Below, one piece after another: positions 1 to 64,000 of a stretch of 64,000 nucleotides of DNA. This DNA is from Melieria omissa (lineage: Eukaryota > Arthropoda > Insecta > Diptera > Ulidiidae). The first letter of the stretch is position 1; each line of letters starts with the position of its first letter. The position numbers and the translations under genes are program-made. The notes under the pieces are model-generated. The model was not told where the DNA came from. It ran no database searches and saw only the letters and a list, made by a program, of their open reading frames with translations. Location of the stretch: positions 100,193,905 to 100,257,904 of the forward strand of contig OZ020269.1 of NCBI GenBank assembly GCA_963971225.1, given 5' to 3'.

Positions 1-720
1 TCGAACAGCTGGCCGAATGTTTGACGTTGAAACCTAGAAATCTGCGCAATTCTCGAATACATCAATGTGTATTGCTGCAACAACAACACATAAACACCCA
101 AACTTGCATTCGGAAGCTTACATATTACAACAAAACTGTCAATGGTTGCAAGTTGACGAGTGACGCCTGACGTTTGACAACGACGGACGACAATGCGACA
201 CAGCCGGCGCTGCCAGCCAACTCTACAACGACAATTACAACCAGCACACACAGCAATTACAACAAACCATAACAACAATAACAATAACAACAACAACAGC
301 ATCGGCTACACGCCAACTAAGTATGACAGCGACCACGACCGGCAACGTCAGACAGTAATGAAGCTAAATTCTCACATTCAAAATGCAAAACACGTTGCCA
401 CCTTCTGATTTTTTTTTGTTTTTGGTTTTGGGTTTTTGTCAATTTTGGACGTTTTGACGGCAATGTTGAATGCAATGAGCGGCAACTTTATTGCTTTAAG
501 CAGAGCCGGAATTTGTTGCATTGTTGTTGTTAAATTTTTTTTTCGTTTGGCATTCGCCATAATGTTGGAGCTTTTAATTAAGAGTGAAAATTGCAATTTG
601 CTGAAAATGACAGACGTGAAAAGCAACAACAACAACAACACAAATAGACCGACAAGCAATCAGCGCAATAAAACAAAAACTCACACGCGATTGTTGAGTT
701 TTCGTTAAGATACTTGCAGG
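1..720. other. Non-coding, CAA-rich stretch with a weak ORF
   Basis: This stretch is richer in G+C than the DNA to its right and is full of CAACAA/AACAAC runs, as in fly 5' leaders and introns. An open frame of 71 codons starts at 193 (plus strand) after GACA and runs to 408. It is dominated by an asparagine run encoded by the AAC repeat, and I see no domain. It could be part of an upstream leader, but nothing makes it a convincing gene. Confidence 0.4.
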
Positions 721-773
721 TTTTTTTTATATAAAAAATCACGCTCGAGCAGAATGTCTTTAAAAATGGTCAG

Positions 774-791
774 TCATCATAATTATGATGA
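774..791. repeat. 18-bp perfect palindrome
   Basis: TCATCATAATTATGATGA equals its own reverse complement. It could bind a dimeric protein or be chance in AT-rich DNA. Confidence 0.7.
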
Positions 792-964
792 CACCTTTGC
801 GATGCTTTGATAATGATGCGCATCTATGCAAGTCATATTTCATTTTTGACAGCCTTGACAGTTTTCAATTATAAAAATTGGATTTGTGTATTTCGAAAAC
901 TTTAGTTTGAAGATGATTTCGATGCTTGGGTCTTGGTAGATTTTTTCTGAAGAGCAAACAAAAA

Positions 965-1007
965 GAAGATGTTTCTACGCGACAACGAAGCGTAGAAACA
1001 TCTTCTG
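965..1007. repeat. Perfect 17-bp stem with 9-nt loop
   Basis: The left arm is 965-981 (AGAAGATGTTTCTACGC), the loop is 982-990 (GACAACGAA) and the right arm 991-1007 is the exact reverse complement. Pairing stops on both sides, so the stem is shorter than a usual animal pre-miRNA. Arm identity suggests a recent inverted duplication or a conserved foldback. Confidence 0.85.
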
Positions 1008-1108
1008 GACTGACTTTGAAAGGAAGCGTTTTTAAATTTTGAACACTCCAACCGAATAAAAATTGCTTTCTAAAGAAGAAGAAGACCAGTGTTTAACCAA
1101 TTTGAACT

Positions 1109-1175
1109 GGTAATCGGACCTAGAATCTGGTATGAAAAGCCAGCGCCCTAACTGCTGAACTATTGAGGCGGGCTT
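1109..1175 (-). repeat. tRNA-Met-like SINE head, fragment
   Basis: Read on the minus strand, this begins GCCTCAATAGTTCAGCAG, matching a Pol III A box. It has CAT in the anticodon position (TTTTCATACC) and a weakened B box (GGTCCGATTACC). It aligns with the head of the SINE at 39150-39568, so it is more likely a fragment of that SINE class than a working tRNA gene. No SINE body follows. Confidence 0.6.
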
Positions 1176-1379
1176 ACTATTCAATAACTTGAACACTTTC
1201 AGCCGGAACAGACTGTAGACATTTCAATAATACGTTGACTGGATTTTGGTTATTGTTAACCGCAAACTGGTTAATTCAGGGAATTTGAGTAAGGAGACAG
1301 TTGGATACTACTTCACCCATATGAGGACTTATCGTTGGCCATTTAATCTTCAAGTGAACGCGCACCATCGAATCGATTG

Positions 1380-2900
1380 CTTTACTGAATTTATTAATAT
1401 TATTTATTTTATTTATTTATGTGTAATTTTTTTTAATTTATTTTTATTTTTTATTTATTTCTTCTAAATTTTTTAATTACATTTTTTGTTTCTCCTAAGT
1501 ATGATTCAAATATGTTTAAACAATTTAATTTTTTTAATTTATCTTAATTTTTGTAATTGTTTATTTATTTTGTTGTCTAATCATTGTTTCAATTTTTCTA
1601 CAGTAAAAAACCGAACCTGAGCCAAGCAAATTAAATTTTAAAATTAATTTAAAAAAAATTGGTTTCTTACGTTTAAAATTTTAAATGTTTTTAAATCAAG
1701 TACAAATATAGACTTAATCTTAATTCTTTAATTTGTGTATTTATTTATGAATTATTTCTTTATTTTTAATTAATTTTTATATTTTATTTATTTATTTTGT
1801 TTTCTATTTATTTATTTCTATTTTTCTATATTTATGTATAATTTTTTTAATTTATTTTTATGTTTTATTTATTATTTTCTAAATATTTATTTATTTTTTT
1901 GTTTCAACTATGGTTTAAAATATGTTTAAAAATATTTTATATATTTTATTTTTATATTTCTTTATATTTATTTTAGTTTTTTAATTGTTTATTTATTTTG
2001 TTGTCTTAATTATTGTTTGAATTTTTCTACAAGTTTCAACTATGGTTTAAAATATGTTTAAATTATTTTATATATTTTATTTTTACATTTCTTTATATTT
2101 ATTTTAGTTTTTTTAATTGTTTATTTATTTTGTTGTCTTAACTATTGTTGGAATTTTTCTACAACAAAAAATCGAACCTAACCTAAACAAATTAAATTTT
2201 AAAATTTACTTAAAATAAAAAATTAATTTTTTTTAATTTCTAATTTAAAAAAGTCAGAAAAGTTAAAAAATGTTTAGAAAAGTAAAAAAATAAATTTCAC
2301 TTTTTTAATTTTTTTAGTTTTAAAAAAGTAAACATAAAAATTAATTAGTATAAAAATTATTTAATACTAAAAAAAAAAAATTTGTTTCAGCTATAGTTTG
2401 AAACATGTTAAAATTTTTTTTTATTTATTTTAATATCGTCGACATTTTTACTTCTTTTCTTTTTTTAACTATTGTTTGAATTTTTCTTCAATAAAAAACC
2501 GAATCCAACCCAAACAAATGAAATTAAATTAAAAAAACAAATTTTCTTTCATTCATTTTAAATGTCTTCAAATAAAATTTTATCCTTTTTTTGATAAATA
2601 GTACCATTATTTTTTACTTCTTAAAACTACAAAAAAATTGTTTCTTACATTTTTTTAATTTTGTTTATTTGTTCTTATTTATTTTTATTTATTTTTTCTA
2701 AATTTTATATTTTTGTCAACTTAGTAATATGTTTAAAAATTTTATAAATTATATTTTTTATTTTAATATTTTGTTTTATTTATTATTAATTTTAAGTTTT
2801 TTTTTGTTTTAACTATTCTTTGAATATTTCTACAACAATAAATAAAACCCTTTTTATCGACAACTGAAACCATAAATTATTTAAAAAATTTATATTTTTA
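1380..2900. repeat. Very AT-rich diverged tandem array
   Basis: Near-pure A/T DNA in which two phrases recur. One is like GTTTCAACTATGGTTTAAA (near 1490, 1900, 2030, 2385 and 2710). The other is like TTTTTCTACAATAAAAAACCGAACC (near 1595, 2155, 2485 and 2825). Spacing varies from about 110 to 350 bp, so it is an irregular, decayed array. No coding content is seen. Confidence 0.6.
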
Positions 2901-2995
2901 ATAATTTATTTTATTATAATTTATTATTTATTAATAATAATAATAAATAATTAACTTACACTCACTGTTTCTACTTGTAAAGGTTTATTAAATAG

Positions 2996-3116
2996 ATTAG
3001 CAATAACCGAAACAGTAACTGCAACAACAGCTGCAGCAATAACGGAAACAAGCGAACTGCTAACCGAGTTATACGACAACCGAATGACATTGAACTAATC
3101 AACTGTATGCAATAAA
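2996..3116 (+). other. Possible terminal exon fragment with poly(A) signal
   Basis: A GC-richer island in AT-rich DNA. One plus-strand frame is open for 34 codons (Thr/Ala/Glu-rich, ending MTLN) to a TAA at 3096-3098, and AATAAA follows at 3111-3116. An AG precedes it, but the upstream pyrimidine tract is poor. The reverse strand is also open over part of the island. It could be the end of a gene whose other exons lie elsewhere, or chance. Confidence 0.18.
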
Positions 3117-3639
3117 GCTTTTGTGAAATATTTAGCAATTTTTATAAATTTTTCTACATATTTTCGAAGTCAAAAACCATTTTAGACGTTGAATAAATTT
3201 ATTTATATTTTTTTAACATTTTAAATATTATTTTTATATTTTTTGTAAATTGTTTTCTTGAACTCGCTTTTCTTTTTCATTCCATACTCTTTTCACTTTG
3301 ATCTATTTTTACTAATTTATTCAACATATTAATCACACACATTCACATCAAACAGTGTTTGATCTGCCTCTATTTTTTAATCATTTCTGTCAGCATTGAC
3401 GTAAGTATGACAGCATAATAACATTATGCAATTCTTTCGTTTGACAAACAGTTACACGCACAACTCAACACGTTCCACTTGACACGAAAGTGTATCAACA
3501 TTGACTGCGCTTTCAATTTGTTGTACTAAGAATGCCTGAAATTGTCTGAAAGAACAGTTCTCCCACAGTTTGTTAGATCGATAAAAGCGTCAAACATTTA
3601 AGCGTAGTTTTCGATAATGATTATGGAGTGTAATCAGTT

Positions 3640-3981
3640 GGACTGTTTTGAAGCCAAAAAAGGGTTGGTTGAGTTAGGTTAGGTTACATTAGGTTTGGAA
3701 AACTTGCGAAGATATCAACTGAAACAGTTATGTAGTGTAGTAAATAAACGGTATAAATGTAAGGTAGTTACTCAAACATTCGAGTTTAGTTAGAAGTGCA
3801 TTGTACGTAAACAGATCGGCTGAGACAGACAGGTCAAGGTCAAAGGGTTGTAGTACACTCAGTCCAGTAATGATCTATTGTGGTCCTCTACTACTGACAG
3901 AGAACATCCCCTAGACTCATCGACCTAATGAAATGTAGTAACTTACGAGGCTTCAGGGTTGTGGGACCTAGAAGTGTGGGT
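3640..3981. other. Old dispersed repeat or insertion host
   Basis: Contains TTAGGTTAGGTT-like runs (3668-3700) and mixed-composition DNA without an open frame. It continues after the SINE at 4361-4466 and after the hAT-like element at 5643, so it is the host into which both inserted. Its own identity was not recognised. Confidence 0.4.
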
Positions 3982-3996
3982 GTGGGTGGTCTTCTA

Positions 3997-4345
3997 ATAA
4001 TTTAATAATAATAATTGATTGGCACGACAGCCCGCTTACGCGAGACTAAGGCCTAGCTTCCCGCAACCACCCGTGTTGTGCGTGTGAATTTGTACGCGGG
4101 TGGAAGGGACCTACAGTTTTATGCCGGTTCCGAACGGCAGGTTGGGAGATTTTTCATAGGCAATTTTTACTCTCAGAGGTTTGCCATTTCCAGCTGAGAG
4201 GACAGCCACCGAAAGAGAAAACGAGTTTCCCGTTATTTTTTTTTTAGGTGTTACTACATGCAGTATTCGAACTTACGTCGCTCTGCATTCGACTCGATGG
4301 ACCGCGCACTAACCGCAGCCGCCGTGGCTCAGTTGGGGTGGTGGG
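3997..4345 (-). mobile_element. tRNA-derived SINE with 15-bp target duplications
   Basis: Flanked by identical 15-bp copies of GTGGGTGGTCTTCTA at 3982-3996 and 4346-4360, the mark of LINE-driven retroposition. It is on the minus strand: the tRNA-like head lies near 4345-4265 (GGTTAGTGCGCGG and a B-box-like AGTTCGAATAC), then a body, then a short TTA-rich tail at 4016-3997. The body (about 4105-4200, CCTACAGTTTTATGCCG then CGAACGGCA) is shared with the SINE at 39150-39568, so the two are related but have different heads. Confidence 0.8.
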
Positions 4346-4466
4346 GTGGGTGGTCTTCTAGAAGTCTTTAAGTATGATTTTCTTAGTAGTCTCTTCTTCT
4401 GTTTTACAGAGTCTACAGACCCTTACACGTTCTAAGCCAAACACATGCAGTTTTCTCAGTCTGTAG

Positions 4467-5634
4467 TAGGGATCGCAATTTTTTGCCATTTTGCGATCCC
4501 GGGATTTTCGGGATTGAAAAGTCAAATCCCGGGATCCCGGGATTTAATCCCGGGATTCATATAACAAATTTTTTAATAAAACAATTTTCCCGAATTGCAT
4601 AAATACTTGTTTATAATATATTTATCATAAAAATGGACACATTTTAATCACATTTGGGTAGTTTCAAGATTTTTTATCTTGAATTTAATCACATTTTGTT
4701 TAACCCTTCAATTCCCATGTCCAAAATAGTGAAAAAGAAAATTTTCTTTTTAAATAAAAGAGCTTACGTTTGGAAAAAGAGATACGTTTGGATAAGACAA
4801 AAAAATACATAAAAAATGTTTAAACTACCCTCATTTTTATATTGAAAGAAACCACACAAACTCGCACTGCTTTAATTACGCGTGAAACAAATGAATAAAT
4901 TTTACAAATGACGTATCGCTAGTGTTGGTAGGAAAATTAAATAAACAAGTACTACTAATTGACTTTGCTATACAAGTGTTAGAATTTTAAAATAAAAACC
5001 TATGTGGTAGGAAAACAAATATTAAGCATCTGTCACCTACAGGTGACACTGGGAATTGAAGAGTTAACTTAAAAGTTTTTCATTTGACATTTAACTTCAG
5101 TTTCATAGCATTTTGTTTTATCCAAAAATGACACTTAAACATAACTTATTACTTTGCAACCGATGTATCATAAAGTGCATATATATGCATATTTGATAAA
5201 AAAAATAAAATAGTTAATTTGTTTGTGCTTTTAGTTTTACTTCGATTATTTCGATAAAAAAGTTAAGCGTTTTGATTAACTAAAAACTGAGATCTTAAAA
5301 ATACAAAGGCATTAAGTGTTTTGTTCTCTTATCTAGAGCGAAATTTATTTCAAATGAACCCTGCTGAAGAGAAACATCCTTCAGATTCAACACTTGTTGG
5401 TTGAATGCTTAGTAAATAATCATAAGCCTTTTGCAAAAGACGCACTCTATCCCCTCCCTTCTCCCTCAAATAAGGAATTGGGTTTTTGTGCCTTAAAATT
5501 TATTTCATTTGAACTTTGAAGCATCTTTTGCAATCCCGAAAATCCCGGGATAAAAGAATTTGAATCCCGGGATTTTCGGGACTGGAAAAAGTCCGGGATC
5601 CCGGGATCCCGGGATCCCGGGATTGCGATGCCTA
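4467..5634. mobile_element. Non-autonomous hAT-like element, 1.17 kb
   Basis: Flanked by a perfect 8-bp duplication GTCTGTAG (4459-4466 and 5635-5642). The left end reads TAGGGATCGCAAT and the right end, reversed, TAGGCATCGCAAT, 12 of 13 matching. Both ends carry clustered CCCGGGAT palindromes (about 4495-4560 and 5535-5625), typical of hAT subterminal repeats. There is no transposase frame, so it must be moved in trans. A TTAA-type MITE lies inside at 4704-5063. Confidence 0.85.
4704..5063. mobile_element. piggyBac-like MITE nested in the hAT-like element
   Basis: Flanked by TTAA at 4700-4703 and 5064-5067. The ends are inverted: left CCCTTCAATTCCCATGTCC, right (reversed) CTCTTCAATTCCCAGTGTC. 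TTAA duplication is the hallmark of piggyBac-superfamily insertion. The element is 360 bp with no coding potential. It contains a foldback GTCACCTACAGGTGAC near the right end. Confidence 0.75.
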
Positions 5635-5642
5635 GTCTGTAG

Positions 5643-7480
5643 TAACCAGTTAGAAGCCCAGTAATCTGTTTTTTGATCAGGTTTCCTCAGTCCGCGATAT
5701 TTTTCACTCCATTTGAAGTTGTTTGATCTTTAAAAAAATGTTCAATTAACTGCGACAAGAGATATTAAGATCAGTGATCCGAACTTTTGGTTCTTTCCTC
5801 AAGTCAAGTCATATGTTCATCATCCATAAATGTTGTAACCCTTTGCCCCACTTCGTTCCAATTTTTGTGTCGATTTCAAAAGCCAAATTCAAACATGTTT
5901 TCCCTTTTAAGCATCAAATACCCTCAAACAATTTGTAAACCTACCAGCCACACAACAATTTTTGCGCACAATAAGCGGTTATTTATAACCAGTCTATAAC
6001 TTCTTTATGTATGTTCAACAATTTATGTCTTCATCTGACATCCAACCAATCACACAGCCAGCAATTTTTCCTTTACGACGCACAAGAAGTGCTGCAATTT
6101 TTTTTCATTTTGCCAAATAAAGCTTTAAGAAAACAGCCAATGTAGGTCAGGCAAACAAAAACAAATACAACAACAACAAACGCCCCAACACCATAGACAC
6201 CGCGAACAACACAGCCGCAGCCGCCACCGCATTCACCAACACCTACACCGAACACTCAAACCTCAGACAAGACACAAATCGCAAATGAAATAATGGTAAA
6301 TGCCATTAAAGCATACAATTTATGCACACGTTGCCACATGTAACAAAAAAAACACCAAAATGCCATATGAAAGAAATGTTGGAAAATTAGTATGGCCAAT
6401 AATTTGTTGACTGTTTGTTGGCTTTGGGCGCTGAAGAAAAACAAAAAAATCGCATAAATAAATCGCACAAAATAACCGAAAATTAAATTTTTGCAAATTG
6501 ACAAAATGACAACGGCAGCAGCCACCAAATTGCAATTTGCAGCTGGCAGGCAGGCAGCATTTATTGCGGGCAACGTTTTCTTTATGGCAAACAGCCCACG
6601 CAACACCAAACACCATTCAACACACCAAAAGTGCCAGCCTAGCGACAACATATCGACAAATACAAAACAAAAACAACAACAACAAAAAATTAAAACAAAC
6701 AACAAAATCGCCCATAAAAAAGCAGGCTAACAGGTAAACGATTTGGTGGTGGCGGAAAAGCATGGAAAATTGTTTGTGGATGTGGTTGTTGGCTTTTAAG
6801 CGAAACTTTGGCGCACATTGATGGCGCAAATTTATGACCATAATTTCCGTTTGCTGGATTTCTTTAAACACAACACAAAACTCGATAGTGAACATTAATC
6901 GTTTTCATATGAGATGTTTAGTTTTTTTTGGGGACTGAGAAAACTGGAAGACTGAGAAGACTGAAGATAAATGCCTCAGGATCATTGGATTCTTTCAAAA
7001 ACAAGCGTACGAAGAGTGTAAATTTTATTCCAAATTCCAATTTAATATTTCTGAAAAGTTATATGAAATTATCAAAAAAATCAATTTGTGTAAAAAAAAG
7101 TATAAAGAAGAAGACTCTCCGAGAATTAATTAATGCTATAGAACCTGAGCCCATCTTCAGCAAAATCGACATAGTAACCTTTCAAAAATAATTTCAACTA
7201 CGAGTTAAAGAAAGGTCTTATCATGGCTACTTAAAAGTACTTATCCTAAGATTTTACATTTTTTGCAAGCCTTGTTTAAACCTTTCTATTAGTTTTTGCG
7301 CTATCTGGATTTTTAAGGTCCAGACCCTCTACGGTGCTAAAATTGCCAGTTGAACTGATACCCAAGTGAACAGTGATCATTCAGGTGTCCAATGAGGATC
7401 CAGAGGTCCTCCTTCTTCAGCATGAAGTGTTTTCTGAATTCTTCTCTATCTGTCCCCTGTCTACGGTTTAGAACTGTTTT
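5643..7480. other. Non-coding DNA
   Basis: No supported gene. 6030-6900 is a moderately GC-rich, CAA-repeat stretch with overlapping open frames on both strands that look compositional rather than coding. I see no splice-flanked coding segment. Confidence 0.5.
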
Positions 7481-7499
7481 TCCTGACGTACCTAATTCC

Positions 7500-7742
7500 A
7501 TGGTCCAACGATTAAGATGGGCAAGTCATGTAATACAAATGAACTCCACGAGGGCGCAGAAGAAAATTGTAGAGGCCAAAGCGTTCAACACTAAAGCAAG
7601 GGGAAGGCCAAGATGAAGATGGACCGACGAACTAGAGGAAGACACGAAAAAACTTGGGATAAGGAATTGGAGAGAAGTCGCAAACGACCGAGATGTATGA
7701 GGGTCCCACGTGCAGCAGGCCAAAGCTCACAAAGGGCTGTAG
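7500..7742 (+). pseudogene. LINE C-terminal tail (retrotransposon relic)
   Basis: The frame starting MVQRLRWASHVIQM runs through two TGA codons, with ARGRPR, RWTDELEEDTKKLGIRNWR and a tail like QQAKAHKGL, stopping at TAG 7740-7742. This R-LRW-GHV / RGRPR-RW / DL--LG---W pattern is the C-terminal tail of insect non-LTR retrotransposon polyproteins downstream of reverse transcriptase. The stop is followed by GCGCCAAAAGATGATGATGA, a short repeat tail. It is a dead, 5'-truncated copy. Confidence 0.75.
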
Positions 7743-7809
7743 CGCCAAAAGATGATGATGAACTAATTCCATATCGTTGGTCCATTGCTTTGCGAAATTT
7801 TTATCTACC

Positions 7810-8080
7810 ATTTCCTTAGTCATTTTTGTATGTGTCCTCTGGACAGTTCACAAAATGGTTCGAGGCCTAGCAGACACATTGCACCTCTTTTTCCAAGGCG
7901 GTCAGCTTGTTCGTTGTTTTAGTGTCCAGGGATCCAGCGTAACTCTCTAGAGTTATATCCTCCCAGTTCATTTGTCAGATTACGGAAATCCTTGACAAGT
8001 TTTGAGGCGATGGTGTAGGCTTGTAGAGCCTTTAGGGTCGCTTCTCTGTCGGATAGTATATACATCATAAATATGTATGT
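7810..8080 (-). pseudogene. RNase H domain relic of a jockey-like LINE
   Basis: The minus strand reads a retrotransposon RNase H segment: YILSDREATLKALQ (the SDSQAA motif with its Asp), then LVKDF, then LRWIPGH (the W-PGH motif). An in-frame TAA follows and the frame resumes NNEQADRLGKRGA, matching the G-NE-AD-LA-GA block that normally comes next. One nonsense codon and the missing flanks make it non-functional. It lies on the opposite strand to the LINE tail at 7500-7742, so the two are probably separate insertions. Confidence 0.75.
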
Positions 8081-8792
8081 ATACCAGATTTTTTTAAACG
8101 TTTTCAATACCTCAATGGTATGGATTTTTACTCGGAAGATGCCATCTTATTTCAGCATAGTGAATAATTTTTGAAATCTACGCTTCCATCTTCCAGTTTC
8201 GGTCCATCCGTATCTATCCATCTGGAATCTGGAGCATGTGGACTTCTATACATTCTCTAAGATTTAACATATAATAAAGATACTCTATTTTGAAGTACAG
8301 GTTCCTGTCTTTGAAAATAGTATTCGCAACGCAGCAGAAGTTGAACTATCTGATCTATTAAACTTCATCAAGAAGCCGAATTTGTTTATTTAGATACTGA
8401 AATCGGGGCAAGAGACTATTGAATTTTCTTTATCTCTATGAAGAGACTCGCAATGGGACTTTTCGGGCTTCTAAGTAGTCGTCTACTGCCAAACTTCGCC
8501 AAGAACTAAAATTGGTTCATTGAAATTGGAATGAAATACAGTTGGATGTGTCCCCCAACTATTTGAAGTGACTTACAATGAACTATTTTGGGCTCTCAGT
8601 TTCCGTGGAATACTGAACAATCGAATCTGCCAAACTTCACTAAGAGATAAAAATCTTAATGGACTAAAATTCTGATAAAAGACAGTACGGATATTTCTTC
8701 ATCTATCTTCATCTATTATCTATAAATGGTACTTTTTGGACTTTCAGTGCCAGTCTACGATCGTCATCGATATGAAGAGACTCTTAATAGTA

Positions 8793-9548
8793 TCAGGTGT
8801 ACAACTTTGCTTCCGCCGTTTTTTTCCAAAATTAAAAGCTTTATTGCGGAAAAGTGCTTACAGATGTATTATTCAAAGTATTGTCCGTCGCTAGCGACAA
8901 CTTTCTCCCATCTTTCCGGCAATTTTCGGATCCCGGCTCAAAAAAAGGAGTCCTCTTTTGACGCTATCCATGAAGCAATCCATTTTTCCAATTCTTCGAA
9001 GGATTAAAAATGTTGATCTGCCAGGCCGTGTGCCATCGAACGGAATAGGTGGAAGTCAGAAGGGGCGACATCTGGGGAATACGGCGGGTGGGGCAAGACT
9101 TCCCATTTCAGCGTTTCCAGGTACTTTTTGACCACTTTTGCGACGTGAGGCCGAGCATTGTCGTGTTTCTCTTCCACCACCATGTTTGTCTTCGACATGG
9201 AAATCACCATTTTTAAAACGTTGAAACCACTCCCGACACGTTCTTTCACTCAGAGCAGCATCACCGTAAGTTTCTGAGAGCATTCGATGCGCTTCAGCTG
9301 CATTTTTTTTTTTCGAATTGTAACAGAAAAGTAAAACTTCCCGCAAATGGCGAGAATTGGGCACATAAACTGACATTTTCGAGCGTGAATAATACGAAAA
9401 CAAGAACAACTGTCACTGAAACGGCGATGACAATTCGTTAGGCACTGTCCACACTCACTTTAAAGGCACTACCATCTATGTATTTCAACCAGCCTCAGCC
9501 GGTACAGCCACCTATCGGAAAACGGCGGAAGCAAAGTTGTACACCTGA
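8793..9548 (-). mobile_element. Internally deleted mariner with perfect ends
   Basis: Terminal inverted repeats of 30 bp (8793-8822 and 9519-9548) are perfect, starting TCAGGTGTACAACTTTGCTT. TA dinucleotides flank it at 8791-8792 and 9549-9550. At 756 bp it is well short of a full mariner of about 1.3 kb. It could still move if a source element with matching ends exists. Confidence 0.92.
8869..9376 (-). pseudogene. mariner transposase, internally deleted
   Basis: The frame starts at ATG 9376 with MSVYVPNSRHLREVL and includes the helix-turn-helix part (SERTCREWFQRFKNGDF). It then jumps, with a frame change near 9180-9200, straight to the last catalytic block KHDNARPHVAK...YSPDVAPSDFHLF. The two Asp of that block are separated by 34 residues, as in DD34D mariners. 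The first catalytic Asp and roughly 180 middle residues are missing. After GLADQHF there is another frame change, and a TGA interrupts the C-terminus before it ends ASDGQYFE at TAA 8869-8871. It cannot encode an active enzyme. Confidence 0.9.
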
Positions 9549-9790
9549 TACTTTTCGGGTTTCGAGAACCAATCTAGACTGAACAACACAACAACAATAA
9601 GCAGAAGCTGAACTTTGGAACCTGCCAACTTCACCAAAAGGTCGAATTGGCTCATTGATTGAAATTTAAGTAAGATACAGTTCGATATTTCTCAATTTTT
9701 CTCAAGTGACTCACCATGGAACTTTTTGAACTTCCAGTTCCCATCTATAATAGTCTGAACAATGCAGTAGAAGCTGAACTGATCTGTTAA

Positions 9791-10276
9791 CACTAGAAAA
9801 ACCATTGCGGTAATTTTGAGAATTTTTCATTTTTTAATATTTGTATTTCCTTTAATATTTCTATCAACATTTGCTTTGATGACTTTTATTTTTTTTAGCG
9901 GGTTCTACAATTAACTCTACAATTATGATTCTACAACTGCAATTAGCCAAATCCGATGTGTACATTTCGAAATATCAGCGGATATCTGTGGTCAAAAGCA
10001 ATAACCGCCTAACTCGAAAATTGCTGTTTCGAGCAATCTCGTTTTAAAGGTTTAGCGCGAAGTGTGTTCGTTATGGGAATGCGAATAGGTTTTTATTAAA
10101 AACTTTTTAATTTTAAAGTTACAAACTCCCCAATTTTACACAAATGTAGGGCACAGTCAAGGTAACGTGGTGGCATCCATAATTCAATTTCTTCTTAAGT
10201 CGACTTAAGTGGTTATTGCTTTTGACCACAGATATGTAATCTTTGTAGGTATGGAAAACTTGCGGTCTTTCTAGTT
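9791..10276. mobile_element. piggyBac-like MITE, 486 bp
   Basis: TTAA at 9787-9790 and 10277-10280. The ends read CACTAGAAAAACC and, reversed, AACTAGAAAGACC, close to the CCCTAGAAAG ends known for piggyBac. A perfect 25-bp subterminal inverted repeat lies at 9982-10006 and 10211-10235 (starting ATATCTGTGGTC). No coding region is seen. Confidence 0.85.
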
Positions 10277-10720
10277 TTAAACTGTATGAAGAAAACGAAT
10301 TTGTTTATTGATTGAACTTCGGGCAAGAGACAACTGGATATTTCTTCAAGTGTATGAAGAGACTCACACCAAGACTTTTCGGGCTTTCAGTTTTCGTTTA
10401 GTCTGAGCAACAGTTGGACATTTTTCCTCCTACATGAAGTGACTCACAGTGGGAATTTTCGGAGCTCTTAGTTGCCGTCTATTCTAAGGAACTCAATTAA
10501 AACTTAACGAATGGTTTTCTGACTGAAATCAAATGAGATGGTTTCATAATCTTCCTTCAAAAGATTCAAGCCTCCAGTTTCCGTCTTTTCTAAGCAACGC
10601 AGCAGAGTTTTCGAATTTGTTAACTATCATCAAAAAGCTGAAGTGGGTTATTTAATGAAATTCGAATAAGAGTTATAAAACGACTCTCGATTTCGAATGC
10701 AATAGCCAATAGCAAACTAA

Positions 10721-12359
10721 CCAAACTTCACCTAAGGCTTTCCATATTCAAAATAAAAATATCAATATTTTCAATACTTTCCATCTGTAATACTTTCTAT
10801 ACTACAGTCTTCAATATTTTATGTCGGAAATTAATCAAAATGCGTGACATTTCAGTGAAGAGGCGTAAAATATAACTTGCACAACGACCGTAAAAAAATG
10901 CAATTTAAAAACACTAAATTGAAATTGATGAGTCCATTGGTTGCTGCTGGTTTTTGTGGCGCCCACTGGTAACACAAATTCAACATTCAATTTACATGGG
11001 AAAAAATCGAACAAAACCAATAACGAAATTTCAATTAGTTGCATTTTAAGCCGGTTTGGCCAATACAACAAAAACAAACACTTTGAATGCATAGCTGGGC
11101 AGTCGATATGAACATTTGGCAGATGATTGAGCGTCAAATAATTGAAGTTATTTAAAATTATTTACATTTTTATATATTTTTATGGAAGTGGTGAATGTCG
11201 AAAATTCAAATATTCAGTTAAAAAAAAAATTAGAAATAAAAAAAATTAATTTAAAAAATGTTAATGTTTAAATAATGCTTCACACTAAATCGTTAAAAAA
11301 GTATTTTCGCAAAATTCGAAAGAAAAATAATTCCGCCACATTCGGGTTAAAGCTGTTGTTGACAAAATCCATGACACCCAAGTAAAGCGAAAAGCATTTT
11401 TTTTTAATTTTAAAAATTTCTCAAGACTCTACATTGGCTTATTCAAAAATACATATATCAAATTTTAAAATTGCCAAAAATTTGTCTTCAATCAGTTGAA
11501 GAAACTCAATGCGTCTCGCATACAGTGGGCGGCCAAGGCGTTGTCAAGTGATAAAACGCTGCACCTTGACGCTGCAACTTGTTGCCAATAAAAAAAAATG
11601 GTTATTTCATGCTTATAAACAACACTCACCCACAACTATCTCACCCGCCATGAGAGACCATAAAAGCGCCAAAGCAATTAACTGGTTAGTGGAGTCTGCG
11701 TTTGCGCTTATTTTTTTTAATATTTTTTTCTCAAATGTCATACGCATAATAAATAAAATCGCACCCACACGCCAAACACATCGATGACTGCAATTTGCGT
11801 GCATTCGCTACAACAACAACAATAACAAAAATCAACAATCATCAACAACACGTTTTGACCACACTTTTGTTTTTTTCAACTGCAGCGTGCAGCTGTTTGA
11901 GGCCGTCTTTAAGGCTGTCACTGTTTGGGTTTGTTGTTGTTGGCCACACAACAACTCAGCTCAACTTGCACAATGTGTGGTAGCTTTACGTTCGAGCCGT
12001 TTTGTATTTTATTGATTTTTTATTTGTATCTTTTTCGAGCGGCTTTCATTCATAAATTAAAACCAACAAAAAAACACCGACTTCATTCATTCAACGCCCG
12101 CTCAAAGCAAATGTCTGTATATAGTTGTTGTTGTTGTTGTTATTGTAAACAATCGTTGTTATGTTACTATGCAACTTGATAGCATGCACGTCTCGTTGGC
12201 CTTGGCTTGTAGTATTTTTTTTATATAAGTTAATTTAATGAGCACATAAGTGGCTTAAATTAATAATAGAAATTAATTTGATAAATAATTTTTACTTAGA
12301 AAAACGTAGAAAATTCATTAAAAATTCAAATGCATTAAAAATTAGTAAATTTAAGACTT
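10721..12359. other. Non-coding DNA
   Basis: No gene supported. 11800-12160 holds CAACAA and GTTGTT runs. Open frames near 10840-11140 and 11500-12180 lack start context, splice flanks and recognisable domains. Confidence 0.5.
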
Positions 12360-13690
12360 TAAGAACCGAGTTTATTTAACAAAATTTTAAACCCTTTTGG
12401 TTGGCAATGTGAGCAAATTGGACCCATAAACTCTCATTTGATTTCTAAATAAATGTTCCACAGTCCATCCACAGTTGTCTGACTTCAAAAGTGAACGTTT
12501 GTTTCAACTTCGGGAAAGATTTTTCTGTTTGTGGTTGTGTGCTGGTTCATCAAATCTATTTATTGCAATAACCGAGTTTATGGAGCAAAGTGTTAAGAAG
12601 CTTCAGTTAGGAAGTTCTCAGTTGATATTTAATTTAACTTTTTGATATTTAACTTTTCAAACAAACTTCTGTTCCATGAACCAACTTCGAAGGAAATTTT
12701 TCCGTCATTTCAATTGGTAATTCATCGGATCTACTTATTGCAATAACCGAGTTTATCGAACAAAGTCTTAAGATGCTTCAATTAAGAAAGTTCTCAGTTG
12801 ATTTCCAATTGTTCTACAACTGATCTACGTTGGTTTAACTTATAAAGCAAACTTTTGTTCCATGAATGAGCTTCTGAGGACATTTTTCTGTCATTTCAAA
12901 ATTTGATTCATCGGATCTACTATTACAACAAACGAGTTTATCAAGCAAAGTTTTTGGATCCTTTACTTACAAAAATTCTCAGTTGATTTATAATTTTGTT
13001 ACATCTGATCTACTGATCGGTTTAAAGCAAACTTTTGGTTCATTGATCAACTTCGAAGAACAATTTTCTGTCCTTTCAATTGCTGAATCACCGAGTCCTC
13101 TTATTGCAACAACTGAGTTTATCGAGCAAAGTTTTAAGATGCTTCAATTAAGAAAGTTCTCAGTTGATTTCCAGTTGTTCTACAACTGATCTACATTGGT
13201 TTAACTTATAAAGCAAACTTTTGTTCCATGAATCAACTTCACAGAGCATTTTACTATCATTTCAAAAGATGATTCATTAGATCTCCTTATTGCAACAAAC
13301 GAGTTTACCAAGCAATGTTTTTAGAACCTAAAGTTACACAAATTTTAAGTTGATGTATAATTTTGTTACATTTGGCCCACTGATGGGTTTAATTTTTAAA
13401 GCAAACCTTTTTTTCATAGATCAACTTCCAAGAACATTTTTCTGTCATTTCCAATGCTGATTCATCGGATCTACTTATTAAATACAACAACAAAGTTTAT
13501 GAAGCAAAGTTTAAAGATTCTTCAATTAAGAAAGTTCTCAGTGGATTGGATTGGAGTACATTGGATCAACTTTTCAAGTAAACTTTTATTCCATGAATCC
13601 ATTTTTCAAAAAAACATTTTTCTCTAATTTTCATTGTTGATTCATTGAGTCAACTTATTGTAAATCAATTAGCTTTATGTCGCATTTTAA
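12360..13690. repeat. Tandem array, about 182-bp unit, 7-8 copies
   Basis: The phrase AACCGAGTTTATCGAGCAAAG recurs near 12368, 12574, 12749, 12934, 13114, 13301 and 13493, followed each time by TTCAATTAAGAAAGTTCTCAGTTGA and TTAAAGCAAACTTTTGTTCCATGAATC. Spacings are 206, 175, 185, 180, 187 and 192 bp. The copies are clearly diverged. No coding. Confidence 0.85.
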
Positions 13691-14423
13691 AGACCTCACT
13701 GCATTCACCTCTGAAACTAATAACAAACTATCACATTTACTTTTGAGTTATGATGACTGCCAGCAGCTCATGAACACTATTGCAGTCATTATTAAAGAAT
13801 TTCACATTAAATTTTCATATAATAGACATTACATACTACATGAAAATAAATTTCAAAAAAAACAACAAGTTTTGCGCATTAACATTTGATGAGATCAGCA
13901 ACGAGAGATCAATGAAAATATGATACCTTGAACCATTACGCTGATGCGATCGGTTAAATTGTATTAAAATGAATGTATAGAAATATTTTGAATGATTGTT
14001 GTTCTAGAAGCTTAATCAGAATGATTGGAAAGATATGTAAGTAACAATAGAAACAAGTTAAATGTGTTAAAAAATCTAAAGACGAAGGTTTTTTAGTCAT
14101 CAATATTTTTTAAGATTTTGAAGCTCCTACGAGTATGTCAACAAGATATAACAACGAGGTGTCATTAATTAAGGCCACCAGAAATCAAATATTAAAAAAA
14201 ACAACAAATTCAATAGCAAAAGATAAACCGTCATATTTGAGAGATCAATAAATTTTTATGCCAAACCAAGTCTGGGGTACCAGACGAAGGGTAAACACGA
14301 GTACATCGTGTTTCAAACTTGTAGTAAAATGCGCACTGGAGCCTCTGGAACTGGATGTAGTGGCCATAACCGGCTTCAATGTGTCTAATACAGAGGCAAC
14401 TGGTTAGCCAATTCAATGTCTCC
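13691..14423. other. Non-coding DNA
   Basis: AT-rich and without a supported gene. An open frame at 13677-13889 continues out of the tandem array and shows no domain. Confidence 0.4.
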
Positions 14424-14672
14424 TCTTGGCCGAACCTCGGTTTCCTGTTGGAACGAAGAACTTCAGACGCTGAGGCGTGAGTCTAGAAAACTTCTCAACG
14501 GGGCTGTCAAAACAAATATTGGCGATGACTGGGAACAATACTGAAGTGTTCAGAAGAAGTATAAGAAAAAGAGTCGGTACTCAAAAAAGTCTTCTTTTTA
14601 GAAATTCTGCAGTAGCACCGAATCCTTGAGTGGCACGTCAAAGGTGGTCAAAGTTCTGAGACAGGATCAAAC
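14424..14672 (+). pseudogene. LINE endonuclease-RT linker relic
   Basis: One frame reads CWNEELQTLRRESRKLLNGA, then IGDDWEQY, a stop, SVQKKYKKKSRYSKKSSF, a stop, KFCSSTESLSGTSKVVKVLRQD. This matches the stretch between endonuclease and reverse transcriptase in jockey/R1-type elements (P-WN-EL--LR---R---, Y---LR-AK--S---FC--IES). Two stops and lost flanks mark it as dead. Confidence 0.65.
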
Positions 14673-15439
14673 TATTTAGCTGGGCTTACTTACGATTTCA
14701 TTGGAAAGGTTGGTATACAACTTTTGAGCCGAATACCTCTTCAAAATCATATTTTCAACCTAGAATTTTTTAGGGAAAGGGATCTGAACTTCCGAAACCC
14801 GCTTTAGAAACCTGATGTATTTCCTACACTCTGAAACAAAGTAAGTGTAAAAAGGTATTATCTGATCTGATCTATCGAGAGAAATAACTAATTGATCGCT
14901 TCATCAGATAATCCTCCAAAAACACGAAAAGTATGTTCAAAGCACAATTCTGTCTCATGAGGTCAACTCTGACTTTAGTGGGCAGTCTAGAGTTGCCAGT
15001 CTACGCTCATAACAAACAAAATGTGAGCCAAAAAGATTGTCAGCCTCTGATCTCATCGCTTTAGCTGTGAGTGAGTTATAAGTTTTTCATAATTATGCAA
15101 ATCTTTGTTCGAAAATCTTTAAGCTTAAGCTTGAAGTCTACTTTGACTACTTCAAATTAACTGACTTGCTTGAAATATTCAAAGTATTAAATAACAATTT
15201 GTTGGCTATTAATTTGATTGGCTTAAACGGGAAATTAACTAAATTCATTTTTATTTTAACAGAAATTCTTTTATCTGCCATAATTTTCAAACAGTTTCGG
15301 TATTTTTGTATTTTAATATAATATTTTATATATTTTTTTATATTACAGTATTCTTAGTATTAGAATAATTTTTTTTATAAAAAAAAAACAATTAGTATTT
15401 AAGTTAAACTTCCAGTTTCAATTCTTCTAAATTTTGATA
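14673..15439. other. Non-coding DNA
   Basis: No gene, element end or array recognised. It becomes strongly AT-rich toward the minisatellite. Confidence 0.4.
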
Positions 15440-17215
15440 TTATGAAATTTTGTTAAATCTCAGTATTTCAGTTCAACTTCCGACCAGTTTCAGTATTTTT
15501 ATATTTTTGTGTTATAGAATTTTTTTTTTAATTTCAGTATTTCAGTTCTTCCGATCTTTCGAACAATTTCAGTATTTTTATATTTTAGTATGATAGAATT
15601 TTTCTCAATTTCAGTATTTCAGTTGAACTTCCGAACAGTTTCAGTATTTTTATATTTTAGTATGATAGAATTTTTCTCAATTTCAGTATTTGAGTTCAAC
15701 TTCCGAACAGTTTCAGTATTTTTCAGTATTATTATATTTTCGTATTACAGAATTTTTCTCAATTTCAGTATTTCAGTTCAACTTCCAAACAGTTTCAGTA
15801 TTTTTATATTTTTGCATTATAGCATTTTTTTCAATTTCAGTATTTCAGTTCAACTTCCGAACAGTTTCAGTATTTTTACATTTTAGTATTATAGAATTTT
15901 TTTCACTTTCAGTATTTCAGTTCAACTTCCGAACAGTTTCAGTATTTTTATATTTTTGTATTATAGAATTTTTCTCAATTTCAGTATTTCAGTTTAATTT
16001 CCAAACGGTTTGAGTATTTTTATATTTTAGTATTATAGAATTTTTCTCAATTTCAGTATTTCAGTTCAACCTCCGAACAGTTTCAGTGTTTTTATATTTT
16101 TGTATTATAGAATTTTTTTCTATTTCAGTATTTCAGTTCAACTTTCAGTATTTTTATATTTTCAGTATTTTTATATTTTAGTATTATAGAATTTTTTCAA
16201 TTTCAGTATTTCAGTTCAACTTCCGAACAGTTTCAGTATTTTTATATTTTAGTATTTTAGAATGTTTCTCAATTTCAGTATTTCAGTTTAATTTCCGAAC
16301 AGTTTCAGTATTTTTATATTTTAGTATTATAGAATTTTTTTCTATTTCAGTATTTCAGTTCAACTTCCGAACAGTTTCAGTATTTTTTTATTTTTGTATT
16401 ATAGAATTTTTCTCAATTTCAGTATTTCAGTTCAACTTCCGAACAGTTTCAGTATTTTTATATTTTAGCATTATAGAATTTTTCTCAATTTCAGTTTTTC
16501 AGTCAGAACAGTCTCAGTATTTTTATATTTTAGTATTTTAGCATTTTTCTCAATTTCAGTATTTCAGTTCAACTTCCGAGCAGTTTCAGTATTTTTATTT
16601 TTTAGTATTATAGTATTTTTCTTAATTTCAGTATTTCAGGTTAATTTCCAAACGGTTTCAGTATTTTTATATTTCAATATTATAGAATTGTTCTCAACTT
16701 TAGTATTTCAGTTCAACTTCCGAACAGTTTCAGTATTTTTATATTTTAGTATTATAGAATTTTTTTTTATTTCAGTATTTCAGTTCAACTTCCGAACAGT
16801 TTCAGTATTTTTATATTTTTGTATTATAGAATTTTTCACAATTACAGTATTTCAGTTCAACTTCCGAACAGTTTCAGTATATTTATATTTTAGTATTATA
16901 GAATTTTTTTAATTTAAGTATTTCAGTTCAACTTCCGAACAGTTTCAGTATTTTTATATTTTAGTATTATAGAATTTTTCTCAATTTCAGTATTTCAGTT
17001 TAACTTCAAAACATTTGCAGTATTTCTATATTTAAGTACTTTATGCTAGAAGTTTTTTAATTTCAGTATTTTAGTTCAACTTTCAAGGAATTTCAATAGT
17101 TTTAAATTTTGGTATTTCAGTATTTTATTTATTATTATTTATTTCAATATTATAATTTCAGTATTTCAGCTCATCTTCCAAACAATTTTAGTATCTCTAA
17201 ATTTCGGTACTAGTA
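15440..17215. repeat. 72-bp minisatellite array, about 22 copies
   Basis: The unit contains AGTTCAACTTCCGAACAG, TTTCAGTATTTTTATATTT, TAGTATTATAGAATTTTTC and TCAATTTCAGTATTTC. Anchors at 15777, 15849, 15921, 15993 and 16065 are exactly 72 bp apart; outer copies drift to 75-82 bp. TTTCAG is itself repeated within the unit. Because 72 is divisible by 3, frames stay open through the array, giving spurious ORFs of a 24-residue repeat. It lies in the second intron of the minus-strand gene if that gene continues leftward. Confidence 0.92.
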
Positions 17216-17299
17216 TTATAGATTTTCTTAAACTTAAGTGTTAGTAAAAAAGTGGCGTACTGGGTATGTTTACTAATTTAATGTTAAAACACTGCTTAC

Positions 17300-17346
17300 C
17301 ATTTTCCTCGCCAAAGACACGCGGTGCATTGCGCATTACAATAGAC
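17300..17346 (-). CDS. Internal coding exon of unrecognised minus-strand gene
   Basis: A 47-nt exon framed by a near-ideal acceptor (TTTTTTTGTTTTTTCAG, reading into 17346) and a GTAAGC donor just below 17300. The start exon at 23132-23265 ends with two bases of a codon (CG). Adding the first G of this exon makes CGG (Arg), and the frame continues SIVMRNAPRVFGEEN, ending with one base (G) of the next codon. Phase agreement across a 5.8-kb intron plus two good splice sites make it convincing despite its length. I do not recognise the protein. The next exon should lie below 17294 on this strand; I did not find it, so it may be off the left edge. Confidence 0.75.
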
Positions 17347-19734
17347 CTGAAAAAACAAAAAAAAATTATTAAATGAAAAAATATTTTACATATTTCAAAA
17401 AATATTAAAAAAAAAACAAAATCTTCAAAACTAAGCCAATTAACTTGGCGAAAATCTACTTCAATTGGACAAATTTACAGCGCAGCATGTTGCATGCAAC
17501 ACAACGATGCACAACATGCATCACTCAACGCCGAAAACATGCCTCATCGACGCAGCAAAGAATTTCATAATTAATTGCACACTGTGGCAACGAAGACGGT
17601 CGCAATGCACAAACGCACACCGGGAGCTGAGCATAAATGCAGCGTCACATGTTGAATGATGCCATTAAATTTAGCATAGAATGTGTTCGTGTGCTGCAGT
17701 GGAACACACGAGCCGATGCAGAGGCAGTGCGACGCTTCGGTTGTTTTTTGTGGGAATTATGAAAATAATTCTGAATTTATGTTGGCGCTGATTTATGTTC
17801 AAGTTGAAGAAAAAACAACACAATTTATTTTTTTATAAAACTCAATTGCAACTAGAACTGGATTGGGGAACTAGACTGGATTTAGTTGGGCAATAGCGGC
17901 TGAACTGATGTGAGTTTACTTAAGGATTTTCAAAAGTTATCACTGATTTGAGTTTAATTTAATTTTTTTCAAATATAATTAGATGTTTTTGTGTATAAAA
18001 ACAGAGAAATACTGAAGAAATTAGACCAAAGACATTTCACTTAGTCATCCATCGACCATTTGTGGCATCACTTCGAAACCTGCTTTCGTTTTCACTTAAC
18101 CCCTGCACGCTCCCTTGTGGTTTAGCCACAGTGATGACAGTTTACTATTAGACAATCCTGTCAATTTAATTGGAAAATACGATTATTGAGAAAAGCATAA
18201 ATTGCAAAGCGTAGAGAGCAGAGCACAGCACAAACACTGCTACCGCTGACTCGCTTTCATATTTTCGTGCATCAATCTTCATTTCGAAATGAAAATAACA
18301 TAAATCAGACGCCCACAATCACACACACACAATACGCTTTTCCCCATTTTCCCGATGCAGTTGCTGCAGGGAAAAGCAAATCATTGGAGACACGCGGCGC
18401 TCCACGCCGTCAGCTACGAAGCGAGCGGTGCGTGTTCGGCACTTTGAATAAACTGGAAAAAGGGGAACCCAGTACACTTGTTCTCCAAAATTATTTAATC
18501 ATTTTCTAAAGAAAAACTAAAATCGGAAAATCCAGCAATCAGAATATTTCAAAGTGTCAACGATTTAAGCTCAAACGATGCGCCAGACAGCAACAGCTTT
18601 TTCCACTCAAAAATATTTTCTTTTTTATTGCTGTTGCATGCCGCGACAAAGGGCCATTGTGGTTGCAACATTTCTGGGGGAGAAATAAATTCAAAAAAAA
18701 ATTGAAAAAAAAAATTTAGAAAAACAGCGCAACAAAGACATGCGGGAAAATTTAAAAAATTAATGTAGATGTATACATTTTTTGATGAGTAGAAAGTTTG
18801 GATGAAGTCAAGCAAGCAAATTTGGTTGGGAAATTCTATGATCTGAGAGAAATTCTATAACTTGAAGGAAAGTGAAGAAATCAACGCTGACTTGGTGCCT
18901 GGAACCATCAAACTGAGTGGTTTGTGTTGTGCGCGAGTGAAAAGCAAATGAAGAGCATTTTTAATAGTTCAACTCATTTGTTGAACTTTATTGAATGCTT
19001 GAAAGTGGAAAGAAGAAGATTGTGCAGCGTGGGAGAAATGTTGCTTTGACCCATATCGACTATATGGTCTTTTATAATAAGCGATAAAAGTGTAGCCAAT
19101 ACTAGGAGGCTGATGCAATGTGAGGTATATTGTGTTTCAGATTTGGCTAAGTGATTTCTATAAAAAAATAGATTTGAACCAATAACGATTATTTCTTATT
19201 ATTAGTTTATCAATTCATAATGTTATGCAACTCCATCTGGTACCGCTTGGGACCCATTAAGGTGTGTTTGGGCTCTATTTGGTCAAATAGCCTCAACAAA
19301 CCTAATCTAAGCCAAAATACAACAATGTAACAACAATGCAATGATCTATAAAAAATCTGGAAGTGAATGAATTTTTTACATAACTACTCATTTAAGCAAA
19401 GAAAAACCTTTCATTCTTTAGATACTTATTACACTGTGCAACAAAACGCACTTTTGTCGAGACCAATGCAAAAGATAATATAGACGTAAAACCAGAGGTC
19501 ATTCATAGTAACATAGCATACTCAGGTTTTCAAATTCAAATCCAATGTTCTTTTAAAATAACTTTAAAAAGGACATACACATTTCACAGATTTTTTAAAA
19601 ATATTTTTGTTCATGCAATAATGAAGGTGTGGGTATCAAATGAAAGAGAAAACTTGTCGCCTTTTAATTAAATTTTCTATTTTAAACTTACAGGACCAAA
19701 ATATGTTAGTAAGGTACTTTCAAATATCTAACCT
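17347..19734. other. Intron of the minus-strand gene, left part
   Basis: Contains moderately GC-rich islands at 17460-17740 and 18190-18480 with no splice-flanked coding segment. They may be conserved regulatory DNA; conservation cannot be tested here. Confidence 0.45.
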
Positions 19735-20570
19735 TCAATATCCTTGAAATTTTTCTACGAATCCCTTTTCAAAAAATATATGTTTTAGACCTCGATCTGT
19801 GGTGTAAAACCGTAAAATGTTATTCTTCCATCTTTAATGGTTTAGAGTAAAAAAATACGTTTTCATCCATTCATTAGAATCAAAAATTTAATATGGAATA
19901 TGCATTCGTTCAATATCCTTGAAGTTTTTTTACGAAATCTTTTGAAAAAAATATATTTTTTGGAACTCGATTCGTAGCATAATATCTCAAGTATTATTCT
20001 TCTATAATCATTGGTCAAGAGTTAAAAAAAATACATTTCCAACCATAAGAATAAAGAAAAACACATGAAATATCTATACATTTATTCAATATCTTTGAAT
20101 TTTTTTTTCGAACCCTTTCGAAAAAATATATTTTTGGATCTCGATCTCGTAGTATAACATCTCAAAATATTATTCTTCTATCTTGAATGGTTTAAAGTGT
20201 AAACAATAATACATTACATCCATAAGAATTAAAAAACTAAATATGGAATATGCATTCGTTCAATATCCTTGAAGTTTTCTAACAAATTCTTCTGCCAGAA
20301 ATATATTTTTTGGATTTCGATCTCTAGTAAGTGTAAGTGTACACAATAATACATTTACATCCATAAGAATTAAAAAACTAAATATGGAATATGCATTCGT
20401 TCAATATTCTTAAAGTTTTTTTACAAAATCTTTTGAAAAAAAAATATTTTTTAGAACTCTATTCGTAGCATAGTATCTCAAAGTATTATTCTTCTATATT
20501 CATTGATATAGAGTTAAAAAAAATACATTTCCATCTATAAGAATCAAGAATTAAGAATGGAATATTGATT
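19735..20570. repeat. Tandem array, about 175-bp unit, 5 copies
   Basis: The phrase TTCAATATCCTTGAAGTTTTT recurs near 19736, 19911, 20086, 20260 and 20400. It is followed by TACGAAATCTTTTGAAAAAA, TATTATTCTTCTATCTT and a CATCCATAAGAATTAA phrase. Copies are diverged and some are shortened. Intronic. Confidence 0.8.
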
Positions 20571-21339
20571 TTTTGTCTATAAAATTCGCTTTTCTGAGTT
20601 AAAGTTCCCTAACTTATGACAGTGTATACATAGTTGGTCTAGTTAGTAGATCGAAGTAATTTTTAGTAAATCAGATGCTTCAAAAACTAATACCAAGCGA
20701 TTGGTATCTCTTTGCAACGACACCCATGTTAAAGATTCTGAATTTCAATCAACTGAAAGCGAACTGAGTTGTACCACAGATAACTCATCAAGTTCAGATT
20801 TCAGAGTTCAGAGTTGCCTGTGGTTGTACCTTACCACATTTCATAGACCATACAGTTGTCAATATTGTTGTTGGTGAAATGAAACGCAATCTTATCCGAA
20901 CAATAATATATGAGGTTCAAGTTTTAAACTAACGCTTCGTAATCAACGAAGCTTAGAGCCTAAGATTTAACTCCTAAATTGTAACTCTTGAACTATCGTG
21001 CTTATAAGTTTTTAAGATACCATGGTATGATACTACCATACTATGGTATGGTATCCAAGTAGTAGTATTGTATCCAAATTATTAAAAGTGGACATCGAGC
21101 ACATTCACAGCTCGAATCTCTTAATTTTAGTTTTTAAGAACTGATAAGAAAAAGCTTGTTGAAAAGGTGAGCAAATGGTACAAGTGTAAATAGCGATTTT
21201 TTGTTCTCCTAAATTGGAAACTTTGAAAAGGTGCTTAGAGAAATCAAGTCCAATATTGATCTGCACTTATTGTTCCTTTTTTAACAATAATTCCTAGTAA
21301 ACTCGTACAAGAAAGGAACTGTGTTTACTCTCTTGAAAG

Positions 21340-22510
21340 AGGGGAGCAACTAAGTAGTTGTGAGGGTAAGGAGGGTAAGAAGTTAATAGATTTCTTATCT
21401 ATCAAATGAAAGCCTGGGAAAGTCTTTACGCAATTGTTATCTAAAACATTTATTATTATCTTAAAACTAAGATTTTTCAAACAATTGCCCTCAGATAATC
21501 CAATGTCGATCGATTCGAATATCAAATATAAATCATCCAAAGCCTGGTAAAGAATTCACCTCATTGGTATCCTAAGACTAAGATTTTGTAAGACAATTCT
21601 CAGACACTCAGATCACTCAACATCGGTAGATACGAATATCAAATAAAATAACCCAGTGGCAAGGAATGAAGTCTGGTAAAAACTTTATCCCATTAGTATC
21701 TTAAAACTCGGATTATTTTAAGACAATTGCTCTCAGATCACCCAAACTTGAATACCAAATAGAAATCACCGAGTGCCAAGTACTGAAGTCTGTAAGAACT
21801 TTACCTCATTAGTATCATAAGACTAAGATTTTGTAAGTCAATTGCTCTCAGATAACTTAACGTCGATAGATCCGAACATCAAATAGTAATCACCATTGCC
21901 GAGAATTGAAGTCTGGTAAAGAATTTACCTCATTAGTATCTTAAACCTGAGATTTTGTAGGACAATTGCACTCAGATCACCTAGATTCGAATACCAAAGA
22001 GAAATCACCGAGTGCCAAGAACTGAAGTCTGAAGCCAAGAACTGAACTCATTAGTATCTTAAGACAACGAACAAACAATTTCAAACAATTGCACTCAGTG
22101 CATTCAACATCGATGGATCCGAATATCAAATAGAAATCTCCCAATGCCTGGTAAAGAATTTATCTCAATAGTATCTTAGGCTTAAAAAGTTTAAAGACAA
22201 TTGCATTCAGATCACCCAACCTCGAATACCAAATTGAAATCACCGAGTGCTCAGTACTGAAGTCTGAAAAGACTTTGCCTCATTAGTATCCAAAGACTAC
22301 GATTTTTTAAGACAATTGCACTCAGATCACTCAATGTCAATGAATACGAATACATCAAATAGAATCAAATAGTATCACATAGAAATCACCCAATGCCGAG
22401 AATTGAAGTCTGGCAAAAAATTTACCTCATTAGTATCTTAGAACTGAGATTTTTAAGACAATTGCAATCAGATTTTCTAACTTTGATACTGAATACCAAA
22501 TCGCATTTGC
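21340..22510. repeat. Tandem array, about 122-bp unit, 9 copies
   Basis: The phrase AAGACAATTGCTCTCAGATCACCC recurs with the TCAGAT core near 21491, 21608, 21733, 21848, 21972, 22095, 22207, 22322 and 22468. Each copy also has ACCTCATTAGTATCTTAAGACT and ACCGAGTGCCAAGTACTGAA-like segments. Spacing is 112-146 bp. Intronic, no coding. Confidence 0.85.
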
Positions 22511-23131
22511 CGAGTACTAAACATTACAATCATTAAATCGAAATGATTTTATACCAAAGTTCTCCTCTGTTCTAAAGACTGAACTTGAAGCACTTTTGTA
22601 CTAAAATCTTTGTTGTTATTTTTAATGCAACTTTAAATTTATTTTTAACACCCCAAGTGATATTTTACAGGCGTTTGTCATTTTTCATTTCATTTAATAA
22701 TCTTAAAAACTACAAGTAAAAATAAACTTGCCGTTTATTGTTGTTGTACAGAAGTGTGCCATAATTAATTTTTATTGCCCTAAATTCCTATCGGTTCTCT
22801 ATTTCTGTCATTCGAATGCACACAGATATTTTTGGTTTGAAAAAAATCAATAATTTTGTTTCCCTACTTTTGTTAATCTCCAAACATAATTTCCATAATT
22901 CATAACAACAACAACACAAACGGTATTAAATAACAAATAAAACAAAAATTAAGAATGTTTCATTTTTAGAAAAGAAATTTAATATACAAGTATTTTGTGT
23001 GCTTAGAGTTGCCCACTTGGGCCGTATTGAAAATGTTGCACAACAAATCAAACATTAACATACAAATTGTCAAGTAGTTCAACTCAAATGAAACCAGTCA
23101 AGTGAGTGCAACCACACGTTGTTCTACCTAC

Positions 23132-23265
23132 CGCCAGAATTTCCGCACCGCTTCCTGTTCCGTGGGCGATAAATCTTTGATTTTCGCTTCAAAGTTTTGC
23201 GCCCACTGTGCTGACGCAGCGCCTTCGGACGACGACGACGCTTGACAGTCGCTGGCAACACTCAT
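23132..23265 (-). CDS. First coding exon of unrecognised minus-strand gene
   Basis: The start codon is at 23265 (GCAATATGAGT), with an in-frame stop upstream in the leader. The exon encodes 44 residues plus two bases: MSVASDCQASSSSEG, a low-complexity N-terminus, then QWAQNFEAKIKDLSPTEQEA and VRKFW, an acidic/basic segment likely to be helical. The donor is GCG|GTAGGT at 23131. The alternative GT four bases on would include an in-frame TAG, so the first is the real one. The exon joins in phase to 17300-17346. An acceptor-like TTTCTTACAATCAG lies 6 bp before the ATG, so an upstream leader exon is possible. No signal peptide is visible. Function unknown. Confidence 0.78.
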
Positions 23266-23574
23266 ATTGCACTGATTGTAAGAAATCACAGATATTTCAC
23301 TTGACAAGCGTTCGAAATTAATTTATAACCAATGGCGTCAATGAACGGCGCATTGTTTGTTTGCGTCTGCACTTCACTTATAAATCTAATTAAACGGCGA
23401 GCCCGAAAATCCCCAAAAAGGAACTAAATGAACACATAGAGACAAACATGCCATAAGATAGGAAAACGATAAGAAAATTTGCAATTAGTCAGCGCTGAGA
23501 TCGAAAATTGGCGCCGTTTGTTTAGATTCGCTTCATGTATCTGTGGGATTTTCTGAGAAAAATTTTAAGTATTT
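23266..23574. other. Leader or promoter-proximal DNA of the minus-strand gene
   Basis: Mixed-composition sequence directly upstream of the start exon. If the AG at -6 is used as an acceptor, this is intron; otherwise it holds the 5' leader. A TATAAGTG lies near 23385 on the minus strand, but no clear initiator follows it. Confidence 0.3.
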
Positions 23575-25730
23575 AATTAATTAATTTAAAGATTTATTTC
23601 ATGTGATGAATTTTTATTGTTTATTGTTTCCATATTGTTGTATTTTTATTTTTGCAATAATTTTTTTATAATTTATTTTTAATTAATTAATATTATATTT
23701 TATTTCATGTGATTAATTTTTATTGTTTAAATATTGTTGCATTGTTGTATTTTGTATTATTGCAATAATTTTTTTATAATTTATTTTTATTTTTAATTTA
23801 TTATTATCATTATATTTTAATTTATTTTAAGTTTTACATATTAATATAATTTTAGTTTTATTTTTTTTAATTTTTAAATGTTTTATTATTATCAAAATTA
23901 TAAAATTTTATTGTAAAACATTTTAAATATTTGGAACTTTTTTATTTTAAATTTTTTGATTAACTTTTTTAATTTAACTTTAAGTATTATTATTTAATTT
24001 TAACTATTATTATTTAATTGTAACTTAGTTTTAAATTTAGCTATTATTATTTTATTTCATTTCATTTCATTTTGTTTTATTAGTTTTTTTATATTATTAA
24101 CTTTTATTAAATTTCATTTTATATTATTTTATTAAATTTTTTTATATTATTTTGTTTTATTTTATTTTATTTTGTTTTTTTTTATGTTATTTTATTGTTT
24201 TTATTTTGTTTATTATTATTATTTTGTTATATTTTTTATATTATTTTGTTTCATTTTATTTTATTTTGTTTTATTTTATGTTATTTTATTGTTTTTATTT
24301 TATGTTATTATATTTTGTTTTATTTACTGTCACTTTAATTTTTTTAATCTATTTATTTATTTTGTTTGTTTTAACTTTTATTTATTTTCATTGCAATTTG
24401 TAACTTTACGTTGATTCAATCAATTTTGTAAATATAAATTATTCAATATATTTCTAATATTTGAATCTTTTCACCTTCACTATTTTTTCTTTATTTATAT
24501 AATTTTTAAATTTTGTTTAATTGTTTAAATTTGTATGTGTTATTATTTTATTTTATATTATTTTTTGATTTTATTTTATTTTTTAAATTTGTTATTGCAC
24601 TTTTTTGAGTATTTTTATGGTTTATTATGTAATTTATGTTTTGTAATTTTTTATTTTGGTTCATTTTTAATTATCTATTAATTAATTTTAATGTTTATGT
24701 TTTTCATATTTTGTTTATTGATTTTGGTTTCTTTTTGTCTATTTGTGTTTATTTAATTTTTTAGTAATTTTAAATTGTATTTAGTATTATTCAATTTTTT
24801 TTATTTTAAACACTCTCCGCTCACTTTTCAATTTCTTTTCTGCAATATTTTTCATGATTTGTTAATGTTTATATATTTACCTTTAGTTTTTAAATTTTTA
24901 TTTTCATGTTTTTTCATAAAATTGTATTTTAATTTATATTTATTTCCATTTATTTGTTTATTTTGTTATTGTTTTTTATTTAGTTAAGTAAAAACTAAAT
25001 AAGTTTTTTGTTATTTTTCAATTTTTTGATTTGTTATGTAGTAATTCTTTTACTTTCTATTAATTAATGTTGTTCCCTTTCTTATGTTTTTTTTTGCAAT
25101 TTTGTATTTTAATTTCTATTTATTTTTATTTTTTTATTTACTTTTTTATAATTTTTTATTTTGTTTTTATTTTTTTAAGTAAAAGTTCAATACAGTGCTT
25201 TTCGCTTTTAACGAACCCGTTTAAAACCAATTTCAAAAGTACGCGCTTTATGTTTTGTTTATTTTTAAATTATATTTTTTTATTTACTTTTTTATAATTT
25301 TTTATTTTGTATTTATTTATTTTTTTAAGTAAAAGTTCAATATGTATTTAGTTAACTTTTTATTTAGTTTCTTATTTACTTAATTACTTACATTTTCTTT
25401 ATAACGGTTTATTAATTATTTTTTTTTTTTGTTATTTTTAAATTTTTTATGTTTGATTAATAATTGTTGTTTCCTTTTTTAAATTATTTCGTAGTTTTGT
25501 ATTTTAATTTCTATTGCTTTTTACTTACTTTGCTTATTTACTTTTTTATAATTTTTTATTTAGTTTTTTTATTTAACAATCCGCACTCACATTTATTGCA
25601 TTCTTTCTGCAATATATGTTTCACACTTCTTGATGTTTATATATTCACCTTTAGTTTTTTTGTAATTTTTTACAACTTTTTTATTTTTACGCGTAAATTT
25701 TTTTTATTGTTTTCCATTCATTCTAACGCC
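23575..25730. repeat. Extreme AT-rich low-complexity DNA
   Basis: Long runs of TTTTATTTTA-type sequence on the plus strand, densest at 24050-24400. Short, mostly Phe/Leu/Tyr open frames arise from the composition. CTTTTTTATAATTTTTTATTT recurs near 25140, 25285 and 25540, suggesting a degenerate duplication. No coding. Confidence 0.7.
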
Positions 25731-27120
25731 TCCAGAGAACACGACTGCATTGCTTCCGCTTAAGCACTTTGCGTCCTCAACAATATCGAGACGCACATTT
25801 TGTGCAATTCACACTTTGCTTCTAAGGCCAACGACGACAACCAGCGCACTTCAGTTGGCCTTCGCGTGCGTTTTGCATACGTAATGCCGACAGATTTCGC
25901 GCAAAATCAATTCGCACATCAGAAAATAAACAAGAACGTAAAGCAACAACAACAACAACAACTATAAAATCAACGACACCAGCAACAAACAATTGCTGTA
26001 CGGCACACGAAATTCACACTTCATTATTTCCATTAGAGATCGGCCTTAAATAGCAACAACTACGACAACGACGACGATGACGACGACGACAGCGCAGCTC
26101 AGCAAAACGTGCAACGCATGATTGCAGCGTCCAAGATCGCACCGCACGCCAAATACGCTCAAATCTGACTGATCGGCGACCGTCGAAGAAATAAACCACA
26201 AGCGCTGCCTCTGAACTTCACTACTCGCATGTTAAATATATAATTTTTTCAGTTGTTGTTGTTATTGTTGTTGGTGTTTAGGTGGTTTTTATTGTTGCTT
26301 TGGTTTTGGCTGTGACTTTGGTTTTGCTTTAGGCCACAATTTTGCTCACTGTTTTTTAATGCGCCGCCAGCAATTTTATGCACTTTGCTGCTTTTATGTT
26401 TTGCTGCTCTTTGGGCCGAACTTTTATTCAATGCAAGAAAATCTGCACGTTTCGATAAACAGCACCGAACTTAACTGAATTAAAGTTAGATCTGCCATAA
26501 GCAAAGCACAGCCAAAGTGCCACTGAACGACAACAGCCACTTAAAGAGGGCAAAACAAACAACTACAACAACAGCAATGCTGTGCTGCCTTCAAGTGAGC
26601 CGCAGACAAATATCCGCGAGATACGATAGCCCACGATACGCGATAATTAATAATATTTTATATATCTCTTATTATTATTGTTGTTGTCTGACTGTTTGTA
26701 TGTTTGTGCGTGCGTGTGTGCGAATAGCAAACGTCAGTTGGAGCCGTAAGCGAAGCAGAAAATGCGCGCGCGCAGAATTCTCTAAACCAGTTCCGCAGCT
26801 CGTTGCCACAGCGACTGTGAGCTCTGCGACTCTTGGCCGCACTCGCCGGCAACTCCACAGCATTTTGTGGTTGATCGCACTGTGCTTGCTTAGTGGGCAG
26901 ATTGTTGTTGTTGTTGTTGTTACGATGGCTGGCTAGCTACGCCAGTTGTTAACCGATAAGCGCGCCAACCGTCCGCCCTAATGTTAACCGTGCCGCATGT
27001 CACACACACGCACACACGCACACAGTGAGACATACATACAACCAGCCACATTGACGTACGGTCGCACATGACTTTGGCCTTTTCACGCGGAGCGCTACAG
27101 TGAAGCATTGATTGGAGTTA
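25731..27120. other. GC-richer island, possible promoter/leader region
   Basis: A sharp rise in G+C after the AT-rich block, with CAACAA, GTTGTT and ACGACGACG runs and CACACACA at 27001-27025. Open frames of 60-139 codons on both strands look compositional. It lies upstream of the minus-strand gene, so it could hold its promoter and leader exon, but the splice link cannot be shown. Confidence 0.35.
26137..26175 (-). promoter_or_regulatory. Candidate initiator of the minus-strand gene
   Basis: The minus strand reads GATCAGTCAGATTTG, a good match to the arthropod initiator TCAGTY with +1 at about 26170. A GGTGC with four of five matches to the downstream promoter element lies at +28. There is no TATA box in place. 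Motif-only evidence. Confidence 0.2.
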
Positions 27121-27327
27121 ATAGTTAGCGGTATTCACAATAAGGTGACAAGTGCATTGACAAATGAGCAAAATGACACAATGGCAAATATATTTTGGGA
27201 AGATGTTTTCAAAAAGATTTCAACACAATAGCTTATAAATCAGCTGTTTTTTGTTTACTTTTCTTACAGACAATGCAACCCTGAAATTATTGTAACATCA
27301 CTCAAAGTTCAGTTTAATTATTTTTAA

Positions 27328-27811
27328 CCCTTTCAACCCCGAATCTTACCCTGTGTCTCGATATTACTTGTTGGTATTTAAATCGTGAAAGTCGCCCCGC
27401 TTTTTTATTAGAGTTCTAGAGCTAGTTTACTTTTGAACCATTTAAGCTCAAAACGGGTTAAATAAATTTTGTATCGTTATTTTTAAAAATTTTATAAAAT
27501 TAAAGAATATTTAAGGAAAAATACAAAATTATCACCTTTTGATTTAATTTATCCAATATTAAAGAAACAGGGTTTTGATCAAACGCGCCCAATTCGTAGA
27601 CTTCAATTAGAACACAAACTTTCACTGTTATCGCTGTTAATTATTGGAAATTATTTTGGAGATGGCAGTAAAATGTTTGTAATTTGCTTTGAATTCACTT
27701 CTAAAAATATTAATTTTTTGGTGTCTACTTAAATTAAACCCATAAATTAATCATAGCTATAAGATGACAAATAGGTGAAGTTGCTCTGAGGGAACTTTGG
27801 GGTCGAAAGGG
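27328..27811. mobile_element. piggyBac-like MITE, 484 bp
   Basis: TTAA at 27324-27327 and 27812-27815. Inverted ends read CCCTTTCAACCCCGAA (left) and CCCTTTCGACCCCAAA (right, reversed), differing at two of 16 positions. The interior is AT-rich and non-coding. Confidence 0.82.
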
Positions 27812-28139
27812 TTAAATAATTCACAAAATCAGCCGATAAGTGGCGCAATAAAGCTATTCCAAGTATCATTAGAAGCAATTTTTAGATTTTTAAAAATATT
27901 AAAACATTTAAAAGTTTAGACATTTCTCAAAATTAAAAGATTTAGGAGTTTTGGCGCTCCACACCAGCAAAACGTGATGAATTAGCGACTAATTGGTTTT
28001 ATTGTTGGATCGTGAATACCATCATTGACAAAACTTCTTATCGTCTAATGAGTGGCGCTACTAACCAGCAACATGTGAGCCTCGATTTTACAAATGACAG
28101 AAGGAAAACCAATAATTTGATTAACTTAATCATTCATTA

Positions 28140-29560
28140 GCCAAATGGATGAGAGCTCAAATCTCCCTCTGTCTGATCTTTGGAACCATTGCAATGTAGA
28201 GGCGTTTCATGGTACTGTCAAAGTTTTTGAGATGAATACACATGTTGATTTATCCTCTTTTTCTTCTTTATAGATCGATAACTCAATGTTCTTTAACACT
28301 AGAATGCCCAAGGAAGTCAAAATTACACCATTAAACAAATTACAAAAGGAAAAACCTATAGTTTCATTGAGTCATTCATCCATTGGCCAAATTATTGTAA
28401 GTTGAACACTCTCTTTGTCTAAACCAGTCCAAACCAATTTAGTGCCAAAGTCTTTGAGTCTTTAATTCACTTATTGATTCATCCTCTTTTTCTACTTTAT
28501 AGATCAAAAGCTCCACACATATTAAATCATCCTCTTATTCTTCTTTATAGATCGAAAACTCAATGCCCAATTCAACACTAGAATGCCCAAAGGACTCAAA
28601 TTCTACCATTGAACAAATTACAAAAGAAAAAACCTATAGTTTGATTAATTCATTCATCCAATGGGCGATTGGAAGAGAGTTCAAATATCCCTCTAGAACC
28701 ATAGCAATGTTTTCCGGCCAATTGCTGTCAAAGATTTTGAGAGTAAAACACACATTAAGTCATCTTGTTCTTCCTTTTTATAGTTTAATTGATTTATGGA
28801 TCCAATAGCCAAATGGGTAAGAGATCAAATCTCCTGGACTTTTGAACCATTAAAATGTAGGGCCACTGAAATAATACCACCAAAGTTTTTAAGCGTAATC
28901 CACATATTGATTCATGCTCTTTTTCTTCTTTATAGATCGATAGTTCAATGTTCTTTCGCACCAGAATGCCCAAGAGAATCTTAATTACACCATTGAAGAA
29001 ATTACAAAAGAAAACACAATACTCGCAATTTGATTAACTCATCCATCCAATAGTCAAATGGGTGAGAGTTCAAATCTCCCTCTAACTAGACTCTGGAACC
29101 ATTACAATGTTTATCGACCAATTGCAGCCAAAGCTTTCAAGAGTAATACACCTATTAAGTCAACCTGTTCTTTTTTATAGTTTGATTGATTTATTCATCC
29201 AATAGCCAAATGGATGGAAGCTCCCCATTCCCTCTCTCTGGACATGGAACCATTACAATTTAGTGCCTCTCATGTAGTGCTGTCAACGTTTTTGAGACAC
29301 AGACATATTTAATCATCATCTTCTTCAGTTTTATATTTAGATGGATTTTTCAATGTTTTTTAACACTAGAACTCCAAAGGAAGTCAAAATTACATCATTG
29401 AGATATTTTGTTACGTGCTGTCAAAGTTTTTGAGAGTCATGCACATATTGATTCATGCCCTTCTTCTTCTTCTTCTTTATAGATCGATAATAATGTTCCT
29501 TAAGACTAAATTGCCGAAGGGAGTCAAATTTACTTCATTAAGGTATTTTGTTATGTTTTT
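28140..29560. repeat. Irregular tandem array, two interleaved segments
   Basis: Two phrases alternate. One is GAGAGTTCAAATCTCCCTCT...GGAACCATTACAATGTA (near 28152, 28676, 28819, 29057 and 29224). The other is TTCTTCTTTATAGATCGATA...CACTAGAATGCCCAAAGGA (near 28271, 28548, 28932 and 29479, with weaker copies). Spacing is 150-400 bp, so units were gained and partly lost. No coding. Confidence 0.75.
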
Positions 29561-29636
29561 GGAGGCTTTCTGAAAGAAAATATTCCATGGCTTTTTTAGA
29601 GCCAACAATTTTAACGTTTCTTTCCAAAATGGTTAC

Positions 29637-30281
29637 TAGTGTCTGACCGAAGGAGGATTTTTGGCTTAACCCGAAGCCGTCTATTCAGCATAACTAAAAT
29701 ATTAGGCCGAAGCCGAATACTATAATGAAATGTGTAATTGTTATTGTGCAAAATGTTGTATGTAAAATTGTATAATAAAAAATTGTTTAAGGAAACAAAA
29801 CTGATCAAATTCTTCTTCTTTATTTATTAATTTCTTTGTTTCGCCTAGTTTTAGTAAAAAGAAACAGTCTTAGAGTTCAGTTTCTAACAAAAACAAAAAA
29901 ATTTAACAATTTAATTGACATAAATAGCTGTTTAGATTAGACATCTTTTTTTCGTAATCGCAATTTTTATATCTGAAATATGGATAAAACCCGAAAACGA
30001 AATTTCTCGAAATTTCTTTAGTCAGTTTCAATTTTGTTTTGAATTCGTCTATTGTGATGAGAAATTGCTTGGGGAATCGAGCTCAATTTGTGGGAAATTT
30101 TTTTAGGATAAATAAAAAGTAATAAAATTGAAGAAATTTCTTAATTGCACAATTAAGCTTGCTGTCTGAATAGGATATTACAGGGCAAAAACCTTCAGCT
30201 AAAGTATTCGGCCATTTTGGCCGCAGCCTACAATTTAAAATTGAATGCCGAAGCCATAGAAGAATATTCGGTGAGACACTA
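29637..30281. mobile_element. Non-autonomous hAT-like element, 645 bp
   Basis: The ends read TAGTGTCTGACCGAA (left) and, reversed, TAGTGTCTCACCGAA, 14 of 15 matching. Flanking 8-mers ATGGTTAC (29629-29636) and ATGTTTAT (30282-30289) agree at 6 of 8 positions, consistent with a decayed hAT duplication. GGCCGAAGCCGAATACT near the left end is echoed inverted near the right end as subterminal repeats. No transposase. Confidence 0.7.
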
Positions 30282-30289
30282 ATGTTTAT

Positions 30290-31689
30290 TCTTATTTCGC
30301 AAGATGATTCCATTTTGTTATTTAAGGAAGATTGCATTGACTGGGCCTTTTAGTATTCAAGTCCTAAACCACATCATCGCAGCCACATCTATAAATCACA
30401 AACTGCCTCAACTGTCGCACCAACAAAGTGTAGTGTCTTGTCTCATCTATCACTCGTTAACAGCGAAGCACTTCGGAAATACATCGACAACAAAATTATC
30501 ATCATCAATTATTATTGTTGTTGTTGTTGTTGCTGTTGTACAGACTCAGAACAATCATCTTTTCAACATTTTCATCATCAGCGCTTTGGCCATTAAGTCA
30601 TCATTCTCAGTCATATCAACGTCGTCCAAAAAAAACAACAACAAAAGCTAAAAGACTGTCCCATCATACTAACAACATGTGCATACAAAAACAACAACAT
30701 AAATTTCAAGAACCAAATTTAATTTTCATTCAACATTGTAAACTCAATGAGCTTTCAAGTGTTGTTGTTAGCGCTGCATTTAGACGCACTTCCCACTTCT
30801 TCAACGTTGTTGTCAGCTGACAGTGAAGACATAAGAACAACTCGAGTAACATGAAAATTGTTGCCATACTTGAAACTATACACATACATACAAACATATA
30901 CATATAAATCTCTTTTTTTTAGGCCCTCTGAGTGTCGACAAGAAAACCATTTTGTTCACAAAAAATAAAGTTTGTTATGTTTTATGAGTCAAAAAATGTG
31001 TCATGCCATGTGCGATAAGATAAGAGCTTCAAAAAAAGCCACACAACAGCAAAACTCATCATTTAGAACAATAGTAAAACAATAATTATAGAAAAAAGCT
31101 GTCAAAAATGTCAAATTCAACAAGACTTAAGTACTTCCACTCCTCTCTCTCGCTCTCGCTTTCTAACTCTGCTCTGTCAAAGTTACATGCGTCTATGATT
31201 GCAGTGCTTGACAGTTGTCAGCTGGTATGGATTACCATATGACGTGTCGGACAAAGCGTACGTCAGTCAGTTATTGTTGTTTGCTTTTAAGGAAATAATT
31301 ACTTTTGTTTTTTAATGGAAGTCTGCTCATTACATATGCATTTCACTTTTATTGTTTGTTTTTATTGCGTTGCCATAATTACATTGTAATTGTCAAAGTT
31401 CATAGTCACAATTGCTGGGGTTTTTTATAGAAATGCATTTGATGCATGACGTTTTAAATGGTTGGTTGAGTTTTCTAAAACAAAAGTTGACGTTAAATGG
31501 GTTAAAATTTGAAAAAACTGTTCAAAGTAGAAATTTAAAAAATTAAATAAAAACTTAAATGAAAATAAAAACTTAAATAAAAAGCAAATAGGAATCAGAT
31601 CTGAAGCTAAAAAATGACAAACAGGGAAATGGGATGAACAGAAAAATCCCTACGACAACTACCACAAAAAAAGATGTCTCTTCGTGAAG
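30290..31689. other. Non-coding DNA
   Basis: No gene supported. 30300-30850 is GC-richer with GTTGTTGTT and CAACAACA runs and only compositional frames. A CTCTCTCGCTCTCGCT run lies at 31141-31160. The region around 31190-31280 carries CAGTCAGTT, an initiator-like motif without a supported transcript. Confidence 0.45.
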
Positions 31690-33200
31690 GATTCAGCGCT
31701 TACTGTACTTAAATGGGACAAAAAACCCCAGCAAACGATCATAGACTTTCTTGCTGCTCATTGCCCAAAACAACCCAATACTGATCTTGGATTGAAACTC
31801 AAGAATGCCTATAAGACTAATCGAAATTGAAGAAGTGGAGAAATCTCCTTGAAAGATTCGACGCCCACTGTGCCTCTTGCACCCAAAACAACCCAAGATT
31901 GATCTTGGATTAAAACAGAAGAATGGCCAGAAGACTACTGCGAAATTGAAGAAACGAAGAAATCTTATTAAAAGATTTGACGCCCACTGAGCCTCATTTT
32001 GTACAAACATCACTAACAATCGTTGACTTGCTTACTGATCATTGCTCAAAACAACCCAAGAATGCCTATAAGACTAATCGAAATTGAAGAAGTGGAGAAA
32101 TCTCCTTGAAAGATTCGACGCCCACTGTATCTCAACTGGTACAAAATCGCCAACGGTCGTTGGATTGCTTACTGATCATTGCTTAAAACAACCCAAGACT
32201 GTTCTTGGACTTAAAGTGATGAATGCCCACAAGACTGCTCCAAGATTGGAGAGTCGGTATTGGTACAAAAATCACCAGTAAATGATCATAGACTTTCTTA
32301 CTGATCATTGCACAAAACAACCCAAGATTGATCTTGGATTAAAATAGAAGCATAGCCACAAGACTACTGCGAAATTGAAGAAACGAAGAAACCTCATTGA
32401 AAGATTCGACACTCACTGTGTCTCAATTGGTACAAAAATCACCAGCAAACGATCGTTGACTTGCTTACTGATCATTGACCAAAATAAACCAAGACTGATC
32501 TTGGTTTGAAACAATAGAATACGAACCACAGAAAAAGAGAAGGTGAAGCGAAGAAAACACCTTGACAGATCCAACGCTTACTGTGTTTTAAATGGGACCA
32601 AATAAGCGCCAAACGATCATAGACTCTCTTACTGTTCTTTGCCCAAAACAACCAAAGATTGATCTTGGATTAAAATAGAAGAATGGTCACAAGACTACTA
32701 CGAAATTGAAGAAACGAAGAAACCTCACGGAAAGATTCGACACTCACTTTGTCTCATCTGGTACAAAAATCACCAGTAAACGATCATAGACTTTCTTACT
32801 GATCATAGTCGAAAAGAATCCATGACTGATCTTGGATTTAAACAATAAAATACAAAGATCAGAAGAAGATCAAGAGAAGCGATGAAAACTCCCTGAAAGA
32901 TTCTATGTTTAGTGTGTCTTAGTTGGTATAAAAATCACCACCAAACGATCACAGACTTTTTTACAAATCATAGTCCAAAACAATAAATGACTGATCTTGG
33001 ATTTAAACAATACGAAGAGCAGAAGAAGAACAGAAGAAGAACAGGAGAAGCGAAGAAAACTCATTGACAGATTCAACGCTTATTGTGTCTTAATTGAGAA
33101 AAAAAATCAGCAGTAAACGATCATAGACCTTCTTACTGCTCATTGACCAAAACAACCCAAGATTAATCTTGGATTAAAACAGAAGAATGCACAGAAATGG
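31690..33200. repeat. Tandem array, about 167-bp unit, 9 copies
   Basis: The phrase AACCCAAGATTGATCTTGGA recurs near 31770, 31890, 32190, 32320, 32485, 32650, 32820, 32985 and 33155. Each copy has ACGATCATAGACTTTCTTAC before it and GAAGAAACGAAGAAA...GAAAGATTCGAC after it. Most spacings are 160-170 bp. No coding. Confidence 0.88.
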
Positions 33201-33534
33201 AAAAATCTCCAGACCACATCAACCTGTACGAAGATTTTATGTTTCGGGACAAAAAACGACACCTGGCCCAATATTGACCATATTATGATATATATTATTA
33301 TGATATATATTAAAAATAGTGACATCACTCACCAGAAACTTACAACATTTCTAACTTCTACCCTGTTGGACCTGAGAAAACTAAAAATCCTAAAGTTTAT
33401 GGGGCTTTCAACTAGAAACTTTTGTAAGTAGTTTGGTAAGTCAGTTGGACATCATGTCTGTTCCTAGACTCATAAAGTTCACCTGGTTAAAAAACTAACC
33501 CAGAGTCGCTAGTTACCAAACTACGCGCCTTGTA

Positions 33535-33701
33535 CAGGGTGGCGCAAAAGTTGTCACTTGGCGCAAAATTTGTACCTAATGTTCTTTAGCTCTACAGTTT
33601 TAATGAAAGAATGCATGAATAAATTAATGAAAAAATCCTTCCTATTCCAAATTCGAAATTCGATCCAAAGAACACTGGGTGATCACTTTTGCGCCGCTCT
33701 G
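33535..33701. mobile_element. 167-bp MITE with TA flanks
   Basis: TA at 33533-33534 and 33702-33703. The ends read CAGGGTGGCGCAAAAGT (left) and, reversed, CAGAGCGGCGCAAAAGT, 15 of 17 matching. TA duplication and CAG-starting ends point to Tc1/mariner-type mobilisation. No coding. Confidence 0.75.
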
Positions 33702-33703
33702 TA

Positions 33704-36060
33704 CCTACTCAAAATACTAACTAGTTTCTAAATTACTTGCTCAGCAAGCAGCTTAGAAACTGATTTACTTACGACTGACTTTGGAACTAGTTACAAAGAG
33801 ATGCAGACAGAATCAATTGGCAGACACACATACAAGATTAATTTACTGTGGCCTGGAACATTGTCGTAAAAAAAGGTTGAGTTCATTTTTAGGAAACGAA
33901 TTGTTCGACAGTCAGTTGCGGTTGGCAAAAAATTAGTTGAAAAATCAAGTAGAAGCGAAAAGAAAGCGAAAGAAGCCGGAATTCCTCCGTCCATATAATT
34001 TTCTACAAAATAAGAAAGTAACATTCCACCCAAAACAAAGCAATGTTTTGAACAAATGGCAATTGCTTCTATAAAGCCCAAACTTTATATAACAAATATA
34101 AAAAAAAAATTTATTTTACAAAATCTCCTGTAAACAGAAATAAAAGAACTTCGCACTTTATTAGAACATCTTGTACTTTAAATCTTAATCTCCTTAGCTG
34201 AATTTGAGCTCAATTTTTGCTCTTATGAAACGTAAAACTCAGACAAAATCAACATGTTAAGCTTCAATCATGTTTATGTCAAATATCTGGCAACACTTGG
34301 CAACAATGCCTTCAGGCATTTTTGTGCCACCTTTGACACGTATCTGTTTTGGTACATTTCAAATCTCTAACAATGTTCGCATTGCTATCAGCTTTTTTGT
34401 TTTGTTGTTTGTCCATAAAACTAAAGAGGAAACAGCACCAAATTTTAATTAAGACTTTTCTACTTTGAAACTGACACTTACACCTTTAAGCTTTACATAA
34501 AATCAGTTCAATTTCAATTCAAGTGGCTCGTGAAGCAGTCGTAAAAAAGCAAAAGATAAGAAAAATCTCCTAAAGCACTTAAAGGTTAATGGGTTAATGT
34601 TTATTTACAACGTGCATGCAACAAAATGAAATTTTAATGGGTCAATGACGTTGATTTGGTTATAATTTGTTATTTTAGTTCATGAGCTCATTTTTTATTG
34701 GTTAAGAAATATTGGGAAAAACCTATAAAAATAAAAAAAAAAAATTACGCTTTTATAAAGTGAACATAAATTTAAGTGACTTGACTAAAATAATTTATTT
34801 AGGAAATTATTAAAAATTTTAAAACCCTTGCAATTTGTTTGAAAATTTTCCATTCCATCGTAATAGAATTGCTTGGATTTATGATTAAACATTGCAGTCA
34901 AGATGGGTTTAGACTTCTGCATTGGAATTGGACTGAACTCTGAAGACTTTTAAAAACATCACAAAAATAGGTGAGTTAGGTAGATGAGTAATGATTTCCC
35001 ATTTAAATTGCTGCAATAGTTGAAGTCATAATGAAGAATGACACCTAAAAATCCCTTTAAACCCTATTTTCTGCTCTCCACTAATCCTTGTATTTTCAAG
35101 TAGTCGCTTTTCTGAACAATACGGTAAATATTTTAAAAATTTATTAATTTCTTATTTAACACTTTTATAGTTTAAATTCTTAAACCTGTAAAACAAAATG
35201 TATTAAAATCAGTTCTTAACCTCAAAAAAAACTCCATTAGTGTATGCACACCGATTGTAGCGCCATTGTAAAGCACCAAATCTCCATTATTATGCAATAT
35301 TATCATTTCAACTCTAAAAATATTAAATAAACATTGGCTTTATGCTAATGTTTACACGAGAAACACGTTAACCAGCTTAGGCAACATCGACCAATCGCCA
35401 ACCGACTCTAAGCTGGTTCAATTTATTTTTGTATATTTCCTGAATCTTTGGCGTTGCTTCGAAGCGCATAGCAAAACATAACAAGCTTTTGCGGAATTCT
35501 TAGAAATTTGCTACGCTCTAAATTATAAATGACCAACAAACTGTCAACAAACACAAAAAAAACGTGTCAACCTGTTAAAAGCCTAACGGAAAGTATCGAA
35601 AGAGATATACAAAGAAAATAACTACATGAAATCAAAAATTTATTACTTAAATCCAAACAAATTAAAACAAAAAGTTAAAAAACAAAACAAGCTAATTGGA
35701 TAATTTATGGCTTTCCTAAATTATGTATCTGCCGAGTTTTTCAAGTGGCGGCGTTATACAAAATTGAAAGAAAAATACAAAGAAACAAAAAAAACACAAA
35801 AAGAAACATTAAGAATTCAGTAACAAGTAAGAAGTGGAAAAATAACCAAAAAAAACGACATTTATCATAAAAAGCGAAGAAAGATACAAGGTTATTCTTG
35901 CTGTTGTGGTTATAACATATAACTTTTTAATTATAGTAATAATCACTTAATCAATTATAGTAATAATACTTGGACACTTCAAGTAACAAAAACTTAACAT
36001 ATACATTTTTTTTAATTTTGTCTATAAACTACAGTAAAAAATTTAAATAAGAAAAAAAAA
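33704..36060. other. Non-coding DNA
   Basis: No gene or element recognised except the hairpin at 35370-35418. The open frame at 33791-34081 (minus) lacks any family motif. Confidence 0.45.
35370..35418. repeat. 11-bp perfect stem with 27-nt loop
   Basis: AACCAGCTTAG at 35370-35380 pairs with CTAAGCTGGTT at 35408-35418. The loop is unusually GC-rich for the region. Confidence 0.7.
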
Positions 36061-36540
36061 ATAAAGTAAAAAAAATAAAATAAAATAAAATAAAATAAAA
36101 TAAAATAAAAAATAAAAATAAAATAAAATAAAAAATAAAAATAAAATAAAATAAAATAAAATAAAATAAAATAAAATAAAATAAAATAAAACAAAATAAA
36201 ATAAAATAAAATAAAATAAAATAAAACAAAACAAAATAAAATAAAATAAAATAAAATAAAATAAAATAAAATAAAATAAAATAAAATAAAATAAAATAAA
36301 ATAAAATAAAATAAAATAAAATAAAATAAAATAAAATAAAATAAAATAAACTAAAATAAACTAAAATAAACTAAAATAAACTAAAATAAAATAAAATAAA
36401 ATAAAATAAAATAAAATAAAATAAAATAAAATAAAATAAAATAAAATAATATAATATAAAATAAAATAAAATAAAAAAAATAAAATAAAATAAAATATAC
36501 GAAAACAATAAAATAAAATAAAATAAAATAAAATAAAATG
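36061..36540. repeat. (AAAAT)n microsatellite, about 480 bp
   Basis: An almost uninterrupted ATAAA pentanucleotide run with scattered C substitutions (ACAAA, ACTAA) in blocks. The purely Phe/Tyr/Leu/Ile frames on the minus strand are artefacts. Confidence 0.97.
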
Positions 36541-37756
36541 GAACACAACAAAATAAAAAAAATAAAATATTTGTTGTTATTTTTCCAAGCACATTTTCTG
36601 TGTATTCCTAACAAACATTGAACTTTATGCGGCTTGTCAAAAAACAGTAGTCAAAACTCAGCTAATTTGTAGCTAATTTAATGTAATGTCAACTCATCAA
36701 ACAAATAGCATTTCCACTTACAGCTTAACTACTCCATTCCACTGCCACATAGTTGCCACACATCGCGAACCAACCAACCAACATTGTATAAGTTAACTTG
36801 TGCATTGTAAGTACGACAAGTAGTGTTAATAGCGTCATAAGTATTTGGCTATTTGGCTGTGTTTGCATATTAATTTATAGCTGGCTGGCTGCGTAAGAGC
36901 GCTCAAGTGTCTCGAAAACAAATGATAACAATGGCGCACCCCAATAGTTAGGTTAGGTGCACTCGAAAGGCCGCTAGGCCACTAAAATGATGAAATACTT
37001 TGTCACGTTTCTAACAAATAGTGTGACTGAGTTTTTATCAGAGTGACAGCGCTACACTGTAAACAATATTTGTGGGAGATGCATTTACTTCAAAATTTAA
37101 TTTTTAAATTTTTTTTTCAAAAAAGTCAGTTCTAAATAAGAGCTTTGAAATTGATAACAAAAAGATTATAAAAAAATACAATACTTAGAAAAGGAATTCC
37201 AAAGTTGTTTTAAAACTAATGTGGAAGTTGAAAACTCAGGCTATGAGAACCAGAAATAGTGTTTAATTCTGAAAGCTTTCTCACCAAAGAAGTATTCAAG
37301 GTTTAGTTAAATCTACTGAAACAAATGACGAACAATTCGTAGTTACCGAGGACCCGAGAAAGAACGTTAATGTTAATAAGATTCAGAAGATAAGAACAAT
37401 CAACAGATCCTTTAATAACATCATGAACAAACAGCAAAGATTGAAAAGTTCTTCTGATTTCAAGTGACTACAGGTTTATGCAAAAACAACGCCAGATTTA
37501 CGAAATGAAAAGAAATGGGATCGGAAAACTTTAAAGAAAGAGGATCAAAGTTCACGAAGTTTTATTTTAATACTGTTGCAGTGAGAGGTACCATTTCTAC
37601 TGCAACCGTATATCTTAGCGACTTTTCAAATTTTCAATTTTTAAAGATTTTTAAATTTTTTGCCAACAGAAATTTCAATTCTAACTTGAACCCACTAGTT
37701 CCGAAATGGTTGTATTTTTCTAAGAAAATATTCAGTACTTATATTTACTAGTTTTA
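36541..37756. other. Non-coding DNA with a dispersed repeat
   Basis: 36720-36960 is GC-richer and includes GTTAGGTTAGGTG. About 37275-37410 resembles 40008-40130 (TTCTCACC, TTCAAAG-TTAGTTA, GACGAACAA-TCGTA in the same order), so the two are copies of one unclassified repeat. No gene. Confidence 0.5.
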
Positions 37757-37930
37757 TTGGGATCGTCGGAGAAGAAGGAGTTCATGTCTCCGTTGGAAGG
37801 ACCAACTTAAGGTCATCGTATCATCTCTTGGTGGAACCAACTATAATAAATGTCAAGCAAAGACGTCTAGAGAGAACTTTTCCTACAAGCTGTAACCCGG
37901 TAATGGTTTTTTAAGTAATGTAAGTAAGTA
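37757..37930 (+). pseudogene. LINE C-terminal tail and 3' end relic
   Basis: A plus-strand frame reads LRWKDQLKVIVSSLGGTNY, matching the RW-D-v---L-SLGVTNW block at the C-terminus of insect LINE polyproteins. It ends NFSYKL then a stop, followed by GTAACCCGGTAATGG and a TAAGTAATGTAAGTAAGTA tail. The same tail follows the LINE at 46790-49545, so both are one family. No upstream coding survives. Confidence 0.7.
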
Positions 37931-39029
37931 GTTTGCAGATACAAATCAAGCACACAAATCAGTTTTACGAAGATCTGGTAAGCTTGGATCAAATTGTTTA
38001 AAGACCATTTGAACCATGTAATATCACAATGGGTATTGATATAAAATTTAGTTATAAGCATCATTAATTTTTTTTTTTATTATACTATAAAAATTGTTTT
38101 TATTCCTCACTCTTAACATGCTCCTTTAGTTTTAAAGTAAAATTTATGCTTCTTGATAAATGTTTCCGAGGAGAGAAAAAGTTTGTTATTTATTATTTTT
38201 GTAAAATTTTTTCCTATGTAACTTTGTTACGTGTCATTTGTCATTGTTATTTCGAATTGAATTGTGTGTATGTTTTTTATTTTTTCCTTCTCTTTTCAAC
38301 TTTGGTAATAGACAAACAATGTAAATGACCACACAACGTACTGAAAGTGGGCTACTAAATGATTAGCATACATTTAAAGGCAACAACAACAACACACACG
38401 TACACTTCATAGTCAACAATAATGGAATTTTTATGTAGCCCATAAGATTGTGTAATTAATTTGAACACTGTTTGCATGGACTAATGTAATTCGCATTCAA
38501 TCAAAGTGCATTGAAAATGCGTTCAGACAAAAATTTGTTAGTTTTTTTTTAATTCTTCTGAGATTTATTTAATGCAAATCGATGGATCAGAAAGAAATCA
38601 TTTTATGTTTTATATACAATTTTTTATATTACATAAATTATGATAAAGTGGCATTCAAGCAAACTATGATACATTCAAAATACATTAAAAAAATTGTTTC
38701 AATTAAAAAAATTCATTCAATAAAAAAAATTGTTTCAATTTTTTTAATCCATTTCAATGCTTTTTTTAATTTTGTAAAAAAGATTTATTTACTTAAAATT
38801 TTTTTTAAATTAATTTTTTTATTATTAAAATTTTTTCAACGAATTGTTTAAAATTTTCTTTATATTTTACATTTTCTAAGTGCAAATCAGCGGTTCAGAA
38901 ATAAATCATAATTTTCGGAACATTTTTTTATTGGCACACAAGGTAAGCTTTACAGGTATATAAGATAGGTTTCCAATCACACATTAGGACCCCGGGTCCC
39001 CATTTACGACGAGTATTAAACATAAACCT
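37931..39029. other. Non-coding AT-rich DNA
   Basis: Nothing recognised. 38640-38880 contains repeated AATTGTTTCAATTAAAAAAATT phrases from local slippage. Confidence 0.45.
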
Positions 39030-39149
39030 TTAGTTAGGTTAGTCAGGAACCCGCACGAGTTGAGATTCCCTAGCTGATCTCACCCTGGCCAGCTCACCAA
39101 CAAACTCATTCCCTTGGATGTTTGCATCACTTTGTATCCAGGAAATTAT
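39030..39149 (-). pseudogene. LINE RNase H relic, downstream half
   Basis: The minus strand reads ISWIQSDANIQGNEFVGELA then RVRSARESQLV, the counterpart of the W-PGH--I-GNE-AD-LAR-G block of LINE RNase H. The PGH is lost (IQSD). The reading continues upstream at 39569-39690 beyond the SINE, which split this copy. Confidence 0.65.
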
Positions 39150-39568
39150 GGATGGATGGATGGATGGATGGATGGATGCGAGGGTGGGCAGGAAGGCTAC
39201 AATCCTTCCATAGCACTCAGTCCATTTCAGACCACTGTACTATACCCATGGGGGACAGGGAAGCAAAATGAGAGTAATATCTCATATTTCACCCATTTTT
39301 GAAATGCGTATGCAACACTGTCTTTCCAGCATATGTTACAGGGGAGGGGACCTACAGTTTAACGCCGAATTCGAACGGCGATTGGCAGTTTTTCGTTCAT
39401 ACTTGGAGGTTTTGCCATTGCCTGCCTGTGCGATTCTTGTAATTCTCATCTGCTTCATGTGGATAGCGATAGAAGTAAACGAGTTTTTCACCAGCCCGAG
39501 CCAGGAATCGAACATGGAGCCTTCGGTATGAGAAACCAACGCGCTACCCGCTGGACTATCGAGGCCGA
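39150..39568 (-). mobile_element. tRNA-Met-derived SINE with (ATCC)n tail
   Basis: Flanked by 12-bp direct repeats CCAGGAAATTAT (39138-39149) and CCAGGAAATGAT (39569-39580), 11 of 12 matching. The minus-strand head starts near 39566: GGCCTCGATAGTCCAGCGGG (A box), CAT in the anticodon position (TTCTCATACC) and TGTTCGATTCC (B box). The body shares CCTACAGTTTAACGCCG and CGAACGGC with the SINE at 3997-4345. The plus-strand (GGAT)n at 39149-39178 is the 3' tail on the sense strand. It would be transcribed by Pol III and rely on a LINE for retroposition. Confidence 0.85.
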
Positions 39569-39690
39569 CCAGGAAATGATAAAGTTCACCTTACAGCCCA
39601 CCGATCCTTATATAGCCAGCAAAACCTTATAGTCCCTAACAAATTTGGATTTAACTAAAGATATAATGAATGCCTTAATGTATCTTAGGA
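39569..39690 (-). pseudogene. LINE RNase H relic, upstream half
   Basis: The minus strand reads IKAFIISLVKSKFVRDYKVL, a stop, then GCKVNFIISW running into 39149. This fits the KAL---N--SRLV--C---L------V---WVPGH order of the jockey-like RNase H. Removing the SINE and one target copy restores collinearity, which supports both calls. Confidence 0.62.
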
Positions 39691-41334
39691 GACTTTTCCT
39701 AATTGCAAAAACTTCCGCTTAAAAGACACTACAGAGATCTGTTAGATGAAAGGCTTATTTTACTACCAAATCTCTGGGGTAGTTCCTCCTCCAACCCCAC
39801 AGTTCAGTTTTGAACCGTCCCGAGATTTCTACCTTCGTAAACCGTTTCCACACTGTTCCGGAAGAAAAAAGCGTTAACATCAAAGTTGGCATCCTTTGTG
39901 GTCATATGGCTGTTGGAAAAGAATGGTTATATCTTATCCCGTACTACTGGCTGTAGGAGAATCTTGCAAGCTTTTCTTGACTGAGATCTTGTTGAAATCA
40001 GATAGAGTTCTCACCATGAGATTATTCAAAGCATAGTTAGATCTGCAGGGGCCTATGACGAACAAATCGTAATGATGAAATATGCTGCCGGGAACATTGA
40101 ATGAATTTGACTCAGAAGGTTAGGACAGTCAACAGATTGAAAGACTACTACTACAAAAGTTTGAAAGATTAAACGCTTTTTCTACTACCAGTTTAGATCT
40201 CTGGGGTAGTCACTCCTCCAACCCATAGTTTCCACTCTGTTCCGAAAGGGAAAGACGTGGTCAGCTTAACAACAAAGTTGGCATTATTTTGATGGGTAGT
40301 CCCATACCCATCCCTCGCTTAAGTCCACTGGAGCTTCACTAGAATGCTGTAAGTTTATTTTTTCGGTCGGAATCTTGCAGGACCTTTGAATCTTAAAAAC
40401 ATTTACAATAAAACATTTTTTTAAGCGTTTTCGAAAATTCTTTGTAGCTCATTTTATCTAAACAATCCAACAACAAATTTCTGCTAATTTGAAATGCCTT
40501 AAAATAATTATTTTTTTTTTTATTTTTCCAACAATCATCCTAAATGCAAAAAATGTTTATTATTTTCAAAAATTTCAACCCAAGTAAAAGCTTACTTGTT
40601 TCAAACAAAACAACAACAATCAACTGAAAATTGCTACAAATGTATCTCAAGTGTATGAAAGTGCGTGTGGCATCTTTCAGCACGAACTAGTCGAACATTT
40701 TCTAAAAATATTCTCTGCAATATTTAAACAATTTTACATTTGGTTGCCAAAACATTTTCGCTCAATATTCATATAGTCAATTGGCAATAAATGGCTTTTT
40801 TTTGTTAACTTAAAAATTCCTCATCATTAAAAAAGTTTATCTTATTTTTGGTTTAGTTTTTTGTTTATTTTAAAATGTTTATGTTTTTTTTTAACAAATT
40901 TACTGTATAAAGTTTTTGTATTGAAACATTGTTGGCTTTTCTTGCTATATTTATAAAAGTTTCTGTGATTTTCCGCGGCAGCTAAATAAACATTTCTAGA
41001 ACATTGACTTCTTGGCATCCGTCATATATCACTTGTCGGTTTGTTCACTTTTGTGCTGAATTTTGATTTATTCTGGCACCACGAACGTCACTACTTGTCT
41101 GCCGGTGCGTGTGAGCTCAATTCGTTGGTTCAGCGAGCGTGTGACACACAATTGGGATTTTTTAATAGATTTTTTGGGTGAAAGTTTGACGCATCAGAAG
41201 TTTTCTATTCTAATTTTGAATATCTAACAGTTTGAATGAAATTTTTTTATGGTTAAAGTAAAGTTTTGAGTGATATTTTTTACTCTTTTGGAGTCAGAAA
41301 TGCTATGAAAATATTGTTATCTTTTTTTTAGAGA
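39691..41334. other. Non-coding DNA with a two-copy dispersed repeat
   Basis: CTCTGGGGTAGTTCCTCCTCCAACCC near 39770 recurs about 425 bp later near 40195, each followed by a CACTGTTCCG-AA-GAAA and AACATCAAAGTTGGCAT block. 40008-40130 resembles 37275-37410. No gene. Confidence 0.5.
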
Positions 41335-42080
41335 AAACCTGCATCATTCACTTCCGGAGTTAAATATGTTTGGGAAGGAGAGATTATTGCGGAAATCATA
41401 ACATTAAAGGTGTTTTTGTGTTTATGTGCCAACAAAAGAGATTCATGAGATTTTTACTTACTTTACTTTTTTCACTTTACTACAAACCAGCCAAAGAGAT
41501 TTAAACTTTTCATTCAATAAAAAATTCTTAAATTCTTGAAAATATTTATTATTAAACTCTATGCCTGAAATATGAACATTTTTTAAAAAAAATTTTGGGA
41601 ATTCTGCGTTGGATCCAGTAATAAAATTGTGAGCTAAGGCTGCCTTTGTAAATCGTTTCAATATTTGTTTTTAATTCCTTTATTTTAGATTCTTTTTTAA
41701 GTTAAGTTAAGTTTTTTTTTAGGAAAAATCTTCGCCATTTGCTTTTGGGTTCAATATTTTCTTAAAAGAAAACATTATTGCGGAAATCATTATTCAAACA
41801 AATATTCTTTTTGTTTATGGTTCAACAAAAGAGATTAATAAAATTTTAGTTTCAGTCATTACTACAAACCAGCCCAAAAGATTTGAACTTTTTATTCAAT
41901 CAAAAATTCTAAAATTCTTGAAAATATTTTATTTTTCTATGCCTCTATGCCTGAAATATGAACATTTTGGAAGAAATTTGTTTGAATTTTGCTTTGGTAT
42001 TTCCAGGATCTAGTAATGAAAATTTGAGCTAAAGCAATTTTTTTAGATCACACGGTTTAGTGTTTGTCTTACAAGATGCG
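41335..42080. repeat. Two-copy tandem duplication, about 388 bp
   Basis: ATTATTGCGGAAATCAT (near 41384 and 41774), ACTACAAACCAGCC and CTATGCCTGAAATATGAACATTTT (near 41560 and 41948) recur in the same order, offset by about 388 bp. The copies are clearly diverged. No coding. Confidence 0.8.
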
Positions 42081-42241
42081 TTCCAAAGTAAAGGTAACGT
42101 TTGAAAAAATACATTTTTTAGTGATGAAATGTGCATTCATTTCTAATTTTCAGTCAAAATTTCAGAACATTTGGTTCACTGAGAGCAAAGTTATAGCGTC
42201 TGAAGTGAAAGCATGTTTGGGTCATTGGTATAAAAATTAGC

Positions 42242-42860
42242 ATTGAACAAAGAGCCACTGTTCAATTTTGCTTTAAGCCTCTAAAAACCTTTAACGAAAC
42301 ATTTCCATTGATGAACCAAGTTTATGGAGATGATTGTTGAATACGTGGCAGAGTTGATATGTGTAAGTGGCATACGGGATTTAAAAACGATCGTGAAAAC
42401 AAACAAGATGACCAAAATGTTGACCAACTGATTCCAATGATAACTGCTGATTCCAGCGAAACTATGCATGGATTCATGAAAGATTAGTTAAAAACTTTAT
42501 TTAAACTCTTGAAATTTAAGTAATTTCATAACAATTTATGGCATTTTAACTGAACATTCCATACACGGAAAGGTTTTTCCACGCAAATTGGCTGATGACC
42601 AAAAATTACTTTGCCCGATCGACACTTGCAATACATTTTTTTTTTTAAATGCATTTTAAGCCATTAACCACTCCTCGTATTTGCCTTATTTCACATCGTG
42701 CAACTTCTACCTTTTCGGAAAAATGTATTTTTCAATGAAAGAAAAGCATTTTGACAACGTAGAAGCCATTCAAAAGGCTTGTGCCGAGATCCTGAAGAAC
42801 ATCTCAGCAAAGAACTTTGAACTCTTTCTATTTTATCTAAAATGTGAATAATGACAATGA
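42242..42860 (+). pseudogene. Decayed mariner transposase, N- and C-terminal pieces
   Basis: The plus strand from 42242 reads IEQRATVQFCFKPLKTFNET then MNQVYGDD, a stop, and WHTGFKNDRENKQDD, matching the mariner N-terminus (E-R--IKFC-KL-KT--ET---L-Q-YGD---S---V-EW---FK-GRE---DD). After a gap, 42705-42850 reads FYLFGKMYFSMKEKHFDNVE then AIQKACAEILKNI, the segment after the last catalytic Asp. The catalytic core is essentially gone. No terminal repeats were found. Strand and order are consistent with one truncated element. Confidence 0.75.
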
Positions 42861-43045
42861 AGCTTACGAATAACAATTTTCTGTTGAATATAAAAAGATT
42901 CAAACGTTTTAAGAACATAGAACCCACCCAAAAGGCTTGTATCGACTCCTGAAGGACATTGCGGCAAAGATATTTAAACTCATTTTATTTTATCTAAGAT
43001 TTAAAAATAGCCATGAAGCTTACGAATAACAATCTTTTGCCTAAT
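42760..43045. repeat. 165-bp partial tandem duplication of the mariner end
   Basis: AAAAGGCTTGT...CCTGAAG-ACAT...GCAAAGA...ATTTTATCTAA...ATGAAGCTTACGAATAACAAT occurs from about 42770 and again from about 42937. The duplication came after the mariner insertion. Confidence 0.8.
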
Positions 43046-45448
43046 ATATAAGATTTAAAAGTAGTTAAATTAAATAGAATAAATAGTTAACATAAAACGC
43101 TCAAAAATAACTCTGAATTTTTAGTTTTTAATATAATTTTGTCTACTTGCGTCTCGCACAGAAGTTGCTACTCCGAGAGTTGCTACTCTGCAGCATCAGC
43201 ATCAAACATTCTTCAGCCAACTTTCGCTCATAGATCAACGCCAACGCGTCGACTCGCTACGGCAATGACGGGTTAATACCGCAACTTACATAAATTACTT
43301 TCGCAACACACGCAATTGCAAGTAAGCAGACACAAATTTATTGCATGCGATCATTATCGCATATTAGAAAAAAAAATTTATCTATAGTATACTTTTTGTT
43401 GTTGTTCTTGTTGCGTCTTGGCCTAATGTGCAGCAACGCCAATTTTACGCAATAAAAAATGTTGTGCTGCAACGAAACCAAGTGCGAACTAAAGCAAAAA
43501 CAAAATTCGACTTGACCATAAGATAAATGCAGCAAATGCCGCAAGCGACTGCCATGCAACATGCAACAAATGGCATACAATTTTGTTTTACTATATGCAA
43601 TATAACTTACGATCAAGGCCAGAGTTGCAGCGAGAGAGAGACACGTACAAAAAAGATTCAAGAATTCAAAGATTCAAGAATCAAGAAGATTCAGAATCAA
43701 ATTGTTAGATTAGGTTAGGTTGGTTGATTGGTTGGTTAGGTTAGGTTGCAGTGGAGTGACAGACTTTGTGCATATGAAAGCTCAGGGAAACACAAAATGA
43801 TGTCTCATTGTGATATCACATTATGTTCTGTTCAGATTCAAACGTTCAGCATAGAAAGTCCGTCACTCAAACCTAACCTAATCAATGCCATAAAAATCAT
43901 CTCGGATTATCTTCATTCGCTTCTAGTTTGAGTACACCAATTAAATTCTCCCAGTGTAATTTTTTTCTTAGCCGAGTGCAGCACAATTATTGCATGACTT
44001 CATACTCGTCGAGGCTCCAAGTTGCATAGCAAAATCTTAACATTTTTCTGCAATTTTTGATTTTATGATAACATTTTATTTATAGCAAAATCAATCAAAA
44101 ACATTTGGTATGCCTACAGTCTAAAGATTTTAATATTTTTTTATGATTATTACAAACACTTAATGTTGTTGGTGTTGTTTTTGCTGTTGTAGAAAAACTA
44201 TTTCAAGACAACGTAAATTTAGTTAATCACTCACACAGCCAACAACATTAAAGTGCAAAAATAATTGAAAGCCAATAAAAGTGAGCGCGCAAATCGACAA
44301 GTTATAACAACAACAACAACAACAAAACAGCGCAACACATTTTTACGTCTGAGAAAATTATAGGAACTAACACTGCCGCTGCAATGTTGCAACACGCAGT
44401 CAGTAATCTTCATTGTTGTTTGCATGTTTTTTTTGTTTTATTGTTATTGTTTTTTCCCTTTGGAGGAAGCACAGTCATTATAGACATCGGTGTTGTTTTT
44501 GTTGTACTGTCGCTGCTTTGATGAAACAATAAATTTCCAATTTGCCCTCAGGCTACTGCACAGCGTGATAGTCTGAGCATGTGTGTGTATGTGTGTGTCT
44601 GTATGTGTGTTGATGCATATGTGAAGATGCGCATGCTTCAGCGCGTATTTTCCACTTAAGTGGCAAGAAAATTGCGCCCCCTCCCACTTCTCGCTAGCGG
44701 CCAATCATTATGTGAAGTCATTTGTGCGGCGCTTTGAGGAAATTACGTCCAACTATGAACGCATTGGTGATTGCTCCGATGATCGGTTGTTCGGTTGATT
44801 GTTTTGGCATTAAGGCTTACAGAGTAATTTTCTTTTGACCCAAAGCATAAGTTTCACACACGAATGTAATGGACACAAGGTTTGACAAAAGTGGGTTTCA
44901 ACCTCTTCAAAAATGATTTGATCGAATGATCGAAATTTTCAACCGGCTTTTCTTCGTAACTCATCTTTTTAGAAATATTTTGTATTTATATGAAATCAAT
45001 GCCCATGCATTTCTAAATTAAGAACTTTTGTGTAAGACATAATTGTCCTTTGAGTGTCATCGATCAGATATAGAATATGTGTTAGATCCACAGGATTTAC
45101 ATCGCTGGCAAATCTCAGAACGTTTAAAAGAAAATTTCTCCTAGTTTATATAAAGTTGATTTCCTCTACTGAAGCAGATATCCTTATTCTTTATCCTTCA
45201 CTCAAGCGAACAAGGCGAAACAAATGACTATGCATAGATCAAACTAGCTAGAAAAACTGTCATCCAGCATCACAAGAACATTGCTTGGGTAAAGCCCCCA
45301 AAAACGCAAATTTCTTGGACCATCGATACTACGATCAAAAAATACTTGAAAGATATCGATTCTACGTGAATTCTACTAGCCGCGGTCAACATCACATGGA
45401 ACATCACAAAAAAAGCATGAAATCGGGTCAGAACAGAAGAGATAATAT
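43046..45448. other. Non-coding DNA
   Basis: No gene supported. 43140-43640 and 44200-44780 are GC-richer with CAACAA and (TG)n runs. A GTTAGGTTAGGTT cluster lies at 43707-43750. Frames here are compositional. Confidence 0.45.
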
Positions 45449-45875
45449 TGTAACGATGAGCCAGTCTGTCGCGGTGCAAAGCAACCCTGCCGCTACGTGC
45501 CGTGCCATAACCCAATCTGGCAACGACGGCCGCGATAGTAACTTTTAGTCCAACCTGGCAACGATGGTCGCGGTCATCAGGGAAACTTCTAGTCCAATCT
45601 GGCAACGTGCGAGAACGATCTGCGCGACGGCCGGACAGAGTATAAAAGGTGGCCAGATGCGGTGCAGCGAGTCGGTCTGGTTTTGACAAGTGAAGTTGCC
45701 ACACGGAATAATCAAGCAAATACTTAAGTGTACGAACAGTAAAGTGTAAACTGTGAATAATAAAGTTACTGTTGGTGTATTTTATTGTCTGCGTTTAAGA
45801 AACTGACTGTGTTTTATTTTCAAATCACACAATCCAGAGATACGTGACAGCCCACTAGACTTAATATTCGTAACA
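45449..45875 (+). mobile_element. Solo LTR, Ty3/Gypsy-like
   Basis: Starts TGTAACG and ends CGTAACA, flanked by the 4-bp duplication ATAT (45445-45448 and 45876-45879), as in Ty3/Gypsy elements. The U3 part has three diverged repeats of a CCAATCTGGCAACGA-GG-CGCG phrase (45512-45620). A TATA box TATAAAAGG lies at 45641-45649 and AATAAA at 45759-45764, so transcription is plus-strand. No gag/pol sequence or second LTR is nearby, so the interior was lost by LTR-LTR recombination. The 149-codon frame on the other strand is an artefact. Confidence 0.85.
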
Positions 45876-46239
45876 ATATTAAGTTTATTTAAGTTAATTA
45901 AGTTTATTTAATTTACAGTATTTTGTGTTGGCAATGTCTACTGAACTTTTTGTTGTACTATCTTCAAAGTTAGTTTTATTGCCATCGGCGTTTCATATAT
46001 TTAAAATTCAGATCTTTTTCACCCTGAATAAGGGATCAAACTTATTTTTGAATCATACGGTGCATTAAAATATTGAAATTGCATTCCCTGAAAAGTTATT
46101 GATTTATAGCCATAAACCACTGCCAGAAGTTTTCTTCCAAGATTAGATTAGTATCCTAAGTTTGGATTCGATATATCGATTTTTTTAAAGTCACGGCGAT
46201 CTATTATGATCTATTGGCTCAAAAGACAAGAACTATCTC

Positions 46240-46789
46240 ATCTATAGAACATGCTACATTCTTATTGTCCATTTCTACGTTCACTATTGATTCTTAAGTC
46301 TGGTGAACCAAAACAATCCGAAGTGTCCCTTCCTCGAACGTTTCAACGAGTACGACTGCAGTTATGCCTGATCGCACGGCCTGGTGGGTTCTATCCGTTC
46401 TCGTCTGACAAAACGCACCCCCGTTCGGTTCTTCAAAATCTTCAACCCGGCTCAACAGCTCGGCGAAGGCAGATATTCAGGACGGTTGAGACCCATTTCT
46501 GGTACTTCTACCTCAAGCATCATCGGTTTTCCCTTATCTTGGGGTTTCGTCCCCTCACTGCCCAGAAGTAGGATAATGAGTTTGGGGTCCGCATTGTCCC
46601 CAATACAGAGCCAACCGTTCGCTTCCATCAATTCGGCTCAATAACTCGGCGAAGCTAGATTTTCGGGTTGGTTTGTTGCTTCTTCCCCCAAAAAAAATCG
46701 GGCTTCCCTTAAATTGGGGTTAAGCCCTCTCACTACTCAGAGGTGGTATTGTGAGCTTGAATTACGCATTGTCTCCAGCAGAAGCATGG
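46240..46789. other. Two-copy repeat, unclassified
   Basis: GGCTCAACAGCTCGGCGAAG (46450) and GGCTCAATAACTCGGCGAAG (46635), with TATCTTGGGGTTTCGTCCCCTCAC and AAATTGGGGTTAAGCCCTCTCAC in each, form a duplication of about 185 bp. Probably part of an old transposon. Confidence 0.5.
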
Positions 46790-46943
46790 ATACATCCGCT
46801 CTTTGGGGTTTTCGAAAAAAATGTTTTACTTCGCAAAATCTTCGGCCCAACGAGCTGTATAAGCTGCATAAGGACATGGATGTAGTACATCGAATTGACA
46901 TCCAGCGGCGACGGTGGCTTGGCCATCTCTGCTGTATGGACGG
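46790..46943 (+). pseudogene. LINE C-terminal tail relic, left part
   Basis: The frame reads NELYKLHKDMDVVHRIDIQR then RRWLGHLCCMDG, the ELYEL---D-V-RI--QRLRWLGH--RM block of insect LINE polyproteins. It breaks exactly at the transposon at 46944 and resumes at 49338. Confidence 0.8.
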
Positions 46944-49337
46944 TAGGCTGGAGTGAAAATGGCCAAAAAAAAATTTTTTTGGAATATCAATTAGCTAGAT
47001 ATCTCAAAATGTGCCAATACATCAATATAAAGCTGTGTAAAAATTAAAAAGAAATTAAACAATTTTTTGATCTCCCATCACAACTTTTAATTTCACAGTA
47101 TTACGCGACATTAAAGATAGTCATCTTAAAATTCAATTAAAAATCAAATACGCTTCTAATTACAATATTTAATGATGTCAAAGTTATAAACACATGGTTA
47201 CAGGGTGAAGTGACAAAAATCACGTTTCGACTCGAACGCCGGCATTTGCTGACGAGAAGCAATGCGTGCACGGATGTCGCGTCGAAGTTAAGTTTTGCAG
47301 GAACCTTGAGCCTCCGTATTTGTCCACTGGGGACTGCTGTAGCTCTGGCCTTCATCACTCGTCGTAAGCCCAGTTCACGTATATGTGGTCGATGGTCCGT
47401 CATCATGGCCAGGAGCACATTCTCCGGGTGAGCAAAGTATGCGTTACGGTGAATAACGGGGTCAACGATTCCCTTGAGTTTGGAGCTGAGGTAACGTGAC
47501 TTGACAAGCATCTGGTGAATCCAGAGAATCCGTGTGGGTCTGTCGTCCCGCCATCGAGTGACTGGAATAAATTAAGTCGCCGGATAACGCCCGATTTTTG
47601 TCCCGTGTTTACGTTTGTGCCGTCACACCCGACAACTTTAATATTATCTGTCTTCGCATTTTGCTCTTTGATACTAGCGACTAAGTACTCAGCTATGTCT
47701 TTGCTGCAGCCTGATGACGGAGACGTATGGTTGAAGTACGAAGAACCCGGCTCTGCGATGATGGTTATGTGTTCTTCCTATATGGTTTTTCTGTGGTACT
47801 TGTTGTCGACGGCGAGGACTTGTGTTAAAGTTTTATCCTTGCGGCCATCAAAAAATAGTCCATCTATGCCCTTGTGAGTGTGGTCGTCTTCATTCTGCCT
47901 CAGTTCCTTTCGAATTTTACTGCGTTTTCGACGGATTTTGCTTCGGTCGATTACTTTGGATCGGTCGTTGAGTGATACGAGACCAAGATCATGCAGAACT
48001 GTTGTTGCTAATACAGCAGCCGATCTGTCCGAAACTCCGGTCCGATCGCAAGCTATAGCGAGGGAAGGCAGAGAGATAGTAATTTTTTGGCACTCTCGAT
48101 CCTGATTTGGCTTAGTTTTGAGTGATTCTCTATCTGGGATGTACTCATCGACAGTGGGACTGTCAGACGAGTCCGTGTCGTATTCGGAACTTTCGGCAGA
48201 ATAGGGTTGACTTTTGCTCGCATCGTCATCGATCTTCTTAATCTTCATTCGTTTGAGATTTGCTTCCTCTCTTTCAGCTTTTCTCTTCAATTTTGATGTT
48301 ACCACTTGATCTGTACCACCGATTATCATCTTTCTTGGCCCTCTCTGGTCTTGAAGGAACTGCCGTTCGTTTGCCGGAATTTTGTTGTGTTTCGTACATT
48401 TGCAATTGGCCACCATATCGGAGCACTTGCATTTGCTGAGATCAAACAGAGTGTTAGCTTTGTCACGAAAGTCCGATAATCTCCGTTGGTAGTTTGGTTG
48501 ATTCCTTTTACATTTGTTGACTTTTAGCATTGTGTTGTATTTGTCGTGGAACGATCTAAGTTTTTCTATCGCTTGTGCATGCGTTACTGTTGGAAGTGAG
48601 GCCCTTTGCCATATCTCTTCGACTTCATAGCACAGTTTTTGAGATATGTCAAAAAATTATGGGTATTTACCATTGTCCGTCTTCAGATCTTGTCAAAGTT
48701 GAATATATTTCTTCATGAGATCGGTGTAGGTCGGCAGAGTATTGGTCGGCAGGTTTCGTGGAGCGCCAAATATCACGCACGAAACTTTGTCTCTTGTAAC
48801 TGTCATCTCTTTAAAAATATAAAGAAATAACTAGTAACCCTTCACTGCCCTACCTTTTTGCGCACAAGTTCAGGTACTCACCTTTTTTTTGTTTTTTTTT
48901 AATTAAATCAGATGTAACGTCACAAGTTTATTTCGAATCGGTCACTTCACAAGGAAATCGTGAACATTCAACAATCATAAACAGAATTAAACTAGCGGGG
49001 TTTGCCACATTCCAACGATTAAAACACGAATTGTAATTTGTAATATTTTATTCGCTCAAACAGGACTGCTACAATAAATAACTTAAAACCCGCAAACCTA
49101 AAGCAAAGGCTACTGAGATTTATTTTGAATCCTTAACTGAGTTGAAATTACGACTTTCACTTCTTTCGACGAAAGTGAAAAAAGTATTAAAAAAAAATTA
49201 TTTCAATTAGGTGATGGGCGATCAAGGAGTTGTTAGAAACTAATATAATTTTGCAGGATTGGTACCATGGACATTTGGCACATTTCCAATATACTAGCTT
49301 CTTAAAATTTTAAAATCAATTTTTTCACTCCACCCTA
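46944..49337 (-). mobile_element. 2.4-kb DNA transposon, 8-bp duplications, hAT-like ends
   Basis: Flanked by a perfect 8-bp duplication ATGGACGG (46936-46943 and 49338-49345). Ends read TAGGCTGGAGTGAAAA (left) and, reversed, TAGGGTGGAGTGAAAA, differing only at position 5. Its removal rejoins the LINE reading ...MDG|KASAKKVF..., an independent proof of the borders. The only gene-like content is the minus-strand pseudogene at 47137-48806. The 8-bp duplication and TAGGS ends fit hAT; P, Merlin and Zisupton types also make 8-bp duplications, so the superfamily is inferred. Confidence 0.85.
47137..48806 (-). pseudogene. Transposon-borne KCKC-motif protein, decayed
   Basis: The reading starts at ATG 48806 (MTVTRDKVSCVIFGAP) and stays in one frame through three stops (TGA, TAA, TAG) to about 47570. 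Visible parts: WQRASLPTVTHAQAIEKLRS; a cysteine cluster KCKCSDMVANCKC followed by NERQFLQDQRGPRKMIIGG; a basic and acidic linker; CDRTGVSDRSAAVLA; EEHITIIAEPGS; and KVVGCDGTNVNTG. The middle is then deleted, and the C-terminal IVDPVIHRNAYFAHPENVLL and HIRELGLRRVMKAR block follows at 47140-47510 in another frame. I recall this set of motifs as a repetitive, uncharacterised arthropod protein family. Its position as sole gene of a bounded transposon makes it the likely transposase; the Asp in GCDGT could be catalytic, which is inference. Confidence 0.72.
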
Positions 49338-49345
49338 ATGGACGG

Positions 49346-49545
49346 CAAAGCTTCGGCAAAAAAGGTGTTCGGTGCGGTAGTTGGAGGTCGACGGCGAAGA
49401 GGGAGAGCGTATCTCGAGGACCAAGGACCAATGAGGAGGCCCTATCTTCCTTGGTGTGACCAACTGTAGAAAGCGCGCGCACAGCAGAGGTGCAGGCCGT
49501 AACCCGGTAACGGGTTGTTATGGCCAGTTAAGTAAGTATTGCCTC
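49346..49545 (+). pseudogene. LINE C-terminal tail relic, right part
   Basis: Continues from 46943: ASAKKVFGAVVGGRRRRGRA then YLEDQGPMRRPYLPWCDQL and a stop, fitting the --KVFDA-VGG-RRRGRP---W-D block. GTAACCCGGTAACGGG and a TTAAGTAAGTATTG tail end it, as at 37890-37930. Confidence 0.78.
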
Positions 49546-50961
49546 CAATAAAGAGCCTTTTCGATTTTATTCCTAAGGGAGTCGCAAAATGGGAACACAA
49601 TTCATTTTCAGATTGGGAGGAAATTGTGTAAGTGAGAGAGAGAGATAGAGTCCCGCTTTGGGCTCGTGAATGTTTATGTAGATGTATGTGTGAAGGGAAG
49701 TGAGCTGCCAATTGAGAAATCAGTTAGATTCTCAGAGGAGTTGGGGAGAGGCTCTTGGATTGTTGATAAAATTTATGGCGGAGGACAGTAACTTGAAGAA
49801 ACACAATTAAACCTGGACGAGTTACCTGTAAAGTATACTTTGAAGAAGGCGACCTGCGAATGTCTTCTGTGGCTGGTAGAAAAATGTGCACTCTGGGACA
49901 ATCGTTGACGAGTTATGGACAATTAGTTACAGAGATCTACTAGAGATAACGCGTCATATAATGACTAGTAGGGAAGTATATCATTACGGCTTCGAATGAC
50001 TGGTAACAAGATTCATAGACAAATTTTTAAATACATTTTCTCTATGTAAATAGATACGCGTAACTAGTTTCTACGAAAATTTTTCATTTTCTGCACTAAA
50101 AAAAGTTTAATAAATATATACTAATGAATCCGTGTTCTTTGGACTAAGCTTTTAAACGGTCGAGGATCTGGTCACCAGTTGGGTGCCCTCAATGCAACGG
50201 TAAAGACAAAATGGGATGATCAACTATAGGAAGTCTAAGGTAGCCTCAAAGATGTCAATGGGCACCGAAGCTGGAAGAGTTCTAAACGCAGATCACGTCC
50301 TGTTATTCTCTCAGGATAATAGCCGGGGCCCAAACGTAGTGGGTTCTAGCGAGTGTTTAGTTATCCAAGGATCAACCGTAATTGCCTCGAATAGGTGCTT
50401 TGGTTTAATGTTCTTTATTACATCCTCTTCTGAAGTATGTAAGTAGGATGACAGCTCAAATGAGCTCACTTAGATCTATGAGGCAGATGAACTTGTGTTG
50501 TGTTCATGTACCAGATGTTCATTTTCATAATGAAAACTTTACCCGCTAATCGGTTTGACATTTGCAGCACTAAAAACATTAAAAACAATCGCTGACCGCA
50601 TACTTAAAAATAAACACTAAGACAGCTTGCAATATTCCACCAGAAAAACGCAGCGAAAAGCTCAGCGAATTGTCTACAAGCGAATCGTAAAATCTTAAAA
50701 TGATCATTTCAAAAACGATTAGCCGACGCATGGAAATAAACGTCACAGCAAAGCAAAAAATCAAAACACACTGTCAAGATAATAAATCATAAGTCATAAT
50801 ACGACAGATCGACAACTTGTATTCACACGCGAAAAAGACATATTTATTATTTATTTTTGTCTGATTTGATCCAACGGCAGGATTCCAATCAAAAAGTATC
50901 AACATTCAACTTTTTTCTTAAACACGATTTTTTCTTAACATTATTAAGTTGAGTGACGACA
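49546..50961. other. Non-coding DNA, unclassified
   Basis: Mixed composition with no recognised gene. A GAGAGAGAGA run lies near 49630. Open frames on either strand show no motifs and probably belong to eroded repeats. Confidence 0.4.
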
Positions 50962-50963
50962 TA

Positions 50964-52649
50964 CAGTGAATCAAAAAAGTTTACGTACACTTTAATTTTC
51001 TACTTAAAACATTCAACAATTCTTTTCAATTTGTGCTCTCCAATATTGTTTTCTGCGAATGGGTTAGATAAATATTCTGTTCGTCGCTATATATGCTTTA
51101 TTTCGCGTTATTGTTGATAAGAACGATGTGAGGGAAGGCAAAGGGAAAACTGTATTGATAAAATGATCAAAAAAGTTTACGTACAACTTAGGCAATGTGC
51201 TTTGTTTTTGGCAATGTAATGGCAATTACTTTTTATTTTCTACTTTTGTTGATTGCCTACTATACTTGTAAGTAATATCAATGTGCTTTTTGAGTTCATT
51301 GTCATTTGAATTCAGTGTCATTTTGTTCAAAGTGAAAAAAGTGAGTCGTTATGGGTAGCGGTCTGGAAATTACATTGGAAATGCGGAAAATAATTTTGAA
51401 ATTATATTTGGAAAATAAATCTTTACGCGAAATTGGTAAAACAATTGGAAAATCTCATTCTAGTGTACAAACAGTAATTAATTCGTACATAAAAAACGGC
51501 GATTTACACACAAAGCCACGATCAGGCAGGCCAAAAGTGTTAACGCCACGAGAAGTACGGAATATCGTCTCTGCTGTGAAGGAAAATGCAAAAATATCTG
51601 CAGTGAAATTGACCCAAAACATATGTAATGCGACTCAGAAAAACATAAATCCTCAAACAATAAGGAACACCTTGTATAAGGCTGGGTATCATGGACGAGT
51701 TGCTCGTCGTAAACCGTTCATATCGAAAGTAAACAAGAAGAAGCGGTTAGAATTTGCTAAAAAGCACGTAGAAAAGCCAGACTCGTTTTGGGAAAATGTT
51801 GTATTCAGCGACGAATCAAAATTTAATGTATTTGGGTCGGATGGTACAGGAAAAGTGTGGAGAAAAGTCAACGAAGAGCTAAAGGAGAACAATTTAATAC
51901 CTACAGTTAAGCATGGCGGTGGAAATGTAATGATTTGGGGGAGTATGGCTGCATCTGGAGTTGGAGAATTAGTTTTTATAACTGATACTATGAACAAGCA
52001 GACATATTTAAACATTTTAAAAAATAATTTGCTTCCAAGTGTGGACAAACTGGGTCTAAGTCGCACAAGCTTCTGCTTTCAACAAGATAACGACCCCAAA
52101 CATACGTCGTTTCTTGTCCAAGAATGGCTCATATATCATTGTAAGCAACTTTATACACCTCCACAGTCACCGGATATCAACCCAATTGAACACATATGGG
52201 ACCTTTTAGAAAAACGTATCCGGAAGCGCAATATTACTTCCAAGGAAACCCTTGCAGCTGCACTAACGGCTGAGTGGGTCAAAATAACAGAAAGCGATAC
52301 CAAAGTACTAGTTAAAAGTATGCGTCGGCGCCTGGAAGCAATTATTGTAGCCAAAGGAGGGCCAACAAAATACTGAACCCATAGTCAACGTCTTTTTTCC
52401 TGTTGTAAACTTGAAGATCTCATCGATGTACGTAAACTTTTTTGATATGAATATCTTCCATTTTTTTGTTTTGGCTTTGTTTTCCACAATAATTTGTTGT
52501 AAAATGTAACTATTTTTAGTTGTACGTGTTAATAAATGTTCACTGTTTGAAATAAACCGAAGATGTTTACAATTTTTATTCATTTTGGAACAATTAACAA
52601 GGCTTTAATGCTGGAGTATTCGATGTACGTAAACTTTTTTGATTCACTG
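50964..52649 (+). mobile_element. Complete Tc1-family transposon with IR/DR ends
   Basis: Perfect 26-bp terminal inverted repeats (50964-50989 and 52624-52649, starting CAGTGAATC) flanked by TA at 50962-50963 and 52650-52651. The 19-bp core TCAAAAAAGTTTACGTACA occurs four times: outer copies at 50971-50989 and 52624-52642, inner copies at 51167-51185 and 52427-52445, about 196 bp inward on each side. This is the IR/DR layout of Tc1 elements with two transposase sites per end. With an unbroken gene it looks young and possibly active. Confidence 0.96.
51351..52376 (+). CDS. Tc1-family transposase, intact
   Basis: 341 codons without interruption, the usual length of Tc1 transposases (about 340). 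Residues 1-110 form the paired-like DNA-binding region: a first helix-turn-helix (ITLEMRKIILKLYLENKSLR), an SGRPK basic motif at 58-62 and a second helix-turn-helix. The DDE domain shows D154 (VVFSDESKF), a Gly-rich turn at 189-204 (GGGNVMIWGSMAASG), D246 (FQQDNDPKH) and E280 (SPDINPIEHIWD). Only 33 residues separate D246 and E280, one fewer than the 34 standard for this family. The ATG at 51351 directly follows a short leader after the inner repeat; the TGA is at 52374-52376 and AATAAA at 52531-52536. The enzyme would cut and paste at TA sites in the nucleus. Confidence 0.97.
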   Translation: MGSGLEITLEMRKIILKLYLENKSLREIGKTIGKSHSSVQTVINSYIKNGDLHTKPRSGRPKVLTPREVRNIVSAVKENAKISAVKLTQNICNATQKNINPQTIRNTLYKAGYHGRVARRKPFISKVNKKKRLEFAKKHVEKPDSFWENVVFSDESKFNVFGSDGTGKVWRKVNEELKENNLIPTVKHGGGNVMIWGSMAASGVGELVFITDTMNKQTYLNILKNNLLPSVDKLGLSRTSFCFQQDNDPKHTSFLVQEWLIYHCKQLYTPPQSPDINPIEHIWDLLEKRIRKRNITSKETLAAALTAEWVKITESDTKVLVKSMRRRLEAIIVAKGGPTKY

Positions 52650-52817
52650 TATGCATACAAATTGAAAAGTCCGCAATGCAAAGTGATTGTAAAAAATTAA
52701 CAACAACAAAAAAATGAAAACCAAGAAACCTGAAAAGAAGAAACATTTGTTGCTTTGCGTTTGTGTTAATGAAAAGTCGATGATAAATGCGGCAAACGGA
52801 TGCGCCAACTTACTTAC

Positions 52818-52986
52818 AAAGCGGACAAATCCACTGACAGATGAATGAATTCACTGTCGATTGACAGTGCACGCCGCCGCTGTTGACATGTGGTGGAGGT
52901 TTGGCTGCGTGGTTGCCACTCACAGCCAACGCTTTGAAAATGTGTAAATAAACACAACCAATGCAAACACTGCCACTGGCCACAAA
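52818..52986 (-). CDS. Candidate internal coding exon, unrecognised
   Basis: On the minus strand a T-rich tract ending TTGATTGTGTAG precedes 52986, and a strong donor GTAAGTAAG begins at 52817. Between them, 169 nt are open in two frames. One contains KALAVSGNHAAKPPPHVNSG then GVHCQSTVNSFICQWICPL; the other is Cys-rich (CGQWQCLHWLCLF). Two frames being open lowers confidence that it is coding, but the splice sites are good. No partner exon is identified and no family is recognised. It could be a leader exon. Confidence 0.3.
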
Positions 52987-53060
52987 CTACACAATCAAGA
53001 TAAATAAACAACAATTTATATAAAAATTTAAACAACAACAACTATGTTAATTGTTGTAGT

Positions 53061-53929
53061 AATTAATTGTTAGAGGACAAATGATCAAAGGAATGTTGAA
53101 CCAAAGCTATTCAACGAATTTTTACTTGAAATTCTTACAAAAACTTTCACATATTAACATTGATTTTTTTACTTCGAAACATTATATTATTTTTTTAAAT
53201 AATTGCATTCAGTTAAGACTGCAATTTGTACAATTTATATGACAGGAATCAAAGTCAAAGTTACAGTCTGAAAACTATGTAAAATCACTTCTACTTCCAC
53301 TCACCACTACTAAACTCATCTCAAACTCACTCACTCAGTCTTGAAATAAATCCCTATATAAATTTTTCCTTTAACAATTAAATTGTCTTTTGTCTAGGCC
53401 CCTCATTTCTCAGTCTATTATCTTTAAAAATTCCTAGAGAAAGTCATTAAAAAATTTGGAAAATCTTAATCATTTCCACACACTTTCAGTTGCGTATTTG
53501 AAAGCTGTCCGCAATGCATTTCTCTCTTTCGTTCATTAAACAGTTATTTTTCAATTATTCCGCTCGTTATGGGCCATAAATCAAATAAGGCTTTGCATTG
53601 ACTTTTTCTCTTTCTTCACGCCAAACAGCTTTGAAATGCAATTTGCTTCCGCCGGCTTAATTTTGTATAATCAACTCGCATGCGATGCTTACAACTTTTC
53701 AGCCAATGAGATTTTAATGTATTTAAAATTGAATTAAATTGTTAGTTTAATTACCATTTTTGATGTTATTAATATGCCGTGAAGGCGTCCATGGGGTTAA
53801 TAAGTGTTTTGGAAACTGACATGGAAAGAAAATTTAGGGAGGCGAGCACTTGACTCAAGACAAGCAGAGTCTTAACTGGAAAAAAACAGCGCTGGATCAT
53901 TCAAAGAAAAACCCTACTTTATAGTTTTT
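53061..53929. other. Non-coding DNA
   Basis: No gene. 53560-53700 has a good acceptor-like tract (CTTTTTCTCTTTCTTCACGC then CAAACAG) but no donor or clear coding exon after it. Confidence 0.4.
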
Positions 53930-55340
53930 TACATTTATGATCAGGTGATTTCCTCTTAGATTTAGGAGATTCTTGGAAGGACGAAATGTTTAGGAGATTT
54001 TGGTTTTGATACATTTGATGCAATTTTTGGAACTGCTTTATAGTTTTAACGCAAATTTTCGTAATGGACAAGTTTACTGTCGCAGTGAGATTAGATCAGA
54101 GAGTGTGGCCAGATCGGGAAATTTCCTCTTAGATTTAGGAGATTATTGGCCTTTTAAGAGAATTTTTGGAAGCAAGAATTGTTCAGGATAAAGTTAAGTA
54201 GATTCTGATTTTGATACATTTGACAACATTAGTAGCACTGAAGCCTTGAATGTTAATAGCAAAAGTGTCTAATTTATTTTAATTAAATTTTATACTTCAA
54301 AGTTTATAATTTACGCAATGAATAGAGAAAGTTTTCAAAAGCGAATTTTATACCGATCGCATTTTTTTTAATGTTAAGTGTGTGTTAAGTTTTTGTGTTT
54401 GTCGAATGAATAACACGGTTGCAATAAAAAAATCATATATTTTATTTTTTAGAAGTTTAATAATGCAAGATTAACAATGTCAATAAAATTATAAGAAAAT
54501 GTTTAGGAAATTTTTAAATTTTTATGAGTAAGTTTCAGCAAGTTTTAGGAGATTTTTTTAATTTTATGAGGAAGTTTAAATTTTTTTTTTAATGTTGGAA
54601 AAAGTCATTTCTGGTATCAGGCAACACTAAACTTGAGCGATGTTTGTTATATTTTTATTTTTTTATGAGAAGTGTAACTTCATAGTTTTTTAAGAGGTTT
54701 TGTTTCGTTTAATAAGGAGATTTTTTAATTTTTATGAGGAATTTTTAGCTTTTTTTAATTTGGGAATAATTTCAAGTATCTGGAAACACTATACTTAAGC
54801 GATGTTAATTATATTTTTACTTTTTATTAGAAGTTTAATTCCTTGGTTTTTTTAGGAAATTTTATATTTTTGGGAGGAAATTTTAGCTTTTTGTAAGATT
54901 CAGGAGAAAATCGTTCAAGGTGTCTGGCAACACTGAACTTGAGCACTGTTAGTTATATATAGTTTTTCATGAAAAGATTAATTCCATTGTTTTTTAGGAG
55001 ATTTTCTTTAATTTAACCCTTTCCGTCATGAAAATAAACCCGTTCTGTATGAATTGTATGGACTGTAGTCCAATATATTGGACATTGTGACTGAAAGGGT
55101 TAATAAGGAGATTTTTTAATTTGTATGAGAAAGTTTCATCTTTTTTTTTATTTAGGAGAAATTTCAAGTATCTGGCAACAATATGCTTGAGCGATGTTAA
55201 TTATATTTTTATATTTGATGAAAAGTTTAATTCCTTAGTTTCGTAGGATATTACATTTTTATTTTTGGGAGGAAATTTCAGCCTTTTTTAAGATTTACGA
55301 GAGATTTAGGAGATTTCATCTATTTGGCAACATTGGGAAG
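53930..55340. repeat. Tandem array, about 165-215-bp unit
   Basis: TTAGGAGATTTTTTAATTTTTATGAG, then TATCTGGCAACACTAAACTTGAGCG, then ATGTTAATTATATTTTTAT recur. GGCAACA-type anchors lie near 54621, 54784, 54945, 55164 and 55325. The wider 54945-55164 spacing includes the MITE at 55017-55099. The left part (53950 and 54120) repeats TTTCCTCTTAGATTTAGGAG. No coding. Confidence 0.8.
55017..55099. mobile_element. 83-bp TTAA-flanked MITE
   Basis: TTAA at 55013-55016 and 55100-55103. Ends read CCCTTTCCGTCATGA (left) and, reversed, CCCTTTCAGTCACAA. It contains the perfect 16-bp palindrome GTCCAATATATTGGAC at 55068-55083. Its CCCTTTC start matches the MITE at 27328-27811. It inserted into the tandem array. 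Confidence 0.8.
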
Positions 55341-55989
55341 ATGTGTTGGTGAATTTAGCAGAAATAAAAAAAATTACCTACGGAGAGTTTAAATAAAAAG
55401 TTGTCTTATCACAAGATGTTCGAAAATCAAAAGCCCTTTGCTTCTTCAAATTTTAATTAATTAAATTAAATCATTAGAAGCAAATAAAATGAAATAAATA
55501 TAAAATAATAAATAAAATAAAATAAAATCATGTTTCTTTAACGGGATGAAATCCAGATTGCAAAGTCTTGTTCTCACATACATATCTCCATGAACTATCA
55601 AACAAGATCCTCACAGATGATCATTTTTTTGGAACATTCTCATAGGAGCAGCACTCTGACACAATATATAGTACATCTATAAGTAATACAACTTTAAGTT
55701 TCAATTTCCTTTTCTTGAACCTTTGGAAAACACACTGATTTATATCCAAAACCTGGTTCCCCTGTGATTTTTTTTTAAATAATAAAAAAAATAATTTCAT
55801 AGGTACCTATAATATTTCGAAATTGTTCAACAATATTCAAAGTACATTCCAGAATTTCTTTTATGTCCAAAGGTTCAATAGTTGTGGAATTATAGATGAT
55901 CAAAAATGAACAGGGTCTAATTGACCCAGAGTGTTTTCGATGACTGATGATTGATTGTTCTCCGAATGTTAAATCTAATTTATTTCCAT
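55341..55989. other. Non-coding AT-rich DNA
   Basis: Nothing recognised. Confidence 0.4.
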
Positions 55990-56520
55990 AAAAATCTCAG
56001 TACAACCTGTCAACTTCTCAGCACATCAAAGCCAATGTCCCATGTCTTGCCCAATGTCTTGACTTGGATGTAAGTGGGACAAACACAAAGGAAGTGGTCC
56101 ATGGCGCACTGCTAGGCCTCCTTTTTTCATGTATTTTGCCTTTGGAAAACGGTTCATCATTAGGCCAACCGATTGGCCAACTTGCAGTGCCTCCTGCATG
56201 GATACTAAAGCCAACATGAGTGTTTGGTCTAAGATTACATTTGGCATATCCTTTGTCCATCTCCATCCTCTCTCAGCCCGTCATGATCCCTTGTTGGCTC
56301 AAGCAACTCATTTCTTGTCAGAGTCTTCGTTAACAGCAATTGCTGCATTATCGAGACCGAAGTTATCGTCAGACTTTTATATCTCCTAATATTTAACCTG
56401 GATTTAAAGGACCCAACTGTTGTGGAAGTGGTTGGAGGGCTTTCTAAGGTCATAAGTATAGCTTGGATGTCACTGCAGACATAAAGGGATCTACCTCTTC
56501 CACACCATACATTAGCTCAA
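55990..56520 (-). pseudogene. LINE RNase H relic
   Basis: The minus strand near 56510-56385 reads RGRSLYVCSDIQAILMTLES then PPTTSTTVGSFKSRLN, the YVCSDSQAALKAL--P---S--V--C---LN block of R1/jockey-like RNase H with its Asp. Downstream to about 56000 the sequence stays GC-richer in broken frames (NTHVGFSIHAGG, PFSKGKIHEKRR) without clear motifs. Frameshifts throughout. Confidence 0.55.
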
Positions 56521-56639
56521 TACCACTGTAGTGTTATTATCTACATTTACAGATAATAGTTCGCTTGGAAGTATAAAGCCTCTAGAAGGCAAAGTCCTTG
56601 TTTTGATTACATTAATCAATTAAAATTCTGCCAGCGTTG

Positions 56640-57110
56640 GGATTATAGCCTTTCGTTACTAATCCTAAGTGATGGGATTGAAATCGTCTAGGAAAGGCAC
56701 TGTTAGGTTGGAGGAGTTGATACTACAGGCTTGGTGTCTCAAAGACTCAAAAAGGAAAATTCCTCGAAAATTCGAAGATTGTAGCCCTTTGCTACCAATT
56801 CTAAGTGATGAGAGACACCTCCGAAGTGGGGTTTTTTTACTATTTAAATGATAAAAGTGCCCTCCGCCTAGCCGTTGCTATTACGTTGGAGGAGTTGATA
56901 CTATAGGGTTGGTGCCTTTAATAAGCTCTACGTCAATTAATCCAGGGTAGGAGATTAGCCTATAACTAGCAGTTCTGAGTGATGGGTTGCCGTTTATTAT
57001 TTTCGATTGGTGAATTTTTTTTACTAAATTGTTTAAACACTTTCTGTGTTACCGTTGCTATTGGGTAGGAGAAGTTGATATCACACAGATGGTGTCTTTG
57101 ATAAACGCTG
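56640..57110. repeat. Three-copy tandem array, about 175-bp unit
   Basis: TTGGAGGAGTTGATACTA (near 56707, 56883 and 57065) and CTAAGTGATGGG-type anchors (near 56663, 56800 and 56978) recur. Open frames inside are short. No coding. Confidence 0.75.
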
Positions 57111-59685
57111 CGACATAAATACGAGTACTACTTAGTTAGAAGTTATTAGGGGTGAGATCAATGACTACATCTAAATGCATAGCTGGAACATAGAAGTGCA
57201 CCAGGAAAGAATCCTTGGCTTGAACTTGCATACTTAGAGTCTTCTAATAAAGTTTACAGTAGTCTGCAGAGAACAGAAATCAAACAGTGGATAACAGAAT
57301 TAAAACCTTTGAGAAAAAAATTGAAACAGTTACAAAAATAGAATCAAATAGTGAATAAACTGATCGAAACAGTAAACAACAACATTGAAACAGTTGAGAG
57401 AAGACTCGAAACGATGAAGTAATTTTCAAATGAAGTTATCAAGCAACTTTTTAATTTAAAGTTAATCGTTCTGTTAGACCTTACTTATAGTTGTCTCCGG
57501 AAATAAATAAAAATAATATAAACACCAGTTCCAGTATATCATTTGAAGAGAACATTATGTTAAGTACAATACAAACTTTAACTACTGATTCATAAATTAT
57601 CCCTTTTTAAGCGGCCTGTAACTTTACAGACGCACATGAATTTGACATTACAGCCCAATGCCACATTAAAGACACATAAAGCAGCATGGGTCCATTTGAA
57701 ACCACATGAAATCCTGAAAGAATACTTAAAGTAGTGAAGAATGCATAACAACCAAATTGAAATAATTTTCAGTTAATGAGTGTTGGGAAACACTTGTACA
57801 AAACAACAACACAAGAACAAGTGCACAAAATACTAAATTTTATTTTGAATTTTGAAACTTGTACATCATATAGGTATAAAAAAACATATAATACCCAACG
57901 TTGAGAGAGCTTTACACTAATGAGCCCAACAGTCTACCAACGCCAGGTAGTTTCTTCCGCCTGCCTTCTTCGAAAAAGTATAAACAGTCATAAAAATGCT
58001 CATAATATGAATTAAAAATATTATGGATAATGACATCATCATTGGTCAGTGATCATTAAATTCGATACAGCTGATTATTCCATACAGAGAATGCCAAACT
58101 TTTGCGCCAACAGAGCAGAATTTCTTGGAAAACCTTTTCATGCTAGTAATGCTTTGATTAAATAATTATGAGTAAATTTGTAGACTATTTATTTTTCGAA
58201 TTTGTATGATGAAATTTTAGTTATTTTTATCTTAAATAAGCCAGGTTGAAACAGTTTAAAAAGCATCACTGCTATGCTTTAGTATTCATGTAGTCAACTT
58301 GTCATTTTCTCAGCCTGGACAAAGCGCCACACAAATAACTTCTTCAGCACTTACAAGTTGCATGTAGATGTGTACAAATGTATACTGAACATTACTTGAC
58401 AACAAAATCTTCTTATGTCAAATATTAATTGTGTCATACTTTATTTGTGTACCTTGTGTGTACGAAATACATAGAAATTCTTAACACATGGCCATTCGTT
58501 TTGCTAAAAAACCTTTGCGGTTGTCAACAGCCAATCACTGAAGTTTTATGTAAATTTTTATAATTTTTGTTGGCATGAAATTCCGATCACGTTCGTAAAG
58601 TGTTTTGCAAATTTGTTATGGTTAAAAATATTTAATGAGCACAGCTGTAAATCTGCTACACACACGCACATTAAAATGGAAGCCGACTGCGACGAAAGTT
58701 AGTTAGTTGAATGAAGCAACTGCAAGCTTTACATATTTGACTTCAAACACGCCAACACCTCTCGGCGCATGCGTAAGCCTCTACCAACCCGCAGCACCAC
58801 ACCATCATACACATTTCAACTGATTAGAAGCCAATATTTGAATATTAATGACTTTGACAATAAATCAAGCGGCACGTCAACGTCTCTCAAATCTGCCATT
58901 GAATTCGGCTGCTGTTGACTCGAGTTTGAAAATCAGTACGACGAGGTCTTTGCCGTCGCTGCAGAGCAACAAACGATTTTTTTCTAAGCAAATACTCAAA
59001 CATTTGTAGTCTGTATATGTTTGTGTGTAATTAAGCTTTGAAATTTGCCATAGCTTGTAAAGTTTTTCATGTTATTTTTTTACGACTTTATGTTGTTAAG
59101 GTAATTTGTGAGGTAATTCAACTTTTATTGCCACTCTTCAGCGTCTTTTGTTGGTTGTTGTTTGTGCTGTTATTTGTATTTACGTCCGCATATTCATGTT
59201 GTGTAAATGATCAATGACGAATGAAGTGGAATGTGTGCTCGTAATTTCAGCTTCACACCTGATTGCAGTCGGTCTGGTTGCCCGAGCGTCAAGGTGCCGC
59301 TTTATACGCCAGTTGTGCGACTAAACCATTTGTCTGTCGCATTTTTTTCTCATAGTTTTTCACGCACACGTACAGGTTGGACCTGATCAGCTTGTCGGCT
59401 ATTGCCGTTGGTGTTTAATGTTTTTTGTCACCAAATCACTTGTAGACTTGTTGGTGGCGTATTGTTGACTTTCTCATTGTCTTTGGTGTTGCCTTGACCA
59501 CTTCACACTTGCGCGGCGGTCATTTATCAATGTGTCGAAACAAAAGAGGCTTGGCTGGAGTCTACTTTACGGTAGATCAGTGCAGTTTTGTAATAAAAAT
59601 ATGGAAATTTATGTAATAACTTTTGAATTATGTTGTTAAATGAGGAAAAAGGTACAATATTACACATTTTGATAGAAAAACGAAA
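57111..59685. other. Non-coding DNA
   Basis: No gene supported. GC-richer islands at 58660-58960 and 59150-59570 may be regulatory. Only the motif-level promoter candidate at 59270-59306 is noted. Confidence 0.4.
59270..59306 (-). promoter_or_regulatory. Candidate TATA promoter
   Basis: The minus strand reads TATAAAG from 59306, and CCAGACC places a possible +1 A at 59275, 31 bases from the first T of the box. The geometry is right but no downstream exon is known. Confidence 0.2.
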
Positions 59686-60345
59686 ACTCCGAAAATTCGG
59701 AGTCACCTCAGATCATGGAAAATTATGCGCTACAATTAGTTATGTTCAAAACTAAACAAATTTTTAGTCCAACTTTATCATTACAATTTCGGAATACAAG
59801 TTTTTATGTTTAAAAAGCAATCAAATGTTAAAGTAATGCATAATTGAATGTTTAATAGTCGAAAGTATAAAAATTTAGCATGAATTAGTAACTCCGAAAA
59901 TTCTGAGTTAACTGCTATTTTACAAATTATGGAAATTTATGTCCTACATTTAGTTATGTTCGAAACTAAAAATATTTTGAGTCCAACTTTATCATTACAA
60001 TTTGGGAATACAAGTTTGTATGTTTAAAAATCAATTAAATGTTATAATCATGCGTGGTTGAATGTTGAATAGTCCAAAATATAAAAAAAATAGCATCAAT
60101 TAATAACTCCGAAAATTCGGAGTCAACAGTTGTTTTACGAATTATGGAAAATTATGTTTACATTTAGTTCTATTCAAAACTAAAAATATTTTGAGTCCAA
60201 ATTTATTATTGCAATTTCGGAGTACAGGTTTTTATGTTAAGAAATCAATTAAATGTCATAATCATGCATGGTTGAATGTGAAATTGTTGAAAATATAAAA
60301 ATTTAACATCAATTAGTAACTCCGAAAATTCGGAGTCAACTTTTT
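59686..60345. repeat. Tandem array, about 210-bp unit with conserved hairpin
   Basis: Three full units and a partial one, starting near 59686, 59889, 60105 and 60319. Each begins AACTCCGAAAATTCGGAGT, an 8-bp stem (ACTCCGAA/TTCGGAGT) around AA; the second copy has one mismatch. TTACATTTAGTTATGTTC, GAGTCCAACTTTATCATTAC and AAATGTTATAATCATGC follow in the first three. No coding. Confidence 0.88.
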
Positions 60346-61093
60346 TTTACGGAAAAACCCCATACAGCTTTAAAGTTTGTACTTCATGAATTCTTTTCAA
60401 ATAAAAACTCAAACATTAACTTAAATTATACTTGGAAATTACTGTTGCTAACATAAGATCCCACTTGACTATTCAAACATTGAAAATCGTGCATAAACTA
60501 ATTTACATAGCTTCTGCGTCTATTTAACTTTATTTTTATGGCTTTTGCAATTCAAATGGTTTTGGCGTAAAAATTGCTCGCATTCTTTAGTTGTTGTATT
60601 TATGCCACATAAATATTTGAATATTTACCCGTTTCGTGCATATTTTGTTGGTTGTGTTTTCTTTGAACTCGCGCATTTGTTCAAGCAATGCGCAAAATAT
60701 TTATTTGTTTTCTATTTACACTTTTATTTGCTTCTTTACAATTTGCCGATTGGCCAATATGTATTTATGCTAATTGGACACGTTAGTATGGTCACCTTCT
60801 AATTTATGTGCATAAGCCTCGGCGATTTTTTATGCCTATTTTTGCGACGCAAAGCAATGCGGAGTAAAATTACATTTTTGTTTGGAGGGTATAAACAAAA
60901 TTTCAAGATAACGTAAGCGCTATTTTTGGCACCATTTGAAATGTTTTTTTTTAGAATTCAACAAGTATTTTAGTTAAAACCAAAACCGAAAAAATGTAAA
61001 ATAAATTGATTATTGAAATATTATACAATAAAATAAAATAAGTATGACATTTTTATACTTTTATGTGATACAAAAACCATTTTTGGAACCATT
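60346..61093. other. Non-coding DNA
   Basis: The 85-codon frame at 60545-60802 is Phe/Tyr/Leu-rich with no motif and is probably compositional. Confidence 0.4.
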
Positions 61094-61645
61094 TGAATGA
61101 GGCTGAATATAAAAAGAATCTCGATGTATGGGTGCCACACAAGTGAACGCAAAAGGGTCTCATGGGTCCAGTTTCCATCTGCAAATCGATGCTAGAACAA
61201 AATCGACTCGATTCCGAAATTCACTTACGAAATGTCAAACGAAAAGGAAGAATTGGCGGTGAGCAAGATCTGGTTGTGTATTTCGTGGGATTTCCTTTGG
61301 CTAAATTCTAAATTTGGACCTGTACTGTCAACAATTGTACAATTTGAATCAAGCAGTCGGCCAGAAGTCCGATAGTCAGTCATGACTAGTGACACATCGA
61401 AAGTGACTCGCAAACAGCTCCTGGTTCGAATGCATCCTTCTAACCTTTTGAACCTGGAACCAAGTGATTGTCACCTGTTTCTTTCTATGGCGAATAACTT
61501 TGCTGATGGAAAAATATCCTCCTCTCAGTTTGTTCCAGTAGAAACGAGCATTTTTACGTGAGAGATATGATGTAAAAAATCTAAAAATGGCAATAAATGA
61601 TCCCACCAAACGTTGGATATTTGAACCAAATAAGTTGTATATAAA
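61094..61645 (+). pseudogene. Decayed mariner transposase, irritans-type
   Basis: The plus strand reads EYKKNLDVWVPHK, a stop, TQKGLMGPVSICKSMLEQNR, then in shifting frames LDLYCQQLYNLNQAVGQKSD and LEPSDCHLFLSMANNFADGK, then eroded C-terminus. These match the LDVWVPHEL-----M-R--IC--LL-RN, LYCQQL--L--A and LAPSDYHLF-SM-N-FAG-K blocks of mariner transposases. The catalytic HDNARPH block is lost. No terminal repeats were located. Confidence 0.8.
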
Positions 61646-62089
61646 TTTTCTTCAATTTCTTTCTTTTCTTTCTTTTTCTACACCTTCTACACATTCAACT
61701 TTCTGAACAACCTTTCTTTGATTTCCTTAGCTGTAGTTAATTTATAAAATTTATTGCATGCCATATTTTTGTACAAACAACCACATAACGACAACATGCA
61801 GCGCAATTATGTTTAAGAAATCGTCCCAAAAGTTACTTGTCTACCATTTCACAAAAAAATAATCATCATATTAAAATAAAAACCTTGTTCCCATCATTGC
61901 CGGCAAGTGTCATGTAATTTTATACGCGCACACTCAGTCACCGCCTGTCTGTCGTGTCTACGGTGGCGTTGAGCCTCAGCACATTCTTGTATTTTATTTT
62001 AACGCAACAACAACAACAAAATAACAAAAACTGCCATTAACAAAAAACGATACCAAGATAACAAAATACAATAAAAAAAGAACATAAAA
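61646..62089 (+). other. Upstream/leader region of the 62090 exon
   Basis: Contains an initiator-like CTCAGTCACC (A at 61936) and, from about 61990, an A-rich leader with CAACAACAA and AAAACATAAAAATG context ahead of the start codon. Fits a 5' leader, unproven. Confidence 0.35.
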
Positions 62090-62290
62090 ATGCAGCTCAC
62101 CAAATTCGGTAACTGCAACAGCAGCAGCAACAGCAATCAACAACAACAGCTACAGACCCATGCGGGTCAAATTAACCTACCGCCCCTCCCCCCGTTACCG
62201 CATACAGCATTACCCAACAACAAAATCGGTAGTGTTGATTTTTTGCCTCAACCCACAGCTGACTCCGGTATCTTTGTATCTTGTGGTCAA
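62090..62290 (+). CDS. Probable first coding exon, unrecognised gene
   Basis: The start codon sits in a strong fly context (ACATAAAAATGCAG). The exon encodes 67 residues: MQLTKFGNCNSSSNSNQQQQ, a Pro-rich INLPPLPPLPHTALP, then NNKIGSVDFLPQPTADSGIF and VSCGQ. It ends in phase 0 at a good donor CAA|GTAAAG (62291). Reading on instead gives a stop after five more codons, so splicing is the simpler reading. No domain, signal peptide or membrane segment. The downstream exon is not found before 64000. A Q/P-rich start is common in fly regulatory proteins, but that is not an identification. Confidence 0.5.
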
Positions 62291-64000
62291 GTAAAGTTTA
62301 TCGCATGAAAGTTGTATGTGTAGAATTCTTTCTTTTTGTTGTTTTTTTGGTAAAGTTTTTGGCTACTCATGCCGTTATGTTTCGTCTTATTGTTGTTGCA
62401 CATTTCTTTACTTTTTATGAACTTTCTTTGTACCCAGCCGTGAGTGAATACTGCTCAGGTAGACAACAACAAATATGTATGCTGCAGCCTATAGATGCAT
62501 TAAAGATTGCTCCTATACCAGCAACAACAACAACAGTAACAATTTAAGCAAGTGGCAAATGGCTCTAAAGTTCACTCGGCGTTGGCGGCACCGCACAAAC
62601 GACCATTCCAAAAACAGTTTCGAGCAAAACCAGCAAAAATAAAAACAACAACTGAAAAACAAGAATCGACAAAACATACCAAAGAATGCCTGGACAGTTT
62701 TTGGCTTCGTTTTTTGTTTTGTCTGTCCACTTTGAACACTTGAGAACGGCACTGTTCGTGCCGCTGTTGCCGGTGTGTGTAGTCATTGTTGTGGATTTCG
62801 CTGGCGGTTAGTTTTTTTAAATTGAATGAAATTCAAATGGCCAGCGCCAAGATTGAAGTTAATTGATTAACAAAACATGTTCCGAAAGGCATTCAAGTCA
62901 ATATTAACGTCAAATGAACACCTTAAGCCATCTCAAGTGCAGTAAAGCGATAAAGGTTAAAAGTTGCATGCAAAAACACATGTTCATTAATTTAAATTGT
63001 TGTTTGTATATTTTTTTTTAGTTTTGTATATTAAGATTTTACATACACAAAATCATATATTATCTTTATAAATCATAGTTATTATAAAAATTTGTTGAAG
63101 AGCCCTAAAAATTCAAGTAGAACCGTATAAGTATGTTCAGCAGGTCGAACTTATTGAGAGGAAAGATGTTTTACGTCAAATTTTCATTTCACGTTAAGAT
63201 TTTTTTAATTTTAATATTTCTATAATAAAATCAATAATTAAATCATCATTGACAAAATTTCTCGCATGCAATTTTTTCATATTGTTTAAAATTTGCTGCT
63301 CAAAATACTTCAAAACGGCATACCAAGTCATTAATTTATATTTTCTTGCATCAAGCTAAATTTCTCGCATGCAATTTTTCATATTGTTCGAAATTTGTTG
63401 CTAAAAATGCGTCAAAAATGCATACCAAATCATATATTAATGTTTTCATGCATTAAACTGAATTTCTCGCATGCGACAAATTTTAAAAAACATTAAAAAG
63501 TTACAAATTACAGTACATAAAATACATTAAAGTTTTGAACTGTTTTTATTTCATATATAAAAATGCATAGAAGTTCACATTCAGTGCAACTATTCCAGTG
63601 CAAATGCAAGAATTCTCATCAGCAAAACTGAAATTCCTGACATCATTGTTAGCATCATTATCTGCCTAAACGTGCATTTAATCTCAAAAGCACAGAAGTC
63701 TTGCTGTCGTAGTCTGAAGTGTCGTTTATATCATTGTGATTTTTCTTATTGCGGCTAATGCTCAGCTTAACCACTTGAAACAAAATCTACAAATTCCATG
63801 CCGAAGCAAATCAAAAAACTTGCACTCCACGCGAACGCATTACATCATTTTCAGTCTAAGCCAAGTTTCAAGAGTCAAGAAATGCGCATTAGTTGGCCGC
63901 TGCGCTTAAAATGCGGCAAATAATTAACCCAACCTGTGATGTGGTGATTTTCAATTGCTTTAATAAAAAATTTGCAACAACAATAAATAATAAAATAACA
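62291..64000. other. Probable first intron of the 62090 gene
   Basis: No coding exon seen. Contains a CGGCAC/GTGCCG stem near 62748 and the short repeat at 63255-63480. Confidence 0.35.
63255..63480. repeat. 102-bp short tandem repeat
   Basis: TTTCTCGCATGCAATTTTTC begins near 63259, 63361 and (partial) 63463, with CATATTGTT-AAATTTG-TGCT and GCATACCAA-TCAT in the two full units. Confidence 0.85.

Follow-up and report, generated by a model that had tools for sequence, protein, structure and literature searches.

A non-autonomous, internally deleted DNA transposon of Melieria omissa and the probable hAT-like transposase of its intact relatives

A 2394-bp insertion in the Melieria omissa genome is, in our firmly held view, a non-autonomous DNA transposon that has lost internal parts, and the protein whose broken gene it carries, here called the KCKC protein, is a hAT-like transposase. 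The family very probably moves by cut-and-paste and is still young, with a transposase that goes unrecognised by standard sequence models. The insertion was found in a 64,000-nucleotide stretch of contig OZ020269.1 (positions 100,193,905 to 100,257,904, forward strand), which is referred to as the window.

The element spans positions 46944-49337 of the window, in a size class of about 2393-2394 bp, and is flanked by two identical copies of an 8-bp target-site duplication, ATGGACGG, at 46936-46943 and 49338-49345 (no strand assigned). Its 16-bp terminal inverted repeats (TIRs) are TAGGCTGGAGTGAAAA at 46944-46959 (plus strand) and TTTTCACTCCACCCTA at 49322-49337 (minus strand, on which it reads TAGGGTGGAGTGAAAA); they pair with one mismatch. 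The former lies past the gene's 3′ end, and the same end is present in 30 of 30 copies fetched from elsewhere in the genome. When the flanks are joined without the element and one copy of the duplication, a single reading frame continues over the junction (...RWLGHLCCMDGKASAKKVFG...). The interrupted host sequence is a dispersed repeat, LINE-like by the look of its reading. Among the best 40 of 973 candidate matches to this repeat, 38 are empty sites elsewhere in the genome, uninterrupted at the junction and 78-84% identical, and the other two are the window's own flanks. Taken together, the TIRs, the exact duplication and the 38 uninterrupted copies put the borders beyond doubt; a preliminary description had drawn them in the same place from the duplication, the 16-bp ends with one mismatch and the restored reading, and the junction frame and uninterrupted copies confirm them.

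The whole window was scanned for 8-bp duplications combined with 16-bp inverted ends (at most 1 mismatch, at most 5 kb apart). Two places were recovered, the element itself and a palindromic, CCCGGGA-rich place at 4505-5542, and none was recovered from 5 mononucleotide shuffles of the window. The second place has an 8-bp duplication, TCCCGGGA, and 16-bp inverted ends amid AATCCCGGGAT repeats, and is possibly either an artefact of palindromic repeats or another element.

Inside the element, the minus strand carries the remnant of a KCKC transposase gene (47198-48806) with 3 in-frame stops and 3 internal deletions. The gene had been placed at 47137-48806; the start at 48806 holds, and the end does not, as the gene's own stop codon lies at 47198-47200 and the final frame is another one. 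The stops at 48693-48695 and 48657-48659 are common to the consensus of 30 copies from the genome, from which a further stop at 47778-47780 is absent. Relative to the autonomous element described below, the gene lacks 69, 362 and 225 bp. The junction of the first deletion (47574-47575, converted from a gene-sense alignment) marks the loss of 69 bp that include the CxxH motif, that of the second (47518-47519, where the aligned pieces overlap by 2 bases) the loss of 362 bp with the RW motif, and that of the third (47276-47279) the loss of 225 bp with the predicted catalytic Glu, all on the minus strand. Retained on the same strand are the KCKC...CKC segment at 48396-48434, whose four Cys are invariant in 95/95 relatives and may form a metal site, and two putative catalytic Asp residues: D321 (P0092 numbering) on beta-1, within GLFFDGRKDK at 47832-47861, and D396 after beta-4, within GCDGT at 47616-47630. 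The window copy is thus a dead, internally deleted, non-autonomous member of its family.

The 490-Mb genome (164 contigs) contains at least 40 near-identical full-length copies of the window element (best 40 of 255 candidates scored). Thirty of these were fetched; they are the best-scoring and hence the youngest, and the copy numbers are lower bounds. Exact 8-bp duplications flank 30/30 of them, with no rows dropped, and the copies differ from their own consensus at a mean of only 2.6 of 2394 positions (0.11%). This consensus has the same broken gene, with two in-frame stops and the three deletions. Because the copies share a dead gene, their amplification must have come after its death, and they were moved by something else. 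Exact ends of the form TAGGSTGGAGYGAAAA occur 439 times in the genome, as against 0 for the reversed control. The first 100 end places listed comprise 46 facing pairs and 8 unpaired ends; 17 pairs belong to the 2393-bp type, 18 measure 1.89-2.02 kb, 4 measure 3.03-3.06 kb and 7 have other lengths.

Some features of the deleted copies were observed in passing. Twelve listed gene matches share the pattern 3 TGA, 1 TAG, 2 TAA (e.g. C1:34799290-34801243), and the five that fall in the stretch of contig C1 covered by the end listing lie inside TIR pairs of 1954-1993 bp; we regard these matches as another deleted class amplified after gene death. Contig C4, with 79 of 490 Mb (a 16% share), carries 18/40 scored 2393-bp copies and 12/20 of the coding loci L031-L050 described below (three of the 12 form one tandem trio), both more than its share. 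This excess among the scored copies might reflect selective retention, a sex chromosome or local hopping. At C4:64962298-64966390, around locus L030, pieces of an older relative (85-93% identity, with one 30-base piece at 100%) flank a young 2393-bp copy, which seems to be nested within that relative.

Intact genes were located by a translated search with the relative P0055, in which 85 of 786 candidates were scored and the best 30 of 94 matches were fetched. The ends TAGGSTGGAGYGAAA are present at 30/30 of these coding loci and exact 8-bp duplications at 29/30, again with no rows dropped. The sole exception, L034, carries one duplication of each of its neighbours, L033 and L035. These three intact elements lie at C4:43152819-43172153 with a spacing of 7407 bp, and the left duplication of L034 matches one neighbour and the right the other, as after tandem duplication with exchange. 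Loci L031-L050 are 3044-3056 bp long (about 3.05 kb), and 19/20 hold a single open frame of 762 codons with a Met at codon 9, giving 754 aa; the frame of L042 is 664. Leaving L042 out, the 19 intact frames show 10 synonymous and 34 non-synonymous differences (ratio about 1.0), that is, no purifying selection, as expected for copies after insertion. The window element family is 95.6-98.3% identical to L031 per aligned piece, apart from its three deletions.

Two further lineages occur in this genome. A 742-aa transposase is encoded by L053-L059, seven 3118-bp copies on contigs C1, C2 and C3 that are 0-1 base apart, and which must therefore have moved very recently. Their ends are near-identical to those of the 762-aa lineage, and the two proteins share 40% identity across the 376 N-terminal positions that were compared. 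The third lineage encodes 780 aa and has diverged ends, TAGGGTGGGTCGATTCCGG (L062 included); counted by eye, two exact ends within 3.5 kb were seen for 8 of its gene matches and one for the others. In all three lineages the gene is kept inside its own ends, which argues that gene and ends travel together, as the preliminary description had proposed for checking; in this genome, intact genes lie inside such ends at 30/30 loci. At C4:20207372, just a single exact end accompanies an intact 780-aa copy, which counts against the explanation preferred here. At four loci inspected, the transposase gene is the only frame of at least 300 codons. Co-location of gene and ends speaks for joint travel only, and not for cutting by the KCKC protein.

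The window element also contains a 24-nt subterminal sequence at 47058-47081 that is 83% complementary to its inverted partner at 49211-49234 (both plus strand); on the consensus, the score of the 15-nt core was reached in 0/60 shuffles. Subterminal inverted repeats are likewise found in the 762- and 742-aa lineages, about 80-160 bp inside the ends, with best scores reached by none of 60 shuffles per element. These repeats may be transposase binding sites. A TIR-like stretch with 2 mismatches to the TIR, AGGGTGAAGTGACAAA, lies in the last transposase codons (47202-47217). Its counterpart in L031 stands about 263 bp in from the element end on the 3′ side of the gene. It is perhaps an internal binding site.

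Insertion sites share a palindromic preference, nTGtaCAn, in the 30 deleted copies and in the fetched coding loci. T occupies position 2 in 29/30 deleted copies and 28/29 coding loci, and A position 7 in 29/30 and 27/29, respectively (L034 left out). Hermes, a hAT element, prefers nTnnnnAn (PMC10368747). KCKC target sites conform to this pattern in T2 and A7, and differ in also asking for G3 and C6.

A structure model of the KCKC protein predicts an RNase H fold with a large alpha-helical insertion, and among known structures Hermes matches it best; in Foldseek, P element transposase ranks second (5.4e-4), ahead of Hermes (8.2e-4). Such a fold, with the Asp of GCDGT in the active site, had been foreseen, and in the model this residue lies just after beta-4. 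D321 on beta-1, D396 after beta-4 and E707 in the helix that follows the insertion are each present in 95/95 relatives, and are the predicted catalytic D, D and E. C425xxH428 and R522W523 are equally invariant (95/95) and would be the counterparts of Hermes H268 and W319. In Kat1, altering the counterpart of this CxxH motif prevents hairpin formation and leaves nicking intact (PMC4763223). At the N-terminus, a CxC...CxC four-Cys segment takes the place of a BED finger, of which none is recognisable. The preliminary description had named a match to a known non-transposase family as evidence against a transposase, and no convincing match of this kind was found. Its guess of a transposase not annotated as such is therefore supported, by the gene's position inside the ends and by the predicted fold as well.

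The relationship to hAT elements such as Hermes of Musca, hobo and Ac is close in architecture. Elements of the hAT superfamily have 8-bp target-site duplications (PMC3942097, PMC4763223), TIRs of 10-25 bp and lengths of 2.5-5 kb (PMC3942097). KCKC elements have 16-bp TIRs and are 3044-3056 bp (L031-L050) or 3118 bp (742-aa copies) long, with 8-bp duplications in 30/30 deleted copies and 29/30 coding loci. The modelled RNase H core is split by an alpha-helical insertion as in hAT, a catalytic D, D, E is predicted from conservation and predicted secondary structure, and the sequence has a CxxH between the second D and the E as well as an RW in the insertion, so that both groups would share short TIRs, a size of about 3 kb and the order D-D-CxxH-RW-E. 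They differ at the first Asp, DLWTD (DxW) in hAT and DGRKD (DGR) in the KCKC protein, and in the BED finger and C-terminal domain of hAT, which Pfam left unmatched in KCKC proteins. The hAT dimerisation domain (PF05699 / IPR008906, Pfam Dimer_Tnp_hAT) and the BED zinc finger gave no match in P0090 or 64 scanned relatives, and the same hAT model matched a genuine hAT of this genome, L063, at 1.8e-25. BLASTP against a Hermes-like hAT was at chance level, and an hhalign comparison of low power (10 hAT rows, Neff 3) gave a probability of 0.3 and E 0.24 in the wrong register. The earlier placement near hAT thus stands on fold, motifs and target duplication, and fails on sequence similarity, which was not detectable by Pfam, BLASTP or hhalign. 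With no C-terminal hAT domain, BED finger or sequence-level homology found, the family is not filed here as hAT.

It is quite possible that the family is a known hAT subgroup named in Repbase or Dfam and merely absent from Pfam, since its predicted fold, CxxH, RW, 8-bp duplication and T/A preference are all hAT-like. Against this, the Pfam hAT model that recognises the genuine hAT finds nothing in P0090 or its 64 relatives, and the profile-profile alignment with hAT gave no match. Alternatively, the KCKC elements could plausibly form a separate superfamily, a sister of hAT with the same fold and 8-bp chemistry, a four-Cys domain of its own (putatively DNA-binding, at the N-terminus) and distinctive TAGGGTGG ends. 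It would occur across insects, molluscs and a hagfish, in part through horizontal transfer. On that reading, the family would have stayed hidden because its transposase was filed as an uncharacterized protein.

It is very unlikely that the KCKC gene, encoding a host or other protein, is a passenger on elements mobilised in trans by a classical hAT resident in this genome. Potential sources exist, as the hAT dimerisation model matched the genome at least 150 times (best 150 of 2543 candidates), and the T2/A7 preference is also that of Hermes. However, the KCKC protein is itself predicted to adopt a transposase fold and has invariant D, D and E, three lineages hold the gene within their own variant ends although the 762- and 742-aa proteins are just 40% identical, and the four inspected loci offer no other long frame.

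P superfamily elements have 8-bp duplications too, and membership in that superfamily, suggested by the RNase H core with an insertion and the Foldseek rank above Hermes, is still less credible; no THAP domain was matched by Pfam in P0090 or 64 relatives. Duplications are 6-7 bp in Dada, TTAA in Kolobok and about 9 bp in MuDR, and in their length these groups differ from KCKC elements. They are alike in the C/DxxH between the second Asp and the Glu, by which PMC10045372 groups them, and had no Pfam match in P0090 or 64 relatives. The protein of ISCth4, an element of the IS256 family, is smaller than the KCKC transposase, and its Z score is below that of Hermes. ISCth4 is bacterial and copy-out (PMC7780238).

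Under the preferred reading, a hAT-like KCKC transposase, we infer a mechanism that goes beyond joint travel of gene and ends and a predicted fold. The autonomous form resident in the same genome (about 3.05 kb, one 754-762-aa gene in a single frame) would supply a DDE enzyme with an RNase H fold and the same build as Hermes, with Asp321, Asp396, the helical insertion, CxxH, RW and Glu707. This transposase would bind the TIRs, and probably also the subterminal repeats. By analogy with hAT, the element would be cut out with hairpins left on the flanking DNA, and joined to its target at an 8-bp stagger with a preference for nTGTACAn. The autonomous transposase would also mobilise the deleted 2393-bp copies in trans.

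The KCKC protein family has at least 789 database entries. Most of those listed are nameless, and the named ones are hypothetical, uncharacterized or unnamed, with the lone exception of P0030 from a firefly, for which UniRef gives a name starting with "Protein phosphatase 1 regulato". Among the hosts named are Diabrotica, Amyelois, Pyrocoelia, Callosobruchus, Biomphalaria, Octopus and a hagfish. A tree was built from 26 proteins (391 columns), two lineages of this genome among them, and in it the hagfish proteins P0002 and P0003 (Myxine glutinosa) group with the 762-aa lineage and the two metagenome relatives closest to it (support 1.0). Their identity to the 762-aa transposase is 69-70% over 391 positions, as compared to 40% between this genome's own two lineages, a pattern that suggests horizontal transfer and is offered as a lead only.

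With a role as transposase, a protein family of hundreds of database entries would gain a function, and KCKC genes ought to be treated as mobile DNA and masked when genes are counted. This genome is a complete test system, with intact 754-762-aa elements, recent 742-aa elements and at least 40 deleted copies, and the family gives broader scope to two questions, the age of the hAT-type fold and the extent to which its sequence can drift.

Elsewhere in the window, 51345-52376 (plus strand) holds an open 343-codon Tc1-like transposase frame (Pfam HTH_Tnp_Tc3_2 3.6e-21, DDE_3 2.6e-13), a second, unrelated and possibly complete DNA transposon near the element. At 16469-16912 (plus strand), an open frame of FRTVSVFLYFSI near-repeats is tandem-repeat DNA.
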